Notes under the pieces: generated by a model
The model's database searches: none
Seen by the model: only the letters and a program-made list of their open reading frames with translations
What the model was told of the DNA's origin: nothing
DNA from: Kineococcus xinjiangensis
Lineage (GTDB): Bacteria; Actinomycetota; Actinomycetes; Actinomycetales; Kineococcaceae
Assembly (NCBI RefSeq): GCF_002934625.1
Contig: NZ_PTJD01000001.1
Coordinates: forward strand, 509,041 to 573,040
DNA length: 64,000 nucleotides
Direction: 5' to 3'
Program-made: the position numbers and the translations under genes
Shown here: piece after piece, positions 1 to 64,000 of the stretch
Layout of the letters: every line of letters begins with the position of its first letter
Numbering within the stretch: position 1 is the stretch's first letter

Positions 1-158
1 GTGAGGGCGGAGGTGGTCGCGGCAGCGCGCATGTCAGCGCTCACCGGGCGCACCTCTCCCCAGGAACGGGTGGAGGTGGTCGCCGGGATGCGAACGCGCG
101 CATACGACGGGCAGCAGGCGTCGAAGGAGGTGCCGCCGAGCATCGTCATGATGTCCAT
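1..158 (-). CDS. Unidentified protein, N-terminal fragment cut by window edge
   Basis: An open frame of 52 codons runs off the left end. It starts at ATG 158 (two more in-frame ATGs follow within six codons) and is preceded by a good ribosome binding site, GGAGAGGAGG, 7-16 nt upstream. A sigma70-type promoter lies at 215-244. The visible peptide has two adjacent Cys residues near position 14 and no recognisable domain. In mycobacteria and streptomycetes whiB7/wblC lies downstream of uvrD2 on the same strand and has a long regulated leader containing a small upstream ORF. This frame could be such a leader peptide or the start of WhiB7, but the diagnostic WhiB cysteines would lie outside the window, so the identity is open. 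Confidence 0.35.
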   Translation of the reverse strand, partial: MDIMTMLGGTSFDACCPSYARVRIPATTSTRSWGEVRPVSADMRAAATTSAL

Positions 159-214
159 CGGGACCCCTCCTCTCCGGTGCAGCGCCGCGCGATCACGCGG
201 AAGCGATGCCTTCG

Positions 215-244
215 AGGCTAGACCCTCGGGCGGTGCTGCTTCAA
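215..244 (-). promoter_or_regulatory. Sigma70-type promoter for the left-edge gene
   Basis: On the minus strand a -35 TTGAAG (244-239) is separated by 18 bp from a -10 TAGCCT (220-215). An AT-rich patch, ACAAATG, sits just upstream of the -35. An AT-rich patch in that place is known for WhiB7-dependent promoters, which fits a whiB7 locus but does not prove it. The start codon at 158 is about 50 nt past the expected transcription start. Confidence 0.5.
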
Positions 245-316
245 CGCATTTGTTCCGCGACTTCCCGGCGATCCCGCGACGGTCCGACGCCGGGTGCGAG
301 AACCCTTGGGGCGCAG

Positions 317-2446
317 TCAGTCCGGCTGCGCGAGCAGGTCGAGGACCTGCTGGCCGTAGCGCTCGATCTTGGCGGGTCCGACGCCCGCCACCCGGGCGAG
401 TGCCGTCGTGTCGGTGGGGGCGGTCTCCGCGATGGCGGTGAGGGTGGCGTCGGTGAAGACGACGTAGGCGGGCACGGAGGCCTCCTTCGCGACCGCGCTG
501 CGCCACGTCCGCAACCGCTCGAAGACGGCCTCGTCGTAGGTGGGCGGGCAGGCGTCGCAGCGACCCAGCTTGCGCTCCGCCCCGCTCGACAGGAGCGTGC
601 CGCAGGAACGGCACTTCGCCGGCGTCTTCGTCTTGGCGCGGGAACCGCCCTGCCCGGCCTGACCCGGCCCGCGGCGGGCACCGGGGACGGACCCGGCACC
701 GGGCAGCACCGCGTCCAGGAAGCGGGACGGCGAGCGGGTCGCCCGGGCCCCCGGGGTGCGTGCCCCGGCCCAGGACAGGTGGATCTCCTCCCGGGCGCGG
801 GTGACGCCCACGTAGAGCAGCCGGCGCTCCTCCTCGACGTCCTCCGCGGAGTCGGCGAACGAGATGGGCAGCAGCCCCTCGCTCACCCCGACGAGGTGCA
901 CCACGTCCCACTCCAGGCCCTTGGCCGCGTGCAGCGACGCGAGGGTCACCCCGTCGACCGTGGGGGCGTGCTGGGCGGAGGCCCGCTCGTCGAGCTCGGT
1001 GACGAGGTCGGACAGCGTGGAGCCGGGCCGCTTGACGGCGAGTTCGTCGGCGAGCATCACCAGCGCCTGCAGCGACTCCCACCGGTCCCGCACCGCGCCC
1101 GTGGCACCCGGGGCGCGCTCGGTCCACCCGGCGGAGGACAGCACGTCCCGCACCTCCCCGCCCAGCTCCGAGCCCGGCGCCTGGGCGCGGGCGGCGCCGC
1201 GGAGCAGGACGACGGCGTCGCGCACCTCCCGGCGGGAGAAGAACCGCTCCCCGCCGCGCAGGACGTAGGGCACCCCCGCGTCGGCGAGGGCCTGCTCCAG
1301 GGCCTGGGACTGCCCGTTGGTGCGGAAGAGGACGGCGACCTCGCGGGCGGGGCGACCGGCCCTGACCGCCTTCGCGATGCGCGCGGCGACGCCCGTCGCC
1401 TCGGCGACGTCGTCGTCGTAGGCGGTGAAGGTCGGCGCCGGCCCGGGCGGGCGCTGCGCGATGAGCTCCAGCCGGGCGCGGGCGTGCGCCCCGGTGGCCT
1501 GCGACAGCACCGTGTTGGCGAGCCCGACCACCTGCGGGGTGGAGCGGTAGTCCCGCACCAGCTTCACCACCGTGGTGCCGGGGTGGCGGCGCGGGAACTC
1601 CAGCAGGTGCTCGGGGGTGGCGCCTGCGAAGGAGTAGATCGTCTGGCTGGCGTCGCCGACGACGCAGAGGTCGTCGCGCCCACCGACCCACAGGTCCAGC
1701 AGCCGCTGCTGCAGCGGCGAGACGTCCTGGTACTCGTCGACGACGAAGTGGCGGTACTGCTGGCGGACGGCCGCGGCCACGTCGGGGCGCTCGTCGAGGA
1801 TGCCCACGGTGAGCAGCAGGACGTCCTCGAAGTCGATGACCCCGCGGTCGGCCTTGACGTCCTCGTAGGTCCGCATCACCCGGGCGACCGTCGCCAGGTC
1901 GAGACCGCCCGGCTCGCCGCGCCCGGTCTTCGCGGCCTCGCGGACGTAGTCGTCGACGTCGACGAGCATGACCTTCGCCCACTCGACCTCGGCCGACAGG
2001 TCGCGCACGCGGGCGCGGTCGGCCTGCAGCCGCAGCCGCGCGCAGGCGTCGGCCACCAGCGTGGCCTTGTGCTCGACGATCGAGGGCAGCGTGCCGCCGA
2101 TGGCCTGCGGCCAGAAGAACTGCAGCTGCCGCAGCGCCGCAGCGTGGAACGTGCGGGCCTGCACGCCCGCGACGCCGAGGTCGCGCAGCCGGGTGCGCAT
2201 CTCCCCCGCCGCGCGGGCGGTGAACGTCACGGCCAGCACCCGCTGGGGCACGTAGGCCCCGCTGTGCGCGGCGTAGGCGATGCGGTGGGTGAGGGCGCGG
2301 GTCTTGCCGGTGCCCGCACCGGCAAGCACGCAGACCGGCCCCTGCAGCGTGGTGGCCACCTGCCGCTGCTCGGGGTCGAGCCCCGCCAGCACCGAGTCGG
2401 CGGTGGGGGCGGGCCCGGAGGCGGGGGCGCTGGTCGTCTCTGCCAT
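317..2446 (-). CDS. uvrD2: UvrD2-type superfamily 1 DNA helicase with HRDC domain
   Basis: A 709-residue UvrD/PcrA-like 3'-5' DNA helicase, cytoplasmic, for DNA repair and replication restart. Residues 1-20 are a flexible lead. The Walker A motif GAGTGKT lies near residue 40, motif II (VVDEYQDVS) near 240, and the late helicase motif SLHAAKGLEWDVV near 490. A four-cysteine knuckle (CRSCG ... CDAC) near 600-625 and a C-terminal HRDC domain (DTTALARVAGVGPAKIERYG) complete the domain order of mycobacterial UvrD2. I chose ATG 2446 because sequence upstream in the same open frame is antisense to mrx1 and nudC and is not helicase-like. It is divergent from mrx1 across a 207-bp spacer. A weak -10-like CACACT lies 9 nt before the start. 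Confidence 0.95.
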   Translation of the reverse strand: MAETTSAPASGPAPTADSVLAGLDPEQRQVATTLQGPVCVLAGAGTGKTRALTHRIAYAAHSGAYVPQRVLAVTFTARAAGEMRTRLRDLGVAGVQARTFHAAALRQLQFFWPQAIGGTLPSIVEHKATLVADACARLRLQADRARVRDLSAEVEWAKVMLVDVDDYVREAAKTGRGEPGGLDLATVARVMRTYEDVKADRGVIDFEDVLLLTVGILDERPDVAAAVRQQYRHFVVDEYQDVSPLQQRLLDLWVGGRDDLCVVGDASQTIYSFAGATPEHLLEFPRRHPGTTVVKLVRDYRSTPQVVGLANTVLSQATGAHARARLELIAQRPPGPAPTFTAYDDDVAEATGVAARIAKAVRAGRPAREVAVLFRTNGQSQALEQALADAGVPYVLRGGERFFSRREVRDAVVLLRGAARAQAPGSELGGEVRDVLSSAGWTERAPGATGAVRDRWESLQALVMLADELAVKRPGSTLSDLVTELDERASAQHAPTVDGVTLASLHAAKGLEWDVVHLVGVSEGLLPISFADSAEDVEEERRLLYVGVTRAREEIHLSWAGARTPGARATRSPSRFLDAVLPGAGSVPGARRGPGQAGQGGSRAKTKTPAKCRSCGTLLSSGAERKLGRCDACPPTYDEAVFERLRTWRSAVAKEASVPAYVVFTDATLTAIAETAPTDTTALARVAGVGPAKIERYGQQVLDLLAQPD

Positions 2447-2653
2447 GGCCCGGCCAGTGTGGCAGGCGGCACCGACTCCACCGCGCCGTCCACACCCCGC
2501 GCGTCTCCCGGCCGGCCCGCCCCGGGGAAGAGCCCGCCCGGTGGGAGAGTTGCCCGCAACGGGGCCGCCCGACGGCTCCCGCAGCCGGCGGTGCGCCGGA
2601 ACCGACGACCGGCGCACCGCCGGACGCGGCCGAGGACGAGGAGGTAGAGCGCC

Positions 2654-2908
2654 ATGCAGGCTCCCGACGCGGGGACCGTGACCATGTTCTCGACGACGTG
2701 GTGCGGCTACTGCCGCCGCCTGAAGAGCCAGATGGACCGCGAGGGCATCGGCTACTCGGAGGTCAACATCGAGGAGCACCCCGAGGCCGCCGACTTCGTC
2801 ATGCAGGTCAACGGCGGCAACCAGACGGTGCCCACCCTGCTCTTCCCCGACGGCTCTGCGGCGACCAACCCGTCGCTGGCGGAGGTCAAGCAGCGGCTGG
2901 GCGCCTGA
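2654..2908 (+). CDS. mrx1: Mycoredoxin Mrx1 (glutaredoxin-fold, mycothiol-dependent)
   Basis: An 84-residue glutaredoxin-like protein with the redox-active motif WCGYC at residues 16-20, the cis-Pro segment TVPTLLF near 58-64 and an NPS segment near 73. Actinobacterial mycoredoxins with this CxYC site reduce mixed disulfides formed with mycothiol, so a cytosolic role in oxidative-stress repair is inferred. AGGAGG lies 9-14 nt before ATG 2654. The uvrD2/mrx1 divergent pairing is the arrangement known in mycobacteria, which supports the name. The next gene begins within the stop codon. Confidence 0.9.
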   Translation: MQAPDAGTVTMFSTTWCGYCRRLKSQMDREGIGYSEVNIEEHPEAADFVMQVNGGNQTVPTLLFPDGSAATNPSLAEVKQRLGA

Positions 2909-3588
2909 GTCGCCGCACCCGCCCGGCGCCCGCTGCGGCGCCGGGGGCGGGGCGGGTCGAGCCGACGACCCCCGCGGTCTTCGCGCGCCGCCTCGCCGCG
3001 GACCTGCCCGCCACCGCGCGCCTCGGCGTCGACGGGGCCGTGGACGCCGACACGGCGTGGCTCGCCGACCACCTCGCGGTGGCGCTGCGGGAGCGGGGTC
3101 GCGCCGTGGCACGGGTGAGCTGGCGCGGCTTCTGGCGCGCCCGCTCCCTGCGCCTGGAGCACGGCCGCCACGACCCCGACTCCTACTACGAGTCGTGGAC
3201 GGACGTGTCCGGCCTGCGCCGGGAGGTGCTCGATCCCATGCGTCCCGGCGCGGCGTGGACGTGGGTCCCCAGCCTGTGGGACGCCGAGCGCGACCGCGCC
3301 ACCCGCGCCCCGCGCATCCAGGCCGCGCCGGGCACGGTCGTCGTGCTCGACGGGCCCTTCCTGCTGCGCCCCGAACTGGCGGACGCCCTGGACGCCGTCG
3401 TCCACCTGCAGACCTCCGACGCGGCCGTCCGGCGCCGTCTCGCGGAGGCCGACCGCGCCCCGGACGCCGAGCAGGTGCTCGGGGCGTGGCACCGCTACCT
3501 GAGCGAGGCGCGCCCCGCCGACACCGCCGCCGCGGTGCTGCGCTTCGAGGACCCCCGCCACCCCGCCCTGGTGCTGCGGGGCCGGTGA
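2905..3588 (+). CDS. Uridine-kinase-like NTPase-fold protein with a broken P-loop
   Basis: The protein resembles actinobacterial uridine-kinase-like P-loop proteins: a core LGVDG strand, a segment of Ser/Trp/Gly residues typical of the substrate lid (ARVSWRGFWRAR), an SYYESWTDV segment and a VVVLDGPFLLRPEL strand. The expected GxxxxGK[ST] is replaced by DGAVDADTAW, so the phosphate-binding Gly-Lys is gone and kinase activity is doubtful. The start is unresolved. The frame is open through the end of mrx1 and has no ATG/GTG in the right place. The only candidate that keeps the first strand is CTG 2905, whose last bases overlap the mrx1 stop (CTGA). GTG 3040 would cut off the first strand. 227 residues if CTG is used. 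Confidence 0.6.
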   Translation: MSRRTRPAPAAAPGAGRVEPTTPAVFARRLAADLPATARLGVDGAVDADTAWLADHLAVALRERGRAVARVSWRGFWRARSLRLEHGRHDPDSYYESWTDVSGLRREVLDPMRPGAAWTWVPSLWDAERDRATRAPRIQAAPGTVVVLDGPFLLRPELADALDAVVHLQTSDAAVRRRLAEADRAPDAEQVLGAWHRYLSEARPADTAAAVLRFEDPRHPALVLRGR

Positions 3589-3594
3589 TCCGCC

Positions 3595-4632
3595 TCACCA
3601 GCGGGAGCCGTCCTCCGGTTCCGGCAGCGGCCCGCTGAACCAGGCCTCGACGATCCGGCGCGCGATGGACAGCGCCGAGGGGGCGATCACCCGGCCGGCG
3701 GTGATCTCCGCGGCGAGCTCCTCGCGGGTGAACCAGCGGGCGTGCTCGATCTCCTCGCCGTCGACGTCGATGCGGCCGTCCACCGCGCGCGCCGCGAACG
3801 CCACCATGATCGAGGCGGGGAACGGCCACGGCTGGCTGCCCAGGTAGACGACGTCGCCGGGCTGGTCCCCGATGACGACCCCGGCCTCCTCGTGCGCCTC
3901 GCGGCGCACCGTGGCCTCGAAGGACTCCCCCGGCTCGACGAAGCCCGCCAGCACCGAGTACCTGTTCGCCGGCCACACCGGCTGGCGCCCCAGCAGCAGC
4001 CGGTCCAGCTCGTCGATCACGCCCATGATCACCGCGGCGTCGGTGCGCGGGAAGTGCTGCGCGCCGTCCTCGACGTCGACCTTCACCCACCCGGCCTGCT
4101 CGGGGCGCAGCCGGTGGCCGGTGCGCGGGGAGTAGCGGGTCACGGCGTGCCAGTTCGCCATCGCGACGGCCTCGGTGAGGGTCATGGCCTCCACCTCGCC
4201 GAGGAGCAGACCGGCCTGCCGCAGGCCCCACCACTGCCCGCCCTCCTCCTCGGGGGGCTCCGCGGAGCTGATGTGCGCGACGTGCTCGACACCGCCGTCG
4301 CTGCCCAGGTAGAGCAGCAGGTCGTCCTCCCCCGGCTCCGGCACCTGCGACGGCGGCACCCACGCCAGCCGCACCTCGCCGCCGTCGGTCCGCACCGGCG
4401 CGCGACCGGCCCGCAGCCGCAGGACGCGGGTCCCCTCCCGCTGCCGGAGCGTGTCGAGCAGACCCGGCTCGGTGCGCCGGTGCGCGCTGCGGTCCAGGCC
4501 CCGCCGGGACAGGGTCAGCCCCCGCAGCGGCGGCCCCGGCAGCGACGCCGCGGGAGCCCCCGTCCGGCCGGATCCGATCCCGTCGGGGGCGTCCCGCGGC
4601 CCGGAGGGGTTCGGCTGCGCTGCGGAATCCAC
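3595..4632 (-). CDS. nudC: NudC-type NAD(+) diphosphatase / NADH pyrophosphatase (Nudix)
   Basis: A 345-residue Nudix hydrolase that cleaves NAD(H), and possibly NAD caps on RNA, at the diphosphate. The Nudix box GFVEPGESFEATVRREAHEE lies near residue 240 and is followed by the NudC family signature GSQPWPFPAS near 280. The region where NudC proteins usually carry a four-Cys zinc knuckle (YSPRTGHRL ... VEDGAQHFPRTD) has no cysteine, so the zinc site is lost; mycobacterial NudC has also partly lost it. The start is set at GTG 4632, not the further upstream GTG 4641, because a leaderless -10 (TAGGGT) ends 7 nt before 4632 and overlaps the other candidate. It converges on the kinase-like gene with 6 bp between stops. 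Confidence 0.92.
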   Translation of the reverse strand: MDSAAQPNPSGPRDAPDGIGSGRTGAPAASLPGPPLRGLTLSRRGLDRSAHRRTEPGLLDTLRQREGTRVLRLRAGRAPVRTDGGEVRLAWVPPSQVPEPGEDDLLLYLGSDGGVEHVAHISSAEPPEEEGGQWWGLRQAGLLLGEVEAMTLTEAVAMANWHAVTRYSPRTGHRLRPEQAGWVKVDVEDGAQHFPRTDAAVIMGVIDELDRLLLGRQPVWPANRYSVLAGFVEPGESFEATVRREAHEEAGVVIGDQPGDVVYLGSQPWPFPASIMVAFAARAVDGRIDVDGEEIEHARWFTREELAAEITAGRVIAPSALSIARRIVEAWFSGPLPEPEDGSRW

Positions 4633-4645
4633 GACCGGCACCCTA
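4633..4645 (-). promoter_or_regulatory. Leaderless promoter of nudC
   Basis: -10 hexamer TAGGGT (4645-4640 on the minus strand) followed by 7 nt and then the GTG start. There is no ribosome binding site, so transcription should start at or within 1-2 nt of the start codon. Confidence 0.55.
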
Positions 4646-4781
4646 GATCGCCGCGCCCCGGCCCGCCCCGGCGCTCCCCGCGGCCGCTCCCCGCAGGTGA
4701 TCGGCCCGCATCGGGGCGGAGTCCGCGGGATGTCGGCGTGGTGTCGCGGGTGGGGTCCGTGCCCCGCGGATCGCGGCGCAA

Positions 4782-4793
4782 TACCGTGGGCGG
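4782..4793 (+). promoter_or_regulatory. Leaderless promoter of the phosphotransferase-like gene
   Basis: -10 hexamer TACCGT (4782-4787), a 6-nt gap, then GTG 4794. No Shine-Dalgarno sequence is present. Confidence 0.5.
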
Positions 4794-5711
4794 GTGCCGC
4801 ACCGCTCCCCCCTCGCCCTCGCCGCCCTCGCGACCGCCGCCGTCCGCGGCCTCGACGTGGTCGCGGCGGGCCCGGGCGACGGCGACGGCGGCGACTACGC
4901 CGTCGCGGTGGTCGTCGACGCGGAGCGGCGCGAGTGGGTGGTGCGCGCCCCGGCCCGGCCCGCGGCGGGGGCGGCCCTCGACACCGAGCTGCAGCTGCTG
5001 CGCCGGCTGGCGGGGCGGCTGCCCTTCGCGGTGCCGGTGCAGGAGGGCGCGGTGGAGCTCCCCGAGGGCGGCCAGTGCCTCGTGCACCGCAAGCTGCCCG
5101 GGGCTGCCCTGCACCCGGAGGACGTGCAGCCGGGCCCCGGTCTGGCCGCGGCCCTCGGCGGTGCCATCGCGGCGGTCCACCGCCTCGACCCGCAGGTGCT
5201 GGCCGAGGCGGGCGCTCCCGTCTACGAGTCCGAGGAGTACCGGCTGCGACGGCTGTCGGAGCTGGACCGGGCCGCCGCGACCGGGCACGTGCCGCCGCGG
5301 CTGCTCACCCGCTGGGAGGTGCTCATGGAGGACGTGCCCCGCTGGCGCTTCGCGCCCCTGCCCGTCCACGGAGACCTCATGGGTGAGCACGTCCTCGCCG
5401 AGGGCACCCGCGTGGTCGGCATGCAGGGCTGGACCGAGGCGAAGGTCGCCGACCCCGCCGACGACTTCGCGTGGCTTGCCGTCGGCGCCGACGCCGACGC
5501 GCTGGAGTCCGTGCTCGAGGCCTACGCCCACGCCCGCGGCGAGGCACCGGACCCGCACCTGCTGCACCGCGCCCGCCTCGCCGGGGAGCTCGCGCTGGCG
5601 CGGTGGCTGCTGCTGGGCGTGCGGCTGGACGACGAGGAGATCGTCGAGGACGCGCGCCGCATGCTGCTCGACCTGGACGAGCACGCCGACGCCGTGCCGC
5701 TGGCACCGTGA
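4794..5711 (+). CDS. Aminoglycoside/macrolide phosphotransferase-fold protein, catalytic Asp altered
   Basis: A 305-residue APH-fold protein. The Brenner-type catalytic loop is present (PVHGDLMGEHVL, His192-Gly-Asp194), with His in place of the usual Asn five residues after the Asp. The following metal-binding motif, normally G-[VI]-[IL]-D-W, reads GMQGW at 209-213, so the magnesium-binding Asp is Gly. The TEAKVADPADDFAWL stretch that follows is typical of actinobacterial family members. The protein may bind its ligand without phosphotransfer, or may use another metal ligand. The substrate is unknown and I do not claim antibiotic resistance. It is divergent from nudC, with both genes apparently leaderless, and stands 39 bp before the endonuclease-like gene. 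Confidence 0.75.
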   Translation: MPHRSPLALAALATAAVRGLDVVAAGPGDGDGGDYAVAVVVDAERREWVVRAPARPAAGAALDTELQLLRRLAGRLPFAVPVQEGAVELPEGGQCLVHRKLPGAALHPEDVQPGPGLAAALGGAIAAVHRLDPQVLAEAGAPVYESEEYRLRRLSELDRAAATGHVPPRLLTRWEVLMEDVPRWRFAPLPVHGDLMGEHVLAEGTRVVGMQGWTEAKVADPADDFAWLAVGADADALESVLEAYAHARGEAPDPHLLHRARLAGELALARWLLLGVRLDDEEIVEDARRMLLDLDEHADAVPLAP

Positions 5712-5750
5712 CCACCCGCGCACCGGCCACCGCGCGGGCGTAGGCATCCC

Positions 5751-6548
5751 GTGCCCGAGCAGCCCCTGCGCCTGGTCAGCTGGAACGCCGCCTCCGGTCG
5801 GGGGCGCGACGGCGTGGTGCGCCCCGGGGCGCTGGCGGAGGCCGCGGCGTCGCTGCGGGCCGACGTCCTCGCGCTGCAGGAGGTCGACTCCGCGCAGCCG
5901 CGCTCCGGCGGCGTGGACCAGGTCGCCGAGGCGGCCGCGCGCTGCGCGCACGGTGGCGGGGCGTGGTCGTGGCGGTTCGCCCGCGCGCTGCTCGGCACAC
6001 CGGGGCGGCGCGGCGGGTTCGTGCCCGCCACGGGCGGTGCCGGCGAGACCGGGCCCTCCTACGGGGTGGGGCTGCTCACGCCGCACCCGGTGACCGCCTG
6101 GCACGAGTTCCGCATGCCCGCCGGGCGCGGCGTGCTCCCGCTGCCCCTGCCACCGGGCGCGCCGCAGCGGGTGATGCTCGTGCCCGACGAGCCGCGGGTG
6201 GCCGTCGCGGCGGTGGTGGAGACCCCCCGGGGGACGCTGACCGTCGTCTGCACCCACCTGTCCTTCGTGCCGACCCGTGCGAGCGTGCAGCTGCTGGCGC
6301 TGCGGCAGTGGGCGCGGTCCCTGCCGGCGCCGCGCGTGCTGCTGGGCGACCTCAACCTGCCCGGCCGGCTGCCCGCCGCCCTCACCGGCTGGCAGCGGCT
6401 CGCGGCGCAGCGCACCTTCCCGGCGCCGTTCCCTCGGGTGCAGTTCGACCACGCGCTGGGCGAGGAGCTGCCGCTGCCCGTGCGGGGCAGTGCCGCCGTG
6501 GACCTGCCGGTGAGCGACCACCGGGCGCTGGTCGTCGAACTGGGCTGA
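5751..6548 (+). CDS. Endonuclease/exonuclease/phosphatase family hydrolase
   Basis: A 265-residue protein with the EEP (DNase I-like) motif series: LVSWNAASG at the N-terminus (metal/Asn), ALQEVD near residue 43 (metal Glu), CTHLSF near 169 (catalytic His), LLGDLNLP near 200 (Asp-x-Asn) and SDHRALVVEL at the C-terminus (catalytic His). Family members cleave phosphodiesters in DNA, RNA, phosphoinositides or sphingomyelin, and the substrate cannot be told here. There is no signal peptide, so it is probably cytoplasmic. GTG 5751 is chosen because it begins just before the first motif. A TAGGCAT sequence lies 4 nt upstream and could be a leaderless -10. Confidence 0.85.
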   Translation: MPEQPLRLVSWNAASGRGRDGVVRPGALAEAAASLRADVLALQEVDSAQPRSGGVDQVAEAAARCAHGGGAWSWRFARALLGTPGRRGGFVPATGGAGETGPSYGVGLLTPHPVTAWHEFRMPAGRGVLPLPLPPGAPQRVMLVPDEPRVAVAAVVETPRGTLTVVCTHLSFVPTRASVQLLALRQWARSLPAPRVLLGDLNLPGRLPAALTGWQRLAAQRTFPAPFPRVQFDHALGEELPLPVRGSAAVDLPVSDHRALVVELG

Positions 6549-6605
6549 GGGCGACCGACCGGGCGACGGCGCTTCAGCGCGGGGGCTCAGGCGCCGAACA
6601 TGGAA

Positions 6606-6695
6606 GTGGCGGTGCCCCGGTCCAAGCCCCGGGCTCCAACCCTTCGTCGCTGTGAGCGACCACCGTGCCGACAGGCGCTTGCGGGGCACCGCCAC
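6606..6695. other. Inverted-repeat element with two internal hairpins (candidate structured RNA or MITE)
   Basis: The 339-bp space between two convergent genes (6549-6887) holds no convincing ORF. It holds this element and the terminator at 6845-6875. Perfect 14-bp arms, GTGGCGGTGCCCCG (6606-6619) and its complement at 6682-6695, are extended by a second 5-bp pairing, CAAGC (6623-6627) with GCTTG (6677-6681). Inside lie two further hairpins, AGCCC-c-GGGCT (6625-6635, sharing its first three bases with the CAAGC pairing, so the two are partly alternative) and GTCGCT-gtg-AGCGAC (6646-6660). The fold is cloverleaf-like but not a tRNA, since arm lengths and T-loop do not fit. Confidence 0.5.
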
Positions 6696-6844
6696 CCACC
6701 GCTCCTCTGGCCGAGGCGCTGTCGCGGATGCGTCCGGCACGAACATCGCCGGCATCCGGAAGCGCATCCCCGGCCGCCGCCGCGCCGCCACGCGGGCGGA
6801 CGCACGGCGGCCCCGGGCCGGACGTCGCCGGCACCGGGGCCGCC

Positions 6845-6875
6845 GCACCGCCGCGGGTCGTGCCCGCAGCGGTGC
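6845..6875 (-). terminator. Hairpin terminator of the carboxypeptidase gene
   Basis: GCACCGC (6845-6851) pairs with GCGGTGC (6869-6875), and after one mismatch GCGGG (6853-6857) pairs with CCCGC (6863-6867), closing a 5-nt loop. It lies 13 nt past the minus-strand stop at 6888. There is no T-tract, as is usual in high-GC actinomycetes. Confidence 0.6.
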
Positions 6876-6887
6876 GCCCCTGCGTCG

Positions 6888-9800
6888 TTACGAGCCCAGC
6901 AGGCGCTGCACCGCGTCGCCGGACACCGCGGCGCGCCGGCCCACGTCCACCTGCTCGATGCCGAAGCCGAGGAGGACCGAGTCCTCCGTGGCAACGGCGG
7001 CCGTGCGCCCGCCGAGGCCCGTCGAGACCTCGAAGTCCGCTGCGTTGCCGGGGCTGCCCTCCGGCGCGCCGGGAGCGGTCCACGCCCCGAGACCCTGCTC
7101 GAAGCCCTCGGCTTCCCGCGCCCCGGCGGCAGTGCCCAGCCGGGTGTCGTCGACGAGGACGCCGGCCCCGCCGACCGCCCCGTCGGTGACGTAGCTGATG
7201 CTCACCTCGACCTCCTCACCCGCGAAGCGCGAGAGGTCGAAGGCGACCTGCTTCCAGCCGGCGGAGTCCCCGGTGAGCGCGTGCCACTCACCGGTGGTGC
7301 CCTCCGGACGGCAGTCGGCGCCCGGGGTCAGGTAGTGCGCCAGCCGCGGGTGGGTTCCGACGACGCTGCAGTCGGTCGGGACGTCCCTGCTCGTGGCCCC
7401 GCCGCGCTCGGGCAGCGTGGTCCAGTCGTCCGTTCCGACGGTGCGCGCCTCCACGAAGGCGCTGTCGTAGCCGGGTTCGATGTCCCACGACATCTGCGCC
7501 AGCAGCGCAGGGGCGTCCGCGGCGCTGATCCCGCTCAGGTCGAAGGTCCGGGTCAGCCGCGCGTAGGCGTTGTCCGAGTGCCGCGTGGCGGCCGCGGAGC
7601 CGCCCTCGACGGGCAGCAGCGGCCCCTTCGCGCCGGTGTAGTCGGCGATCCCGCGGCTGGCGAACTGCGGGAACTGCTCCACGGGCAGGACATCGCTGGT
7701 CACGGTGAAAGCGCCGGGCTCGTCGACCGGGTTCTCCTCGACGGCGGGCCCGCCGAACTCCAGCGACAGCCCGGCACCGGGGCCACCGGGGGTGCCCCGG
7801 ACGCCCTCCGCCGAGGAGAGGGAGCTGCGGGAGTAGGCACCCAGGTAGTACTGCGTGAAGTCGTCCGCCAGCAGCAGGCAGTCGCCGTACGCGTCGGACG
7901 TGACGACGCAGTCCTCCTCCGGCGCCCCGTCGAGGCCGTACCAGATCCCCCCGAGCGCGGTGCCGAGCCTCCCGTAGTACCCGGCGGTCTCCCCCGAGTG
8001 GACGAGCTTGCCCCCCTCGTTCAGGTAGTCGCGCATCGCCAGCGTCAGGTGCTGCGCCCGCTCGGCCACGGCGACGTCCTCGTACGGCTGCCCGAAGACC
8101 TCCGTGATCCGGTCCTCGGGGTCCTGCGTCAGCCGGTTCTCCCCGAGGTACCACAGCACGGCGTCGTAGTGGCCGAGGACGCCGAGGTCGTGCGGCACGC
8201 CCTGGGCGTCGACGTCCCAGGTGTCGGCGGCGATCCCGCGGGCGGCCAGCGCCTCCACGTGGGCGCGCAGGTGCTCCGGGGAGCGGACGCTGTCGGGCTG
8301 GTCCGGGTTCACGCCGGTGTAGTCCTCGTTCGCGACGACCAGGACGCGCCGGCCGGTGTCGGAGGCGACGGTGTACGTGAAGTGCTCGCTCTCCACCCGC
8401 TCGCGCTTCCGCGACCGCCCGCCGTCGGTCCGGCCCTCGAACCAGACCTCCACGCGGTCGCCGGGCTTCGCGCCGCGGACCTCACCGCGGAGCTCGGCGT
8501 AGTACTGGTCACCCTCGGCGCCGTAGCGCTCGCCTCCCTGCCACTGCGTGACCTTCGCCCGCCGGACGGGCCCGTCGCCGATGCGGTAGCGCATGCGCAC
8601 GCCGCGCAGGGACCGCTTCGCGACGACGGCCACGGTCTGCGGGTCGCCGTAGGAGACGCTGAAGGTGTCGACGAGGAAGTCCTCCGCGCGGTGGCCGACC
8701 GCGGAGACCGGGTCGTCCGGGTCGGCGGCGGACTGCGCGACCGACAGCGCAAAGGGCACGTTCCGCTCGAACTCCGCGCTGATGAGCCGCTCGTCGTCGG
8801 GGAACTCGAAGACGCTGCCGCACGCCTGCGGCTCCCACGCGTCGCCCTCCACGGAGGCCGCGGCACTGGCGCAGGTCGCCATCTCCGGGGTGAACCCGAG
8901 TGTGCCGTGCGCCTCGTGCACGTGCGTGGTCGTGTCGCCGTTCGTGGTGTACAGCTCGGCGGACAGGTCGGGGTCGTAGCCGGGGACCGCCGGCTCGCGG
9001 TCGTCACCGGCGAGGGCCGCGTACACGATGTCGTCGGGCGTGGAGGTCGAGACCTGCCAGCCGGAACCGTAGAGCAGCAGCTCCGCGGCGGAGTGGTAGT
9101 TGACGAGGAACTCCGGGGTGATCCGCTTCACGAGGGCGTCCAGTGCCTTCGTCTCCGGCTCCGACGCGGGGGACGGCCCCCGGTACGTCTCGCTCGCCGG
9201 GTTCGGCGAGGAGCCTTCGTTGTCGTAGCCCCACTTGGTGGGGAAGTTCCGGTTGAGGTCCACACCGTCGCCCGGGGTGATGCGCCCGTCGCCGTTGTTG
9301 TCCCGGAGGTTCTTGCGCCAGAGCCGGTTGCCCTCCTCGAACGTGAAGTCGTAGCCGTCGGGGTTGGCGACCGGCACGAACCACAGCTCGTTCTCGTCCA
9401 CCAGGCGGGTGATGGCGGGGTCGCGACCGTAGGAGTCGAGCACGCGGTCGAGGAGGCGGCGCACCATCTCCGGGGTGATCCACTCCCGGGCGTGCTGCGC
9501 GCCGACGTACACCGTCGTCGGCTTCCTGCCGTCGGGGGTGCGCGACGCACGCGCGCTGACCTTGACGGCCAGGATGTCCTGGCCCTGCACGGTCTTGCCG
9601 ATCGTGACGAGCTTGGTGGTGCGGGGGTGCTCGGCGATCTGGCGGCGCAGTTCCTCGGCGATGCCACCCGGTCCGGAGTAGCGGCGGAACACCCCCTCGC
9701 CGGGCTCCTGCTGGGCCTGGGCTCGCGCCTGCGCGGAGGACTCCACCGCGAGGTGGACGCCCTGGGCTGCGAGCCGGCGCGCTTGCTCCCCGCTGAGGAC

Positions 9801-10034
9801 GACCTCCACGCGGGAACCGCCGGGCACCCCGGGCGCACCGGTGACGGCGATCTCGTGGCGGTCGATCCCGAGCCGGGCGAGGGCCTCGAGGCCGGCGACG
9901 TCGAGGACGCCGGTGTAGTTGGCCAGGCGGTCCGCGCCGGGCGCGGGTGCCGGGCTCGCCGCGGCCGTGCCCCCGGCGAGCAGCGGCAGGACGAGGGCGA
10001 GGGCGGGCAGGGTCGTTCGGATGCGTCGTCGCAT
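6888..10034 (-). CDS. Secreted M14 zinc carboxypeptidase with large C-terminal region
   Basis: A 1048-residue exported metallopeptidase. A signal peptide covers about residues 1-27 (Arg-rich start, TLPALALVLPLLAG, then TAAAS). A propeptide-like stretch to ~115 is followed by the M14 catalytic domain with zinc ligands His181 and Glu184 (GAQHAREW) and His314 (NYHS), and the catalytic Glu384 (FTPEM). M14 enzymes remove C-terminal residues from peptides. The remaining ~600 residues resemble the C-terminal half of large actinobacterial M14 and immune-inhibitor-A-like peptidases, including an SGETAGYYGRLG segment and a terminal jelly-roll-like region, and may bind substrate or cell wall. ATG 10034 is chosen over the upstream in-frame start at 10073 because it begins the signal peptide. 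Confidence 0.9.
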   Translation of the reverse strand: MRRRIRTTLPALALVLPLLAGGTAAASPAPAPGADRLANYTGVLDVAGLEALARLGIDRHEIAVTGAPGVPGGSRVEVVLSGEQARRLAAQGVHLAVESSAQARAQAQQEPGEGVFRRYSGPGGIAEELRRQIAEHPRTTKLVTIGKTVQGQDILAVKVSARASRTPDGRKPTTVYVGAQHAREWITPEMVRRLLDRVLDSYGRDPAITRLVDENELWFVPVANPDGYDFTFEEGNRLWRKNLRDNNGDGRITPGDGVDLNRNFPTKWGYDNEGSSPNPASETYRGPSPASEPETKALDALVKRITPEFLVNYHSAAELLLYGSGWQVSTSTPDDIVYAALAGDDREPAVPGYDPDLSAELYTTNGDTTTHVHEAHGTLGFTPEMATCASAAASVEGDAWEPQACGSVFEFPDDERLISAEFERNVPFALSVAQSAADPDDPVSAVGHRAEDFLVDTFSVSYGDPQTVAVVAKRSLRGVRMRYRIGDGPVRRAKVTQWQGGERYGAEGDQYYAELRGEVRGAKPGDRVEVWFEGRTDGGRSRKRERVESEHFTYTVASDTGRRVLVVANEDYTGVNPDQPDSVRSPEHLRAHVEALAARGIAADTWDVDAQGVPHDLGVLGHYDAVLWYLGENRLTQDPEDRITEVFGQPYEDVAVAERAQHLTLAMRDYLNEGGKLVHSGETAGYYGRLGTALGGIWYGLDGAPEEDCVVTSDAYGDCLLLADDFTQYYLGAYSRSSLSSAEGVRGTPGGPGAGLSLEFGGPAVEENPVDEPGAFTVTSDVLPVEQFPQFASRGIADYTGAKGPLLPVEGGSAAATRHSDNAYARLTRTFDLSGISAADAPALLAQMSWDIEPGYDSAFVEARTVGTDDWTTLPERGGATSRDVPTDCSVVGTHPRLAHYLTPGADCRPEGTTGEWHALTGDSAGWKQVAFDLSRFAGEEVEVSISYVTDGAVGGAGVLVDDTRLGTAAGAREAEGFEQGLGAWTAPGAPEGSPGNAADFEVSTGLGGRTAAVATEDSVLLGFGIEQVDVGRRAAVSGDAVQRLLGS

Positions 10035-10095
10035 GAGTTCCCCGTCGACTGTGACCAGCAGAAACCGGCTCACCGTCCACCCGCTGACTACTCTC

Positions 10096-10125
10096 TGTCA
10101 ACGGTCCGTCGGGAGAACTTCTCCC
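10096..10125 (-). promoter_or_regulatory. Possible promoter/operator of the M14 carboxypeptidase gene
   Basis: A perfect dyad, GGGAGAA-c-TTCTCCC (10111-10125), lies 9 bp upstream of a consensus -35, TTGACA (10101-10096 on the minus strand). I cannot find a matching -10 at 16-18 bp, so the promoter is tentative. The dyad would be placed as an activator site. Confidence 0.35.
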
Positions 10126-10215
10126 GCGGAGGCGGGGAGCCCGGCGGATGTCGCGCTCCCGCGCGGTCGGGCCCGGCAGAACCGGTGGTGGTGCGCCGGA
10201 CGCGGGCACGCTCGG

Positions 10216-10920
10216 TCATCGGTCCGGCCGCTGCCCGGTGGGGCGCACGACGATCTCACCGATGTCGACCTCCGGCGGCTGCTCCAGCGCGAAGAGCACT
10301 GCGCGGGCCACGTCCTCCGGGCGCAGGCGCGGCTCTGCCAGCCGGTCGGAACTCGTCTCCCCCGCGTCGACCATGCCCGGCTGGACGAGGGTGACCCGCA
10401 CCCCGGTGGCCGTCACCTCCGCACGGATCGACTGCGCCATCGCGGTGACCGCCCACTTCGTGGCCGAGTAGAGCTGGCCGGGGACCACCACGCGCCCGGC
10501 GACGGACCCGGTGAGGACAAGGTGCCCGCGGGACGCGATGAGGGCCGGCAGCGCGGCGCGGGCCACGAGCGCGGTGCCGAGGACGTTGGTGAGGACCATG
10601 TCCCGCCACTGCTGCGGGGTTCCGGTGCCGTGCAGGAACGACGTGGGCGTGAAGGAGCCCGCGTTGGCGAACACGGCGTCCAGCCGGCCGAAGGCGGCGA
10701 GGGCGGCCGGGACCAGGGCGTCGACGTCCTCCGCCCGGGTCACGTCGCACGGCACCGCCACGGCACGGGAGGCGCCGCCCAGCTCCGCCGCCAGCCCCCG
10801 CAGCGCATCGGCCCGCCGCGCGGCCAGCACGAGGCGCCGGCCGCGCGAGGCGGCCATCCGGGCGGTGGCCGCGCCGATGCCGGAGGACGCGCCGGTGACG
10901 AGGAGGACGGGGGCGTTCAC
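10216..10920 (-). CDS. Short-chain dehydrogenase/reductase (SDR)
   Basis: A 234-residue classical SDR. The Rossmann motif TGASSGIG lies near residue 8, CDVT near 57 (NADP/NAD contact), NAG near 83, the catalytic Ser in LVLTGSVAG near 133 and the catalytic YSATK near 147. After the active site comes VTLVQPGMVDAGE. It oxidises or reduces an alcohol/ketone of unknown identity using NAD(P)(H). GTG 10920 gives the usual N-terminus right before the first beta strand. It lies 67 bp downstream of the ABC exporter gene on the same strand and may share its transcript. Confidence 0.88.
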   Translation of the reverse strand: MNAPVLLVTGASSGIGAATARMAASRGRRLVLAARRADALRGLAAELGGASRAVAVPCDVTRAEDVDALVPAALAAFGRLDAVFANAGSFTPTSFLHGTGTPQQWRDMVLTNVLGTALVARAALPALIASRGHLVLTGSVAGRVVVPGQLYSATKWAVTAMAQSIRAEVTATGVRVTLVQPGMVDAGETSSDRLAEPRLRPEDVARAVLFALEQPPEVDIGEIVVRPTGQRPDR

Positions 10921-10987
10921 GGCGGCGCATCCTGCCACCGCCGCCCCGGTCCCCTGCTCGACCGTCCCCTGCTCGGCCGTCCCCTGC

Positions 10988-12928
10988 TCAGCCGTGCGCC
11001 GGCTCCATCCCCGGCTCGTCCGCCGTCCGGCCGAACTCCGCCGGGCCCTCCCCGTCCCCGGCTTTCCGCTGGTCCGCGAACTGGGTGCGGTGCAGTTCCG
11101 CGTAACGGCCCTCCGCGGCCAGCAGCTCGACGTGGGTCCCGCGCTCCACGACGCGGCCCTCCTCCACGACGAGGATCTGGTCGGCGGAGCGGATCGTGGA
11201 GAGCCGGTGCGCGATGACGATCGCGGTGCGCCCCGCGAGGGCCTCCCCGAGCGCCTCCTGGACCGCCGCCTCCGACGTGGAGTCCAGGTGGGCGGTGGCC
11301 TCGTCGAGGACCACCACCCGCGGCTGCGCCAGCAGCAGCCGGGCGATCGTGAGCCGCTGACGCTCCCCACCCGAGAAGCGGTACCCGCGCTCGCCGACCA
11401 CTGTGTCCAGCCCCTCGGGCAGGGCCGCGACGAGGTCGGCCATCCGGGCCCGCCGCAGCGCGTCCCGCAGCTGCTCGTCGCCCGCGCCGGGCGCTGCCAG
11501 CAGGAGGTTGGCCCGCAGCGACTCGTGGAACAGGTGCCCGTCCTGGGTGACCATCCCGAGGGTGGCGCGGATCGACTCGAACGTCAGCCGCCGCACGTCG
11601 ACGCCTCCGAGGCGCACCGCCCCGGAGTCGACGTCGTAGAGACGGGCGAGCAGCTGCGCGATGGTGGACTTGCCCGCACCGGAGGATCCGACGATCGCCA
11701 CGAGCTGACCGGGTTCGGCGCGGAACGACACCCCGTGCAGCACCTCCTCACCGGCCCGGTCGTCGAGGACCGCGACGTCCTCCAGGGACGCCAGCGACAC
11801 CTCCGACGCGGTGGGGTAGGTGAAGCGCACGTCGTCGAACTCGACCGACACCGGGCCCTCGGGAACGGACACGGCGTCGGGTGCCTCCTCGATCAGCGGG
11901 CGCAGGTCGAGGATCTCGAAGACCCGCTCGAAGCTGACCAGGGCGCTCATGACCTCCACGCGGGCGTTCGCCAGCGCGGTCAGGGGGGCGTAGAGGCGGG
12001 TGATGAGCAGGGCGAGGGTGACGACCGCCCCGGCGTCGAGGTTCCCGCGCAGTGCCTGGACACCGCCGAGGCCGTAGACCAGTGCCAGCGCCAGCGCGGA
12101 GACCGTGGTCAGCGCGGTGACGAACACCGTCTGCAGCATCGCGCGGCGCACGCCGATGTCACGGACCCGGCGGACCCGGCGGGCGAACTCCGCCGACTCC
12201 TCCGCGGGGCGGCCGAACAGCTTCACGAGCGTCGCCCCGGGGGCGGAGAACCGCTCCGTCATCTGGGTGCTCATCGCCGCGTTGTGACCGGAGGACTCCC
12301 GCTCCAGCTGCGCCAGCCGCGACCCCATGCGGCGGGCGGGGAGCACGAACACGGGAAGGAGCAGCAGCGCCAGCAGCGTGATCTGCCAGGAGATGCTGAG
12401 CATCCACGCGAGGGTGAGCGCGAGGGTGACGAGGTTGCCCACGACGCCCGACAGGGTGCCGGCGAAGGCGCGCTGGGCGCCGATGACGTCGGAGTTCAGC
12501 CTGCTCACGAGCGCACCCGTGCGAGTGCGGGTGAAGAAGGCGATGGGCATCCGCTGGACGTGGTCGAACACCGCCGTGCGCAGGTGCTCGATCAGCCCCT
12601 CCCCGATCATCGCGGACAGCCACCGCGACAGCAGCCCGAAGCCCGCCTCGAGGATCGCGATGACGGCGATCAGAGCGGCGAGGCCGATGACCACCCGAAG
12701 CTCGGCGCCCTCGACGATGGCGTCGACGACGTGCCCGGCCAGCACCGGCGTCGCCACGGCCAGCGCGGACGTGATGACGCTGAGCACGACGAACGCGATC
12801 AGGCGGCCGCGGTGCGGGCGGGCGAACGTGCCGATGCGGCGCACCGTCGCCCACGAGATCGGCTGCCTGCCCTTCTTGGCGTGCATCACGCTGTAGAGCG
12901 AGTGCCACGCCGTGCCCTGCATGTCCAT
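10988..12928 (-). CDS. ABC exporter half-transporter (membrane domain fused to ATPase)
   Basis: A 646-residue type IV ABC exporter half-transporter that would act as a homodimer in the cytoplasmic membrane. Residues ~35-320 form six transmembrane helices with an FFTRTRTGALVSRLNSDV coupling segment. The ATPase has Walker A VGSSGAGKST near 414, Q-loop VTQDG, signature FSGGERQRL near 516, Walker B VVVLDEATAHLD near 537 and the H-loop IAHRLST. Substrate unknown; lipid or drug export is typical of the family. ATG 12928 has only a weak ribosome binding site; ATGs at codons 3 and 15 are alternatives. The promoter is a MerR-type element 120-150 bp upstream. The 5' leader contains a GGAGGC/GCCTCC hairpin at 12966-12981. 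Confidence 0.92.
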   Translation of the reverse strand: MDMQGTAWHSLYSVMHAKKGRQPISWATVRRIGTFARPHRGRLIAFVVLSVITSALAVATPVLAGHVVDAIVEGAELRVVIGLAALIAVIAILEAGFGLLSRWLSAMIGEGLIEHLRTAVFDHVQRMPIAFFTRTRTGALVSRLNSDVIGAQRAFAGTLSGVVGNLVTLALTLAWMLSISWQITLLALLLLPVFVLPARRMGSRLAQLERESSGHNAAMSTQMTERFSAPGATLVKLFGRPAEESAEFARRVRRVRDIGVRRAMLQTVFVTALTTVSALALALVYGLGGVQALRGNLDAGAVVTLALLITRLYAPLTALANARVEVMSALVSFERVFEILDLRPLIEEAPDAVSVPEGPVSVEFDDVRFTYPTASEVSLASLEDVAVLDDRAGEEVLHGVSFRAEPGQLVAIVGSSGAGKSTIAQLLARLYDVDSGAVRLGGVDVRRLTFESIRATLGMVTQDGHLFHESLRANLLLAAPGAGDEQLRDALRRARMADLVAALPEGLDTVVGERGYRFSGGERQRLTIARLLLAQPRVVVLDEATAHLDSTSEAAVQEALGEALAGRTAIVIAHRLSTIRSADQILVVEEGRVVERGTHVELLAAEGRYAELHRTQFADQRKAGDGEGPAEFGRTADEPGMEPAHG

Positions 12929-13048
12929 CGAGCACCACCGGTTCCGGTTCGCGGTTCGGGAGCGGAGGCCCGTGCCTCCGGTTGTGCGGCCGTGGCCGTG
13001 GGCAACGCCGCACGGGCGGCGCGGATTCCTCCGGACCGGCCCGTGGCG

Positions 13049-13079
13049 ACGCTAGAACCTCGACCGGAGTCGAGGTCAA
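13049..13079 (-). promoter_or_regulatory. MerR-family-type promoter/operator of the ABC exporter gene
   Basis: -35 TTGACC (13079-13074) and -10 TAGCGT (13054-13049) are separated by 19 bp, longer than the optimum of ~17. The dyad ACCTCGAC-n4-GTCGAGGT (13057-13076) almost fills the spacer. This combination is the hallmark of promoters that MerR-family regulators untwist for RNA polymerase. It overlaps the last codon and stop of adnB. No MerR gene is in the window. Confidence 0.75.
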
Positions 13080-16000
13080 TCGGGCCCTGCGGGCACGGTG
13101 GCCACCAGCGCCTCCAGGGCCGCGGCGTCGAGCAGGTCCACCGGGCGCACGGTCTCCCCCGTGGAGGCGTAGAAGAACGCGGCGCTGACGTTCTCGGGGG
13201 GCAGGCCGTGCAGCCTCGACCAGGCCAGCCGGTAGACCGCCAGCTGCACGTCGCGCACCCGCGCCCGCTCGCCCTCCGGGGGGCGCCCCGTCTTCCAGTC
13301 GACGACGTCGTAGCGCACGGTGCCGTCGGCGTCCTCGGTGCGGAACACCGCGTCGATCCGGCCGCGCACCACCACGCCCGCCACCGGTGTCTCGACGGCG
13401 ACCTCGACAGCCACCGGATCCCGCGAGGCCCACTCCGAGGCGAGGAAGCCGTCCTGGAGGCGGGCCAGTTCCGCGTCGTCGGCGGCGTCCTCGTCCGCCG
13501 CACCGGGCAGCTCCTCCAGGTCGAGCAGGGCACCGGCGCGGAAGCGGCGCTCCAGCCAGGCGTGGAACGCCGTGCCCCGCCGGGTCTGCGGGCGCGGCGC
13601 GGCCGGCATCGGCCGGCGCAGGGCGAGGGCGAGGGCCTGCGGGTCCTCCGCGAGCGCCACCAGCCGCGAGGCCGACAGGTGCTGGGGCAGCAGGACCTCC
13701 TGCGGGCCGCTTCCCGCGACGCGCTCGGCGAGGAGCAGTTCCGCCTGCCGCGCCCACTCCCGGACCTCCGCCACGCCGTCGTCGCCTGCACCGCGGCCGC
13801 CCGTCCCGGGGTGCTCCGTCCCGGGGTCCGTCCCGGGGTCCGCCTCGGGCAGCACGTCGGGATGCCCGCTCCGGGCCGCGGCCCGGACCTGCGCGGCGCC
13901 GCGCTCGACCTCGTCCCGGCGGGCCGCCAGCGGGTCCACCGGCCACACCACGCGCTGCGGCTCGGCGGTGCGCGGGTTCGGCGTGCCGGGCTGCGGACGC
14001 GGGGCGGGAGGCAGGCTCACCAGGCCCGGCAGCTCCTCCGGCGGCACGGCCAGCAGCTCCAGCAGGAAGCGCGAGGGCTCCCGGGGGGACGCCGGCTCGT
14101 CCCACCAGGCGCCGGAGAGCAGCAGCTCCTCGCGGGCCCGGGTGAAGGCGACGTAGGCCAGGCGGCGCTCCTCCGCCATCTCGTGGGCGCCGCAGGCCTG
14201 GCGGAACTCCTCTCGGGCCTCCTCCAGCTCCTTCTGCGTGCCCGCGGTGCGCAGCCCCCACGACGGCAGGTGCGCCCGGTCCCCGCGCAGCGGGAAAGGC
14301 ACCGCGCCGGCGTCGCCGAGCCAGCCCGACGCCGTGTCGGCCGCGGCGGGCAGGACTCCCTCCACCAGTCCCGGCACGGCCACGACGTCCCACTCCAGGC
14401 CCTTGCTGGCGTGCACGGTGAGCAGCTGCACCGCGTTGGGGTCCACCTCCACCGCTCCCGGCTCCAGGCCTCGCTCCCGGGCGCGGGCCGCGTCCAGCCA
14501 CGCCAGCAGGCCCCCGAGCGTCGGGCGCTGGGCCGTGGCGGCGAAGGAGGCGGCGGCATCGGCGAAGGCGTCCAGGTGCGCGCGGTCCGAGCCGGGCGCG
14601 GTGCCCGGCCGGGCTGCGACCTCCACGTCGAGGAGGAGGGCGCGCTCCACCTCCCCCACCAGGTCCGGCAGCGCCTGGTGGGTGCGGGTGCGCAGGTGCC
14701 TCAGGGTGCGGGACAGCACGTCCATGCGCCGCCTGCCCTCGGCGGAGAAGCGCCGCCCGTCCGGCGCGGTCCACGCCGGGCGGGGCAGGACGTCGAGGGC
14801 CTCCACGAGGCTGGCGCCGTCGGAGGTGTCGGGCAGCAGGACGTCGGCGTCGGCCCCGGCACGCTCGTCGGGGCGGCTCACGTGCAGCCGGTCCAGCTCG
14901 ACGGCCCAGCGGGCCAGCAGCTCCAGGTCGCGCGGCCCGATCCGCCAGCGCGCACCCGTCAGCAGCCGCACGAGGTGGTCCCCGCGGGAGGGGTCGTGCA
15001 GGACGTGCAGGGCGGAGACGAGGTCGGCGACCTCCGGCGTGGACAGCAGCCCTCCCAGCCCGCCGACCTGCACGGGCAGCCCCGCCGCCCGCAGCGCGCG
15101 CTGCAGGGGGACGAACTGGCTGCGCTTGCGGCACAGCACCGCCGCGGAGCGCCGCTCGGCGCGGCGACCGTCGGCCAGCGCGGCGGTGTCGGCCGCCCAG
15201 ACCTCCGCCAGCCGCGCGGCCACGTGTGCGGCCTCCTCCTCCACCGTGGGCAGGAAGGCGGTGCGCACCAGCCCGGGCCCGGCGCCCGGCCGCGCCCGCA
15301 GCGGCGGCACGACGCCGCCACCGCTGAGGGGCGCGGCGGCGACGTTGGCGACGGCGAGCACGGCCGCGTCGTTGCGCCACGAGGTCGACAGCGGCGCCAC
15401 GGCCGCCGGGGTGCCGTCGGCGCGGGGGAAGTGCGCGGGGAAGCTCTGCAGGTTCCCCGCGCTGGCCCCCCGCCAGCCGTAGATCGACTGGTTCGGGTCG
15501 CCCACGGCCGTCACCGCGTGCCCGTCGCCGAAGAGGGAGCGCAGCAGGACGAGCTGGGCGTGGCTGGTGTCCTGGTACTCGTCGAGCAGCACCACCCGGA
15601 AGCGGGTCCGCTCCCCCACCCCGACCAGCCGGACCTCCTGCGCCAGGCGCGCGGCGAGGCGGACTTGGTCGCCGAAGTCGAGCTGCTCGCGCTCCGCCTT
15701 GCGGCGGGCGTACTCCTCCAGCAGCGGCACCAGCGCCCGGCGCGTGCGCAGGCCCGCGAGGACCTCGCGCACCTTCGCGTAGGGCTCGCCGGCCACGTGC
15801 GCGCCGAGCTTGGCGGCGCTGCGGTCGTCGCGCGGCAGGCGCAGCACGTGGGCGAGCGCGCGGTCGATCCACGCGGCGACGTCCTGCGGCTCCAGCAGGT
15901 GCTCCGCGCACTCACCCGCCAGGCCCAGCACCGCGCGCGTCACCGAGTCCGGTGCCAGGTCCACCTCGCCGAGGTCACCGCGCCAGCCCTCCACGACCTC

Positions 16001-16450
16001 CGTCGCCAGCTGCCAGGCACCGGCCTCCGTGAGCACCGTCGACTGCGGCTCCACGCCCAGGCGCAGCCCGTGGTCGGCGACCAGCGACGCGGCGTAGGAG
16101 TTGTAGGTGGCGATCGTCGGCTCACCGGCGTCGAGGTCGTGGGCGCCGGCGCCGCCGAGCCCGCGGGCGCGCAGCATCCGGAGGCGGCGGCGCACCCGCT
16201 CGGCGAGCTCGCCGGCCGCCTTGCGGGTGAAGGTGAGGCCGAGGACCTCCTCCGACTGCACGAGGCCGTTGGCGACGAGCCACACCACCCGGGAGGACAT
16301 CGTCTCCGTCTTGCCGGAACCGGCCCCGGCCACCACCAGCATCGGCGCGACCGGTGCCTCGATGACCGCGGTCTGCTCCTCGGTCGGCAGCGGCCGCCCC
16401 AGCCGCTCGGCGATGGCCGCGGCGGAGAGGGCGGCGGTGAGTGCGGTCAC
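13076..16450 (-). CDS. adnB: AdnB-type helicase-nuclease subunit (double-strand break end resection)
   Basis: A 1124-residue protein with an N-terminal superfamily 1 motor and a C-terminal RecB-type nuclease. Walker A is GAGSGKT near residue 43, motif II VLLDEYQDTS near 290, QSIYGWRGA (motif III) near 325, TVHASKGLEWDVV near 690, and the nuclease motif GRID ... DVVDWKTG near 1030-1055. In mycobacteria AdnA and AdnB form the heterodimeric ATP-driven dsDNA end-resection machine, with AdnB as the active translocating motor. The start GTG 16450 overlaps the adnA stop (GTGA), so the two subunits are translationally coupled. The acidic/Pro/Gly linker near 900 is variable in the family. Confidence 0.92.
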   Translation of the reverse strand: MTALTAALSAAAIAERLGRPLPTEEQTAVIEAPVAPMLVVAGAGSGKTETMSSRVVWLVANGLVQSEEVLGLTFTRKAAGELAERVRRRLRMLRARGLGGAGAHDLDAGEPTIATYNSYAASLVADHGLRLGVEPQSTVLTEAGAWQLATEVVEGWRGDLGEVDLAPDSVTRAVLGLAGECAEHLLEPQDVAAWIDRALAHVLRLPRDDRSAAKLGAHVAGEPYAKVREVLAGLRTRRALVPLLEEYARRKAEREQLDFGDQVRLAARLAQEVRLVGVGERTRFRVVLLDEYQDTSHAQLVLLRSLFGDGHAVTAVGDPNQSIYGWRGASAGNLQSFPAHFPRADGTPAAVAPLSTSWRNDAAVLAVANVAAAPLSGGGVVPPLRARPGAGPGLVRTAFLPTVEEEAAHVAARLAEVWAADTAALADGRRAERRSAAVLCRKRSQFVPLQRALRAAGLPVQVGGLGGLLSTPEVADLVSALHVLHDPSRGDHLVRLLTGARWRIGPRDLELLARWAVELDRLHVSRPDERAGADADVLLPDTSDGASLVEALDVLPRPAWTAPDGRRFSAEGRRRMDVLSRTLRHLRTRTHQALPDLVGEVERALLLDVEVAARPGTAPGSDRAHLDAFADAAASFAATAQRPTLGGLLAWLDAARARERGLEPGAVEVDPNAVQLLTVHASKGLEWDVVAVPGLVEGVLPAAADTASGWLGDAGAVPFPLRGDRAHLPSWGLRTAGTQKELEEAREEFRQACGAHEMAEERRLAYVAFTRAREELLLSGAWWDEPASPREPSRFLLELLAVPPEELPGLVSLPPAPRPQPGTPNPRTAEPQRVVWPVDPLAARRDEVERGAAQVRAAARSGHPDVLPEADPGTDPGTEHPGTGGRGAGDDGVAEVREWARQAELLLAERVAGSGPQEVLLPQHLSASRLVALAEDPQALALALRRPMPAAPRPQTRRGTAFHAWLERRFRAGALLDLEELPGAADEDAADDAELARLQDGFLASEWASRDPVAVEVAVETPVAGVVVRGRIDAVFRTEDADGTVRYDVVDWKTGRPPEGERARVRDVQLAVYRLAWSRLHGLPPENVSAAFFYASTGETVRPVDLLDAAALEALVATVPAGPD

Positions 16451-19400
16451 GGCGCCGCCTCCTCGCCGGTGTCGACCACGCTGCGGCCCTCCTCCTGCAC
16501 CGGGCAGCTGCCGCGGACGGGACAGGTGCGGCAGTGCGTGCCGGCCACGGCCTCGAACTGCGCCGCGGCCATGCCGTCGGCGGTGCGCTCGAGCAGGTCG
16601 CCCACCCAGCGGGGATCGGCGTCCTCCGCCAGCGGCGCCTGCGCCTGCACCGACACGCCCCGCTTCTCCCCCGTGCCCAGCTGCACCAGTGCCGCGCCGC
16701 CGGAGCCGGAGCCGACGTCGCCGAAGCTGCCCTGCTCCGCGGCCAGCTGGTAGACGCCGAGCTGGGCGTGCCGGGCGAGCTCGTCCTTGCGCGGCTTGCT
16801 GCCGCCGGTCTTGAGGTCCACGACGACGAGGCGGCCCTGCGCGTCCCGCTCCAGGCGGTCCACCCGTCCCCGCAGGCGCGCACGGCCCACGCCGACGGAG
16901 AAGTCCTGCTCCACCGCGACCAGCTCGCGCCCCTCCCGGCCGGCGAGGCGGTGGTACTCGGCGAGCTTGACGACCATCTCGTCGGCGCGTCGGCGGGTGG
17001 CGTCGCTGATCCAGCCCGGCGCCAGGCCCAGGCTCGGCCACGCCTCGTCGAGGCGGGCGCGCAGCTCCTCGGCACCCGCGGCGGGCGCCTCGGACGCCAC
17101 CTGGTGCACGAGGCTGCCCACGGACTGGCCGGTGCTGTCGGCGGGGGTGCCGCCCACGGACTCCAGCAGCCAGCGGAGCGGGCAGTCCTCGAACAGGCCC
17201 ACCCGGGACGGGGAGACCACCACCTCCTCCCCCGCCTCGCGCAGGGGGCGGGGGTCGGACAGCGGCGAGACCCCGTACCAGTCGTCCGGCCACGCGCCCG
17301 GCACGCCCGCCCTGGCCAGGCGCGCCAGCACCAGGGCCGCCGCCGCGCGCCGCCGCGGCCCCTCCACCGGAGCCGGCGCGCACACCACCTGCCGCAGCCG
17401 GGCCACCAGCGCCGGCAGCGACACCGCCCGCGGGACCTCCGCCAGCGGCCGTTCCCCCTCCTCGTCCCCCGGCGGGTCGACGAGGTCCAGGAAGGGCGAG
17501 GGCCGCTCGTCCTCGGTGCGCACCGAGGTGACCAGCAGCTCGGAACGGGCGCGGGAGACGGCGACGTGGAAGAGGCGCAGCTCGTCCTCCAGCACCGCGC
17601 GCCGCGCACCCCGGCCGTCCGCGGGCCGCCCGGCGACCAGGTCGACGAGCGCCTGCGCCCCGAGGACCGATCCCCGCAGGCGCAGGTCGGGCCAGGCGCC
17701 CTCCTGGACACCGGCCACGACGACGAGGTCCCACTCCCGCCCCACGGCCCCCTGCGGGGTGGTCAGCGTCACCGCGCCGGTGGCGGGGGCGCGCTCGGCG
17801 AGGGTGTCGGTGGGGACCTCCTCGGCCTGCAGCTGGTCGAGGAAGCGCAGGGCGCTGCCCGTGCCGGGGAACCGGTCGACGAAGCGCCCGGCGGCCTCGA
17901 AGAGGGCCACCACGGCGTCGAGGTCGCGGTCGGCGCGGGCACCGTCGCGCCCACCGGCCAGTGCCGCACGCTGCCACCGCGGGGCGAGGCCGCTGGCCTC
18001 CCACATCGCCCACAGCACGCTCTCCGCGGACGCGTCGCGGGCGCGGGCGGCGCTCCTGCCCGCCTGCAGGACCGCCGCGACGCGGTGCGCGGGCCGCAGG
18101 GCGGGGTCGGGCAGGGCCACCAGGCCCACCGGGTCGGCGAGGACGGCCGCCAGCACCACGTCGCTGGAGCGGTTGCCGCCCCCGGCGCGCTCCTCCCGCC
18201 GCAGGGCCTGCCGCAGGCGCCGCAGGCCCACGACGTCGGCGCCGCCCAGGGCCGAGGTGACGAGCTCGCGCGCCGCCTCGGCGTCGAGGGCCTCCGGGCG
18301 CAGCACGACCTGCAGCGCGGTGCACAGGGGCCGCACCGCGGGCTCGTCGCGCACCGGCATCTCCGCGAGCGGCACGGTGAGCGGCACCCCCGCGGCGGCC
18401 AGGCCCCGGCGCAGCGCGTCGGTAGAGCCCCCGGAGCGCACGAGGACGGCCATCTCGTCCCAGGGCACCCCCGCGAGCAGGTGCCGGGAGCGCAGCCGCT
18501 GGGCGATCCACGCTGCCTCCTGCGTCGGCGAGGACAGCACGACGGCCTCGACCCGCCCGCCGTCGCCCCCGGATGCGGCAGTCGCCGCAGGACCGGCCGC
18601 GGGAGTCGCGGGTCGCGGTGCGGGGTTGCGGTGCACCCCGCCCCCGACCGCCCCGATGCGGACCGCGACCCGGCCCGTGGCCGCGCGCAGCCGCGGCGCC
18701 TGCCGCCACGCCGTGGAGAGCACCACGGTGCCCGCGGGCCGGCCGTCGGCGCGGTGGTAGCGGGTGGGCAGCTCGGCCACGGTGCGGGCGTCGGCGCCGC
18801 GGAAGCCCTCCGTGACGGCGTCGGGGTCGGCGAAGAGCAGCAGGTCCCGGCCACCGCCGCAGAGCTCGTCGAGGAGCCGGAACCCGGCCTCGGAGACGTC
18901 GTGGGCGTCGTCCACGACGACGAGCCGCCAGCGCTCCCGCTCGGCGCGCAGCAGCTCCGGCGAGGTGCGCAGGTGCTCGGTCGCCTCGTCCACCACCCCG
19001 GCCGGGTCGTAGCCGTCGGCCCGCCCCAGCGCGTTGACGTCCAGGTACTCCTGCATGGCGCGCGCGGCGGCCAGCCACTCGGGGCGGGAGTGCCGCCGCC
19101 CCAGCTCGTCCAGGTCGGCCGGCGTCAGCCCGCGCTCGGTGGCGCGCATGAGGAGGTCGCGCAGCTCGGTGCGGAACGTGCGCAGCGTCCACGCCTCGCG
19201 CGGCACGTCCGCCGGCCACCCCGGGTCCGCGCCGGCCTGGTGCCCGCGGAGGAGCTCGGCGAGGACGAGGTCCTGCTCCGCACCGGTGATCAGCCGCGGC
19301 GGCGGGTCGCCCGCGGCCGCCCGGACCCGGCGCAGCAGGCCGAAGGCGTACGACTGCGGCGTGCGGGCGGCGGGCTCGGCCATCGTGCGGCGCAGCCGGT

Positions 19401-19743
19401 CGGTGATGCGGTCGCGCAGCGCACCCGCGGCCCGCCGCGACGGCGCCAGCACGAGGACGGCGTCCGGGTCGGTGCCGTCGCGCTCCACCCGGGCGGCCAC
19501 GGCCTCCACCAGCGTCGTCGTGGCGCCCGTGCCCGGCGCGGACAGCACCACCAGCGGGCCGCTGCCGGTGCGGGCGGCGACGACCCGTTCCTGCGAGGGG
19601 TCCAGCAGCAGGTCGCGCGGGGCGAGCGCCGGCCGCCGCAGCAGGCGGGGCACCCGCGGCAGCGACGCGGCGGGGGCGCCGGGGTGCTGGAGCTTCACGG
19701 CCCCCATGGGAGCAGGCGCCTCCGACATCCCCGGCCCGCTCAC
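16447..19743 (-). CDS. adnA: AdnA-type helicase-nuclease subunit with degenerate motor
   Basis: The 1098-residue partner of AdnB. The N-terminal motor has lost key residues: Walker A reads APGTGATTT (Lys to Ala) and motif II reads VVVDDAHD, not DEAQ. The C-terminal RecB/AddB-like nuclease keeps LRGRVDRLE ... VVVDLKTG near residue 990-1010. A Cys in FEDCPLRW plus HCRTCPVRGSC at the end give the C...CxxCx5C spacing that binds an iron-sulfur cluster in AddB. GTG 19743 overlaps the upstream stop (GTGA); ATG 19728 is the alternative start. Together with AdnB it should resect DNA ends for recombination, with the AdnA motor playing a structural role. Confidence 0.9.
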   Translation of the reverse strand: MSGPGMSEAPAPMGAVKLQHPGAPAASLPRVPRLLRRPALAPRDLLLDPSQERVVAARTGSGPLVVLSAPGTGATTTLVEAVAARVERDGTDPDAVLVLAPSRRAAGALRDRITDRLRRTMAEPAARTPQSYAFGLLRRVRAAAGDPPPRLITGAEQDLVLAELLRGHQAGADPGWPADVPREAWTLRTFRTELRDLLMRATERGLTPADLDELGRRHSRPEWLAAARAMQEYLDVNALGRADGYDPAGVVDEATEHLRTSPELLRAERERWRLVVVDDAHDVSEAGFRLLDELCGGGRDLLLFADPDAVTEGFRGADARTVAELPTRYHRADGRPAGTVVLSTAWRQAPRLRAATGRVAVRIGAVGGGVHRNPAPRPATPAAGPAATAASGGDGGRVEAVVLSSPTQEAAWIAQRLRSRHLLAGVPWDEMAVLVRSGGSTDALRRGLAAAGVPLTVPLAEMPVRDEPAVRPLCTALQVVLRPEALDAEAARELVTSALGGADVVGLRRLRQALRREERAGGGNRSSDVVLAAVLADPVGLVALPDPALRPAHRVAAVLQAGRSAARARDASAESVLWAMWEASGLAPRWQRAALAGGRDGARADRDLDAVVALFEAAGRFVDRFPGTGSALRFLDQLQAEEVPTDTLAERAPATGAVTLTTPQGAVGREWDLVVVAGVQEGAWPDLRLRGSVLGAQALVDLVAGRPADGRGARRAVLEDELRLFHVAVSRARSELLVTSVRTEDERPSPFLDLVDPPGDEEGERPLAEVPRAVSLPALVARLRQVVCAPAPVEGPRRRAAAALVLARLARAGVPGAWPDDWYGVSPLSDPRPLREAGEEVVVSPSRVGLFEDCPLRWLLESVGGTPADSTGQSVGSLVHQVASEAPAAGAEELRARLDEAWPSLGLAPGWISDATRRRADEMVVKLAEYHRLAGREGRELVAVEQDFSVGVGRARLRGRVDRLERDAQGRLVVVDLKTGGSKPRKDELARHAQLGVYQLAAEQGSFGDVGSGSGGAALVQLGTGEKRGVSVQAQAPLAEDADPRWVGDLLERTADGMAAAQFEAVAGTHCRTCPVRGSCPVQEEGRSVVDTGEEAAP

Positions 19744-20099
19744 CTGCGCCCGTCCCAGCGGGCGGCGGCCAGGTCGACGCGGACGTCGGCGGGATCGGCG
19801 GCCCGGCGCCGCAGGGGGGTCGCCTCCGCCCGCCAGCGGGCGACCGCGGTCGCGGCCAGCGGTGGCGCCGCGCTGCCGTCGGCGCGCAGGACCCGCCACC
19901 ACGGGGAGCGGCTGCCGAAGCGGCGCAGCACGGTGCCGACGAGCCGCGGCCCGCGGTCCCCGGCCAGCTCCCCGACGTCCCCGTAGGTCAGCACCCGGCC
20001 GGCGGGGATGGCGTCGACCACGTCCAGGATCTCCTCGACGTGGACGGGGAGCAGCGGCGCACCCCCGTCCGCGGAGGGGCTGGGGGGACTGGGTTCCAC
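19740..20099 (-). CDS. Alkyltransferase-like protein (ATL; MGMT-type DNA-binding domain without active Cys)
   Basis: A 119-residue protein carrying the C-terminal DNA-binding domain of O6-alkylguanine-DNA alkyltransferase: VDAIPAGRVLTYGDVGELAG near residues 28-47 and RLVGTVLRR (the Arg finger region) near 52-60. The catalytic PCHR motif reads PWWR, with Trp replacing Cys, as in bacterial ATL proteins. ATLs bind O6-alkylguanine and flag it for nucleotide excision repair; they do not transfer the alkyl group. GTG 20099 is chosen because it leaves a normal lead before the domain and has GGAGGG upstream. Its stop overlaps adnA, so damage recognition and end resection are co-expressed. Confidence 0.85.
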   Translation of the reverse strand: MEPSPPSPSADGGAPLLPVHVEEILDVVDAIPAGRVLTYGDVGELAGDRGPRLVGTVLRRFGSRSPWWRVLRADGSAAPPLAATAVARWRAEATPLRRRAADPADVRVDLAAARWDGRR

Positions 20100-20132
20100 C
20101 CCTCCAGGGTGCCAGCAGCGGGCGGGACGGCG

Positions 20133-20267
20133 GTGTCGGAGCCCTTCCACCTGTTCCTGCTGCGCGTGCGGCAGGTGGTGCACACGGCGGTCAGCGAGGG
20201 CGGCGCTGCCCTGCGGATCCGCTGGCGGCCTCCGCCGGACGGTCTCCGGGAAGCGTTGCGGCAGTAG
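20133..20267 (+). CDS. Small hypothetical protein (44 aa)
   Basis: A short frame from GTG 20133, divergent from the alkyltransferase-like gene. It encodes a 44-residue basic peptide with one amphipathic segment (FHLFLLRVRQVVHTAV) and no family I recognise. The nearest purine-rich sequence (GCGGGACGG) is a weak ribosome binding site. It may be real or only an open frame in GC-rich spacer DNA. Confidence 0.3.
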   Translation: MSEPFHLFLLRVRQVVHTAVSEGGAALRIRWRPPPDGLREALRQ

Positions 20268-20308
20268 CGGTATGAACCCTCGGGGGAAGCGGTGCGAACC
20301 CCGGGGGA
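20266..20308. repeat. Imperfect tandem direct repeat (2 x 21-22 bp)
   Basis: Two adjacent copies of AGCGGT[A/G][T/C]GAACCC(T)CGGGGGA (20266-20287 and 20288-20308) fill the space between the small plus-strand ORF and the end of the DUF3152 gene. Each copy carries a short GAACCC/CGGGGG stem-like segment. Confidence 0.6.
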
Positions 20309-20324
20309 GGGACGGCAGCGAGCG

Positions 20325-21314
20325 CTACGGGTTCGGCCAGGGGTTGGGGAGGCAGCCCTTGAGCCCCTTGGTCTGCTGCATCATCGTGGGGGCGGGGCGG
20401 CCGACCCCGGGGCAGGAGACGTGGTCGTGGCCGAGGAAGTGCCCGACCTCGTGGGTGACGAGGTACTGCCGGTAGGCGGTCCGGTCCTCGCCGTAGTCCT
20501 CGATCCCGAGCGTCCACCGGTGGCTCGTCAGGACCACCGTGTCGCCCGTCCGGCACGAGAGCTTCCCGAACGTCTCCAGCGGCCGGCACATGCGCCGGGA
20601 GGTGTCCGGGCTGGCGAGCACGAGGCGGATGTCGGCGGGCCCGTCGGTGCGGGCGAAGCTGACGCTCCCGTCGGCACCCCAGCCGCGGGGGTCGTTGAGC
20701 GTGGTGAGGACGAAACCGGCGAAGGCCGCCGCGTCCACGTCGAGTCCGCGTTCGACCTCCACCCGCACGCTGCGCTGCGGGCCGGGTCCGGGGGCCTGCG
20801 AAGCGCCGGGGACCACGTCGGTCTCGCCGGAGGCCGCCTGCGCCACCTCCATGGTGCGCACCCCGGCCTCGCGGTCGGCGTCGGTCACGCCCGGCGCGCC
20901 GGGGGCGTCGGTCACGCCCGGCGCGCCGGGGGCGTCCGCGGACCGAGCCTCCGCGGGGCCGTCCTCCGCGGGGCCGTCCTCCGCGGGGTCGTTCCCCGGT
21001 GCGGCGTCCGCGTCCGGGAGCACGCCTTCCGCGCCCTCCCCGGCGGCCCCGGACGGGGTCGGCTCCGGCTCTCCGGGCGGGCTCTGGGTGGAGGCGGAGG
21101 GTTCCGGAGCGGTCGAGGTGCTCCCGGAGGCGTCCGGCACCGAGGCCCCTGCGGGCACGCTCCCCTGCCCACCGGTGCACGCCGACGGCAGCAGGCAGGC
21201 CAGGGCGACGGCGGCGGCCCGCACGGCCCGCGCGGTGCGGGGCCTGCGCGCGGTCGTCGCGACGGCTCGCCGGGCCGGTGCGGATCCCGTCGCACCGGTC
21301 AGGTGGGCTTCCAT
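20325..21314 (-). CDS. DUF3152 lipoprotein-like secreted metalloprotease-fold protein
   Basis: A 329-residue exported protein. The N-terminal hydrophobic segment (AVRAAAVALACLLPSAC) near residue 30-46 ends in a Cys that could be a lipid anchor, although PSAC is a weak lipobox. Residues ~50-150 are a low-complexity Pro/Ala/Glu/Asp linker coded by DNA tandem repeats. The C-terminal DUF3152 domain carries HEVGHFLGHDH near residue 288, the HExxHxxGxxH pattern of metzincin-type zinc proteases, and a terminal Pro-rich tail. Whether it is proteolytic is untested as far as I know. It sits between the adnAB cluster and DUF3107, as its mycobacterial homologue does. It is divergent from DUF3107. Confidence 0.85.
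   Translation of the reverse strand: MEAHLTGATGSAPARRAVATTARRPRTARAVRAAAVALACLLPSACTGGQGSVPAGASVPDASGSTSTAPEPSASTQSPPGEPEPTPSGAAGEGAEGVLPDADAAPGNDPAEDGPAEDGPAEARSADAPGAPGVTDAPGAPGVTDADREAGVRTMEVAQAASGETDVVPGASQAPGPGPQRSVRVEVERGLDVDAAAFAGFVLTTLNDPRGWGADGSVSFARTDGPADIRLVLASPDTSRRMCRPLETFGKLSCRTGDTVVLTSHRWTLGIEDYGEDRTAYRQYLVTHEVGHFLGHDHVSCPGVGRPAPTMMQQTKGLKGCLPNPWPNP
20878..20994. repeat. Coding tandem repeats in the DUF3152 linker
   Basis: A 27-bp unit is present twice (20878-20904, 20905-20931), coding for an in-frame repeat around DAPGAPGVT. A 15-bp unit, TCCGCGGGGCCGTCC, is present three times (20950-20994), coding for AEDGP. All are multiples of three, so length changes leave the frame intact. 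Confidence 0.8.
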
Positions 21315-21488
21315 GCGCCGAGCATCCCAGCCCCGGTCCCCGCCCGTCCCGGCGCCCGCGCCGGCCCGCCGCGTCCGCTCCTCGCGAACCCGCCCGGCCC
21401 GGCGGGCCCGGGCGCACTAACCTCGATCACAGCCCCGTGCGGGAGCCGCCCGGCGACCGCACTGCCCCACTCTCCAGGAGGACGCGCG

Positions 21489-21713
21489 GTGGAAGTTCGC
21501 ATCGGAGTGCAGGACGTGGCCCGCGAGGTGGTGCTGGAGTCGTCGCAGACGGCCGACGAGATCGCCCAGGCCGTGGCCTCGGCCCTCGGCGAGGGAGGGA
21601 CGCTGCGCCTGAAGGACGACAAGGGCCGCGAGGTCATCATCCCCGGCCGCTCGATCGGCTACGTCGACATCGGCGTCGCGGAGGTCCGGCAGGTGGGCTT
21701 CACGCTCGCTTGA
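21489..21713 (+). CDS. DUF3107 family protein
   Basis: A 74-residue protein matching the actinobacterial DUF3107 family (mycobacterial TB9.4): MEVRIGVQD at the start and PGRSIGYVDIGV near the end. It is soluble with alternating beta/alpha character and the function is unknown. A strong ribosome binding site, AGGAGG (21476-21481), lies 7 nt before GTG 21489. The likely -10 TAACCT (21418-21423) gives a ~60-nt leader. Two strong inverted repeats follow the stop. Confidence 0.9.
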   Translation: MEVRIGVQDVAREVVLESSQTADEIAQAVASALGEGGTLRLKDDKGREVIIPGRSIGYVDIGVAEVRQVGFTLA

Positions 21714-21716
21714 CGT

Positions 21717-21740
21717 CAGCGCTACCACATCGTAGCGCTG
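21717..21740 (+). terminator. Inverted repeat just after DUF3107
   Basis: CAGCGCTAC (21717-21725) and its complement GTAGCGCTG (21732-21740) enclose a 6-nt loop, starting 4 nt after the stop. There is no T-tract. It may act with the second hairpin as a double terminator or may be an operator. Confidence 0.5.
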
Positions 21741-21760
21741 GGTTCACTACCACTCACAGG

Positions 21761-21801
21761 GGTCCCGCCACAAGAGTTCTCGGGTGGCGGGACCTTTGTT
21801 T
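21761..21801 (+). terminator. Rho-independent terminator after DUF3107
   Basis: Eleven perfect base pairs, GGTCCCGCCAC (21761-21771) with GTGGCGGGACC (21784-21794), a 12-nt loop, then TTTGTTT. This is the clearest intrinsic terminator in the window; its T-tract also overlaps the -35 of the next promoter. Confidence 0.8.
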
Positions 21802-21823
21802 GCCTGCAACAGTTCCGGGGAAT
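21798..21823 (+). promoter_or_regulatory. SigB/SigF-like promoter of the GlsB-type gene
   Basis: GTTT (21798-21801), 16 bp, then GGGAAT (21818-21823) resembles the actinobacterial general-stress sigma consensus GTTT-N14-17-GGGTAT with one mismatch. It fits the stress-associated family of the downstream gene (start 21880). Confidence 0.45.
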
Positions 21824-21879
21824 TCGGATCTCGCCGGCGCTTCGCCCGAAGCCCGGCCCGACAGCTTTCGGAGGCACTC

Positions 21880-22152
21880 GTGGACATCGGCGGAATCATC
21901 TCTGCGATCATCGTCGGCGCCATCCTCGGCGTCATCGGCCGCGCGATCGCCCCCGGCCGGCAGGCCATGGGCTGGGTCCTGACCATCGTGGTCGGCATCG
22001 CGGCGGCATTCATCGGCGGCTTCATCGGCAGCGCCATCGCGCCCGGCAGCTTCCTCATCACGCTGCTCTGCCAGGTCGTCCTCGCCGCCGTCGGCGTCGC
22101 GATCGTCGGCGGCACCAGCAAGAGCCGCAACCGCAGCCTCTCGCACCACTGA
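21880..22152 (+). CDS. GlsB/YeaQ/YmgE family stress-response membrane protein
   Basis: A 90-residue protein with three hydrophobic segments rich in Gly/Ala (IIVGAILGVIGRAIAPG near 7-25, WVLTIVVGIAAAFIGGFIGS near 29-48, FLITLLCQVVLAAVGVAIVGG near 56-76) and a short basic tail ending in HH. The pattern is that of the transglycosylase-associated GlsB/YeaQ family, small inner-membrane proteins induced by stress; the molecular role is unknown. GGAGG lies 6 nt before GTG 21880. Confidence 0.88.
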   Translation: MDIGGIISAIIVGAILGVIGRAIAPGRQAMGWVLTIVVGIAAAFIGGFIGSAIAPGSFLITLLCQVVLAAVGVAIVGGTSKSRNRSLSHH

Positions 22153-22183
22153 CCAGGGCCTGGCTCCCCGGGCCGCACGTGGT

Positions 22184-22885
22184 CTAGGGAGCCAGCCCCA
22201 GGGCGTCCATCCGGCGGGTGTGGGCCTCGGTGATGCGGGTGAGCATCCGACTCACCTCCACGAGGTCCGCACCCGGCCGGAGCCCGTCGCCCACCAGCAA
22301 CGACGCCAGCGCGTCGCGGTCCGCCGCGACGCGCTGCGCTTGGTTCAGGGCCTCCCCCATGAGCCGCCGCCCCCAGAGGGCGAGCCGCCCGGCGAGCCGC
22401 GGGTCCCGGTCGATGGCCGCCCGCACGGCCCCCACGACGAACTCCGTGCGCGCCGTGCCGGTCGCGACCCGCTGCACGAGTTCCCGGCTGTCCGCGTCGA
22501 CGTAGGCGCTGATCTCGCGGAAGAAGTCCACCGCGATGCCTTCCCCCACGTACGCCTTCACGAGGCTCTCCGCCCAGTCCGCGGGGGCCGTGCGCTCGTG
22601 GAAGGCGTCGACGGGACCGACGAAGGGCTCCATCGCCTCCTCCGGCGCGAACCCCAGCTCCTCCAGCCGCTGCAGGAGCAGCTCCGCGTTGGCCAGCTCC
22701 GAGGCCGCCAGCCGCGACAGGGCCAGGCCCTCGCGCAGCGTCGGCGCCTTCCGGGCCTCCCCCGCGAGCTGGGAGAAGGCGACGAGCTGGCCGTAGGCCA
22801 TCGCCCCGAAGAGGTCGCGCACCGCCGGGTCCGCAGCCTGCACGCGAGCGCCTGCCTGAGCCGAACGGGTGAAGTCTGCGGTCAC
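22184..22885 (-). CDS. Ferritin-like / MiaE-like four-helix protein
   Basis: A 233-residue, strongly helical protein of the ferritin-like family found in actinobacteria between DUF3107 and rhlE. Possible metal-site residues include Glu in SELANAELLLQRLEE near 62-76 and ExxxxFH-type residues near 96. A Glu/His pair occurs near the C-terminus (EAHTRRM). MiaE-type diiron hydroxylases act on tRNA, but this protein is not clearly one, so the substrate is unassigned. GTG 22885 is leaderless, with a -10 6 nt upstream. Confidence 0.75.
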   Translation of the reverse strand: MTADFTRSAQAGARVQAADPAVRDLFGAMAYGQLVAFSQLAGEARKAPTLREGLALSRLAASELANAELLLQRLEELGFAPEEAMEPFVGPVDAFHERTAPADWAESLVKAYVGEGIAVDFFREISAYVDADSRELVQRVATGTARTEFVVGAVRAAIDRDPRLAGRLALWGRRLMGEALNQAQRVAADRDALASLLVGDGLRPGADLVEVSRMLTRITEAHTRRMDALGLAP

Positions 22886-22897
22886 CGTCCGAGGCTA
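22886..22897 (-). promoter_or_regulatory. Leaderless promoter of the ferritin-like gene
   Basis: -10 TAGCCT (22897-22892), a 6-nt gap, then GTG 22885 on the minus strand, without a ribosome binding site. Confidence 0.55.
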
Positions 22898-22970
22898 GGG
22901 CAGGGCACGTCCCGGCGGTCCGCCGCCGTCGTACCGCCGCACGGGCGCCCCCCGGACGCTACCCAGGGCT

Positions 22971-22990
22971 ACCATGAACGTGTTCATGGT
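22971..22990. promoter_or_regulatory. 20-bp palindromic operator between ferritin-like gene and rhlE
   Basis: ACCATGAACGTGTTCATGGT has perfect 9-bp arms around a 2-bp centre. It stands in an AT-richer pocket of the 234-bp divergent spacer, 85 bp from one start and 130 bp from the other. Such geometry suits a TetR-like dimer. No TetR-type gene is in the window. Confidence 0.6.
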
Positions 22991-23119
22991 TGCCCGGTCG
23001 CCAGTCACGATCGGCTGCCGACCGCTGCGACGCGGCCCGCGCCCAGCGCCGGAGGACCCTCCGCAGGTGAGGACCCGAGCGCCGGGCCGAGCGGGCGCCG
23101 CTCCACCGTACGGAGACGC

Positions 23120-25042
23120 ATGACCGACATCAGCACGAACGACCAGGCCTCCAGCGACCTGGACCCCACCGGCCCGGTCGCCCCCGAGGAGACCGGTTCC
23201 GAGACGACCGGCGCGGACGAGGCCGACGAGGCGCCCGCGCTGCACCGCCCCCAGCGGGAGACGTTCGCCGACCACGGCGTCCTCCCCGCGATCGCAGAGG
23301 CCCTGGCCGGCGCGGGCATCGTCAAGCCCTTCCCCATCCAGGCCATGACCCTGCCCGTGGCGCTGTCCGGGCACGACATCATCGGCCAGGCCAAGACGGG
23401 TACGGGCAAGACCCTGGGCTTCGGGGTGCCGCTGCTGCAGCGCACCGCCGTCCCCGGCGAGCCCGCCTACGACGCGCTCCCCGACCCGGGCAAGCCGCAG
23501 GCTCTGGTGATCGTGCCGACCCGCGAGCTGGCCGTGCAGGTGGCCCACGACCTCTCGACCGCCAGCCGGATCCGCAAGACGCGGGTGCTCACCGTCTACG
23601 GGGGTCGTGCCTACGAGCCGCAGATCGAGGCGCTGCGCAAGGGCGTGGACGTCGTCGTCGGCACCCCCGGCCGCCTGCTGGACCTGGCGCAGCAGAAGCA
23701 CCTGGACCTCTCCCGCGTGACCTGCGTCGTGCTCGACGAGGCCGACGAGATGCTGGACCTCGGCTTCCTGCCCGACGTGGAGAAGCTGCTCGCGCAGACC
23801 TCGCCGAAGCGCCAGACGATGCTGTTCTCCGCGACGATGCCGGGCGCGGTCGTGTCGCTGGCCCGCGCGTACATGACCCACCCCACGCACATCCGCGCCG
23901 TCGACCCCAGCGACGACGGCGCGACCGTGGCAGCGATCACGCAGTTCGTCTACCGCGCGCACGCGATGGACAAGGTCGAGGTGCTGTCCCGCCTGCTGCA
24001 GGCGGAGGGGCGTGGTCTGACCATCGTGTTCAGCCGCACCAAGCGCACCGCGGCCAACGTGGCGGAGCAGCTGCAGGAGCGGGGCTTCGCCGCCGCGTCC
24101 CTGCACGGCGACCTCGGCCAGGGAGCCCGGGAGCAGGCTCTGCGCGCCTTCCGCAACGGCAAGGTCGACGTGCTGGTGGCCACGGACGTCGCGGCCCGCG
24201 GCATCGACGTCGAGGACGTCACCCACGTCGTGAACTACCAGTGCCCCGAGGACGAGAAGACCTACCTGCACCGCACCGGCCGCACGGGCCGGGCCGGCAA
24301 CACCGGTGTCGCGGTGACGTTCGTCGACTGGGACGACATGCACCGCTGGGCCATGATCGACAAGGCGCTCGACCTGGGCTTCGGCGAGCCGGTCGAGACG
24401 TACTCCACGTCCCCGCACCTCTTCGAGGACCTCAACATCTCCGCCGGCATCACGGGCCGGCTGCCGCGCACCCAGCGCACCCGGGCCGGTCTCGCGGCCG
24501 AGGAGGTCGAGGACCTCGGCGAGGTCGGCAAGGCCGCGCGCGGGCGCGGCCGCAGCGGCCCCGGTGGCCCCGCCGGCCGCAGCGGCTCCGGTGGCGGCTC
24601 CGGTGGCGGCTCCGCCGGCCGTGGCGGCTCCGGCACCGGTGGCGGCTCCGGCACCGGTGGTGAGCGCCGCCTCGCGCCGGGCTCCCTGGCCGGTGGGCAC
24701 ACGACGGAGGACACCGCAACGGCCGACGGCGACCAGGAGGCGCCCGGCACCCGGGCACCCCGCCAGCGCCGTCGCACGCGCAGCGGCCGCCCGCTCGGCG
24801 CCGACGACGCCCCCGAGGCCGGCACCGGGGCCTCCACCGAGGTCGGCGCCGAGGCCGAGGCCACCGCCGCCTCGGACGCCGCGTCGGAGGCCGCCGAGGC
24901 ACCCGCGACCGCCGCGGGCGGGGAGGACGCACCCCGCCGACGCCGCACGCGCAGCCGCCGCCGCAGCGGTGGCGGCGGGCAGGCGGAGGGGCAGGGCGAC
25001 CCGCAGGGCGGCACGGACCCCGCTCCGGCCCCGCAGGACTGA
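23120..25042 (+). CDS. rhlE: DEAD-box RNA helicase, RhlE-type, with basic low-complexity tail
   Basis: A 640-residue ATP-dependent RNA helicase, cytoplasmic. An acidic lead (1-45) precedes the Q motif region (PFPIQAMTLP near 72), Walker A AKTGTGKT near 90, PTRELAVQV near 133, GTPGRLLD, VLDEADEMLDLGF (motif II, DEAD) near 210, SATMP (motif III), VATDVAARGID (motif V) near 355 and HRTGRTGRAG (motif VI) near 384. Residues 470-640 are a Gly/Ser-, Arg- and acid-rich disordered tail with RRRRTRSRRR-type RNA-binding patches. It probably unwinds RNA in ribosome assembly or decay. ATG 23120 follows GGAG by 4 nt. The homologous mycobacterial gene has the same neighbours. Confidence 0.93.
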   Translation: MTDISTNDQASSDLDPTGPVAPEETGSETTGADEADEAPALHRPQRETFADHGVLPAIAEALAGAGIVKPFPIQAMTLPVALSGHDIIGQAKTGTGKTLGFGVPLLQRTAVPGEPAYDALPDPGKPQALVIVPTRELAVQVAHDLSTASRIRKTRVLTVYGGRAYEPQIEALRKGVDVVVGTPGRLLDLAQQKHLDLSRVTCVVLDEADEMLDLGFLPDVEKLLAQTSPKRQTMLFSATMPGAVVSLARAYMTHPTHIRAVDPSDDGATVAAITQFVYRAHAMDKVEVLSRLLQAEGRGLTIVFSRTKRTAANVAEQLQERGFAAASLHGDLGQGAREQALRAFRNGKVDVLVATDVAARGIDVEDVTHVVNYQCPEDEKTYLHRTGRTGRAGNTGVAVTFVDWDDMHRWAMIDKALDLGFGEPVETYSTSPHLFEDLNISAGITGRLPRTQRTRAGLAAEEVEDLGEVGKAARGRGRSGPGGPAGRSGSGGGSGGGSAGRGGSGTGGGSGTGGERRLAPGSLAGGHTTEDTATADGDQEAPGTRAPRQRRRTRSGRPLGADDAPEAGTGASTEVGAEAEATAASDAASEAAEAPATAAGGEDAPRRRRTRSRRRSGGGGQAEGQGDPQGGTDPAPAPQD

Positions 25043-25090
25043 CCTCTCGCCCCTCTCCGGAGGCGGCGCAGCGGAAGTGGCAGCGCCACC

Positions 25091-25126
25091 CCGCCCCGGC
25101 CTGGCACCCTTGTCGGGCCGGGGCGG
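25091..25126 (+). terminator. Hairpin terminator of rhlE
   Basis: CCGCCCCGGCC (25091-25101) pairs perfectly with GGCCGGGGCGG (25116-25126) over a 14-nt loop, 48 nt after the rhlE stop. There is no T-tract. Confidence 0.6.
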
Positions 25127-25244
25127 CGCAAGCCGCGAACGGGGCGGGTGGCGCGGTCACCGCCGCACGACAGGGGCATCACGTGGCGGCCGACACGCCC
25201 GATCGGGTGCCCGAACTGCGATCTCGAGGGCAGGAGGCGATCCT

Positions 25245-26171
25245 GTGGACGTGCCCCGGAACCCGGAGCGGCCCTTGCGGAGCGTCGCGCCCCTGCCTCC
25301 CGACCCACCCGGGCCGGAGCACGAGGACGAGCCCCGCCCGCCTGGTCAGCGCTCCCGCTCGCGGCAGGCGGACGACGCCGACGCGGGCTTCTTCGGCCCC
25401 GGCAGCGTCAGCTGGCGCCTGCACGCCGACCCCCTCACCGGGCTCGCCGGGCTGGTGGCCGTCCTGCTGCAGGACCTGCACCCGGTCTCGGCCGCCGCGA
25501 CGGCCGAGGAGGGCGCGGGAACCTGGCTGCGCGTGGGACGCAGCGCGAAGGCGCTCGGCACCACCACCTACGGCAGCCGGATGGCGGCCCTGACCTGCGC
25601 CGCGAGATTGCGGGCCGAGGCGGGCATGGTGGCCGGCTTCGACCCCGAGACCGACAGGATCTTCCGCGGCGACGACCCCGACGTGATGGCCTGGCGCCAC
25701 TGCTGCGCCGTGCTGGGGCGCGTCCTCGTCGCGCGCGCCGCGGACGTGGAGCTCAGCGACGCGGACACCGACACCTACGTCGGCGAGCAGCTCACCGCGG
25801 CCCTGCTGCTGGGCCTGGAGCCGGACGAGGTGCCGGCCACGGCCGCGGAACTCACCGAGCACGTCGACGCGGCCCTGCCGCTGCTGCGCGTGCCGCCGGG
25901 TGGGCGCGAGCGGCTCGAGGCCCTGCTCGCCGGCGACCTCCCGGCCTCCGGGGCGAAGCCGCCGCCGTGGGCTCCCGTCGCGGGGCTGGCCGTGGCCGCC
26001 CTGCCCTCCTGGGCCGCGAGCATCTACGGCGTCGAGGAGGCCGCGGGAGTGGCGGGCCTGCGGGGCGCTGCGTTCGCGGTGGCGCTGCGGACGCTGCGCA
26101 GCGCCCTCGCCGAGGCCCGGGCCTCCGGCACGCCCGTTCCGCACCTGCGCCTCGTCGGCACCGACGGCTGA
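25245..26171 (+). CDS. Oxygenase MpaB / DUF2236 family protein
   Basis: A 308-residue protein of the MpaB (DUF2236) family, which includes rubber oxygenase Lcp and fungal MpaB. The family start GFFGPGSVSWRLHADP lies near residue 46-61, LLQDLHP with a conserved His near 78, TTTYGS near 108 and the WRHCC His near 152. Lcp-type members bind heme through His residues; the ligands here cannot be assigned by eye. The substrate is unknown. AGGAGG (25232-25237) is 7 nt before GTG 25245, which decides the start. It converges on the PHP gene. Confidence 0.85.
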   Translation: MDVPRNPERPLRSVAPLPPDPPGPEHEDEPRPPGQRSRSRQADDADAGFFGPGSVSWRLHADPLTGLAGLVAVLLQDLHPVSAAATAEEGAGTWLRVGRSAKALGTTTYGSRMAALTCAARLRAEAGMVAGFDPETDRIFRGDDPDVMAWRHCCAVLGRVLVARAADVELSDADTDTYVGEQLTAALLLGLEPDEVPATAAELTEHVDAALPLLRVPPGGRERLEALLAGDLPASGAKPPPWAPVAGLAVAALPSWAASIYGVEEAAGVAGLRGAAFAVALRTLRSALAEARASGTPVPHLRLVGTDG

Positions 26172-26262
26172 ACCGGCGGCTCCGCGGCCACCGGAGGCGC
26201 GCGGTCCGTGCGGCATCCACCCAGACCGCACCCGCGGAGCCCGACTGCTGGGAGAGCCCCGC

Positions 26263-27108
26263 TCAGCCGCCCAGCGGCGCCGGCTGCCCCGCCTGCCCCA
26301 CCAGCCGCTCCAACACCTCGGGGTCGGTGGTGTGCTCGCCGAGGCGGTTCGGCTTGCCCGCACCGTGGTAGTCGCTCGCCCCCGTGGTGAACAGCCCGAG
26401 CTGGCGGGCGAGGTCGTGCAGCGTCCGGCGCTCCGAGTCCGCGTGGTCGCGGTGCTCGACCTCCAGGCCCGCCAGACCCGCCTCGGCCATCGCCTCGATC
26501 ACAGGGATGCTCACGACGCAGCCGCGCGCCGTGGCCAGCGGATGCGCGAAGACGGGAACCCCACCCGCGGCGCGCACCATCCGCACCGCCTCGATCGGAT
26601 CCGGAGCCGGGTGGGGGACGAAGAACCTGCTCCCCGCGTGCAGCCACGTCTCGAAGGCCGTCTGCCGGTCCGGCACCACCCCCGCCGCCACGAGCGCGTC
26701 GGCGATGTGGGGACGCCCGATCGTGGCCCCGTCGCTGACCTGGGCGAGCACGTCGTCCCAGGTGATGCCCACCTCGGAGCCCAACCGCTCCGTCATCAGC
26801 CGGGCCCGCTGCACCCGCGAGGACCGGCCGTCGAGCATCGTCTCGGCCAGGACGGGCTCGGCCGGGTCGTGCAGGTAGGACAGCAGGTGCACCGACCGGC
26901 CCTCGATCCGGCAGCTGATCTCCGTGCCCGGCAGCACCCGCACGCCGAGCCGCTCCCCCGCCGCCATCGCCTCCGTCCAGCCGGCGGTGGTGTCGTGGTC
27001 GGTGAGCGCGATGACGTCGAGACCCGCCTGCGCGGCGGAGGCGACGACCTCGGCCGGGGGCTGAGTGCCGTCCGAGGCGCTGGAATGGGTGTGCAGGTCG
27101 ATGCGCAC
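26263..27108 (-). CDS. PHP-domain phosphoesterase
   Basis: A 281-residue PHP-family metal-dependent phosphoesterase. The N-terminal DLHTHSSASDG supplies two metal-binding His residues, LTDHDTTAGW near residue 37 the next His/Asp pair, GTEISC near 62 the metal Glu, FAHPLA near 192 and a late GASDYHG near 256 the last Asp/His. Related actinobacterial proteins act on small phosphate esters or nucleotides; the substrate here is unknown. It is leaderless: TAAAAT lies 6 nt before GTG 27108. Confidence 0.88.
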   Translation of the reverse strand: MRIDLHTHSSASDGTQPPAEVVASAAQAGLDVIALTDHDTTAGWTEAMAAGERLGVRVLPGTEISCRIEGRSVHLLSYLHDPAEPVLAETMLDGRSSRVQRARLMTERLGSEVGITWDDVLAQVSDGATIGRPHIADALVAAGVVPDRQTAFETWLHAGSRFFVPHPAPDPIEAVRMVRAAGGVPVFAHPLATARGCVVSIPVIEAMAEAGLAGLEVEHRDHADSERRTLHDLARQLGLFTTGASDYHGAGKPNRLGEHTTDPEVLERLVGQAGQPAPLGG

Positions 27109-27120
27109 CTGCGGATTTTA
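27109..27120 (-). promoter_or_regulatory. Leaderless promoter of the PHP gene
   Basis: -10 TAAAAT (27120-27115), the most A/T-rich hexamer of the leaderless set, 6 nt before GTG 27108. Confidence 0.6.
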
Positions 27121-27226
27121 GTGCCTGCACCCCCCAGCCCCGCGCGTCGGCGCAGGTGGCCGCGGCGTCGCGGGCCGTGGTCGCGCCTCCGGGCCGACAG
27201 CCGGCGCCGCACACCGGTTCCGGGCC

Positions 27227-30133
27227 TCAGGCGCTGAGGGGACGCGAGGCCCCGGGCTGGAGGTGCCCGAGCAGCAGCGCGCTCTCCTCCTCCAGCGGGA
27301 CGGCACCCAGCGCGGCGAGCATCCGCCCGGCCGCGTCCGCGGCGTCCTCCGCCGAGCCCGCCGAGCGCAGCAGCGCCCGCCACAGGCCCTGCGCCTGCGG
27401 GACGAGACGAAGACCTGCCTCCAGCGCCGTCTGCGCGTCGGCGGGACGGCTCGCCAGCACGGCGAGGTCCGCCGCGCGCAGCGCCACCGCCGATCCCAGC
27501 GCCCGGGCGTCACGGCAGAACGCGGCGGCGGCGAGCCACCCGTAGCGCCCCGGCTGCTCGCAGCCCAGGGGCCCACCGCGCAGCAGCCGCAGGGCCTGCA
27601 GGAGCCGGTCGAGCTCGGCCTCCGGACCCGCCGCGGTGGCGGCCGCGTCGACGGCGGCGCGGAAGCGGGCCCAGTCGCTGCCCACGTCGCGCAGTCGCAG
27701 GCGACCCTCCGCGTCGCGCTCGAGGCGGTCCAGGCCGTCGGCGGTGGCGCCCAGCCAGGCGCGGGTCTGCGCCTCCAGGTCGGCGGCCTCGGCGTCGGAC
27801 GTGCCGTGCGGCCACAGCGCGGCGCGCCACACCGCCTCGTGGACGCCGCCGCGGTGCAGTGCGGCGGCGCAGACCAGCTCGGTGGCGAGCCCGCGCCGGC
27901 GCGGTTCCGGCCCGGGGGCCAGCACCAGCACGGGTCCGAGCAGGGAGACGGTGCAGTCGGCGGGAGCGGCTCCCGCGCCGGCGGGGAGCCCGCGCTCCCC
28001 CGTGCTCTGCGGTGCGCCCTCCCCGGCCAGCGCGTCGAGCAGGTGCCCGGACGCGGCCGCGGCGGCCACGGCCCGCTCCCCGGCGCCCGCCGCGGCCCCG
28101 GCGCGACGCAGGGCGGCGGTCAGTGCGGCCGTCTCCCGCGAGGCGGCCCGCAGCGCCGTCCCGCGGATCCCGAGGACGCCGAGGTCGATGCTCCCGTCGT
28201 GGTCCACGGCGAACCTCCAGCGGGCGCCGGGGGCGTCGCCGACGCAGACCAGCACGAGGTCACCCGCGGCGGCGACCGCGAGCTGCTCGTGGGTGGGCGG
28301 CGCCGACATCAGCACGACCTGCCGCCGGCCTGCCGCGGCGGTGCCGGCCAGGACCTCGTCGAGGGAGGTGACGGAGCGGACCCGGTCCGCCGAGGGTTCC
28401 GCGAGGGCGGCGGCCAGTGCGGCCGGCTCCCCGGCGAAACCGGCCAGGACGACGGCCACGTCCGCGCACCAGGGGCTCGCCGCCAGGCCGAGCGCCAGGG
28501 CCACGACCGCCTCCCGGGCCAGGTCGAGGTCCCCGCCCACCGCCACCAGGCCACCGGCGGCGGCCAGGTCGACGAGCACCGTCTCGCCGGTCTCCGCGGT
28601 GGCCACGGCGACGAGCAGCGACCCGGGCAGGCCCGCCGCGGCGCCGGCCGGCGTCATCAGGTCGTCGCGGTGGACGTTCCACGTGCGCCCGGTGCCGGTG
28701 CCGGGGGTGCGCCACGGTGCCGGCAGCGCGAACCGCGGCGCGGCGGCCAGGTGCAGGCTCAGCTCGTCGTCGCCGAGGTGGGCGGCCACGGGCCGGGGCA
28801 GCGGCACGCCACCCAGCACGCTGACGGCGGCGAGCTCGCCGAGGGCGGCGCAGAGGAGGTCCGCACGGGAGCCGCCGGCGGACGCGCGCAGCTCCGCCTC
28901 CACGGCGTCGGGCGTCCCGTAGGAGCCGCGACGGCGCACGAGCGCGGCACCGGCCGCCGCGGCCAGCAGCCCGCCCAGCGCCGTGCCCACCACCGCGGCG
29001 GGGTGGAGGCCCTCGGGCAGGAGCAGCCCGCCCCCGCCGTCCATGGTGGCCGCCGGGGCGGGAGTGGCGGTGGCCGCCGGGGCGGGAGTGGCGGTGGCCG
29101 CCGGGGCGGGAGTGGCGGTGGCCGCCGGGGCGGGAGTGGCGCTGGCCGCCGGGGCGGGAGTGGCGCTGGGAGCGTCGGGGCGCACCGCGGCCCAGCCCGG
29201 CTCGGTGGGGGCGGCGGGCGGTGCGGGGGCGACCGTCGCGGCAGGGGCGGCCGCGGGGACCTCAGCCAGGGCGGAGGGAGCCTCAGCCGGGGCGGGCTCG
29301 GCGGGCGCCAGCTCCGCGGGCACGGGCTCGACGGGCGCCTCGGCGACCCCTGCCACCACCCCGTCGCCCCTGGCGTCGGCCGGCAGCAGGAGGGTCCAGC
29401 CCGCGCGCAGGAGGTTCGCGTCGGCCAGCCGCCCGCCGTCGGCCTGGATGCGGTCGCGGTTCAGCTCGTAGATCTCGCGGTAGCGCAGCGGGTCGCCGAG
29501 CGTCCGCTCCGCGATGTCCCACAGGCAGTCGTGCTGGCGGCCCTGCGGCGGGCGGACCTCGTACCACCGGGGCTCCCCGACGCTCACCGATGCGGTCGCG
29601 GGGCCGGTCTCCCCGGCGGCGTCGCGGTCCTGCGCGACGGCCGTGGGGGCGGGCGCCGCAGCGTCCGCCACGACGGTCGCCACCACGCGCTGCGGCGCGG
29701 GCGCGGCCGCGGAGGCGGCGGGAGCCACCACGACACCGGCGGAGGACAGCAGCAGCACACCGGCGACGAGCCGCTGGGCGAGGACCTGCGAGCCACCACC
29801 CCACGGCGTCCTCGCGGGTCCGCCGTGGCGCCACGCACGGAACTCCACCAGGACGCACGCCGCGAAGTGCAGCCACGCGAGCCACAGCGCCACGGCGAGG
29901 ACCTGCACGACGGCGGCGGTGGTCAGTTCGGACGTCAGCCAGTCGCGCGTGGGCGGGCTCGTCGGCAGGGGGTTGCCGACGAGCAGGACCAGCGCCGCCG
30001 GAACCCCGGCCAGCAGGACCAGCAGCACCAGCGCCGAGGCGGTGCCGCGCAGCAGTTCCCAGCCCCGTCCCCCACCCGGTCCGGCGGGACGCGGCAACCG
30101 GGACGCGGGGGCCGTTCGCGTGGTGGTGCTCAT
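27227..30133 (-). CDS. LysM- and BTAD-containing membrane protein at the end of the tad operon
   Basis: A 968-residue membrane protein. Two to three transmembrane helices lie near residues 30-53, 72-95 and 115-135. A LysM-like domain near 187-250 (DCLWDIAERTLGDPLRYREI ... WTLLLP) should face the cell wall. A long Ala/Pro linker includes five copies of an ATPAPA unit (coded by a 24-bp tandem repeat), then another hydrophobic segment near 375-395. The C-terminal ~230 residues look like a winged-helix plus TPR-like bacterial transcriptional activator domain (AfsR/DnrI type). Such LysM-BTAD proteins often accompany actinobacterial tad loci. It may link pilus/wall status to a cytoplasmic partner; this is inference. 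ATG 30133. Confidence 0.75.
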   Translation of the reverse strand: MSTTTRTAPASRLPRPAGPGGGRGWELLRGTASALVLLVLLAGVPAALVLLVGNPLPTSPPTRDWLTSELTTAAVVQVLAVALWLAWLHFAACVLVEFRAWRHGGPARTPWGGGSQVLAQRLVAGVLLLSSAGVVVAPAASAAAPAPQRVVATVVADAAAPAPTAVAQDRDAAGETGPATASVSVGEPRWYEVRPPQGRQHDCLWDIAERTLGDPLRYREIYELNRDRIQADGGRLADANLLRAGWTLLLPADARGDGVVAGVAEAPVEPVPAELAPAEPAPAEAPSALAEVPAAAPAATVAPAPPAAPTEPGWAAVRPDAPSATPAPAASATPAPAATATPAPAATATPAPAATATPAPAATMDGGGGLLLPEGLHPAAVVGTALGGLLAAAAGAALVRRRGSYGTPDAVEAELRASAGGSRADLLCAALGELAAVSVLGGVPLPRPVAAHLGDDELSLHLAAAPRFALPAPWRTPGTGTGRTWNVHRDDLMTPAGAAAGLPGSLLVAVATAETGETVLVDLAAAGGLVAVGGDLDLAREAVVALALGLAASPWCADVAVVLAGFAGEPAALAAALAEPSADRVRSVTSLDEVLAGTAAAGRRQVVLMSAPPTHEQLAVAAAGDLVLVCVGDAPGARWRFAVDHDGSIDLGVLGIRGTALRAASRETAALTAALRRAGAAAGAGERAVAAAAASGHLLDALAGEGAPQSTGERGLPAGAGAAPADCTVSLLGPVLVLAPGPEPRRRGLATELVCAAALHRGGVHEAVWRAALWPHGTSDAEAADLEAQTRAWLGATADGLDRLERDAEGRLRLRDVGSDWARFRAAVDAAATAAGPEAELDRLLQALRLLRGGPLGCEQPGRYGWLAAAAFCRDARALGSAVALRAADLAVLASRPADAQTALEAGLRLVPQAQGLWRALLRSAGSAEDAADAAGRMLAALGAVPLEEESALLLGHLQPGASRPLSA
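29047..29166. repeat. 24-bp coding tandem repeat, five copies
   Basis: Five near-identical 24-bp units (core GGCCGCCGGGGCGGGAGTGG) within the LysM-BTAD gene code for repeated eight-residue Ala/Thr/Pro units in the linker between LysM and the second membrane segment. The array is a likely site of length variation by slippage. Confidence 0.85.
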
Positions 30134-30177
30134 GGTGGTGCCTCTCGGGTCGTGCCGCGGACGGCACCGGACGTGTC

Positions 30178-30300
30178 GGGGAACGACGGGGTTCGGGAAC
30201 GACGGGGTTCGGGAACGGCGGAATCCAGCGCGGAAGGACTCAGTGCACCGGGAAACTCAGTGCACCAGGGAACTCAGCGCACCGGGGAACTCAGTGCACG
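30178..30300. repeat. Two intergenic tandem repeat arrays, one including a stop codon
   Basis: A 16-bp unit, GTTCGGGAACGACGGG, occurs about 2.7 times (30178-30222). A 17-bp unit, AACTCAGTGCACCGGGG with variants, occurs about 3.8 times (30237-30300). The last copy of the second array contains the stop codon and final codons of the proline-rich secreted gene on the minus strand, so the gene's 3' end has been multiplied downstream of itself. Confidence 0.85.
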
Positions 30301-31481
30301 ACGAGGGTCTGCACCTCGGTGACCTTCACACCCGTGGGCGCGGAGCGCACCAGGTCGATGAAGACGTTCCAGGTGGCACCGCCGTCGAGGCTGTACTGGA
30401 CCTGCCAGGTGGTCTCCGCCTCCGCGCGGAAGTGGCGGGCCGGGACCATGCCCCGGGCCGGCTGCCCGAGCGAGGACTCCCGGTAGGCGAACCAGCAGAC
30501 CTCGTCACCGGTGGTTCCGGGCCTCTCCCCGCGCTGCGGAACGCGACCGGCGCCCGCGCACCTCACGGTGCGCCCGTCCCGCGAGCCCGGTGCGACCCTG
30601 AGGTCGCGCAGGACCGCGCGCATCACGACCGCTCCGCGCCGGATGGGCGGCGGGGCGCTGGAGGCCGGGGCGGAGAAGGCCACGTCCTGCCGCACCCGGG
30701 GCACCGCGGCGGGCGAGATCCGCAGGGCGGGCGTCGGGATGCTGCGCTCCTCGGAGTCGCGGTAGTCGACGAAGGCCTGCTGGCGCGGTGTGAGGTCCCA
30801 CCAGAACGGGGTGTGCGGGCGGTCGTGGCGCACGACCTCGGTGGAGTGCACGTACACGATCGGGCCGGTGTGGTGGCCCCTCGCGTCGATCCCCTCGATG
30901 CAGACCTTCTTGTAGGTGACCGGCGGAGGCGGCGGCGGCGGGGTGGGGACGGGGGTCGGCTGCGTCGCCGGTGGGGTGGCCTGACCGGGCGTCGACGGGC
31001 CGGGCGCCACCCCGGGGCCGGGAACCGCGGGACCGCCGACCGGCGCGGGCGCCACGACCGGCGCGGGCGCCACGACCGGCGCGGGCGCCACGACCGGCGC
31101 GGGTGCCACGACCGGGGCGGGCGTCACGACCGGACGAGGCGGCGGCACCGGCTGGCGGCCCTCGGTGGGCGAGGCGTCGCCGGCCCAGTCCAGCGGCAGG
31201 AGCCAGCACAACTGCACCGGGTCACCGCGCAGGATCTCCCGCGGCTGCGTCACCCGCACCGCGGTGCCGGCGCAGCGCGCACCGAACGTCCCGCTGGCGG
31301 CGGAGGCGTACATGTTGCAGTGCCCCAGGCCGCGGTGGTGCGCGGCCGCCGACGAGACGGGCCGGCCCGCTCCGGGTTCCCCGGCGACCGCCGCCGTCGA
31401 CTGCAGCAGGAGGGAACCCACCACGGCGAGGAGGGCGACGGCCGGGGGCCGCCCCCACCGCCCGAGCGCACCGACGGCCAT
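30291..31481 (-). CDS. Secreted proline-rich protein of the tad locus
   Basis: A 396-residue exported protein with a signal peptide (PPAVALLAVVGSLLLQSTAAVA, residues ~12-33). A Cys-containing N-terminal domain (to ~120) and a repeat linker of five VVAPAP units coded by an 18-bp repeat lead to a run of Pro. The C-terminal domain (~200-396) has paired Cys, Trp-rich stretches (FWWDLTPRQQAF) and a terminal beta-like segment (YSLDGGATWNVFIDL). I do not recognise a family; homologues follow tadG in related actinobacterial loci, and a wall-associated role in pilus assembly is inferred. The start ATG 31481 overlaps the upstream stop (TGATG), with a GGAGAGG ribosome binding site. Confidence 0.7.
   Translation of the reverse strand: MAVGALGRWGRPPAVALLAVVGSLLLQSTAAVAGEPGAGRPVSSAAAHHRGLGHCNMYASAASGTFGARCAGTAVRVTQPREILRGDPVQLCWLLPLDWAGDASPTEGRQPVPPPRPVVTPAPVVAPAPVVAPAPVVAPAPVVAPAPVGGPAVPGPGVAPGPSTPGQATPPATQPTPVPTPPPPPPPVTYKKVCIEGIDARGHHTGPIVYVHSTEVVRHDRPHTPFWWDLTPRQQAFVDYRDSEERSIPTPALRISPAAVPRVRQDVAFSAPASSAPPPIRRGAVVMRAVLRDLRVAPGSRDGRTVRCAGAGRVPQRGERPGTTGDEVCWFAYRESSLGQPARGMVPARHFRAEAETTWQVQYSLDGGATWNVFIDLVRSAPTGVKVTEVQTLVVH
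31038..31127. repeat. 18-bp coding tandem repeat, five copies
   Basis: Five units of GACCGGCGCGGGCGCCAC (31038-31127; the last two diverged) code for the VVAPAP repeat of the proline-rich secreted protein. Confidence 0.85.
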
Positions 31482-32149
31482 CAGAACCTCTCCTCCACGA
31501 CCCGGCCCGCGTCGCACGGGGTCTGCTCGTCCACGACGTCCGCGACGAGCCAGGTGCCCTGCACCAGCTCCACGTCGGCGTACCCACCGCTGTGGTGGGG
31601 GGAGTTCACGGGGCGGCCGGTTCCGCGGTCCACCTGCCACCCGCGGACCTGCATGCAGAAGCTCACCCTGGCCGCGGCCGGGGACGGACGGCTCACGTCG
31701 AGGACGCCCATCGGGTAGGGGCCCGGCATGAGGTCGCCGAAGTTGGCGCGCAGCAGCGGCAGCGCCCAGTCCTGCGCCGCCGGGGTCAGCGTGGCGCGGA
31801 AGACCGCGGCCGTCGGGTCCTGGGCGTTGGCGGCGCGGGCCTGCTCACGCAGGTACGCCCGCAGCGCCTCCACCGCCGGGTCGTCCGCACCGGGCGCCGC
31901 GGGCCCGGCCTGCACGGCGGGCCCGCTCGAACCCGCCGCCGTCGCCGGAGCCGTCGCCGGGGCGGCCACGACCCCCTCCGCGGCCGACGGCGGCGCGACC
32001 GGCCCCGCCGCCCTGTCGGGGGCCACGGGAGGACGCACGTCGGGTGCCGAACCGGCGCACCCGGCGGAGGCGCCCGCCAGGAACCCCAGCAGCACCCACC
32101 TCGTCAGCCGGGCCGGAACCCGCAACCCGCTCACCGTCCTCGTCCTCAC
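31481..32149 (-). CDS. Lipoprotein of the tad locus
   Basis: A 222-residue lipoprotein. The signal peptide TRWVLLGFLAGASAGC (residues ~16-31) ends in a good lipobox (SAGC). A low-complexity Ala/Pro linker reaches ~85. The C-terminal domain (90-222) has a helical start and a beta-rich end, reminiscent of small NTF2-like or DUF-type periplasmic domains, with Cys at ~165 and ~212. Function unknown; the coupling to tadG suggests a pilus-assembly accessory. GTG 32149 overlaps the tadG stop (GTGA). Confidence 0.75.
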   Translation of the reverse strand: MRTRTVSGLRVPARLTRWVLLGFLAGASAGCAGSAPDVRPPVAPDRAAGPVAPPSAAEGVVAAPATAPATAAGSSGPAVQAGPAAPGADDPAVEALRAYLREQARAANAQDPTAAVFRATLTPAAQDWALPLLRANFGDLMPGPYPMGVLDVSRPSPAAARVSFCMQVRGWQVDRGTGRPVNSPHHSGGYADVELVQGTWLVADVVDEQTPCDAGRVVEERF

Positions 32150-32628
32150 TGCACGTCCGTCTCGTCGAGGCCCTGGTAGGGCCTGGCCTTGGCCTCGCCC
32201 GCGGCGGCGAGCTCGCGGACGCCCGCGATGCCCAGCAGTCCCGCCGGGATGGCCGTCTCCACCCGCGCAACCACCACCAGCCGCCGCACCGGGGCCTCCT
32301 TCGTGTCCTCCAGGCCCTGGAAGCAGTTCCCGGGGTTGCGGATCGGTGCACCCGCCGCGGCGGCGTCGAGGCAGTAGCGGTTCACCCGCTCCGCCACGAC
32401 GTCGCTGGGGAGCAGTTCCAGCTCCTCCACCTCCAGGTTCACCGCGGCGGCCCCGGCGCGGGCGGCCTCCTCGGCGTAGGCGGTGGCACGCGCCCGGGCG
32501 TTGAGCTGCCGAGACCCGTCGATGACCAGCCCCGCCAGCAGGAGCACCACGAGCGCCAGCAGCGGCACCACGGGAGCGATGGAACCGCGGTCGTCCCCCA
32601 CCCGCCGGCGAGGCGGCACGCCGCTCAC
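32146..32628 (-). CDS. tadG: TadG-like pilus assembly protein
   Basis: A 160-residue protein starting with a short basic stretch and a GSIAPVVPLLALVVLLLAGLVIDGSRQ membrane segment (residues ~14-40) of the TadG N-terminal type, then an extracytoplasmic domain with two Cys (~84 and ~99). Minor pseudopilin-like proteins of this kind are needed for Flp pilus assembly. It is shorter than canonical TadG, which carries a von Willebrand-type domain. GTG 32628 overlaps the previous stop (GTGA). Confidence 0.8.
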   Translation of the reverse strand: MSGVPPRRRVGDDRGSIAPVVPLLALVVLLLAGLVIDGSRQLNARARATAYAEEAARAGAAAVNLEVEELELLPSDVVAERVNRYCLDAAAAGAPIRNPGNCFQGLEDTKEAPVRRLVVVARVETAIPAGLLGIAGVRELAAAGEAKARPYQGLDETDVQ

Positions 32629-33047
32629 TGCACGACCCGGTTCGGGTCGAGCGGGCTGGCGAACGTGCTGCGCGCCGTCAGCGAACCGGGCATCCCCGGC
32701 AGGCCGAGGTCGGAGACGGGGTACGTGCAGGACGCGGTGACGGTGACGGGCCGGCCCGGCTCGAACACCGCGATCGGCTCCACCCGCAGGCTGTCGCGGC
32801 AGTGCACGGACACGGTCGCGACGGCGGCGGCCAGCACGCGCTCGGCCCGCTGCTGGGCCTGCACCGGCGACCGGGCCTGCGTGGCGGCGCGCGCGGCGTC
32901 GCGGACCCCTGCGTCGAACGCACCGTCGACACCGGTGACCCGCCCCGCCGCGAGCAGGAACAGCAGCAGGAGCACCAGCCCCGGCGCCAGCATGGACAGC
33001 TCCAGGGAGAGGCTGCCCTCGTCCCGGCGCGACGTGCTCCCGCTCAC
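32625..33047 (-). CDS. TadE-like minor pilin (second copy)
   Basis: A 140-residue TadE-family protein. The pilin-like N-terminus GSLSLELSMLAPGLVLLLLF (residues ~11-30) carries the conserved Glu after a Leu/Ser stretch, and two Cys lie near 84 and 107 in the extracytoplasmic part. It is likely processed by a prepilin peptidase, which is not in this window. It is coupled to its neighbours on both sides by GTGA overlaps. Confidence 0.82.
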   Translation of the reverse strand: MSGSTSRRDEGSLSLELSMLAPGLVLLLLFLLAAGRVTGVDGAFDAGVRDAARAATQARSPVQAQQRAERVLAAAVATVSVHCRDSLRVEPIAVFEPGRPVTVTASCTYPVSDLGLPGMPGSLTARSTFASPLDPNRVVQ

Positions 33048-33484
33048 AGCTCCGCCCTCTCGAACCGCTCGACCTCACCGAACGCCTGCTGCGTCGTCGT
33101 CAGCGCCAGACCGGGCACGAGGGAGACGACGCGACCGGTGACCGTCACGGACACCCGCGCGTTGCCGTCGGCCTCCACCACCCAGCTGGAGGCGACCCGC
33201 GGCTCGAGCAACGACTCGCCGCCGAGCGTCGATGCGTAGCGGAGCACCCGGTCCTCCACGCGTGGGCGCTCACCGGCGGCCTGCGCCGCGTCGTCGATCA
33301 CCCGCAACTGCGAGACGCCCTCCCGGGCGGCCTGCAGGGCCACGTTGCGCCCGTGGAACCACAGGCCCACCTGGACGGTCGTGAACACGAGGAGGAGCAG
33401 CGCCGGGGCCACGAACGCCAGCTCCAGCGCCGTCGTGCCCTCGTCGCCCTCGCGCGCTCCCCGCCGCGGACCGCGCCCGCTCAG
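33044..33484 (-). CDS. tadE: TadE-like minor pilin (first copy), probable CTG start
   Basis: A 146-residue TadE-family protein: GDEGTTALELAFVAPALLLL is the processed pilin-like segment with the conserved Glu, near residue 16-35, then a soluble domain ending in FGEVERF. No ATG, GTG or TTG stands before the pilin motif in this frame except far inside flp. The only codon that fits is CTG 33484, overlapping the flp stop as CTGA, in a locus where all other junctions are GTGA or ATGA. The start is therefore inferred, not certain. Confidence 0.8.
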   Translation of the reverse strand: MSGRGPRRGAREGDEGTTALELAFVAPALLLLVFTTVQVGLWFHGRNVALQAAREGVSQLRVIDDAAQAAGERPRVEDRVLRYASTLGGESLLEPRVASSWVVEADGNARVSVTVTGRVVSLVPGLALTTTQQAFGEVERFERAEL

Positions 33485-33741
33485 ACCGCGCAGGTCGTGT
33501 TGACCGGCTGGTTCGCGCAGGTCTCCAGCTTGGTGCTCTTGGCCTTCACCACGCCGTACAGCGCGCCGCCGATCACGGAGGCCGCCACCACGACGATCGC
33601 CGCGATGATGGCCCACTCCAGCGCGGAGGCCCCCAGGTCCACCTCGCCCCGCGCCCGTGCCGCGCGGGCCCGCTGCCGGGCCGCCTGCAGGGTCCTGCCG
33701 AGGAACCGGACGGGGAACTGCGACGGGAAGTGCGTGCTCAT
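33481..33741 (-). CDS. flp: Flp-type major pilin
   Basis: An 86-residue Flp/Fap pilin. A basic leader (residues 1-34) precedes the cleavage-type region GASALEWAIIAAIVVVAAS (37-55), where the Glu at the fifth position of the mature helix is conserved. The tail holds a possible disulfide (ETCANQPVNTTC). It polymerises into the Tad pilus after export by TadA/B/C. AGGAGG lies 7 nt before ATG 33741. A 147-bp spacer upstream may carry its own promoter for high pilin expression. Confidence 0.9.
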   Translation of the reverse strand: MSTHFPSQFPVRFLGRTLQAARQRARAARARGEVDLGASALEWAIIAAIVVVAASVIGGALYGVVKAKSTKLETCANQPVNTTCAV

Positions 33742-33888
33742 GCTGTGCCTCCTGGGCGTCGTGGCCCGCGCCGGGTCGGCGCGTGCCCTGTGGGGAACGG
33801 GTGGTCTGGAACGGCAGCCGCAGCCAGCGGAACCGGTGCGGCGCAGCGCTGGTGCGGTGCGGCGCGGAGGAGGCGCCGGGCACGGCCC

Positions 33889-34815
33889 TCACCCCTGCGC
33901 CAGGAGGCCGTCGACGGCCGGGTAGGCGAGGAAGAGCAAGAACGCGCAGCACAGCAGCATCTGCGCGACGAGCATCGACTGCGAGCGCTCCCCCGCCTGC
34001 CCCTCGGAGTCCGACATCTCCCGCCGGCGCATCGTCGCCGAGCGCGCGCTCAGCGAGGAGCGGATCTTCGCGCCGTCGTCGGCGGCCAGGGTCAGCGCGC
34101 CGGCGAGGTCCTCCAGCTCCTCCACGCCGATGTCGCGACCGAGGTCGCCCAGGGCCTCCCACGGCGTGGTGCCCATCAGCCGGGCGTTCGCCAGGGACTG
34201 CCGGATGCGCACCAGCGCCCAGTAGTCGCTCACGCTCGCCGACGCCAGCAGGGCCTCGGGCAGGCCCCGGCCACCGGCGAGGTTCATCGCCACCAGGTCG
34301 AGGAACACCCCCACCACGCGGCGGAAGTCGCGGCGGCGCTGCTCCGCCTCGCCGCGCAGCGCCAGGTCCGGCAGGAACGCCCCGAGCGCGCCGAGGACCA
34401 GGCCGAGGACGAGCGGGACCGCAGCCGGCAGCGGAACCCCGGAGACGCGCAGCGCGGCCCAGCAGAACGGCACCAGCAGGAACAGCCCCACCCCCGCCAG
34501 CAGCTTCGTCGCCAGGAACGAGCCGAGGGAGCGGTTGACCAGCGCCAGGTCCCGGCGGGTCCGGTGCAGCTGCCAGCCGCGCTCGGCGGCCTGCACCTCC
34601 AGGAGGTCGGCGAGCCGGTCCATCCCCGCGCGGGCACCGCCGCCCAGCCCGGCGACGGCCTGGACCTCGCTGAGCGTCTCGCCCCGCAGGGACCGGCGGC
34701 CGGCGTCGATGCGCGAGACCAGCACCGCGACGTTGGTCCGCTGCGGCAGCAGGAGCCGGGCGAGCAGGAACAGCCCCGCCCCGACGACGGCACCGCACAG
34801 CACGGCGAGCGTCAT
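33889..34815 (-). CDS. tadC: TadC-type inner-membrane platform protein (T2SS GspF domain)
   Basis: A 308-residue polytopic protein. Hydrophobic segments lie at the N-terminus (1-22), near 95-120, 122-142 and at the C-terminus (~285-303). The cytoplasmic GspF-like part between includes FLDLVAMNLAGGRGLPEALL near 163-182, which is characteristic. It forms the assembly platform with TadB in the cytoplasmic membrane. ATG 34815 overlaps the tadB stop (ATGA). Confidence 0.88.
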   Translation of the reverse strand: MTLAVLCGAVVGAGLFLLARLLLPQRTNVAVLVSRIDAGRRSLRGETLSEVQAVAGLGGGARAGMDRLADLLEVQAAERGWQLHRTRRDLALVNRSLGSFLATKLLAGVGLFLLVPFCWAALRVSGVPLPAAVPLVLGLVLGALGAFLPDLALRGEAEQRRRDFRRVVGVFLDLVAMNLAGGRGLPEALLASASVSDYWALVRIRQSLANARLMGTTPWEALGDLGRDIGVEELEDLAGALTLAADDGAKIRSSLSARSATMRRREMSDSEGQAGERSQSMLVAQMLLCCAFLLFLAYPAVDGLLAQG

Positions 34816-35747
34816 GCCCCCGCCTCCACCGGTGCGCGCATCCCCTGCGGGAGCAGCGCCCCGGCGGCCCCGGCCAGGAACCGCTCGGTGCGCGGCGGCG
34901 CGGAGAGGCGGCGCAGCCACCACACCCCGGCCACGAGCAGCAGAGCGACGACGGCCAGGACGAGCTGGCCCGTGAGGCCGGCGTAGGGCGCGACGTAGGC
35001 GCCGTTGAACACGGCGAGACCCCCCATGACCCCGAGGACGATGAGCAGGACGATCCGCACGCTGCGGCGGATGCTGCGCCGCGACGCCTCCACCCGCCGG
35101 CGCATGTCCAGCTCCTCGCGGGTCGAGACCGCGAGCGCCGTCAGCACGTCGCGCAGCCCCGGTCCGCGCAGCCGCGCGTTGAGCACCAGGGCGGCGCAGA
35201 CGACGTCCGCGCTGGGGTCGTCGACGTCGTCGGCGAACGCCAGCAGCGCCTCGGGCAGCGGCTCGCGGATGCGCAGCCGGTCCACGAGGAGGTTCAGCGA
35301 CGGGCGCAGCGCCGGGGCCGCGGTGGGCGCGGTGGCGGGGATCGCCTGCTCCAGCCCCACCGCTCCGGCGATGGTGTCGCGCAGGGACTCCGTCCAGCTG
35401 GCGAGCGCCTCCAGCCGCGCGATGCCGCGGCCCTCGTCGGCGCCGCCGCCGAGCAGCTTGTCCCAGCTCGCCGCGAGCAGCGCGAGGCCGACCCCGGCGA
35501 CGACCCAGCGCGTGAGGACGAGGGCGAGGAGGCCGACGACGAGCGCGCGCACCCAGCGCCGCCGCCACGGCGTTCCGGAGCCGCTGCGGCGCAGCAGCGA
35601 CGGGCGCGCGGCGTCGCGCCGGGGCACGCCGGTCGCCGCGAGCACCGCGACGAGGACCCCGGCGCCGGCGAGGGCACCGGGCACGACGGCGAGCAGTTCC
35701 GCCGGGACCGGCAGCCCCGCGGGCAGCAGAGCGGAGGCGGAACTCAC
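34812..35747 (-). CDS. tadB: TadB-type inner-membrane platform protein (T2SS GspF domain)
   Basis: A 311-residue membrane protein with hydrophobic segments near 15-40, 67-92, 225-245 and 250-275 and the GspF-type motif ALASWTESLRDTIAGAVGLEQAI near 115-138. It pairs with TadC as the pilus platform. GTG 35747 overlaps the tadA stop (GTGA) and is preferred over the in-frame GTG at 35756 for that reason. Confidence 0.88.
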   Translation of the reverse strand: MSSASALLPAGLPVPAELLAVVPGALAGAGVLVAVLAATGVPRRDAARPSLLRRSGSGTPWRRRWVRALVVGLLALVLTRWVVAGVGLALLAASWDKLLGGGADEGRGIARLEALASWTESLRDTIAGAVGLEQAIPATAPTAAPALRPSLNLLVDRLRIREPLPEALLAFADDVDDPSADVVCAALVLNARLRGPGLRDVLTALAVSTREELDMRRRVEASRRSIRRSVRIVLLIVLGVMGGLAVFNGAYVAPYAGLTGQLVLAVVALLLVAGVWWLRRLSAPPRTERFLAGAAGALLPQGMRAPVEAGA

Positions 35748-37054
35748 TGGGACCACCGGGCGACGAGCGGCGCCTCGTAGCCGTGCGCGGCGAGCTCGTC
35801 CGCGCAGCTGATCGGGGCGTGCGCCCGCGCGACGCCGTCGGCGGCCAGGGCGAACACCTCCGTCGACAGCACCCGGCCGTCGATGCCGGTGACCTCCCGC
35901 ACGCTCTCCACCCGCCGGCGGATCGAGCCGTCGGGGGCGGAGCCCTTGCGCAGGAACACGACGAAGTCGATGGCGCCCGCGATGAGCATGTGCGTCGCCT
36001 CCACCGGCAGGTGCTCCTCCGCCTGCAGCGCGTAGGTCGCGATGCGGTTGAACACCTCCATCGAGGAGTTCGCGTGGATGGTGGACAGCGAGCCGTCATT
36101 GCCCTGGCTCATCGCGTTGAGCATGGTGACGATCTCGTCGCCGAGCACCTCGCCCACGATGACCCGGCTGGGGTTCATGCGCAGCGACCTGCGGACGAGC
36201 TCGGCCATGGTGACCGACCCCACGCCCTCCGAGTTCGGCAGGCGCTCCTCGAACGCGATGACGTTGGGGTGCAGCTCCGTGAACTGGTCGAGGCCGAGCT
36301 CCAGCGCCCGCTCGACGGTGATGAGGCGCTCGGCCGGGGCGATCTCGTTGGCCAGCGCGCGGAGCAGCGTCGTCTTCCCCGAGTTGGTGGAACCGGCGAC
36401 CATGATGTTCTTGCGGGCCCGCACTGCCGCACGCAGGAACTCGGCGAGGTCCTCCGTCATGGTGCGCCGGGCCACCAGGTCGTCGAGCCCGACGGCACCC
36501 AGCCGCGAGCGGCGGATGCTCAGGGCAGGCCGCTGGCAGACGCCCATCACGGCGGACAGGCGGGAGCCGTCGGGCAGGCGCAGGTCGAGCTGCGGGTTGG
36601 CGGTGTCGAAGGGCCGGCTGGTCAGGCCGACGTTCGCGGCGAGCACCTGCACCAGTTCCACCAGGTCCTCGTCGCTGTCGGCGACCGGCCCGTGGAACTC
36701 CTCCCGGCCGTCGCCGTAGCTGACGAAGACGCGGTCGCAGCCGTTGATGTCGATGTTCTCGACGTCGGGGTCCTCCAGCAGCGGCTGCAGGCGGCCCACG
36801 CCGAACAGGGCGGCGTTGACGGCAGCCGCCAGCGCCTCCTCCTCCGTGGCCGTCGGCGGGGTGCGGCCCGCGTCGATCTCCGCGCGGGCGTGGTCCTCCA
36901 GCACCTGCACGACCAGGGAGCGGGCGAACTGCCGCTCGTCCTCGGCGCTCATCGGGGCGTGCCCGACGACCTCGCGGCGACGGCGGTGGACGTTGAGGCG
37001 CTCGGCGACGGAGGTGCGCAGGCGGCGCACCAGCACGTGGTCGGTGGTGGTCAT
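35744..37054 (-). CDS. tadA: TadA/CpaF secretion ATPase
   Basis: A 436-residue hexameric type II/IV secretion ATPase that powers Flp pilus assembly at the cytoplasmic membrane. The N-terminal domain runs to ~150 (VENIDINGCDRVFV near 98). Walker A AGSTNSGKTTLL is at ~220-231, the Asp box is ITVERALELGLD, Walker B is SRVIVGEVLGDE near 295, and the His box is GSLSTIHANSS near 320. The usual E-D-x-x-E form of the Asp box reads ERALEL, as in actinobacterial homologues. ATG 37054 overlaps the MinD-like stop (ATGA). Confidence 0.93.
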   Translation of the reverse strand: MTTTDHVLVRRLRTSVAERLNVHRRRREVVGHAPMSAEDERQFARSLVVQVLEDHARAEIDAGRTPPTATEEEALAAAVNAALFGVGRLQPLLEDPDVENIDINGCDRVFVSYGDGREEFHGPVADSDEDLVELVQVLAANVGLTSRPFDTANPQLDLRLPDGSRLSAVMGVCQRPALSIRRSRLGAVGLDDLVARRTMTEDLAEFLRAAVRARKNIMVAGSTNSGKTTLLRALANEIAPAERLITVERALELGLDQFTELHPNVIAFEERLPNSEGVGSVTMAELVRRSLRMNPSRVIVGEVLGDEIVTMLNAMSQGNDGSLSTIHANSSMEVFNRIATYALQAEEHLPVEATHMLIAGAIDFVVFLRKGSAPDGSIRRRVESVREVTGIDGRVLSTEVFALAADGVARAHAPISCADELAAHGYEAPLVARWSQ

Positions 37055-37908
37055 CGGGAACCTCCGGCGGCGAGGAGCGCAGCGTCGGCCGCGGGAGCCA
37101 CCGCGGGCGCGACGGCGCGCCGCTGGGGGCCGGCGGCGAGGGCCGCGAGGGCCGCGACGACCGGCCGCGCGGAGCGGACGAGGAGCGTGCGTTCCGGCCG
37201 GCGGACCGCGGCACCGTCGAAGACCGCCGCGCCCCGGGCGTCGAGCGCGAGGCAGCCGAGGTCCACGGCGCCCTCGGCCGCCCGCCGGATCGTGGCGACC
37301 GCCCCGGGCAGCGCCGGGACCTCGGTGGGTCCGGCCACGGCGAGCAGCGCCAGGTGCGGGCCGGTGCCGCCGCGCGGTCGCAGCACGGGCGCCAGGGCGC
37401 GCAGCCGCTCCCGGGCCTGCACCACCCCGGAGACGCTGGGGCGGAAGACCAGCACCACCACGTCGGAGAGCAGGAGCAGGTCCAGGTGCTCCGAGCGGGT
37501 GGAGACGCGGCCCGCGTCGGCGACCACGGAGCGGCGCACGGCACCCGCGGCCGGGGAGGCGAGGTCCGCGCAGGCGCGGGCCAGGACCGGCCACGACGCC
37601 GAGGCCGCCAGCGCCTGCTCCGGTCCCGGCACCCCGCACAGCAGGTCCGTGCCGCCCGCGGCGGTCTGGGCCTGCTGCAGCAGCGCGTCGGCCCGCAGGC
37701 CGCGGCGCGCCGACGTCAGCAGCGGCAGCACGCCCCGCTCCTGGTCCAGGGGGCGCCCGTCGGCCCCGGGCAGGCGCAGGGCGAGGTCACCGCCGTCGGT
37801 GTCGGCGTCGACGAGCAGGACGGGACCGGGCCACAGCGCGGCGAGGAGGGCCGCGCTGGTGGTCACCCCCGGGGAGCCCTTGGCGGAGCACAGGGTCACG
37901 AGGCTCAC
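37051..37908 (-). CDS. CpaE/MinD-like protein with modified P-loop
   Basis: A 285-residue ParA/MinD-superfamily protein of the type encoded in actinobacterial tad loci, expected to position the pilus machine. The N-terminal loop reads SAKGSPGVTTSA where ParA has KGGxGKTT, so the Walker Lys is Val while the signature Lys is kept. The switch region LLVDADTDGGDLA follows near 31-43, and RSVVADAGRV near 125. ATP hydrolysis may be absent. This sequence change is, as I recall, common to the subfamily. GTG 37908 is 5 nt after the cpaB stop. Confidence 0.78.
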   Translation of the reverse strand: MSLVTLCSAKGSPGVTTSAALLAALWPGPVLLVDADTDGGDLALRLPGADGRPLDQERGVLPLLTSARRGLRADALLQQAQTAAGGTDLLCGVPGPEQALAASASWPVLARACADLASPAAGAVRRSVVADAGRVSTRSEHLDLLLLSDVVVLVFRPSVSGVVQARERLRALAPVLRPRGGTGPHLALLAVAGPTEVPALPGAVATIRRAAEGAVDLGCLALDARGAAVFDGAAVRRPERTLLVRSARPVVAALAALAAGPQRRAVAPAVAPAADAALLAAGGSR

Positions 37909-37913
37909 GGCGC

Positions 37914-38630
37914 TCAGCCCCGGACGAAGTCGATGGCGGGCACGGTGGACTCCGCGAGCTCCGCGAGGGCGATCTGCCCGGCGGCCGCGGCGGAGACGAC
38001 GTCGCCGGAGCCGGCGGCGGGGACGAGCAGCGACACCGACGCGTTCTCGGCGCCCGTGGCGGCGGAGGCGGAGACGACGCGGGCGGCCTCGAGCAGGACC
38101 TGCCCGGGCGAACCCGCGACCGCGCTCGCCGCGTCGCCCTTCACCACGAGGTACACGCGCACGACGTCACCGGTCTGGAGCTGCTCCGCGGGCCGCTGGG
38201 TGGGGCCGAGGACGGTGCCCACGACGACCGCGTCACCCGGCACGACCCCGCCGGCGAGGAACATCGTGCGGTTCACGAGCGTCCCCGCCGGGATGCGCCC
38301 GGTGGCGTGGGTGCCGACGAAGTTCTCCCGCGCGGCGGCCGGGACGACACCGGCCCCGTCGGTGGCGACCCGCTCGACGCCGAAGTCCTCGGCCGTGATG
38401 CGCTGCCCGGCCTCGATGGTGTGGCGGGCGACGAGCACGTCGACCCGGTCGCCGCTGCGGTGCACCACGAGTGCGCTGCCCAGCCCGCCGCCGACGACGA
38501 GCAGCGCCGCCAGCGCGGCGAGCGCCGGCCGGCGGTCCCGCACGGGGGCCGGCGGGCGGCGCAGCGGCACGGCGGTAGGCATCGCGGCGGGCCCCGCAGT
38601 GGGTGCGACGAGGCTGGACGGGCGCGGCAT
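37914..38630 (-). CDS. cpaB: CpaB/RcpC-type SAF-domain pilus protein
   Basis: A 238-residue protein with one N-terminal membrane helix (PALAALAALLVVGGGLGSALVV, ~35-56), a SAF domain (VLVARHTIEAGQRITAEDFG near 66-85, ASGRIPAGTLVNR-type segment near 110) and a second beta-rich domain. RcpC/CpaB proteins sit at the pilus base on the outer face of the membrane. It is the first gene of the tad operon. ATG 38630 follows GGGAGAG by a normal distance. Confidence 0.85.
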   Translation of the reverse strand: MPRPSSLVAPTAGPAAMPTAVPLRRPPAPVRDRRPALAALAALLVVGGGLGSALVVHRSGDRVDVLVARHTIEAGQRITAEDFGVERVATDGAGVVPAAARENFVGTHATGRIPAGTLVNRTMFLAGGVVPGDAVVVGTVLGPTQRPAEQLQTGDVVRVYLVVKGDAASAVAGSPGQVLLEAARVVSASAATGAENASVSLLVPAAGSGDVVSAAAAGQIALAELAESTVPAIDFVRG

Positions 38631-38706
38631 GCACTCTCCCGGGTCGGACGGGACGGACGGTGGCGAGGGGGTGCCGAGCACGGCGCGGAGGCCGGGGCAC
38701 ACGTCG

Positions 38707-38735
38707 AACGTAGGTCGGTGCCCCGGCGCGGTCAT
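38707..38735 (-). promoter_or_regulatory. Putative promoter of the tad operon
   Basis: Minus-strand -35 ATGACC (38735-38730, four of six consensus bases), 17 bp, -10 TACGTT (38712-38707). It would give a ~70-nt leader before cpaB. The whole 262-bp space to the divergent sigma gene contains no other clear signal. Confidence 0.45.
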
Positions 38736-38892
38736 CGCTGCGCGTGTGCGGTTGCGCCGAGAGGGGGGCTCCGTCCGCCCGATGGGAGCAACGCAGAGTG
38801 ACGACCCGCCGGGCCACCACCGGCTGGTGATCGCGCAGAGTCGCCGCGGCCGCGGAGTGCACGGATCGGGCGGCTCGCACGTCTGTAGGGGT

Positions 38893-39411
38893 GTGACCTT
38901 CGAAGAGTTCGCCACGGCGCGGTTGCCGGAGCTGCTGCGCTACGCGGCCGCGCTCACGGGCGACCGCGACCTGGCCCAGGACGTGGTCCAGGAGGTGCTG
39001 GCCCGGGCGCAGCTGCGCTGGCGCAGCGTCTGCGCCGCCGAGTCCCCCGAGCGCTACGTCCGCCGCATGGTCGTCAACGAGTACCTGTCCTGGCGGCGGC
39101 GCTGGTCGGTGCGCAACATCTCCTTCGTGGGCGACCGGCTGGCCGACGTGGGCGACCGGGCACCCGGTGGCCGCGACTTCGCCCGTGACCACGCCCTGCG
39201 CGACGACCTGTGGCAGCGGCTCACCCGGCTGCCGCGCAAGCAGCGCGCCGTCCTGGTGCTGCGCTACTACGAGGGCTGCGACGACGAGGAGATCGCCGAG
39301 GTCCTGCAGTGCGCCACCGCCACCGTCCGCAGCCATGCCGCGCGGGCGCTGAGGTCCCTGCGGGCGGCTCCCGAGCCCCTGCCCCGACTGACCGTGGGAG
39401 AGATCCGATGA
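38893..39411 (+). CDS. ECF sigma factor (SigE-like family of streptomycetes)
   Basis: A 172-residue extracytoplasmic-function sigma factor. Region 2 starts at TFEEFATARLPELLRYAAAL and contains DLAQDVVQEVLARA near 34-47. Region 4 has LPRKQRAVLVLRYYEGCDDEEIAEVL near 117-142 and the recognition helix TATVRSHAARALRSL near 147-160. It would direct RNA polymerase to a small regulon. Its stop overlaps the start of the repeat protein (ATGA), so the two are co-translated and the repeat protein is the likely partner. GTG 38893 has GTAGGGGT upstream, a poor ribosome binding site. Confidence 0.9.
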   Translation: MTFEEFATARLPELLRYAAALTGDRDLAQDVVQEVLARAQLRWRSVCAAESPERYVRRMVVNEYLSWRRRWSVRNISFVGDRLADVGDRAPGGRDFARDHALRDDLWQRLTRLPRKQRAVLVLRYYEGCDDEEIAEVLQCATATVRSHAARALRSLRAAPEPLPRLTVGEIR

Positions 39412-40646
39412 ACGACCTGGAGCGACGGCTGCGGACGGCGTTCGCGGCGCAGGAGGACCTGGCTCCCGACGCCGACAGCGTGCTCGCCGGTGTGGAGGCC
39501 GCCGTGGCCCGGCACCGACGTCGCCGCCGTGCCGTCCGCGCCGGGGGCGCCGCCGTCGCGGCGGGTGCCACCGCGGCCTTCCTGCTCACCGCCGACGGCG
39601 AGGGGTTCGGCTGGGACCGCACGGCCGTGCAGCAGCAGACGGCGAGCGGCGACCCGGCGCGGTCGGCCGCCTCGGAGCAGGAGGCCGCCCGGGCCTTCTC
39701 CGATGCGGGCTACACCTACGACGACGCCGTGCACCTGTCGGGCCTGTGGCAGACGGCGCAGCCGTGGGACGCCAAGGTGGAGGGCGGCCACAAGCTCCTG
39801 GAGGGGCGGACCCTGCCCATCACCCCGGGCACGGCCCCGTCCGCGCAGAGCCCCGACGAGCAGGCGCTGAACGCCTATGTCGGCGCCGGCTACGACTGGG
39901 ACGACGCGGCGGCGCTGGCCCTGCACTGGGGCCTCGACGACCCCTCGGACGCGAAGGTGAGGGCGGGGCGGCTCCTCCTCGACGGCGGCACCGTCCCGGT
40001 CGAGCCGGGCAGCGCACCGCCCGCGGCGGAGGGCAGTCCCGGTCCGGGTGATCCCGGTGACGGCGCGGTCGCCGACCCCGCGAACCAGCGCGCATGGGAG
40101 GCGTACGAGCGCGCTGGCTACGACTACACCGACGCCCACCACCTGGCGGCGCTGTGGGTGGGCGAGGTCGCTCCCCGCACCGGCGAGCTGCTCTCCGACG
40201 TCAAGGCCGTGGCCGGGGACGAGCTGCTCGCGGGCAACCGGCTGCCGGTGGAGAGCGGCCGTCCCGCCGACGCCCTGGACCTGCCCGCCGGCGCCCTGGA
40301 GCGGTTCCTGGACGAGGGCTACACCTCCGGGGACGCGGCGGAGCTGGCGCAGCGCTGGGGCATCGGGGACACGGCCTCCGCCAAGGCCGTCGCCGGGCTC
40401 AAGCTGGCCGCGGGCACAGGGCTGCCGTTCCCGGCCGGCAGCTTCGAGGCCCCCGCGTCGGAGCCGGCCCCGGACGCCGCCGGGGAGCAGGCCCTCGACG
40501 CCTACTTCGGCGCCGGCTACGGCTACGACCAGGCCGTGGAGCTGTCGCAGCTGTGGAAGGTCGAGGACATCCTCGAAGTCAAGATCACCGCAGGGAAGAA
40601 GCTGCTGGCGGGCGAGCGGCTGCCCGTGCAGCCGACGCGGGGCTGA
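39408..40646 (+). CDS. Membrane-anchored protein with five ~50-residue tandem repeats; candidate anti-sigma factor
   Basis: A 412-residue protein of no family I know. Residues 1-35 are a charged cytoplasmic segment (NDLERRLRTAF and a later Arg run), 42-60 one membrane helix, and the rest outside. Five repeats at about 91-140, 152-200, 229-283, 296-345 and 361-409 share the pattern A[YF]xx[AE]GYxxxDAxxLxxxWxxxDxxxxK, then AGxKLLxGxxLPxxPG. Linkers between are Pro/Gly/Ala-rich. No zinc anti-sigma (HxxxCxxC) motif is present. Co-translation with the sigma factor and the topology suggest a sensor or anti-sigma factor whose repeats act at the wall. The repeats also carry Lys in every copy, a possible amidoligase target. 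Confidence 0.8.
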   Translation: MNDLERRLRTAFAAQEDLAPDADSVLAGVEAAVARHRRRRRAVRAGGAAVAAGATAAFLLTADGEGFGWDRTAVQQQTASGDPARSAASEQEAARAFSDAGYTYDDAVHLSGLWQTAQPWDAKVEGGHKLLEGRTLPITPGTAPSAQSPDEQALNAYVGAGYDWDDAAALALHWGLDDPSDAKVRAGRLLLDGGTVPVEPGSAPPAAEGSPGPGDPGDGAVADPANQRAWEAYERAGYDYTDAHHLAALWVGEVAPRTGELLSDVKAVAGDELLAGNRLPVESGRPADALDLPAGALERFLDEGYTSGDAAELAQRWGIGDTASAKAVAGLKLAAGTGLPFPAGSFEAPASEPAPDAAGEQALDAYFGAGYGYDQAVELSQLWKVEDILEVKITAGKKLLAGERLPVQPTRG

Positions 40647-40650
40647 GGCC

Positions 40651-41742
40651 GTGACACTGCTGCCCGCCGCCGGCGCGCCCGGGCAGGACTCCCCCGTCCT
40701 GACCGGGCGCGTCGGCGTCGAGGTCGAGCTGCTCGCCCCGCGCGGCTCCAGCCGGGCGGTGCTGGCCGCCGAGCTCGCACGCCGCTGCGGCGGCACGGTG
40801 GAGCCCACCTTCCACGCCGACGCCGAACCGTCCCTCGTGCCCGGCATGGGGCGGTTCCTGCACCTGACGCGGGGCTTCTGCGTGCGCGACCGCGACGGCG
40901 CCCCCGTGTGCACGCTCGTCGACGACATCACCCTCCGGGCCGACCTGGATCCCTCGGCCCGCCCGCAGCCCGGCTGGTACCGCATCCTCAGCGACGACGC
41001 ACGGCTGCTCCGGCTCGTCTCGCGGCACGCCGACCCCGCGGCGGACCTCGCCACCGTGCTGGAGCCGGTGGCCGCGCTCTTCGGCGCTCGGGTCGAGGAG
41101 CACGGGGCGGTGCGCCGGCTCAACGACACCGCCGGAGCGACCGTGGCGCTGGCGGCACCCGCGCCCGGGGAGCGGGAGCGCCCCTGCGAGGTCGTGACGC
41201 CGCCGCTGGCCGCGCGGCACCTCGACCGGCTGGAGGAACTGCTCGCCCCCGCCCGCAACCTCGGCTTCACGGTGCCGCAGGAGGCTGCCGTCCACCTCCA
41301 CCTCGACGGCGGCCCCTACCGGGAGGTGTCCGCCTTCCGCAACGTCGTGCGGCTGTTCGCGCTGTGGCGGGAGCCGCTGCGGCGGGCGCTGGCCACGAAC
41401 CCCGCCTGCACCCGGCTGCGGCCCCTGCCCGCCGCGCTGGTGGACCTCGTCGAGCAGCCGTGGCGCGGCGACTGGCCCGCCCTGCAGCGGGCGGCGCTGG
41501 GGACGGGGCTGACGAAGTTCTTCGACGTCAACCTCACCAAGCTGCTCACGGACCGCCCCGACCGCGACACCCTGGAGGTGCGCATCCTGCCCGGGGCCCT
41601 GCACGGCGCGGACATCGTGGCGCGTGCGGCGCTGGTGGAGGCCCTGCTGCGCCGCTGCCGGCGGCCGGAGGTCCTGCCCGCCCCCACCACCGCGTCTCCT
41701 GCTGCGGCGCAGGCGGAACTGCTGGCGCTGGCGGCGACCTGA
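40651..41742 (+). CDS. Amidoligase family enzyme (Amidoligase_2, glutamine-synthetase-like fold)
   Basis: A 363-residue member of the predicted amidoligase enzymes. The hallmark GVEVEL opens the domain near residue 19 (metal/nucleotide Glu), VHLHLDGGPYRE follows near 215-226, and FFDVNLTKLL ... TLEVRILPG near 290-313 provides the late Asn and Arg. These GS-fold enzymes are predicted to join carboxylates to amines in peptides or peptidoglycan-like material using ATP; the substrate is unknown. It begins 4 nt after the repeat protein, so one transcript codes for sigma factor, repeat protein and ligase. There is no signal peptide. GTG 40651 has no strong ribosome binding site, consistent with translational coupling. 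Confidence 0.8.
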   Translation: MTLLPAAGAPGQDSPVLTGRVGVEVELLAPRGSSRAVLAAELARRCGGTVEPTFHADAEPSLVPGMGRFLHLTRGFCVRDRDGAPVCTLVDDITLRADLDPSARPQPGWYRILSDDARLLRLVSRHADPAADLATVLEPVAALFGARVEEHGAVRRLNDTAGATVALAAPAPGERERPCEVVTPPLAARHLDRLEELLAPARNLGFTVPQEAAVHLHLDGGPYREVSAFRNVVRLFALWREPLRRALATNPACTRLRPLPAALVDLVEQPWRGDWPALQRAALGTGLTKFFDVNLTKLLTDRPDRDTLEVRILPGALHGADIVARAALVEALLRRCRRPEVLPAPTTASPAAAQAELLALAAT

Positions 41743-41753
41743 ACCACCGGGAG

Positions 41754-41772
41754 CCGGAACCCCGGGTTCCGG
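41754..41772. terminator. Hairpin between convergent genes
   Basis: CCGGAACCC-c-GGGTTCCGG is a near-perfect palindrome 11 nt after the amidoligase stop and 29 nt after the DUF6758 stop on the other strand. It can serve both directions. Confidence 0.55.
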
Positions 41773-41801
41773 GGGCGGCGAGGTTGCGCGAGGTGGGGCC
41801 G

Positions 41802-42479
41802 CTACGACGACGGCTGCGGTTGCCGTTCCCACTGCAGGTGCGGGGACATCGCCCCACAGGGCACGTCCAGGGTGTGGCCGGGATCGCGCACGTCGACCAG
41901 GTCGATGTCGAGGTCGAGCACGGGACTGGCGGACGCGGGCCACAGCACCACCCACAGCCAGACGCCACCCGCCTCCCCCACGAACACGGCGCGGTCGCCG
42001 GGGTGCCCGTCGACCTCCCACAGCGGCGCGCGGGCGCCCGCAGCCTGCAGCTTCGCCACGGGAGGCCCGCCCAGCAGCCCGTCACCGGGGTCGAGGTCGG
42101 CACGCCCGGCCAGGTGCGCACCGAGACCCACACCGGGCACCTCGGAGACGAGGAGCGCGTCGGCGACCGGCTGGTGGGACTGCGGGGTGCGCAGGGGGTT
42201 GGGGCCGCTGATCGCCATCGCGACGGCCTGCGCCCGCTCCGTCCTGCCGTCGCGCGCAGTGCGCACCCCCGTGACGAGCCAGCCGTCCGGCAGGGGCCAC
42301 GGCAGCCAGATCGGCACGTCGGAGCACCCCGCGAGCCACTCGAGGTGCTCGCTGTCCGCCGGATGGGCCGGATGCAGCGGAACGACGTCCCCGTGGACGG
42401 CGCACGACCACGAGCTGCGCCAGATGCTGGGCGGACGCACGGCAGCGTCGCACCTCGGGCAGGTTGCCTGACCGCTCAT
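41802..42479 (-). CDS. DUF6758-type conserved actinobacterial protein
   Basis: A 225-residue protein with a Cys pair near the N-terminus (CPRC, residues 7-10) and a further Cys-x-x-His (SCAVH) near 26, a likely single zinc finger. A PIWLPWPLPDGWLVTGV segment near 57-73 and a Trp-rich C-terminal half follow. The family is widespread next to PHP-domain and aminopeptidase P genes in actinomycetes; function unknown. ATG 42479 is preferred to TTG 42485. A TAGGAC -10 lies 8 nt upstream, so it may be leaderless. Confidence 0.75.
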   Translation of the reverse strand: MSGQATCPRCDAAVRPPSIWRSSWSCAVHGDVVPLHPAHPADSEHLEWLAGCSDVPIWLPWPLPDGWLVTGVRTARDGRTERAQAVAMAISGPNPLRTPQSHQPVADALLVSEVPGVGLGAHLAGRADLDPGDGLLGGPPVAKLQAAGARAPLWEVDGHPGDRAVFVGEAGGVWLWVVLWPASASPVLDLDIDLVDVRDPGHTLDVPCGAMSPHLQWERQPQPSS

Positions 42480-42648
42480 GCTCAACCGTCCTACGGCGGG
42501 CCGTGGACGTCAACACGGACCGTGACAATCCGTGCCGTTCCCTCGCCCGGAGAGCGCCTCCTCCGCGGTCCGCGGTCCGCGGAGGAGGCCGGCAGGGACC
42601 CCTCCGCGAGAGAGGCGGCGCGGCGCCCCGATGCGCGAGACTGGCCGG

Positions 42649-44247
42649 GTGAGCGATGCACCCGCCAGTGAGGCCCTGCCCCCCGAGGTCACCGACCCCG
42701 CCGCCGCGGACGCGACCGGGCAGACCGACGCGCAGGAGGCGAAGAGCCACCGCTCCCTGCCGCGCTCCGCCGCCTTCCGCCGCTTCATCGCCGAGGGCTG
42801 GGGCCCCCAGCCGACCGAACCCACCGCCCCGGACGCCGCCGCGCCGTACGCCGCCGCCCGCCGCGCGGTGCTCTCGGGCACGTTCCCCGGAGAGGCGCTG
42901 CTGGTGCCCGCGGGCGGGCTGTCGGTCCGCTCCAACGACACCGACTACCGCTACCGGCCGCACTCGGCCTTCGCCCACCTGACGGGGCTGGGTACGGACC
43001 GGGAGCCGGACGCCGTGCTGGCGCTGCTGCCCCGCCCCGACGGCCACGAGGCCGTCCTCTACCTGCGCCCGCAGGGGGAGCGCAGCAGCGAGGAGTTCTT
43101 CGCCGACGCCCGCTACGGGGAGCTGTGGGTCGGCCCGCGCCCCACCCTGGCAGGGATGACCGTCAGCACGGGGATCCGCTGCCGCGACGTGGCGCAGTTG
43201 CACGCCGACCTGGAGGAGTCGCTGGCCGACGCCGCCACGAAGGGCCTGCGCGTCCTGCGCGACGCCGACGCCCGCGCCACGGAACTGGCCGACACGCTGC
43301 GCCGCAGCGGCTCCGCCGGCCACGGCCAGGCGGATGGCGAGGAGGAGCGCGCGGCCCGGGAGGCGGACGAGGAGTTCGCCACCGCCGTGTCCGAGCTGCG
43401 GCTGGTGAAGGACGAGTGGGAGGTGGAGCAGCTGCGCGAGGCCGTCGCCGCCAGCGTCCGGGGTTTCGAGGAGGTCGTGCGCCGGCTGCCCGCCGCCGTC
43501 GCCTCCCCGCGCGGCGAGCGCGTCGTGGAGGCCGCCTTCGACTCCACCGCACGCATCGAGGGCAACGGCGTCGGCTACGAGACCATCTCCGCGGCCGGGG
43601 AGCACGCCTGCACCCTGCACTGGATCCGCAACGACGGACCCGTGCGAGAGGGGGACCTGCTGCTCCTCGACGCCGGCGTGGAGGTCGACTCCCTCTACAC
43701 CGCCGACATCACCCGCACCCTGCCGGTCACGGGCACGTTCACCCCGGCCCAGCGCAAGGTCTACCAGGCCGTCCTCGACGCCGCCGACGCCGCGTTCGCC
43801 GAGGCGCGCCCCGGCCGCAGGTTCCGCGACGTCCACGAGGCCGCCATGCGGGTCATCGCCGACCGGCTCGCCGGGTGGGGACTCCTGCCCGTCGCGGCGG
43901 AGCAGTCGCTGGAGGCGGAGGGGCAGTTCCACCGCCGGTGGATGGCGCACGGCACCAGCCACCACCTCGGTCTCGACGTGCACGACTGCGCCCAGGCCCG
44001 CCGCGAGATGTACCTCGACGCGGAGCTGCGGCCCGGCATGGTGTTCACCATCGAACCCGGCCTGTACTTCAAGGCGGACGACCTGCTCGCCCCGGAGGAG
44101 CTGCGCGGCATCGGCGTGCGCATCGAGGACGACGTCCTCGTCACGGCCGACGGGTGCGAGAACCTCAGCGCCGCTCTGCCCCGCGATCCCGGCGAGGTCG
44201 AGGAGTGGATGGCGAGGCTGCGCACCGCAGCGCCCGGGGGGTCCTGA
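42649..44247 (+). CDS. pepP: Aminopeptidase P (Xaa-Pro aminopeptidase)
   Basis: A 532-residue M24B metallopeptidase, cytoplasmic, that removes an N-terminal residue before Pro. The N-terminal creatinase-like domain (60-235) contains FRRFIAEGW and YRPHSAFAHLTG. The catalytic domain supplies the two-metal ligands: Asp in LLLDAGVEVDSLYTADITRT near 343-362, His in HGTSHHLGLDVHD near 436, Glu in TIEPGLYF near 465 and Glu in GVRIEDD near 490. GTG 42649 (with a -10-like GAGACT 6 nt before) and ATG 42631 are both possible starts. It is divergent from the DUF6758 gene. Confidence 0.92.
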   Translation: MSDAPASEALPPEVTDPAAADATGQTDAQEAKSHRSLPRSAAFRRFIAEGWGPQPTEPTAPDAAAPYAAARRAVLSGTFPGEALLVPAGGLSVRSNDTDYRYRPHSAFAHLTGLGTDREPDAVLALLPRPDGHEAVLYLRPQGERSSEEFFADARYGELWVGPRPTLAGMTVSTGIRCRDVAQLHADLEESLADAATKGLRVLRDADARATELADTLRRSGSAGHGQADGEEERAAREADEEFATAVSELRLVKDEWEVEQLREAVAASVRGFEEVVRRLPAAVASPRGERVVEAAFDSTARIEGNGVGYETISAAGEHACTLHWIRNDGPVREGDLLLLDAGVEVDSLYTADITRTLPVTGTFTPAQRKVYQAVLDAADAAFAEARPGRRFRDVHEAAMRVIADRLAGWGLLPVAAEQSLEAEGQFHRRWMAHGTSHHLGLDVHDCAQARREMYLDAELRPGMVFTIEPGLYFKADDLLAPEELRGIGVRIEDDVLVTADGCENLSAALPRDPGEVEEWMARLRTAAPGGS

Positions 44248-44254
44248 CAGCTGC

Positions 44255-44289
44255 GAGGGGGCCCTGCGGCCGTCACCGCAGGTCCCCCT
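44255..44289. terminator. Hairpin terminator of pepP
   Basis: GAGGGGG (44255-44261) with CCCCCTC (44283-44289), and CTGCGG (44264-44269) with CCGCAG (44276-44281), separated by a small internal loop, start 8 nt after the pepP stop. It may also serve the convergent stress-protein gene. Confidence 0.6.
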
Positions 44290-44390
44290 CGTCCCCTCCA
44301 CTGCGGGACGGGCAGCGCCCGCCCCTCCGGCCCGCCGGTCCGGCCGTGCGCGGCACGACCACCGGAACGGGCCCGGTCCTCAGCCCGGCG

Positions 44391-45224
44391 TCAGCCCTGC
44401 GAGCCGGGGCCCTGCTCCCGCTCGAGGCGCTCCCGCTCCTCGCGCTCGCGGCGCTCCCGGCGCTGCCTCTCGATCTGCTCCGAGTACGTCGGCCCCGTGG
44501 GCGCCGGCTGGGGCTCCTGCTCCCCGTACCCGGGCGGGGGCGGCGGCGCCGCCGACGGGTCGACGGCCGTCCCCGGCGCGGGCGGCGGGCCGTACCCCTG
44601 CGGCGGGCGGGTGCCCTCCGGCGGGCGGGGCGCCGGCGAGGAACCGGACGGGCCGGGCCCCCAGGGCGCCTGCCACGTGCCCTGCTGCTGCGGCGGCTGC
44701 GGCTGGGGAGCCCCCCAGGCCCCCGCGCCGCGACCGCGCCCGCCCGGCAGCCGCTCCAGCACTTCCACGGCCTGCGGCACGAGCCCCGGCGTGCAGAGCA
44801 CCGTGTACTCCCCCGCCACGATCTGGCTGGCCGAGGTGAAGTCCCGCCGGCCCCCCGTCAGCGCGAAGGAGATGACGCCGAAGAACATGCCGAACCCGGC
44901 GCCGATGAAGAGCGCGCTGAGCAGGCTCGGCACGCCCCCGTCACCGAAGAACGACAGGAGCAGTCCCACGAACAACCCGAACCACGCACCCGAGGCGGCA
45001 CCCGCCCCGGCCGCCCGCGCGTAGGTGAGGCGGCCGGTGACGCGCTCGACCATCTGCAGGTTCGTCCCGACGATCGTCACGTTCTGCACCGGGAACTGCT
45101 CGTCCGAGAGGAAGTCGACGGCGCGCTGGGCCTCCTCGTACGTGGAGTACCTGCCGATCGGGTCACCCTGAGGGGGCGTCGGCAGCGTCGGCCGCGAACC
45201 ACCCATGGGACTGAAGTTGGACAT
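44391..45224 (-). CDS. YflT/general stress protein 17M-like membrane protein
   Basis: A 277-residue protein. The N-terminal ferredoxin-like part YSTYEEAQRAVDFLSDEQFP (residues 26-45) with NVTIVGTNL is the general-stress-protein 17M signature. Two Gly-rich membrane segments (GAASGAWFGLFVGLLLSFF near 75-93, LFIGAGFGMFFGVISFAL near 104-121) follow. The C-terminal 110 residues are Pro/Gly/Gln-rich and end in an Arg/Glu-rich coiled-coil-like stretch. Members respond to stress; the role is unknown. ATG 45224 has GGGGAG upstream. Confidence 0.82.
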   Translation of the reverse strand: MSNFSPMGGSRPTLPTPPQGDPIGRYSTYEEAQRAVDFLSDEQFPVQNVTIVGTNLQMVERVTGRLTYARAAGAGAASGAWFGLFVGLLLSFFGDGGVPSLLSALFIGAGFGMFFGVISFALTGGRRDFTSASQIVAGEYTVLCTPGLVPQAVEVLERLPGGRGRGAGAWGAPQPQPPQQQGTWQAPWGPGPSGSSPAPRPPEGTRPPQGYGPPPAPGTAVDPSAAPPPPPGYGEQEPQPAPTGPTYSEQIERQRRERREREERERLEREQGPGSQG

Positions 45225-45329
45225 CTCCCCATCCTCCCCGACCGCGCGCGCCGCACCGCAGGGCCTCGCCGCGGCCCCGCGGTGCCGTCGTCAGGTGCCG
45301 TCCGCTCGCCCCCTTCGGGATCGCCCGGC

Positions 45330-45923
45330 TCAGGCCGCGTCGGTGCTGCCGTCGACGGCGGCCGACGCCTGCTGCTCGGTGTGCGATCCCGCGGACTTCA
45401 GCTCCCCGCCGGCCGTCTCCAGGTGGGCGCGCACGAACCAGTGGTACTGCTCCAGCTGCCCGACCTGGCCGATGAGCAGGTCCTCCGTCACCGGGTCCAC
45501 CTCGCCCACCTCCTCGATGGCCTCGCGGTAGTCGGCGATGACGCCGGAGTACACGAGGTCCAGGGCCGCGAGGTGCTCGATCGCCCCCGCGCGCCCGATG
45601 GAGTAGTCGTCCCAGTCGCGGTCGGCGACGATCGCACCGGGGGTCCCGATCGGGGCCACACCGAGGGTCGCGATGCGCTCGGCCACCTCGTCGGCGAACT
45701 CCCGCGCGGTGTCCACCTGCGGGTCGAGCATCTGGTGCACCGCGATGAAGTGCGGGCCGACGACGTTCCAGTGGACGTGCTTGAGCGTCAGGTGCAGGTC
45801 CGTCAGTGCGTTGAGCCGGTTCTGCAGGATCGCGGAGACCCGCAACCCCTCCTCCGGGGTCAGACCGGGGACCGTGTAGGACGGGACCCCCGCGGACTTC
45901 GTCATGTCACTCGCCTTCGCCAT
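45330..45923 (-). CDS. dps: Dps-family ferritin-like DNA-protection protein
   Basis: A 197-residue miniferritin forming a dodecamer that oxidises and stores iron with peroxide. The interface ferroxidase ligands are visible: HLTLKHVHWNVVGPHF (His, residues ~47-62), HQMLDPQVDTAREFADEVAERI (Asp/Glu, ~66-87). The C-terminal part has the fourth-helix WFVRAHLE. An N-terminal tail of ~25 residues with Lys could bind DNA. ATG 45923 is preferred to the in-frame GTG at 45944 because a leaderless -10 (TACCGT) lies 6 nt before it. Confidence 0.92.
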   Translation of the reverse strand: MAKASDMTKSAGVPSYTVPGLTPEEGLRVSAILQNRLNALTDLHLTLKHVHWNVVGPHFIAVHQMLDPQVDTAREFADEVAERIATLGVAPIGTPGAIVADRDWDDYSIGRAGAIEHLAALDLVYSGVIADYREAIEEVGEVDPVTEDLLIGQVGQLEQYHWFVRAHLETAGGELKSAGSHTEQQASAAVDGSTDAA

Positions 45924-45935
45924 GGGCACACGGTA
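45924..45935 (-). promoter_or_regulatory. Leaderless promoter of dps
   Basis: -10 TACCGT (45935-45930) and a 6-nt gap before ATG 45923. Confidence 0.5.
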
Positions 45936-46008
45936 GGAGCGCACCCGCCGCCCCGCAGTTCGGAATCCGCCGCCCCCTTCCGGGACGGGAGCAGCCGACG
46001 GCTCGCAC

Positions 46009-46020
46009 TAGCCTGGGAGC
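46009..46020 (+). promoter_or_regulatory. Leaderless promoter of the PRC/MgtE-N/CBS gene
   Basis: -10 TAGCCT (46009-46014) and a 6-nt gap before ATG 46021. It is divergent from the dps promoter, with 73 bp between the two hexamers. Confidence 0.55.
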
Positions 46021-47349
46021 ATGACTGGTGCGCCGTCCCGGGTGTTCGTGGCACGGCTCGCGGGCACCGCCGTCTTCGACCCCCAGGGCGACCAGGTCGG
46101 CCGCGTCCGCGACGTCGTCGCCACGATGCGACCCGGCCGCCAGCCCGCGCGGATCATCGGCCTGGTCATCGAGGTCCCCGGCCGCCGGCGCGTGTTCGTG
46201 CCCATGACCCGCGTCACGAGCATGGACGCGGGTCAGGTCATCACCACCGGCCTGGTGAACATGCGCCGCTTCGAGCAGCGCCCCACCGAGACGCTCCTGC
46301 TCGGCGAGCTCCTCGACCGCACGGTCACCCTCGCCGACGGCAGCGGACCGGCCACCATCGAGGACCTCGGCATCGAGCAGCTGCGCCCCCGCGAGTGGCG
46401 GCTGACGAAGGTGTTCGTCCGCCGCGGCGAGCACGGCCGCGGCCTCAGCGGGCGGCTGCGCCGGCGCGGGGAGACCTTCATCGTCGACGCCGACGCCGTC
46501 GTCGGCCTCGCGGTCCCCCACGCCGACCAGGGCGCGACGAACCTGCTGGCGGCCTTCGACGAGCTCAAGGCCGCCGACCTCGCCGACGTCATCCACGAGC
46601 TCACCGCCAAGCGGCGCAAGGAGGTCGCGGCCGCCCTCGACGACGAGCGGCTCGCGGACGTCCTGGAGGAGCTGCCCGAGGACGACCAGGTCGAGATCCT
46701 CTCCCACCTGGAGGGCGACCGCGCCGCCCACGTCCTGGAGGCCATGCAGCCCGACGACGCCGCCGACCTGCTCTCCGAGCTGCCGCCGGAGCAGGCGGAG
46801 CGGCTGCTGGAGCTGATGGAGCCCGACGACGCGGAGTCCGTGCGCCGCCTGCTCGCCTACGACGAGCGGACGGCGGGCGGCCTGATGACGACCGACCCGG
46901 TCATGCTCGGGCCGGAGGCCACGATCGCCGAGGCGCTGGCACACCTGCGCCGGCAGGAGCTGACGCCCACGCTGGCGGCCGCGGTGTTCGTCTGCCGCCC
47001 GCCGCTGGAGACCCCGACGGGCAGGTTCCTCGGCGTGGCGCACATCCAGCGCCTGCTGCGGGAGGCACCGCACATCGCCGTGGGCCAGGTGCTGGACAAG
47101 GACGTCGAGACCCTCGGCCCCGACGACACCCTGCAGAAGATCACCCGCTACCTGGCCACGTACAACCTCGTCTCCGCGCCCGTCGTGGACGAGGAGGGGC
47201 ACCTGCTCGGCGCGGTGACCGTCGACGACGTCCTCGACCACCTCCTGCCCGACGACTGGCGCGACGAGGACGAGGACCTGCTCGGCGAGCCCAGCGCACC
47301 CGGCCGCGTCACCGCGCGCCAGGTCGTGCGAGGAGTGCGCCGTGGCTGA
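46021..47349 (+). CDS. PRC-barrel / MgtE N-terminal / CBS domain protein without channel
   Basis: A 442-residue soluble protein. A PRC-barrel-like N-terminus (VFDPQGDQVGRVRDVV near 19-34) is repeated in part near 120. It is followed by a MgtE_N superhelix (ADLADVIHELTAKRRKEV near 190, LPEDDQVEILSHLEG, MQPDDAADLLSELPPEQAERLLELM) and two CBS modules ending with VVDEEGHLLGAVTVDDVLDHL. The five-helix MgtE channel that normally follows is absent. It may be a Mg-responsive regulator or a partner of the DUF1003 membrane protein, whose gene overlaps it by 8 nt. Confidence 0.88.
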   Translation: MTGAPSRVFVARLAGTAVFDPQGDQVGRVRDVVATMRPGRQPARIIGLVIEVPGRRRVFVPMTRVTSMDAGQVITTGLVNMRRFEQRPTETLLLGELLDRTVTLADGSGPATIEDLGIEQLRPREWRLTKVFVRRGEHGRGLSGRLRRRGETFIVDADAVVGLAVPHADQGATNLLAAFDELKAADLADVIHELTAKRRKEVAAALDDERLADVLEELPEDDQVEILSHLEGDRAAHVLEAMQPDDAADLLSELPPEQAERLLELMEPDDAESVRRLLAYDERTAGGLMTTDPVMLGPEATIAEALAHLRRQELTPTLAAAVFVCRPPLETPTGRFLGVAHIQRLLREAPHIAVGQVLDKDVETLGPDDTLQKITRYLATYNLVSAPVVDEEGHLLGAVTVDDVLDHLLPDDWRDEDEDLLGEPSAPGRVTARQVVRGVRRG

Positions 47350-48232
47350 GCGCGGCTCCTGGACCGAGCGCCGCCCCACGGCGGGCCTGGACACCCCCCG
47401 GGAGGCCCGGCGCCGCTGGGTGCGCCCCCAGGTGGACCCGGAGACGTTCGGGCGCATCGCCGAAGGCTTCGCCCGCTTCATGGGCACCGCGCGCTTCCTC
47501 GTCTACATGACGGCCTTCGTCACCGTGTGGCTGGCGTGGAACACGTTCGCCCCCGTGGACATGCAGTTCGACCCGGAGGCGCTGAACTACACGCTGATGA
47601 CGCTGATGCTGTCCCTGCAGGCCTCCTACGCGGCGCCGCTCATCCTGCTGGCGCAGAACCGGCAGACCGACCGGGACCGCGTGATCGCCGAGCAGGACCG
47701 GGCCCGGGACGAGCGGGCCCTCGCCGACACGGAGTACCTCACCCGGGAGGTCGCGGCGCTGCGGATCGCCCTGCGCGACGTCGCCACCCGCGACTTCGTC
47801 CGCGCGGAGCTGCGCTCGCTGCTGGAGGAGGTGCGCGGCGACGAGGGCGGCGCCGCACCCAAGCGCAAGGGCAAGGGCAAGAGCGGTCAGCCCAAGACCG
47901 CGGACGGGCCGGGCGACGGCGGGCAGGCGCCCGGGCGCGGCGGTCCCGACGGGGACGGTCAGGACCGGCCGGCGGAGCCCGCCCCGCAGCGGACCGCCCC
48001 GCACAAGCCCGGCCCGCAGAAGCCCCCGGGGAAGCGCCCGAGCCTGGAGAAGCGCCCGGCCCCCTCCCGCACGAGCCGGGAGGAGCGCGGCGCGCAGCGG
48101 GCCGCGGGCCGGACCCGCCGGCCGGCCGAGCCGCCGCAGGCCGAGCCGCCGCAGGCCCAGCCACCCCAGGCCGGGCGCGCCGATCCCCCTGAAGGACTAC
48201 ACCCGGACGCCGAAGCTGCCGACAACGGCTGA
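47342..48232 (+). CDS. DUF1003 membrane protein
   Basis: A 296-residue protein with two membrane helices (FLVYMTAFVTVWLAWNTF near 52-69 and LMLSLQASYAAPLILLAQNRQ near 90-110) and the DUF1003 end signature APLILLAQNRQTDRDR. A helical cytoplasmic stretch with EVAALRIALRD follows, then a long Pro/Lys/Arg-rich disordered tail (~175-296). It is encoded with MgtE_N/CBS proteins in many actinobacteria, so a joint role in ion homeostasis is inferred. GTG 47342 lies inside the end of the previous gene. Confidence 0.85.
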   Translation: MAERGSWTERRPTAGLDTPREARRRWVRPQVDPETFGRIAEGFARFMGTARFLVYMTAFVTVWLAWNTFAPVDMQFDPEALNYTLMTLMLSLQASYAAPLILLAQNRQTDRDRVIAEQDRARDERALADTEYLTREVAALRIALRDVATRDFVRAELRSLLEEVRGDEGGAAPKRKGKGKSGQPKTADGPGDGGQAPGRGGPDGDGQDRPAEPAPQRTAPHKPGPQKPPGKRPSLEKRPAPSRTSREERGAQRAAGRTRRPAEPPQAEPPQAQPPQAGRADPPEGLHPDAEAADNG

Positions 48233-49969
48233 GTGACGACCCTCGGCACCGCGACCACTCCCGGATCGGCCCCCGCTCCCGAGCGCCGCCGACTCGGTGA
48301 CGTGCTCGTGGAGAAGGGTCTCCTGCTCCCGGAGGACCTGGACCTCGCCCTCACCGAGCAGCGCACGGCCGAGGGCCCGCGCCGCCGCCTCGGGCAGATC
48401 CTCGTCGCCCTCGGCCTCGTCACCGAGTCCGAGCTGGCGGAGTGCCTCGCGGAGCTGCTGGGCCTGGAGTCCGTCGACCTCTCCCGCATCGTGCCCGCCC
48501 CCGACGTCGTGCGGCTCCTGCCGCGCACGGTGGCCGAGCGCACCTGCGTGCTCGTCCTCGACAAGACGGCCGAGTACCTGCTGATCGCCGCCGCGGACCC
48601 CACCAACGTCCTCGCGCTCGACGACGTGAAGCTCTACACGCGCACCCCCGAGCTGCACGTGGTCGTCGGCATGGAGAGCCAGATCCGCGACCACATCGCG
48701 CGCGCCTGGTCCCTCACCGAGGACTCCTCCCAGGTCAACGCCATGGTCGAGGACGTCGCCGACGACGACGTCGACGTCAGCGCGATCCCGCAGGTCACCA
48801 GCGAGGACGACGCGCCGATCGTCAAGCTGGTCAACCGGATCCTCTCCGACGCGGTGCGGCTGCGGACCTCCGACATCCACATCGAGACCCAGCGCGAGGG
48901 CCTGCGCGTGCGCTTCCGCGTCGACGGCATCCTCCGCGACGTCATGCAGGCCCCCAAGCGGGTGGCGCCGGCCGTCACGAGCCGCATCAAGATCATCTCC
49001 GGGCTGGACATCTCCGAGCGGCGCATCCCCCAGGACGGCCGCACGCGCATCACCGTCGACGGCGCCGCGATCGACTGCCGCGTCTCCACGCTGCCCGCCC
49101 TGCACGGCGAGAAGATCGTCATCCGTCTGCTCACCCGCGGCGACAACGTCCCCTCGCTGGACTCCCTGGGCTTCGAGCCGGACCAGCTGGAGATCGTCGA
49201 GCGCGCCCTCACGGTGCCGCAGGGCCTCGTGCTCATCACCGGCCCCACCGGCTCGGGCAAGACGAACACCCTCTACGCGGCCATCCACGCCACGATGAGC
49301 CCCGAGAAGAACATCGTCACCCTCGAGGACCCCGTCGAGGTCCAGCTGCCCGGCATCACCCAGGTGCAGGTGCACGCCAAGGTCGGCATGACGTTCGCCG
49401 CCGGCCTGCGCTCGATCCTGCGCCAGGACCCCGACATCGTCCTCATCGGTGAGGTCCGCGACCAGGAGACCGCGGAGCTGGCCCTGAAGGCCTCCCTCAC
49501 CGGTCACCTGGTGCTGACGACCCTGCACACCAACTCCGCCGTCGCGGCGCTGACCCGCCTCATCGACATGGGCGCCGCCCCGTTCCTCGTGGCGTCCTCG
49601 CTGACGGCCTCGGTCGCCCAGCGCCTCGTGCGCAAGCCGTGCGACTCCTGCGCCGACGGCTACATCCCCGACGAGGAGACCCTGACGCTGCTGAGCCTGA
49701 CGATCGAGGACATCCTCGACGCCACCCCCCTGAAGGGCACCGGTTGCCCGGAGTGCGGCAACAGCGGCTACCGCGGCCGCACCGCCGTCTACGAGGTGCT
49801 CGACGTCAACGCGGAGATGCGCTCGGTGCTCATGCGCGACCCCAGCGAGACGGCCGTGTCCGAGCAGGCGCGCCGCAACGGCATGCTCACGCTGCGCCAG
49901 GCGGCCCTGGAGAAGGCCATGCGCGGGGAGACGACCTTCGAGGAGGTCGTCCGCGTCACCGCCGGCTGA
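48233..49969 (+). CDS. PilB/GspE-type secretion ATPase
   Basis: A 578-residue type IV pilus or type II secretion assembly ATPase. An N-terminal MshEN/GspE_N domain (LGDVLVEKGLLLPEDLDLAL near 21-40, repeated QILVALGLVTESELAECLAE near 55-74) is followed by SDIHIETQREGLRVRFRVDG near 215-234. Walker A GPTGSGKT is near 337, Walker B DPDIVLIGEVRDQET near 400, and the His box TTLHTNSA near 425. A zinc knuckle, KPCDSC ... GCPECG, lies near 465-505. GTG 48233 directly abuts the DUF1003 stop. PilC, PilT, PilM or pilin genes are not in the neighbourhood. Confidence 0.92.
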   Translation: MTTLGTATTPGSAPAPERRRLGDVLVEKGLLLPEDLDLALTEQRTAEGPRRRLGQILVALGLVTESELAECLAELLGLESVDLSRIVPAPDVVRLLPRTVAERTCVLVLDKTAEYLLIAAADPTNVLALDDVKLYTRTPELHVVVGMESQIRDHIARAWSLTEDSSQVNAMVEDVADDDVDVSAIPQVTSEDDAPIVKLVNRILSDAVRLRTSDIHIETQREGLRVRFRVDGILRDVMQAPKRVAPAVTSRIKIISGLDISERRIPQDGRTRITVDGAAIDCRVSTLPALHGEKIVIRLLTRGDNVPSLDSLGFEPDQLEIVERALTVPQGLVLITGPTGSGKTNTLYAAIHATMSPEKNIVTLEDPVEVQLPGITQVQVHAKVGMTFAAGLRSILRQDPDIVLIGEVRDQETAELALKASLTGHLVLTTLHTNSAVAALTRLIDMGAAPFLVASSLTASVAQRLVRKPCDSCADGYIPDEETLTLLSLTIEDILDATPLKGTGCPECGNSGYRGRTAVYEVLDVNAEMRSVLMRDPSETAVSEQARRNGMLTLRQAALEKAMRGETTFEEVVRVTAG

Positions 49970-50051
49970 CGCCGCGCGGGCGGGAACCCGCCGGCGACCC
50001 CGCGGCGGGGCACCGCCGGACGTCCCCGCGAGCGGGCGGGCCGCGCCGACG

Positions 50052-50063
50052 TAGCCTTGCGGC
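50052..50063 (+). promoter_or_regulatory. Leaderless promoter of mrp
   Basis: -10 TAGCCT (50052-50057) and a 6-nt gap before ATG 50064. Confidence 0.55.
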
Positions 50064-51215
50064 ATGTCCGCCCCCACCACCGCCGCCGTCTACGAGGCCC
50101 TGGCCGGAGTCCAGGACCCCGAGCTGCACCGCCCCCTCACGGAGCTCGGCATGGTCCCCGACGTCCGCGTCGGGGCGGACGGCACCGTCGAGGTGGACGT
50201 CCTGCTCACCATCGCCGGCTGCCCGATGCGGGAGACGCTGACGCGCGACGTCACCGCGGCCGTCTCCCGCCTCGACGGCGTCCACCGGGTCGGCATCCGC
50301 TTCGGCGTCATGACCCCCGAGCAGCGCCAGGCGGTCGCCGCCAAGGTGCGCGGCACCACCGGCGCGGCACCCACCATCGCGTTCAACGACCCCGGGTCGC
50401 TGACGCGCGTCCTGGCGGTCGCCTCCGGCAAGGGCGGCGTCGGCAAGTCCAGCGTCACCGTCAACCTCGCCGCCGCGATGGCCGCCGACGGCCTCTCCGT
50501 CGGCATCGTCGACGCCGACGTGCACGGCTTCTCCGTCCCGCACCTCCTCGGCGTGACCGGACGTCCGACCAAGGTCGAGTCGATGATCCTGCCGCCGTCC
50601 GCGCACGGCATCAAGGTCATCTCCATCGGCATGTTCGTCGAGGGCAACCAGCCGGTGACCTGGCGCGGGCCGATGCTGCACCGGGCGCTGCAGCAGTTCC
50701 TCTCCGACGTCCACTGGGGCGACCTCGACGTCCTCCTGCTCGACCTGCCGCCCGGCACCGGCGACGTGGCCATCAGCGTCGCGCAGCTGCTGCCCAGCGC
50801 GGAGGTCCTCGTGGTGACCACCCCGCAGCAGGCCGCGGCCGACGTCGCCGAACGTGCGGGGGCCATGGCCGAGCAGACCTCCCAGCGCCTCGCCGGGGTC
50901 GTGGAGAACATGTCGTGGCTGACCCTGCCGGACGGCTCCCGGCTGGAGGTCTTCGGCTCCGGCGGTGGGCAGGCCGTCGCCGGGTCCCTGTCGCGGCGCC
51001 TCGGCACGGAGGTCCCGCTGCTGGGCCAGGTGCCGCTGGACGTGGCGCTGCGCGAGGGCGGGGACGCGGGGCTGCCCGTGGTGATGTCCGCCCCGGACTC
51101 CCCCGCCGCCGCGGCGCTGCGTGACGTGGCCCGCGCCCTGACCCGGCGGGGCCGCGGCCTGGCCGGCCGCAAGCTGGGGCTCACCGTCTCCGGCGCCCGC
51201 GCCGACGCGGGCTGA
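50064..51215 (+). CDS. mrp: Mrp/ApbC iron-sulfur carrier P-loop ATPase
   Basis: A 383-residue protein. A MIP18/DUF59 domain (YEALAGVQDPELHRPLTELG near 9-28, IAGCPMRETL) is joined to a ParA-like ATPase with deviant Walker A SGKGGVGKSS near 120-129, DADVHGFSVPHLLG near 151 and LDLPPGTGD near 228. Mrp proteins carry Fe-S clusters to apo-proteins. The CxxC that binds the cluster in ApbC is absent in VENMSWLTLPDGSRLEVFGSGGG-type sequence here. The only Cys visible is in IAGCPM, so cluster binding would differ. A leaderless start at ATG 50064. Confidence 0.9.
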   Translation: MSAPTTAAVYEALAGVQDPELHRPLTELGMVPDVRVGADGTVEVDVLLTIAGCPMRETLTRDVTAAVSRLDGVHRVGIRFGVMTPEQRQAVAAKVRGTTGAAPTIAFNDPGSLTRVLAVASGKGGVGKSSVTVNLAAAMAADGLSVGIVDADVHGFSVPHLLGVTGRPTKVESMILPPSAHGIKVISIGMFVEGNQPVTWRGPMLHRALQQFLSDVHWGDLDVLLLDLPPGTGDVAISVAQLLPSAEVLVVTTPQQAAADVAERAGAMAEQTSQRLAGVVENMSWLTLPDGSRLEVFGSGGGQAVAGSLSRRLGTEVPLLGQVPLDVALREGGDAGLPVVMSAPDSPAAAALRDVARALTRRGRGLAGRKLGLTVSGARADAG

Positions 51216-51268
51216 GCGCACCGCGCGTTCACCGGCGCGACACCGCGACGCCCGCCGGCGGGGGTGAC

Positions 51269-51288
51269 GGGGCGCTGCCCGGCGCCCC
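51269..51288 (+). terminator. Hairpin terminator of mrp
   Basis: GGGGCGC (51269-51275), 6-nt loop, GCGCCCC (51282-51288), 53 nt after the mrp stop. It precedes the separate membrane-protein gene. Confidence 0.5.
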
Positions 51289-51331
51289 ACCATGACGGCG
51301 GGGAACCGCAGGTGACGGACGGAGGCCGCCC

Positions 51332-52069
51332 ATGGCTCGGCGCACCACCGACAGGAACTCCTCCGCCCTGGGCCCGGCGACGGCCGTGGCCCTGCGGCGC
51401 TCGCTGGGAACCGGGCCGCGCCGTGCGCTCGCCGCGACGGCCCTGGTCCTCGGCGTGGTCGGCGCGGCGGCGACGTCTGCGGGGCTGCCGCCGGCGGAAC
51501 GCACCCTCGCCGCCGTCGCCGGGCCCGCGCAGCTGCTGATGTCCGTGCCGCTGCCCCTCCTGGGCGTGCTCCTCGCCCACGACGTCCGGCGCGCACCCCG
51601 GCGGGCGCCCCTGGCCCCGACCCTGCTGGCGGCGGTCCTGCTCGCGGTCGGGGCCGGGATCCTCGGCAGCCTGCTCGGCGCCCTCGCCCTGCTGCCCGTG
51701 GCCACCGGTGCGAGCGCCTGGCGGGACGCCGGCGCGGTCGTCCTGGGCGGCGTGCTGGTGCAGGTGCTCGCCCAGCTCACCGGCACCGGCCTGGGGCTGC
51801 TGCTGCGGCGGGTCGCGGTGGCCGCGGTCGCCACCGCGGCGCTGCCCCTGGGTCTCTGGTTCCTGCTCGGCCTGGGGCCGCTGCGCCCGCTGCAGGACTG
51901 GCTGACCCCCTACGCCGCGGCGCGCGGCCTGCTGTCCGGCCGGAGCGGCGCCCTGGAGTGGGCGCAGTGGCTCACCGCCGCCCTCGGGTGGGGAGCGGGG
52001 CTCAACGCCCTGGGCGCCGCACGGCTGCGGCGCACGACCCCGGAGCGCACGCCCGCGACGCGGCCCTGA
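51332..52069 (+). CDS. Multi-pass membrane protein of unknown function
   Basis: A 245-residue protein with five to six hydrophobic segments (near 34-54, 68-84, 97-130, 134-160, 163-190) and a basic N-terminus. The sequence ALEWAQWLTAALGWGAGLNALGAARLRRTTPERT closes it, split here for reading. A similar unassigned membrane protein lies near mrp and tatB in other actinobacteria. I see no catalytic motif. GGAGG lies 6 nt before ATG 51332. Confidence 0.75.
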   Translation: MARRTTDRNSSALGPATAVALRRSLGTGPRRALAATALVLGVVGAAATSAGLPPAERTLAAVAGPAQLLMSVPLPLLGVLLAHDVRRAPRRAPLAPTLLAAVLLAVGAGILGSLLGALALLPVATGASAWRDAGAVVLGGVLVQVLAQLTGTGLGLLLRRVAVAAVATAALPLGLWFLLGLGPLRPLQDWLTPYAAARGLLSGRSGALEWAQWLTAALGWGAGLNALGAARLRRTTPERTPATRP

Positions 52070-52141
52070 CCGCGCGGCGCCCGCGCCGGTCCGGCACGGG
52101 TCCCGCCGACGGCACGGGCACCAGCGACGGCACGGGGTGCC

Positions 52142-52534
52142 TCAGGTGGCGTCCTCGTCGTAGGGGGTGCGCTGCTCGCCCGTGTCCCGGGGCGCGGCGT
52201 CCTTGCCGAGGGAGACCCCGGAGCCCTTCCCCGTCGCACCGGGGCCCGGCCTGTGCGCCGGGTCCTCGTCCTCGTCGTCCCAGGCGTCGCTCAGGGCCTC
52301 GCGGACGATGCGGCGCGGGTCGTACTGGCGCGGGTCCAGCTTCCGCCAGTCGATGTCCTCGAACTCGGGACCGAGCTCCTCGCGCATCTGCTCCTGCGCG
52401 CCCTTGGCCATGCGGCGGCCCTGGCGGACCAGGCGCCCGAGCTGCTCCGCGTAGTGGGGCAGCCGCTCCGGGCCGAGGATCAGCAGAGCCACGACCAGGA
52501 TGACGACGAACTCGCCGCCGTTGATGCCGAACAC
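52142..52534 (-). CDS. tatB: TatB, twin-arginine translocase subunit
   Basis: A 130-residue Sec-independent translocase subunit. One N-terminal helix (NGGEFVVILVVALLILGPERLP, residues 5-26) with the conserved Glu and the GPERLP hinge, an amphipathic helix (YAEQLGRLVRQGRRMAKGAQ) and an acidic/disordered tail. With TatC it recognises twin-Arg signal peptides at the cytoplasmic membrane; TatA and TatC are not here. The start GTG 52534 is leaderless (TAGTCT 6 nt before). It lies downstream of sigE-rseA-htrA as in mycobacteria. Confidence 0.92.
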   Translation of the reverse strand: MFGINGGEFVVILVVALLILGPERLPHYAEQLGRLVRQGRRMAKGAQEQMREELGPEFEDIDWRKLDPRQYDPRRIVREALSDAWDDEDEDPAHRPGPGATGKGSGVSLGKDAAPRDTGEQRTPYDEDAT

Positions 52535-52546
52535 CGTCGCAGACTA
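52535..52546 (-). promoter_or_regulatory. Leaderless promoter of tatB (overlaps htrA stop)
   Basis: -10 TAGTCT (52546-52541) and a 6-nt gap before GTG 52534. The hexamer includes the TAG stop of htrA. Confidence 0.55.
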
Positions 52547-53995
52547 GCTGTCGGCGTCCAGGGTCACCGCCACGTCGAAGTCGGAGCCGCCCCGACGCAC
52601 CCGCAGGACGACCTCCTCCCCGACCTCGCGGGACCGGATGTCCACGATGAGTTCCTCCGGGGCCGTCACGGGCCTGCCGTCGACGGAGAGGACCACGTCA
52701 CCCTCCCGCAGCCCCGCCCGGTCCGCGGGACCGCCGGGGACGACCGCGGGGTTGCCGCTGCCGTCGCCGATGCGGACGCCCTCGCCGCGCCACATCAGGT
52801 CCAGGGACGCCCTGATGACGGGGTGGACCGCCCGGCCGTCGGTGATGAGCTGCTGGGCGGTGCGCTGCGCCTGGACGCTGGGGATGGCGAAGCCCAGGCC
52901 GATGTTGCCCGCGATGCTCTCGGCGCCCCCCGGGGCGGCGATGGCGCTGTTGACGCCGATCACCTCGCCGCGGGCGTTGAGCAGCGGGCCGCCGGAGTTG
53001 CCCGGGTTGATCGCCGCGTCCGTCTGGATGGCGTTGATGAAGGACTGCTGGTCCTGCGCCGAGCCGGTCGTCACGGGCCGGTCGACCGCCGAGACGATGC
53101 CCTGCGTCACCGTGCCCCGCAGCCCCAGGGGGGAGCCCACCGCGATGACCTGGTCACCGACGACCACGGCCTCGGAGTCGCCCACGGGCAGCGGCACCAG
53201 GCCCTCCCGGTCCACGGCCAGCACCGCGAGGTCGTAGGAGAGGTCTGCGCCCACGATCCGCCCCGGCACCTGCACGCCGTCCGCGAAGACCACGGTGATG
53301 TCCCCGCGGCCGGCGCCCGCGACGACGTGGTTGTTCGTGAGGATGAAGCCGCGCGCGTCGAGCACGAAGCCGGACCCGGAGCCGAAGCCCTCCTCGGTCT
53401 CCACCTCGATGTCGACGACGGCGGGCAGCGCGGCGGCCGCCACCGCTGCGACGGACGCCGCGGGGCGCTCCATCGCGCCGGGGACGGGCGTCGGCAGGGT
53501 GATCGCCGGGTAGGTGCGCGGAGCGGGCTCGTCCAGCCGGTCCTGCAGCGCACCGCCCACGACGCCGCCGAGGACGGACAGGGCCAGCAGTCCCGTGCCG
53601 ACGGCGATGCCCTTGGCGACCCCCGCCCGTGTGCGGGGACCGGGGCCCGCCCCGGGGGCGGGCTCGGGGAGGGAAGCCGGCCAGGGGGCGTCGGACGGGG
53701 CCTCCCGCAGCGGCTCCCCCGGACGCGGCCCGACGGGAGCCCCGCCCCGCACGGGCGCCGGGCCACCGTGCGCGGGCGGGAAGCCACCCTGCGCAGGGGG
53801 AAAGTCACCGTGTGCGGGTCCGGGGCCGCCGTGTGCGGGTCCGGGGCCGCCGTGTGCGGGCGCTCCGAACTTCGGCGGGACCGCACGGGGGGGCGCGGCG
53901 GGCGCGGGAACCGGCCGGGATCCACCCGTGGGGGTCCGGGGACCACCCGGCTCCCCCCAGCCGCCGGGGCCCGGGAGGTCCTGCCGCTCGCTCAT
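52544..53995 (-). CDS. htrA: HtrA/DegP-type membrane-anchored serine protease with PDZ
   Basis: A 483-residue envelope protease. A Pro/Gly-rich cytoplasmic region (1-120) with degenerate repeats around GPGPAHGG, a membrane helix near 128-150 (GIAVGTGLLALSVLGGVVGG), then a trypsin-like domain with catalytic His (TNNHVV ~221), Asp (YDLAVL ~255) and Ser (PGNSGGP ~334). A PDZ domain follows (GPADRAGLREGDVVLSVDG ~420-438). It degrades misfolded exported proteins and probably belongs to the SigE regulon. ATG 53995 has GGAG upstream. It lies between rseA and tatB. Confidence 0.92.
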   Translation of the reverse strand: MSERQDLPGPGGWGEPGGPRTPTGGSRPVPAPAAPPRAVPPKFGAPAHGGPGPAHGGPGPAHGDFPPAQGGFPPAHGGPAPVRGGAPVGPRPGEPLREAPSDAPWPASLPEPAPGAGPGPRTRAGVAKGIAVGTGLLALSVLGGVVGGALQDRLDEPAPRTYPAITLPTPVPGAMERPAASVAAVAAAALPAVVDIEVETEEGFGSGSGFVLDARGFILTNNHVVAGAGRGDITVVFADGVQVPGRIVGADLSYDLAVLAVDREGLVPLPVGDSEAVVVGDQVIAVGSPLGLRGTVTQGIVSAVDRPVTTGSAQDQQSFINAIQTDAAINPGNSGGPLLNARGEVIGVNSAIAAPGGAESIAGNIGLGFAIPSVQAQRTAQQLITDGRAVHPVIRASLDLMWRGEGVRIGDGSGNPAVVPGGPADRAGLREGDVVLSVDGRPVTAPEELIVDIRSREVGEEVVLRVRRGGSDFDVAVTLDADS

Positions 53996-54047
53996 GCCGC
54001 TCCGCTCGCTCCCGCCGAGGCCCGTCCGCGGCGCACCACCACACCGC

Positions 54048-54611
54048 TCACGGGCGGGGGTTCCCCTCCTGCCCGGAGCCGGCCGGTCCGGGGTCCGGGG
54101 TGCTCGAGGCCGGCTGGCTCCACCAGGTGAACTCGGCCACCGGGGGCAGCAGGCCGGGACCCTCCTCGGCGCCGCCCAGCAGCACGACACCGGCCAGGCC
54201 CGCCCCGACGAGTGAGAAGGCGCCCACCAGCATCGCGGCCAGGGGGCGGCGCCGCCTGCGCCCCGGCCCCGGATGCGCAGCGCGCCCGCGGGGGCGCCGG
54301 TTGACGTCCGACGCGCGCGGTGGAGCCACCACCGGGCGGCGCGGCGCACCGGCCATCGGCTGCTCGCGGGGACGCAGCGGCCCCACGGGCCCGCCGAGGC
54401 CGTGCAGGCGCTGGAGGAGGTCGTCGGAGGGCTCGGGGCCCAGCAGCGACTGCAGCCTGGCCTTCACCAGGCGCTCGGCCTCCACAGCGTCGGCACAGGC
54501 CGGGCAGTCGCGCACGTGTGCCTCCGCGCGCGCGGCGACGTCGGCGGGCAGCCTCCCGTCGACCAGTGCACTCACCCGCACACCGAGGTGGGGCCCGGAA
54601 CCGCTCTTCAC
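54048..54611 (-). CDS. rseA: RseA-type zinc anti-sigma factor
   Basis: A 187-residue membrane anti-sigma factor. The zinc anti-sigma motif [15 protein letters not shown] near 7-21 with [13 protein letters not shown] (His-x3-Cys-x2-Cys) near 33-45 binds the sigma factor. A basic, Pro-rich linker and one membrane helix ([24 protein letters not shown] near 128-151) follow, then a short outside tail. It should hold SigE inactive until envelope stress triggers its loss. GTG 54611 overlaps the sigE stop (GTGA). Confidence 0.9.
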
Positions 54612-55330
54612 CACGGCTGCTCCACCGCCGCCGCCGCACGGCCCGGGGCCCGGTGGGCGAGCACCTGGCGCAGCTGCGCCCGGCCGCGGTGGATGCGCGA
54701 GCGCACGGTGCCCAGCTTCACCCCGAGCGTGGCGGCGATCTCCTCGTAGCTGAGGCCCTCGATGTCGCAGAGCACGACCGCCGCGCGGAAGTCGGGCGCG
54801 AGCGAGTCCAGCGCCGCCTGCACGTCGTCGTCGAGGTTTCGGTGCTCGAAGGCGCGCTCCGGCCCGGCGTCGGTGGCCGGCAGGCGCTCGGCGGAGTCGT
54901 CGCCGAGGGAGTCGAAGCGGATCCGCTGCTTGCGGCGCACCTGGTCGAGGAACAGGTTGGTCGTGATGCGGTGCAGCCAGCCCTCGAACGTCCCGGGCGC
55001 GTAGCTGGAGAGCGAGCGGAAGACGCGGACGAAGACCTCCTGCGTCAGGTCCTCGGCGTCGTGCTGGTTGCCGGTGAGCCGGTACGCGAGGCGGTAGACG
55101 CGCGCGGAGTGGTCGCGCACGACCTCCTCCCACGTCGGGGGAACCCACGCGACGTCGGGGACCGTCGCCGTCGCGGCCACCGCAGCGGGCTCCACGACAT
55201 CCCCGCCGGCCTCCGCCACCTGGGCAGCCGGGGACGCGGCCGGGCCGTCCGGGCCACCGCGTTCGCGCACGGCTCTCCTCCTGCCGATGGCGGGGAAGGG
55301 CACCGGAAAGGGCACCGCCAACGAACCCAT
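54608..55330 (-). CDS. sigE: ECF sigma factor SigE
   Basis: A 240-residue ECF sigma factor for envelope stress. An N-terminal extension (1-65, Pro/Ala-rich) precedes region 2 ([37 protein letters not shown] near 92-108, [18 protein letters not shown] near 115-132) and region 4 ([43 protein letters not shown] near 195-217). It is co-translated with rseA and divergent from the O-methyltransferase gene, as in mycobacteria. ATG 55330. Confidence 0.93.
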
Positions 55331-55390
55331 GGTGGCCTACGTCCTCTCGACCGACGAACCGGGACGGGGCGAAGCGCCCACAACCTCCCC

Positions 55391-55416
55391 AACGCGAGCC
55401 GCCCGGCGCGCGTTCC
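55391..55416 (-). promoter_or_regulatory. Candidate ECF-type (autoregulatory) promoter of sigE
   Basis: On the minus strand GGAAC (55416-55412), 17 bp, CGTT (55394-55391). It resembles the ECF consensus GGAAC ... CGTT and would give a ~55-nt leader. The spacer is at the long end of the range. Confidence 0.45.
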
Positions 55417-55470
55417 CGATCTCCCCCCGGCCGGCCCCGGTGCGGCAGGACCGCGTCGTCGCTTCCCGAC

Positions 55471-55483
55471 TAAGGTTCGCAAC
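55471..55483 (+). promoter_or_regulatory. Leaderless promoter of the O-methyltransferase gene
   Basis: -10 TAAGGT (55471-55476) and 7 nt before GTG 55484 (10 nt before the second GTG). Confidence 0.5.
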
Positions 55484-56131
55484 GTGGTGTCACAGAGCAG
55501 CGCCAAGCAGCCCGCGAGCTGGGTCTACGCCGAGGGGTTCGTCCCCGAGGACGACGTCCTGCAGCGCGCCCGGGCGCGGGCGGACGCGCTGGGCTGCACG
55601 CCCGTGCAGCCGGGCGTGGGCGCGGTCCTGTCGGTCGTCGCCGCCGCCGTGCGCCCCCGCACGGCCGTCGAGGTCGGCACCGGCACCGGCGTCTCGACGC
55701 TGTACCTGCTGCGCGGGATGCCCGAGGACGGCGTCCTCACCACCATCGACATCGAGGTCGAGCACCAGCGCGCCGCCAAGGAGGCCCTCGCGGAGGCCGG
55801 CATCCGCTCCAGCCGCACCCGCATGATCGCGGGCAGCGCGCTGGAGGTGCTGCCCCGGTTGACGGACGCCGCCTACGACCTGGTGCTCGTCGACGCGGAC
55901 AAGTCGGAGTACGCCGCCTACGTGGAGCAGGCGCTGCGGCTGCTGCGCCCCGGCGGTGTGCTGGCCGTGGACAACGCCCTGTGGAAGGGCCGGGTCGCCG
56001 ATCCCGCCCAGCGCGACGAGCAGACCGTGGCGATCCGGGCGATGGCCCAGGCCGTGCTGGAGGACGAGCGCCTCCTGCCGGCGCTGCTGCCCAGCGGCGA
56101 CGGGCTCCTGCTCGCCGTCAAGCGGGGCTGA
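55484..56131 (+). CDS. SAM-dependent O-methyltransferase (catechol-type)
   Basis: A 215-residue class I methyltransferase. The SAM motif VEVGTGTGVSTLYLLRGMP lies near 60-78, the acidic loop TTIDIEVEHQRAAKEAL near 83-99, and the metal-binding Asp region YDLVLVDADKSEY near 126-138, followed by PGGVLAVDNALWKGRV near 150-165. Such enzymes methylate catechol-like hydroxyls with Mg2+; the physiological substrate is unknown. It is divergent from sigE, as in mycobacteria. GTG 55484 fits the leaderless -10 better than GTG 55487. Confidence 0.9.
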   Translation: MVSQSSAKQPASWVYAEGFVPEDDVLQRARARADALGCTPVQPGVGAVLSVVAAAVRPRTAVEVGTGTGVSTLYLLRGMPEDGVLTTIDIEVEHQRAAKEALAEAGIRSSRTRMIAGSALEVLPRLTDAAYDLVLVDADKSEYAAYVEQALRLLRPGGVLAVDNALWKGRVADPAQRDEQTVAIRAMAQAVLEDERLLPALLPSGDGLLLAVKRG

Positions 56132-56137
56132 GCCGGA

Positions 56138-56159
56138 ACCCGTCGGGCACCGGACGGGT
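56138..56159. terminator. Bidirectional hairpin between O-methyltransferase and pepA
   Basis: ACCCGTC (56138-56144), 8-nt loop, GACGGGT (56153-56159). It starts 7 nt after one stop and touches the opposing pepA stop. Confidence 0.5.
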
Positions 56160-57928
56160 CAGTCCCCGCTGCGCCTGCGCGAACGCGCGGCCCGGCGGGG
56201 CGCGGGCTCCTCGGGAGCCGCCTGGGGGGTCTCCTCGGCGGCCTCGGCCGCGGGGCGGCGCACACCCGGCTTGCGGGCGGGCTGACGCCCCGTCGTGGTC
56301 CTGGCCGCGCGTCCGCTCGCACGGGGCGCCGGGGCGGGCGGGCCCGCGAGCGCCAGCAGCCAGGCCAGCAGCACCCGCGCACCGAATCCGGTCGCCCCCC
56401 GGGTCACCTCGTGCTCGGCGGAGTCCGCGCGTGCGGGCCCGGCGATGTCCAGGTGCACCCAGCGCCGGTCGCCGGTGAACGCCCGCAGGAACAGCGCTGC
56501 CACGATGGCCCCGCCCCCGGCGTCGGAGTCGGCGCTCACCTGCCGGACGTCCGCGATCGCCGAGTCCACCAGCGGTGCGTAGTCGTCCACCAGCGGCAGC
56601 CGCCACAGCCGCTCGCCGCTGGCGTCCGCGGCGGCGAGGAAGGCGGCCGCGAGCTCCTCGTCGGCCGTGAACAGCGCGCCGTGGCGCTTCCCCAGCCCGA
56701 GGCTGGCCGCACCGGTGAGGGTGGCGACGTCCACCAGGACGTCGGGGTCCAGGTGCGCGTCGGCGTAGGCGAGGGCGTCCGCCATCACCATGCGGCCCTC
56801 GGCGTCGGTGTTGGCGACCTCGCTCGTGCGCCCCCCGTAGTGGGTGACGACGTCGCCCGGGCGGTACGAGGACGAGCCGAGGGCGTTCTCCGCGAGCGGC
56901 AGCAGCGCCGTGACGCGCGCCCGCACGCCGAGGGCGCCGCAGGCCGCGACGGCGCCGAGCACGGCCGCGGCACCGGACATGTCCGTCTTCATCGGCACCA
57001 TCGACTCGCGCGGCTTCAGCGACAGCCCGCCCGAGTCGAACGTGATGCCCTTGCCGACGAGCACCACATGCGGAGCGTCCCCGCCCGCACCGTTGCCCGG
57101 CACGTGCGTCACCCGCACCAGGCAGGGCGGGGAGTCCGACCCGCCGCCCACGGCGACCAGCCCGCCGAAGCCCTCCGCGCGCAGCCGCTCCACGTCGAGG
57201 ACCTCGACCTCCAGGCCGCGCGCCAGCGCCACCTCGCGGGCCTGCCCGGCCAGCCAGGCAGGGTCCTTCAGGTTGGACGGCGTCGCCGCCAGGTCCCGCG
57301 CCAGCACCGTGGCGCCCGCAGTGGCCAGCGCGCGCTCCACCTCGGCGCGCTCCACGGCCCCGAGGAGCAGCAGGCGGCGGGCGGGCGGGGGCTCTTCCTC
57401 CACGCGCTGCCCGGCCCGCGGGGGCGCGTAGGAGGCCAGGACGAACCCCTCCACCACCGCCCGCACGCCGTCGGGGCCGGTGCCGTCGGCCAGGGTGGTC
57501 GCGACGTCGTCGCCGGGACGCGCCGCCCGCGCCAGGGCGGCCGCCGCACGGCGCAGCTCCTGCGGCGAGGAGGAGCCGACCCCGACCGCGTAGAGCGCGC
57601 GCGGCGAGCCCTCGGGCGCCTGCACGGGTAGTCGCACCACCTGCCCGGCGCTGCCGGTCACCTTCTCGGCGGCGCAGACCTCCGCGAAGCGCAGCCCGTA
57701 GCGCACGGCGGCGTCAGCGGCTCCCGGGCGCGGCTGGACGACCGCCTCGGCGCCCTCGGCCGCGGTGTCCGCGCCGTTCGGCTCCTCGGCCTCCGGCACC
57801 GCGGGAGCGACCGGCACCGCCAGCACCGCCACGCCCGAGAGGTCGGCGCCCGGCAGGCCGGGCAGGACCTCGACCGCGGGCGGGGTCCAGCGACGCAGGA
57901 GCGGCGGGGCCGCCTTGGCAACGGACAC
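56159..57928 (-). CDS. pepA: Leucyl aminopeptidase (M17, PepA)
   Basis: A 589-residue M17 peptidase, longer than usual because of a ~60-residue basic, disordered C-terminal tail (after ~530). The N-terminal domain (1-200) is variable. The catalytic domain has VGKGITFDSGGLSLK near 289-303 (Lys, Asp), MKTDMSGAA near 310 and NTDAEGRMVMADAL near 371-384 (Asp, Glu, Arg). It binds two metals and removes N-terminal residues, forming cytoplasmic hexamers. GGAGGT lies 5 nt before GTG 57928. Confidence 0.93.
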   Translation of the reverse strand: MSVAKAAPPLLRRWTPPAVEVLPGLPGADLSGVAVLAVPVAPAVPEAEEPNGADTAAEGAEAVVQPRPGAADAAVRYGLRFAEVCAAEKVTGSAGQVVRLPVQAPEGSPRALYAVGVGSSSPQELRRAAAALARAARPGDDVATTLADGTGPDGVRAVVEGFVLASYAPPRAGQRVEEEPPPARRLLLLGAVERAEVERALATAGATVLARDLAATPSNLKDPAWLAGQAREVALARGLEVEVLDVERLRAEGFGGLVAVGGGSDSPPCLVRVTHVPGNGAGGDAPHVVLVGKGITFDSGGLSLKPRESMVPMKTDMSGAAAVLGAVAACGALGVRARVTALLPLAENALGSSSYRPGDVVTHYGGRTSEVANTDAEGRMVMADALAYADAHLDPDVLVDVATLTGAASLGLGKRHGALFTADEELAAAFLAAADASGERLWRLPLVDDYAPLVDSAIADVRQVSADSDAGGGAIVAALFLRAFTGDRRWVHLDIAGPARADSAEHEVTRGATGFGARVLLAWLLALAGPPAPAPRASGRAARTTTGRQPARKPGVRRPAAEAAEETPQAAPEEPAPRRAARSRRRSGD

Positions 57929-58029
57929 GGGCACCTCCGAGTCAGGGGGGTCTGGGGTGGCCGGGCGTACGGCGAGGGGGCGGCGCCCCGGCGCGCTGCG
58001 CCGGGGCCGACCGCCGTCCTCGGCTGCGC

Positions 58030-58197
58030 TCAGCCCACCACCGAGGAGATGGCGTCCCCGAGCGCGGCCGCCTCGTCCGGCGACATCTCCACGACCAGCC
58101 GTCCACCGCCCTCCAGCGGCATGCGGAGCACGATGCCGCGCCCCTCCTTGGTGACCTCCAGCGGACCGTCCCCGGTCCTCGGCTTCATGGCCGCCAT
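58030..58197 (-). CDS. DUF3117 small conserved protein
   Basis: A 55-residue actinobacterial protein, starting MAAMKPRTGDGPLEVTKEG and ending in DEAAALGDAISSV plus VG. The family is nearly universal in actinobacteria and of unknown function; the compact beta-beta-alpha pattern suggests a small soluble fold. Mycobacterial homologues lie in the dapD-sigE neighbourhood. ATG 58197 follows GAAGGGG by 9 nt; the second ATG at codon 4 is possible. Confidence 0.92.
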   Translation of the reverse strand: MAAMKPRTGDGPLEVTKEGRGIVLRMPLEGGGRLVVEMSPDEAAALGDAISSVVG

Positions 58198-58341
58198 CGG
58201 CGTGAACCCCTTCTCTCGGCGCGCGCCGGACGCGGGTCCTGACCTCGGGCCCGCGCGGCGTGATCCAGACCATTATCCCCGTCCCGGCGCATCGGCGACC
58301 GCCACCCGTGCGGCGCGCCGCCGAGCGGGTGAGCGCGCGGC

Positions 58342-59595
58342 TCACGGAGACCAGTCCGCGGGGGGCGTGAAGTGCCACAGCGAGGCCACCCACAGCACCT
58401 GCAGGAACAGCGACGCGCACGCCACCGCGGCCAGCACCCCGACGCCCTGCCCGCCCCCTCCCGCGCTGCCTCCGGGGGCGCCCGACGCAGCCGCCGCGCG
58501 CCCCGGGCCGACTTCCAGGAGCGCGCCGAGGGGGAACAGGAGCAGCAGGTAGCGGACGAGGTTGGTGAACGGGTCCTGCACGAGCACCAGGTAGGCGACG
58601 TAGGCCAGGCACCATGCCCGCAGCTCCGGGCCCAGCGGCGCCGCCCGCCGCGACAGCAGCAGCGCCGCGTGGCCGCCGAGCACCAGCAGCAGCGCCACCG
58701 GGCCGGCCACCTCCCCGAGCAGGTACTGCGAGACGTCCCACCACGGCTGCACGAGGACCACCTCGCCCCCGCCCCGCCAGGCGGCCATGGTGGCCAGGTG
58801 GGCGTCGTGCCGGCCCGTCAGCCACCACGTTCCCGCGGGCCACAGCAGCCCGGCCGCCCCGGAGGCCAACAGCAGCACCGCGGCGCGCGCCGCGACCGCC
58901 GCCTGCGGCCTCCCCCACGGGCGACCGGCGCGCCACCAACGCACCGCGCGCACCGCGACGTGGGCCAGCACCACCGCCAGCAGGGGCGCCGCCACCGGCC
59001 GGGCCAGGCCCAGCAGCAGCGCCAGGGCCGCGGCGGCCAGGTAGCGCCGGTGCACCAGCTGCAGCAGGAACGCGCCCAGCAGGAGCAGCGCGAGACCCTC
59101 GCTGTACGGCGCCAGGAGCACCGGCGACGCCGGGTACGTGCACAGCAGCACCACCGCCGCCCACGCGCCCCGGCCCGCGGCGGCCTCCCCCGCGCCGGCC
59201 GCCGACAGCGCCGCGTGCACCGCGCGGTGCGCCACCAGCGCCGCCCCCGCCCCCAGCAGCACCGCCACGAGGGGCCCGGCCACGGCGAACGGCACCCCCG
59301 TCGCCGCGGTCACCACCCGCACCAGCAACGGGAAGAGGGGGTAGAACGCCAGCGCCGACTGCAGCGGGCGCCCGTCCGGCGTGCGGCTCACCACGTCCGG
59401 GTAGCCGCGCTCGGCGATCTCCCGGTACCAGGCGGCGTCCCACATGAGCAGCACACCGCCGAGGCCGGGGTCGGGGCCGGTCCACGGGTTCGGCTCCTGG
59501 AAGCGCGCGACCCGGTCGAGCACCGCGGCCGAGAACAGCCGCGACGCCGTGTAGAGCAGCAGCACCCGCACCCACCACGGCCAGGCGCGCACCAC
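58342..59595 (-). CDS. PIG-V-like integral membrane mannosyltransferase
   Basis: A 417-residue membrane protein with about ten hydrophobic segments. It resembles the PIG-V/GT-C type: a first outside loop with MWDAAWYREIAERGYPD (acidic catalytic-type residues, ~50-66) and YPLFPLLVRVV near 84-94, YPASPVLLAPYSEGLALLLL near 154-173, and a late DPFTNLVRYLLLLFP. PIG-V homologues use polyprenyl-phosphate-mannose to glycosylate lipids; the acceptor here is unknown. GTG 59595 is chosen; the frame stays open to the neighbouring gene. Confidence 0.78.
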   Translation of the reverse strand: MVRAWPWWVRVLLLYTASRLFSAAVLDRVARFQEPNPWTGPDPGLGGVLLMWDAAWYREIAERGYPDVVSRTPDGRPLQSALAFYPLFPLLVRVVTAATGVPFAVAGPLVAVLLGAGAALVAHRAVHAALSAAGAGEAAAGRGAWAAVVLLCTYPASPVLLAPYSEGLALLLLGAFLLQLVHRRYLAAAALALLLGLARPVAAPLLAVVLAHVAVRAVRWWRAGRPWGRPQAAVAARAAVLLLASGAAGLLWPAGTWWLTGRHDAHLATMAAWRGGGEVVLVQPWWDVSQYLLGEVAGPVALLLVLGGHAALLLSRRAAPLGPELRAWCLAYVAYLVLVQDPFTNLVRYLLLLFPLGALLEVGPGRAAAASGAPGGSAGGGGQGVGVLAAVACASLFLQVLWVASLWHFTPPADWSP

Positions 59596-59665
59596 CCGGG
59601 CCGCCTGCGGGTGGCGCCCGGCCCGGCGGGGCCGCGGCAGCAGCCGCGCGCCGGGGCGCTGCAGC

Positions 59666-60142
59666 TCAGTGCCGCCCAGCCCCCACCTCCCGGGCCATGG
59701 CCGTCAGCACGCGCCGGAAGACGAACGCCGACGCCCACCGCATCGGCAGCCGCAGCAGGGCGGTGGCCGCGCGGGAGGGCAGGCTCACGATCTCCACCCA
59801 CTCCACGGCGCTGGTCCCGCCGCCCACGTCCCGCACGACGAGCTGGGCGCCACCGCCCAGCACCCGCCCCCGCTTGACGATGTCGCAGCGCCCCGCTCGG
59901 CCCGGCGCGGGCGGCTCCCAGCGGACCACCTCCATCGGGTCCTCGAAGGCGAGCGGGCCCGGACCGGTGCGGCCGGAGAAGCGCTCCCCGACGCCGGCGA
60001 CCGGCCCCGGCAGCCGCCGCACCCGGGTCAGCGGCACCCAGCGGCTGTGCGCCGGCCAGTCCGTCAGCCGCCCCCACACCTCACGCGCGGGCGCCTGCAC
60101 CAGCACCCGGCACGTGGCGACTGCGGCGTCGGAGCTGGACAC
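59666..60142 (-). CDS. SRPBCC (polyketide cyclase-like) ligand-binding protein
   Basis: A 158-residue START/SRPBCC-fold protein: VLVQAPAREVWGRLTDWPAHSRW near 12-34, GERFSGRTGPGPLAFEDPMEVVRW near 50-73 (split by length), and VEWVEIVSLPS near 115. It probably binds a hydrophobic small molecule; substrate unknown. GTG 60142 stands 7 nt after the DivIVA-domain gene stop. Confidence 0.8.
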   Translation of the reverse strand: MSSSDAAVATCRVLVQAPAREVWGRLTDWPAHSRWVPLTRVRRLPGPVAGVGERFSGRTGPGPLAFEDPMEVVRWEPPAPGRAGRCDIVKRGRVLGGGAQLVVRDVGGGTSAVEWVEIVSLPSRAATALLRLPMRWASAFVFRRVLTAMAREVGAGRH

Positions 60143-60149
60143 GACGTCC

Positions 60150-60560
60150 TCACTCCCCGCCGGAGCGCGGGCCGGACACCGGGTCGGACACCGGGTCGGG
60201 CCGGCTGGGCAGGGGGCGGGTCTCGCGCGCCGGGGCCCACGCACCGTGCTCACCGGCGTCGTCCCCCGCCGCGTCGCCCGGATCCTCCCGCCAGGCGGCG
60301 AGCTCCTCGTCGCGCTCGCGCAGCTCCTCGCGCAGCCGCGCCAGCACCGCGTCGACCTCATCCATCCGGTAGCCCCGCAGCCCCACGGAGAAGCGCACCG
60401 CGTCCACGTCCTCGGGGCGAACCTCCCCCTCCGGCAGACCGGTGTACGGGGAGGTGGACGTGGCCGGGCCCATGCCGCCGCCGATGCGACCGGTGGCGAC
60501 GGCTGCCGCAGCGGCCGCCACCGCGAGCACGAGGAGGACGAGGACGAGGACGATCGTCAT
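60150..60560 (-). CDS. DivIVA-domain membrane protein
   Basis: A 136-residue protein with one N-terminal helix (TIVLVLVLLVLAVAAAAAAVA, 2-22), then VDAVRFSVGLRGYRMDEVDAVL near 50-71, the N-terminal DivIVA motif, and a charged coiled coil (RLREELRERDEELAAWRED). The short length means it lacks the long DivIVA coiled coil. It may recruit itself to the pole or septum. ATG 60560 overlaps the LOG-family gene stop (ATGA). Confidence 0.82.
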   Translation of the reverse strand: MTIVLVLVLLVLAVAAAAAAVATGRIGGGMGPATSTSPYTGLPEGEVRPEDVDAVRFSVGLRGYRMDEVDAVLARLREELRERDEELAAWREDPGDAAGDDAGEHGAWAPARETRPLPSRPDPVSDPVSGPRSGGE

Positions 60561-61168
60561 CTGCGGTCCCGCGGCCAGTCGCTGAACTTCCCCACCGCCT
60601 CCGAGGAGGGCAGCATGACCCGCTCCCGCGGCGCCTGCTCCAGGAAGTCGAGCGCCTCGTCCGGGTCCTCCGTCCAGCACACGACGTCCCACACCAGCGG
60701 GCGGGCGAACCCGCGCGCCACGAGGTCCTCCAGCCAGGTGCGCAGCCCCGCGTAGTGGCCGCCGGAGTCCAGAACCGCGAGCGGCTTCGTGTGCAGCCCG
60801 ATGGTCCGGGCCACCCAGATCTCGAACAGCTCCTCCAGGGTCCCCAGCCCCCCGGGGAGCACGATGAAGGCGTCGGCCCGCTCGTCCATCTCCGCCTTGC
60901 GCTGGCGCATGTCGTCGGTGACGACCAGCTCGGAGATGCCTTCCGGGGGCTGCTCGACGTCGAGGAGCGCGCGCGGGATGACCCCGATGGTCCGTGCGCC
61001 CGCCGTGCGGGCGGCGGCCTCCGCGGCGCCCATGACGGACGTGCCACCGCCGCCGTACACGAAGTCGTGCCCCCGGCGGGCGATCGCCTCCCCCACCCTG
61101 CGGGCGAGGTCGATGTGCGTGGGGTCGATCGCTCCGCTCGCGCTGCCGTACAGGCAGATGGTGCTCAA
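60557..61168 (-). CDS. LOG-family / TIGR00730 Rossmann-fold nucleotide hydrolase
   Basis: A 203-residue LOG-family protein: ICLYGSASG at the start, VYGGGGTSVMGAAEAA near 37-52, MRQRKAEMDERADAFIVLPG near 88-107 (contains the conserved R..E) and LPGGLGTLEELFE near 105-117, the PGGxGTxxE signature. Homologues release cytokinin bases from nucleotides or act on AMP; the substrate is unproved here. TTG 61168 is used: GGAGG lies 5 nt upstream, and TTGA overlaps the dapE stop. Confidence 0.9.
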   Translation of the reverse strand: MSTICLYGSASGAIDPTHIDLARRVGEAIARRGHDFVYGGGGTSVMGAAEAAARTAGARTIGVIPRALLDVEQPPEGISELVVTDDMRQRKAEMDERADAFIVLPGGLGTLEELFEIWVARTIGLHTKPLAVLDSGGHYAGLRTWLEDLVARGFARPLVWDVVCWTEDPDEALDFLEQAPRERVMLPSSEAVGKFSDWPRDRR

Positions 61169-62331
61169 CGGACCTCCTCCGGGCCATCTGCTGCCGCATC
61201 GAGCAGCCAGGACGTGAGAACGCGCTCGCACTCGCGCAGGTGGGCGACGGGGCAGCGTTCGTCGTCGGCGTGGGCCAGCAGCGGGTCGCCGGGGCCGTAG
61301 TTGACCGCCGGGATCCCGAGGGCGGAGAAGCGGGCGACGTCCGTCCAGCCGTACTTCGGGCGCGGCTGCGCTCCGACGACCGCCAGGAACGCCGCGGCCG
61401 CGGGCAGGTCCAGGCCCGGGCGCGCCCCCTCGGCGACGTCGGTGACCTCCAGCTCGAACCCGTGCAGCACCTCCCGCACGTGCCGCTCGGCCTCCGCCGC
61501 GTCCCGCGCGGGCGCGAAGCGGTAGTTCACTTCGACGGTGCAGCGGTCCGGCACGACGTTGCCGGCGATGCCCCCGGTGATGGCGACGGCGTTGAGGCCC
61601 TCGCGGAAGACGAGGCCCTCGACCTCCACCTCCGCCGGCTCGTACGCGGCGAGCCTGCTCAGGATCGGCGCGGCGGCGTGGACGGCGTTGACCCCGCGCC
61701 AGGCGCGGGCGGTGTGCGCAGCGCGGCCGCGGGTGGTGACGTGCGCCCGCAGCGTGCCGTTGCAGCCCCCCTCGACGCCCGCGGCGGTGGGCTCCAGCAG
61801 GAGCGCGAAGTCCCCGCGAAGCCAGTCGGGGGCGTTGCGGGCGAGCCGACCGAGACCCGACTTCGCGGACTCGACCTCCTCGTGGTCGTAGAAGACGAAC
61901 GTCAGGTCCCGCGTCGGCTCGTGCCCGGCGGCCAGGTGCGCGGCGGCGGCGCGCGCCACGGAGAGCTGGACGGCCACCCCGCCCTTCATGTCCACCGTGC
62001 CGCGCCCGAAGAGCACGTCCCCGTCCTCCGGGTGGGTCTCGCGGCGCACGGGCAGGTTCGGCGGCTCGGTCAGCGGGACGGTGTCGAGGTGACCGGCGAG
62101 CACGATCCGCTCGCTGCGCCCGAGGGCCGTGCGGGCCACGACGGCGTCGCCGTCGCGCAGGACCTCGTAGCAGCCGAGGCCGCGCAGGTGGGCCTCGACG
62201 GCGTCGGCGAGCGCGGCCTCGTTCCCGCTGACGGACTCGAGGTCGCAGATCTGGCGGGTCAGCTCGACCACGTCGGCTGCGGGGTCCAGCCGGGGGCCCG
62301 CCTCCGCGGGCGCGGGGCTCGTCGGCGTCAC
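61165..62331 (-). CDS. dapE: Succinyl-diaminopimelate desuccinylase DapE
   Basis: A 388-residue M20 metallopeptidase of lysine and diaminopimelate synthesis, which converts N-succinyl-LL-DAP to LL-DAP. The metal motifs are [10 protein letters not shown] near 77-86 (His, Asp), [10 protein letters not shown] near 106-115 (Asp), [11 protein letters not shown] near 146 (catalytic Glu, metal Glu), [13 protein letters not shown] and a late [13 protein letters not shown] (metal His). DapD, the preceding succinyltransferase, is encoded divergently next to it. GTG 62331 is leaderless. It is coupled downstream to the LOG gene. Confidence 0.94.
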
Positions 62332-62343
62332 GGATGCACCCTA
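62332..62343 (-). promoter_or_regulatory. Leaderless promoter of dapE
   Basis: -10 TAGGGT (62343-62338), 6 nt before GTG 62331. It is divergent from the dapD promoter, whose -10 is 109 bp away. Confidence 0.55.
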
Positions 62344-62451
62344 GCCGCGGTCCGGCCGACGGCCCCGGTGGGCGGTGGGCGGGGGACGCCGGGCGGGTGA
62401 GCGGGGGACGCCGCGGCCGGACGACGAACCTCACGGGTCCCCGCCACCGCC

Positions 62452-62465
62452 TAGGGTGGGGCGCC
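62452..62465 (+). promoter_or_regulatory. Leaderless-type promoter of dapD
   Basis: -10 TAGGGT (62452-62457) and 8 nt before GTG 62466. No ribosome binding site. Confidence 0.5.
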
Positions 62466-63455
62466 GTGAGCACGCACGCAGCAGCAGAGACCCCCGGCAC
62501 GCAGGCGGAGGCCCGCCGCGCCTGGGGCCACGGCCTGGCCACCGTCACCGAGGGCGGCACCGTCCTCGACGTCTGGTACCCCACGCCCGCACTCGGGCCG
62601 TCCCCGCACACCGGCTCCTACGGCATCCCGGCCGAGCTGGCCGCCTGCGAGGGCCGCGACCCGCACCGGCACGTGCGCAGGGTCGTCGTGACGACGGAGA
62701 TCGACCTCGACGCCCCGCCGGCGGACGCCGCCGACGCCTACCTGCGGCTGCACCTGCTCTCCCACCGCCTCGTCGCGCCCCACGGCCTCGACGTCAGCGG
62801 CGTGTTCGGCGTGCTGGCCAACGTGGTGTGGACCAACCACGGCCCCTGCGCAGTGGAGGGCTTCGAGCTGGTCCGCCTGGCCCTGCGCGCCAACGTCGGC
62901 CCCGTGCAGGTCTTCGGCATCGACAAGTTCCCGCGCATGACCGACTACGTGGTGCCCGCCGGCGTCCGCATCGCCGACGCCGACCGCGTCCGCCTCGGCG
63001 CCCACCTCGCTCCCGGCACCACCGTCATGCACGAGGGCTTCGTGAACTTCAACGCCGGCACGCTGGGCGCCTCCATGGTCGAGGGGCGCATCTCCGCGGG
63101 TGTGGTGGTCGGGGACGGCTCGGACGTCGGCGGCGGCGCCTCGATCATGGGCACCCTCTCGGGCGGCGGCAAGCAGGTCGTCTCCATCGGGCAGCGCACG
63201 CTGCTGGGGGCGAACTCCGGCATCGGCATCGCCCTGGGCGACGACTGCATCGTGGAGGCCGGCTGCTACGTCACGGCCGGCACGAAGGTCTCCCTCCTCG
63301 ACGAGTCGGGGCAGCAGCAGCGGGTCGTCGCGGCGCGGGAGCTGTCGGGTGCCTCGGGGCTGCTCTTCCGCCGGCACTCGCAGACCGGGGCGGTGGAGGC
63401 GCTGCCCCGCAAGGGCGTGCACTTCGAGCTCAACGCGGCCCTGCACGCGAACTGA
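62466..63455 (+). CDS. dapD: Tetrahydrodipicolinate N-succinyltransferase DapD (actinobacterial type)
   Basis: A 329-residue acyltransferase that succinylates tetrahydrodipicolinate with succinyl-CoA. The N-terminal domain (to ~165) includes [23 protein letters not shown] near 155-175. A left-handed beta helix of hexapeptide repeats follows ([40 protein letters not shown]), with MVEGRISAG. The C-terminus is a short capping region. It is divergent from dapE, as in mycobacteria. The overall length fits actinobacterial DapD. Confidence 0.95.
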
Positions 63456-63465
63456 CCCGCTGCAC

Positions 63466-64000
63466 GTGCCCTCCCCCACCCCCCGGCGCCGCCGCACGCC
63501 TGCGTCCGCCCCCCGCCGCCCCGCCCGCCGCGACACGGCGGCCCGCCGGGCGGCCCGGCGGCGCCGGCGGGTGGTGGCCGGGGCGGCGGTGCTCGCGGTG
63601 ACCGCCACCGCGGTGTGGATGCTGCGAGAGGAGGAGGTCCCGGTCCTGCTGCGGGAGCGCTGCATCGCGACGGTGGAGGGGCAGAGCACCGACTGGTCGC
63701 CCGAGCAGATGGGCAACGCCGCCACCATCGTCGGTCTCTCGGTGCGCCGGGAGCTGCCGGCGCGGGCGGCGACGATCGCGATCGCCACCGCGATCCAGGA
63801 GTCCACGCTGCGCAACCTCGACCACGGGGACCGCGACTCCCTGGGCCTGTTCCAGCAGCGCCCGTCGATGGACTGGGGCAGCCCGGAGCAGGTGCAGGAC
63901 CCCGTGTACGCCACGAACGCCTTCTACGACGGCCTGGCGAAGGTCGACGGCTACCGGGACATGGCCGTCACCGACGCGGCGCAGGAGGTCCAGCGCAGCG
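63466..64000 (+). CDS. Lysozyme-like membrane-anchored protein (cut by window edge)
   Basis: A frame from GTG 63466 (11 nt after dapD stops) stays open to the right edge: 178 codons. A basic, Arg/Pro-rich start (1-36) and a membrane anchor (VVAGAAVLAVTATAVWML near 36-53) precede an extracytoplasmic domain with IAIATAIQESTLRNLDHGDR near 101-120 and SLGLFQQRPSMDWGSPEQV near 122-140. This is the SLT/lysozyme-like pattern with a catalytic-type Glu in QES, found in actinobacterial wall hydrolase-like proteins. The C-terminus is outside the window. Confidence 0.8.
   Translation, partial: MPSPTPRRRRTPASAPRRPARRDTAARRAARRRRRVVAGAAVLAVTATAVWMLREEEVPVLLRERCIATVEGQSTDWSPEQMGNAATIVGLSVRRELPARAATIAIATAIQESTLRNLDHGDRDSLGLFQQRPSMDWGSPEQVQDPVYATNAFYDGLAKVDGYRDMAVTDAAQEVQRS

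Follow-up and report, generated by a model that had tools for sequence, protein, structure and literature searches.

An ECF sigma factor, a predicted exported repeat protein and an amidoligase encoded side by side in Kineococcus xinjiangensis very probably belong to a conserved module that appears to regulate itself. The three genes (hereafter SIG, REP and LIG) were all found in one direction, on the + strand of the 64,000-nt stretch analyzed here (NZ_PTJD01000001.1, assembly GCF_002934625.1; referred to as the window):

38893..39411, + strand: SIG, ECF sigma factor, 172 aa, GTG start; PF04542 and PF08281/PF04545, near TIGR02983
39408..40646, + strand: REP, repeat protein, 412 aa, ATG start; without family match
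40651..41742, + strand: LIG, glutamine-synthetase-fold amidoligase, 363 aa, GTG start; PF12224, predicted fold

The coordinates confirmed the original prediction of three codirectional genes, with the REP start codon overlapping the SIG stop as ATGA (4 nt) and a 4-nt gap between REP and LIG. A true linkage of the three genes, also claimed there, was borne out by a neighborhood comparison in which the SIG-REP-LIG arrangement recurred in many genera and is therefore not due to chance; a lack of any such link among homologous loci, named there as refuting, was not seen. A literature search by title and abstract start returned no paper on the combination of SIG, REP and LIG, of which fuller texts may hold an earlier mention.

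Gene order was compared across 79 named loci, from the best 80 of 148 relatives as chosen by LIG; the named hosts of the LIG loci were actinobacteria. In this set, REP was present in all 79 loci and SIG in 61. LIG had REP immediately upstream in 77 loci, and one of the two exceptions is cut by a contig end. The orders were SIG-REP-LIG (35), REP-LIG-SIG-REP (24), REP-LIG (18) and LIG-SIG-REP (2); three of the 18 REP-LIG loci were cut by a contig end, leaving 15 intact SIG-less units. An exact 4-nt overlap was shared by 52 of 58 SIG-REP, 24 of 25 LIG-SIG and 26 of 65 REP-LIG adjacent pairs. Among the 25 widest neighbor families listed, REP reached 21 genus labels, followed by LIG with 19 and SIG with 12; the families ranking next spanned 6. 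When the three gene orders were mapped on a quick tree of 80 LIG sequences, 4 changes were required (minimum 2, shuffled mean 33), so that gene order tracks the history of LIG. The Kineococcus vitellinus LIG grouped with those of Cellulomonadaceae, apart from two other Kineococcus, a placement that gives a hint of transfer.

The SIG-less units were informative on how the module is controlled. In 8 of the 15 intact ones, two-component genes followed LIG; seven of these shared one histidine kinase and response regulator family (Frigoribacterium 4, Agreia 2, Curtobacterium 1), and another Curtobacterium carried a different regulator-kinase pair (two-component Pfam domains being checked in one Frigoribacterium and in the Curtobacterium with the differing pair). 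No regulator was identified in the other seven intact SIG-less units. The replacement of SIG by two-component genes suggests that REP and LIG are the core and SIG its usual controller and, judging from these neighborhoods, the control part of the module is exchangeable.

The tie between REP and LIG was also evident across 514 distinct genomes (G000 to G513) from an order-level and a class-wide sample, which overlap. Using the window proteins as queries against 149 genomes of the order, REP was found in 16 and LIG in 15; the additional REP match, in G136, covers only residues 2–79 and was not counted as REP-bearing. A single-repeat profile also gave 16 of the 149, consisting of the same 15 and a weak hit in G038 (one repeat only, E 5.5e-4), which was likewise not counted. 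In the class-wide sample of 394 genomes, 5 had LIG; the repeat was found in all of these and, besides them, only in G038. With the two weak hits excluded, LIG was present in 19 of the 514 genomes and the REP repeat in the same 19, which carry five family codes; the chance of such a match would be about 5e-35 if genomes were independent, and relatedness makes the true figure larger. The repeat, which is undescribed, was never seen without LIG in the 514 sampled genomes, absence here holding at the sensitivity of searches that score limited candidates per genome. The PF12224 model detected 14 of the 149, missing G106, which was found with the window LIG as query. A fragmented genome from the neighboring genus (G032) had neither REP nor LIG; the nine other sampled members of that genus all have the unit. 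Some SIG-REP pairs have no adjacent LIG, and their genomes carry LIG elsewhere.

SIG holds sigma-70 regions 2 and 4 and so qualifies as an ECF sigma factor, with Pfam profile scores of 29.1 bits to PF04542 (cut-off 24) and 56.3 bits to PF08281 (cut-off 25.7). The nearest named subfamily is SigE-fam_strep (TIGR02983), to which SIG scored 139.4 bits, just below the curated 141.55, and of which it is not a member by that score. A motif, T(G/C)CAC-N17/18-CGT(C/T), was found in the regions before the first gene of the units, and the window carries it upstream of SIG:

38858..38883, + strand: SIG-type promoter motif TGCAC-N17-CGTC, exact match, 9 nt before the SIG start codon

A leaderless SIG transcript is likely in the window, given this spacing. 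By gene order, the motif was present in 24 of 36 SIG-REP-LIG units (window included) and in 21 of 23 REP-LIG-SIG-REP units (one too-short contig being left out), with block-shuffle means below 1. Within a counting zone of 100 nt before to 60 nt after the called start, which dropped one of the 24 sites lying 283 nt away, it occurred in 44 of 59 SIG-bearing units vs none of the 15 intact SIG-less units. The motif was derived from the same, often related, regions in which it was counted, so that the shuffle control flatters the count and the SIG-less units are the better control. Among the 18 REP-LIG units only the three contig-cut ones carry it; these come from Cellulomonas and Actinotalea, genera that otherwise have SIG. 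In the 15 SIG-bearing units without a detected motif, some sites were missed through misplaced starts. From this distribution, SIG probably drives its own operon.

Beyond the units themselves, a strict form of the motif gave 80 sites in the window genome vs 34 in the reversed control, a mostly uninformative count, and another strict form gave 41 sites in ten unit-bearing genomes vs 25 in the reversed control. Eight of the 41 were the units' own by eye, the strict form missing the unit's site in the remaining two genomes, and no wider SIG regulon was visible at the resolution of these counts in the ten genomes. In the 64-kb window, 94 sites were found with at most one mismatch vs 36 expected, an excess put down to coding composition. 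With SIG, the unit provides an ECF group that combines a clear promoter motif and a zinc-free partner with a predicted set of targets that is very local. A proposed control of the tad operon by the unit was rejected, as a search at E 1e-3 of the six-frame ORFs from the 79 named loci (best 80 of 148 relatives by LIG) found no homologue of five tad proteins of the window. Homologues of CpaB, TadZ, PepP and DUF6758 were also lacking in 18 further stretches, and between 38649 and 38892 no SIG-type site (17-nt spacer, at most one mismatch) was present on the - strand, which faces tad.

REP was matched by no Pfam or NCBIfam model up to E 1. A PDB sequence search gave no relatives of LIG, REP or the REP tail at useful E-values, and a plasmid search gave no relatives of REP or LIG. 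The protein was divided as follows:

39408..39533, + strand: REP residues 1–42, predicted cytoplasmic tail and proposed anti-sigma segment (structure model, N-terminal match, alignment)
39531..39587, + strand: REP residues 42–60, probable membrane segment, weak here and clearer in relatives (hydropathy)
39690..39839, + strand: REP repeat 1, residues 95–144 (profile match; three helices in model)
39867..40019, + strand: REP repeat 2, residues 154–204 (profile match; model)
40095..40259, + strand: REP repeat 3, residues 230–284 (profile match; model)
40296..40442, + strand: REP repeat 4, residues 297–345 (profile match; model)
40494..40637, + strand: REP repeat 5, residues 363–410 (profile match; model)

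REP has no Cys, hence no HxxxCxxC, and falls outside the class I zinc-binding anti-sigma (ZAS) proteins, in agreement with the earlier claim that the sigma partner lacks a zinc anti-sigma motif. The tail shows two predicted helices (residues 3–18 and 22–46) in a structure model that has low confidence at residues 46–81 and, with about 42 residues before the weak membrane segment, it has the features of a class II anti-sigma (two helices in a tail of less than about 50 residues). The class II anti-sigma CnrY is described as having a short tail of two helices (PMC7406223). In G136, which is without LIG, a protein encoded between two SIG relatives matches the REP N-terminal region (residues 2–79) and has a different ectodomain unrelated to that of REP; the tail is therefore part of a broader group of sigma partners, and the ectodomain alone is special. 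Together with the 4-nt overlaps, this N-terminal match indirectly supports REP as the partner of SIG. The modeled tail is a fair candidate anti-sigma, and SIG is likely restrained by REP. The idea of a new type of anti-sigma holds only in part: REP probably combines a new ectodomain with a short, zinc-free, class II-like tail that is not unique to the unit.

The membrane segment is, on hydropathy, the weakest point of the description of REP. The best 19-residue hydropathy of the window protein is 1.5, at residue 42, and SIG-linked REP relatives mostly give values of 1.4–2.2 near the equivalent place. Of the single-pass membrane protein with five repeats that had been predicted, the five repeats were found, but the membrane segment in the window is only weakly hydrophobic. 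Of the 43 REPs not preceded by SIG, 26 have RR in the first 40 residues and only 8 a stricter twin-arginine motif.

Each REP repeat is modeled as a folded three-helix domain of about 50 residues. Conservation was counted in 285 repeats from 118 distinct REP proteins, the column under count being hidden each time from the search model. W was kept in all 285, G in 282, Lys in 271, and Asp in 237, with Glu taking its place in 21; including duplicate contigs, the values were 304, 301, 290 and 256, respectively, of 304 repeats. The REP proteins were first gathered by a pattern asking for W, K and AG, so that the Lys counts lean upwards. A P is also invariant alongside W and G, and the Lys and the conserved Gly lie four residues apart in the same helix. 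Lys is absent from 14 repeats: 8 belong to Microbacteriaceae REPs beside LIG, 3 to two SIG-REP loci without adjacent LIG (L041 and L047), 2 to one unit's second REP (L040) and 1 to Actinoplanes. The Lys is therefore not needed in every repeat. The near-invariant Lys fits a modification target and also a structural role. Structure searches yielded nothing usable (best E of 0.96 in Foldseek, best Z of 3.4 in VIA-align) which, for a model of the whole protein (pTM 0.34), is no sign of a new fold. Resemblances to UBA-like and CW_7-like domains were considered and found no support in this analysis.

LIG is a member of PF12224 (Amidoligase_2), scoring 67.2 bits over residues 20–332 against a gathering cut-off of 22, and was modeled with a pLDDT of 93.9. 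Among the 50 VIA-align matches listed, which included glutamine synthetase (GS), YbdK and Dop, Z ranged from 10.8 to 11.8 and the matches spanned about 200 residues, placing the model in the glutamine synthetase fold. Specifically, LIG gave Z 11.8 with 1tt4 (titled predicted glutathione synthase), 11.6 with YbdK (1r8g) and 11.3 with the depupylase Dop (205 aligned residues, 3.4 Å); the best Foldseek E was 8.7e-4, with a TM of only 0.30. In an alignment of 36 rows, E180, E309 and R311 are invariant and E24 and E26 nearly so; LIG keeps these GS-type residues. On this residue pattern and the model, LIG looks active, presumably as an ATP-dependent amide former, and a cytoplasmic location is proposed. 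By eye, LIG carries no export signal. LIG also weakly matched the phage family “amidoligase enzyme” in PHROGs (E 1.7e-4). No assigned substrate for PF12224 amidoligases was found in the literature examined. The GS-fold ligase PafA joins a carboxylate to protein Lys (PMC3511204), which makes protein Lys a known kind of target for this fold.

These observations can be assembled into a mechanism whose core is a tightly linked pair, a presumably cytoplasmic GS-fold ligase and a predicted exported protein of tandem three-helix repeats, which SIG would run in most lineages seen. The two-helix cytoplasmic tail of membrane-bound REP would bind and restrain SIG until an event at the REP ectodomain, such as cleavage or ligand loss, frees it, and the freed SIG would transcribe its own unit from the putative TGCAC-N17-CGTC promoter. 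LIG would activate a carboxylate with ATP and, ahead of export, form an amide on the repeats; the near-invariant repeat Lys is the most likely site, by comparison with the action of PafA on protein lysines. Two REPs appear to divide the roles in Cellulomonas, Promicromonospora and Sanguibacter: one, with a signal-peptide-like start, is encoded before LIG, and a separate one overlaps SIG. That LIG modifies REP is our best single guess, from the co-occurrence and the conserved Lys; taken jointly, a REP tail that restrains SIG, a SIG that drives the operon and a LIG that modifies the repeat Lys stand at roughly even chances of being right. We consider it unlikely that, in addition, the LIG-made Lys amide is carried on the ectodomain of the anti-sigma REP itself, so that SIG would read the success of the ligase in a modification-sensing circuit.

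The main rival to REP modification is a small-molecule product, with LIG producing, in the cytoplasm, a small amide or short peptide that the REP repeats would bind outside as carrier or sensor, REP itself being left covalently unchanged. This would explain the strict REP/LIG co-occurrence equally well, and agrees with PF12224 being a general amidoligase family, with GS-fold enzymes acting mostly on small molecules, and with an invariant W, G and P that could form a binding site. However, no widely recurring exporter or biosynthetic gene adjoins the unit (among the 25 widest families listed), and the 4-nt overlap of REP with LIG in 26 adjacent pairs also speaks against this explanation, which we regard as rather unlikely. 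A role in the cell wall, in which LIG modifies peptidoglycan precursors, a wall-binding REP reads or protects the change and SIG acts as a wall-stress sigma factor, appears distinctly improbable. ECF units commonly respond to envelope stress, actinobacteria are the hosts named and the hydrophobic N-terminal segment of REP suggests export, but among those 25 families no further gene recurs widely beside the unit and neither Foldseek nor VIA-align found a wall-binding fold for the repeats, a result of limited weight for domains this small. Finally, the conserved Asp and Lys could be joined by LIG into an internal lactam in each repeat, as by the ATP-grasp ligases of graspetides, in which repeated substrate units occur. 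Both residues are largely conserved (Asp 237, or Glu 21, and Lys 271 of the 285 repeats), but the model has the Asp opening helix 2 and the Lys close to where helix 3 begins, probably without contact, and each repeat is predicted to fold into a domain of about 50 residues rather than being a short core peptide, making such a lactam highly improbable.

If LIG does modify REP, the GS fold would have a second branch of protein modification in addition to pupylation, this one acting on envelope proteins. More generally, the probably self-regulated unit points to a so far unstudied means by which something at the cell surface is modified or sensed and, with the repeat tied to one PF12224 amidoligase, the substrate becomes a direct, testable question.

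Several known systems share part of this composition. As in CnrH-CnrY, the sigma gene is followed by that of a membrane partner with a short, zinc-free tail predicted to form two helices, and a self-regulated promoter is likely; in contrast, the REP ectodomain is a tandem repeat seen only in the LIG-bearing genomes of the sample, the operon contains an amidoligase, and two-component genes take the place of SIG in 8 relatives. With PafA/Dop of pupylation LIG shares the GS fold, Dop being among its structural matches, but LIG belongs to PF12224, its partner is a predicted exported repeat protein and no tag gene recurs widely beside it (among the 25 widest neighbor families listed). The YbdK-type carboxylate-amine ligases are among the best structural matches of LIG but share only 14% identity with it; YbdK is a small-molecule ligase. 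The PF12224 Amidoligase_2 family, reportedly treated by Iyer et al. in 2009, includes LIG by curated score. The graspetides resemble the unit in having an amide-forming enzyme beside a substrate of repeated units, a resemblance only, as their enzymes are ATP-grasp ligases whereas LIG has the GS fold and the repeats here are predicted three-helix domains on an exported protein.

The SIG-REP-LIG unit (ECF sigma factor, repeat protein and PF12224 amidoligase) is adjoined in the window by a run of tad-type pilus genes, in which the CpaB-like protein, T2SSE ATPase and T2SSF were assigned by Pfam or NCBIfam and the others by position.

32146-38648, - strand: tad-type pilus gene run

None of the five tad-run proteins checked had a homologue beside the 79 named units. 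In other genomes, genes for a histidine kinase and a response regulator were found downstream of LIG, and distantly related genes at the third of the loci below.

L109:8193-10222: Frigoribacterium, LuxR-type
L138:8299-10195: Curtobacterium, OmpR-type
L103:11568-13528: Cellulomonas phragmiteti, ~3.5 kb downstream

The two Cellulomonas phragmiteti genes are distantly related to those for the histidine kinase and response regulator of Microbacteriaceae, and at this locus REP was not found upstream of LIG.

Cellulomonas genomes also carried an additional REP, with a signal-peptide-like start of its own (one genome), or a second promoter-like site (two genomes).

L083:9499-10080: third REP protein, Cellulomonas chitinilytica, downstream of the unit
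L179 (G518:C67:59229-59256) and L180 (G520:C5:385824-385851): second promoter-like site, at a distance from the unit

This site is identical between the two genomes (G518 and G520) and is a possible further SIG target.

At another locus (L046:6120-10365), there are two SigE-like sigma genes, each of which overlaps a large, putatively membrane-bound protein at its end; the ectodomain type of these proteins differs from that of REP. One of the two proteins has its N-terminal region in common with REP. The window itself holds an ordinary-looking counterpart that contrasts with the SIG-REP-LIG unit (54048-55330, - strand), a second ECF sigma factor followed by a protein whose CPAC stretch looks zinc-finger-like.

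54608-55330, - strand: second ECF sigma factor, regions 2 and 4 by Pfam
54048-54614, - strand: protein with the CPAC stretch
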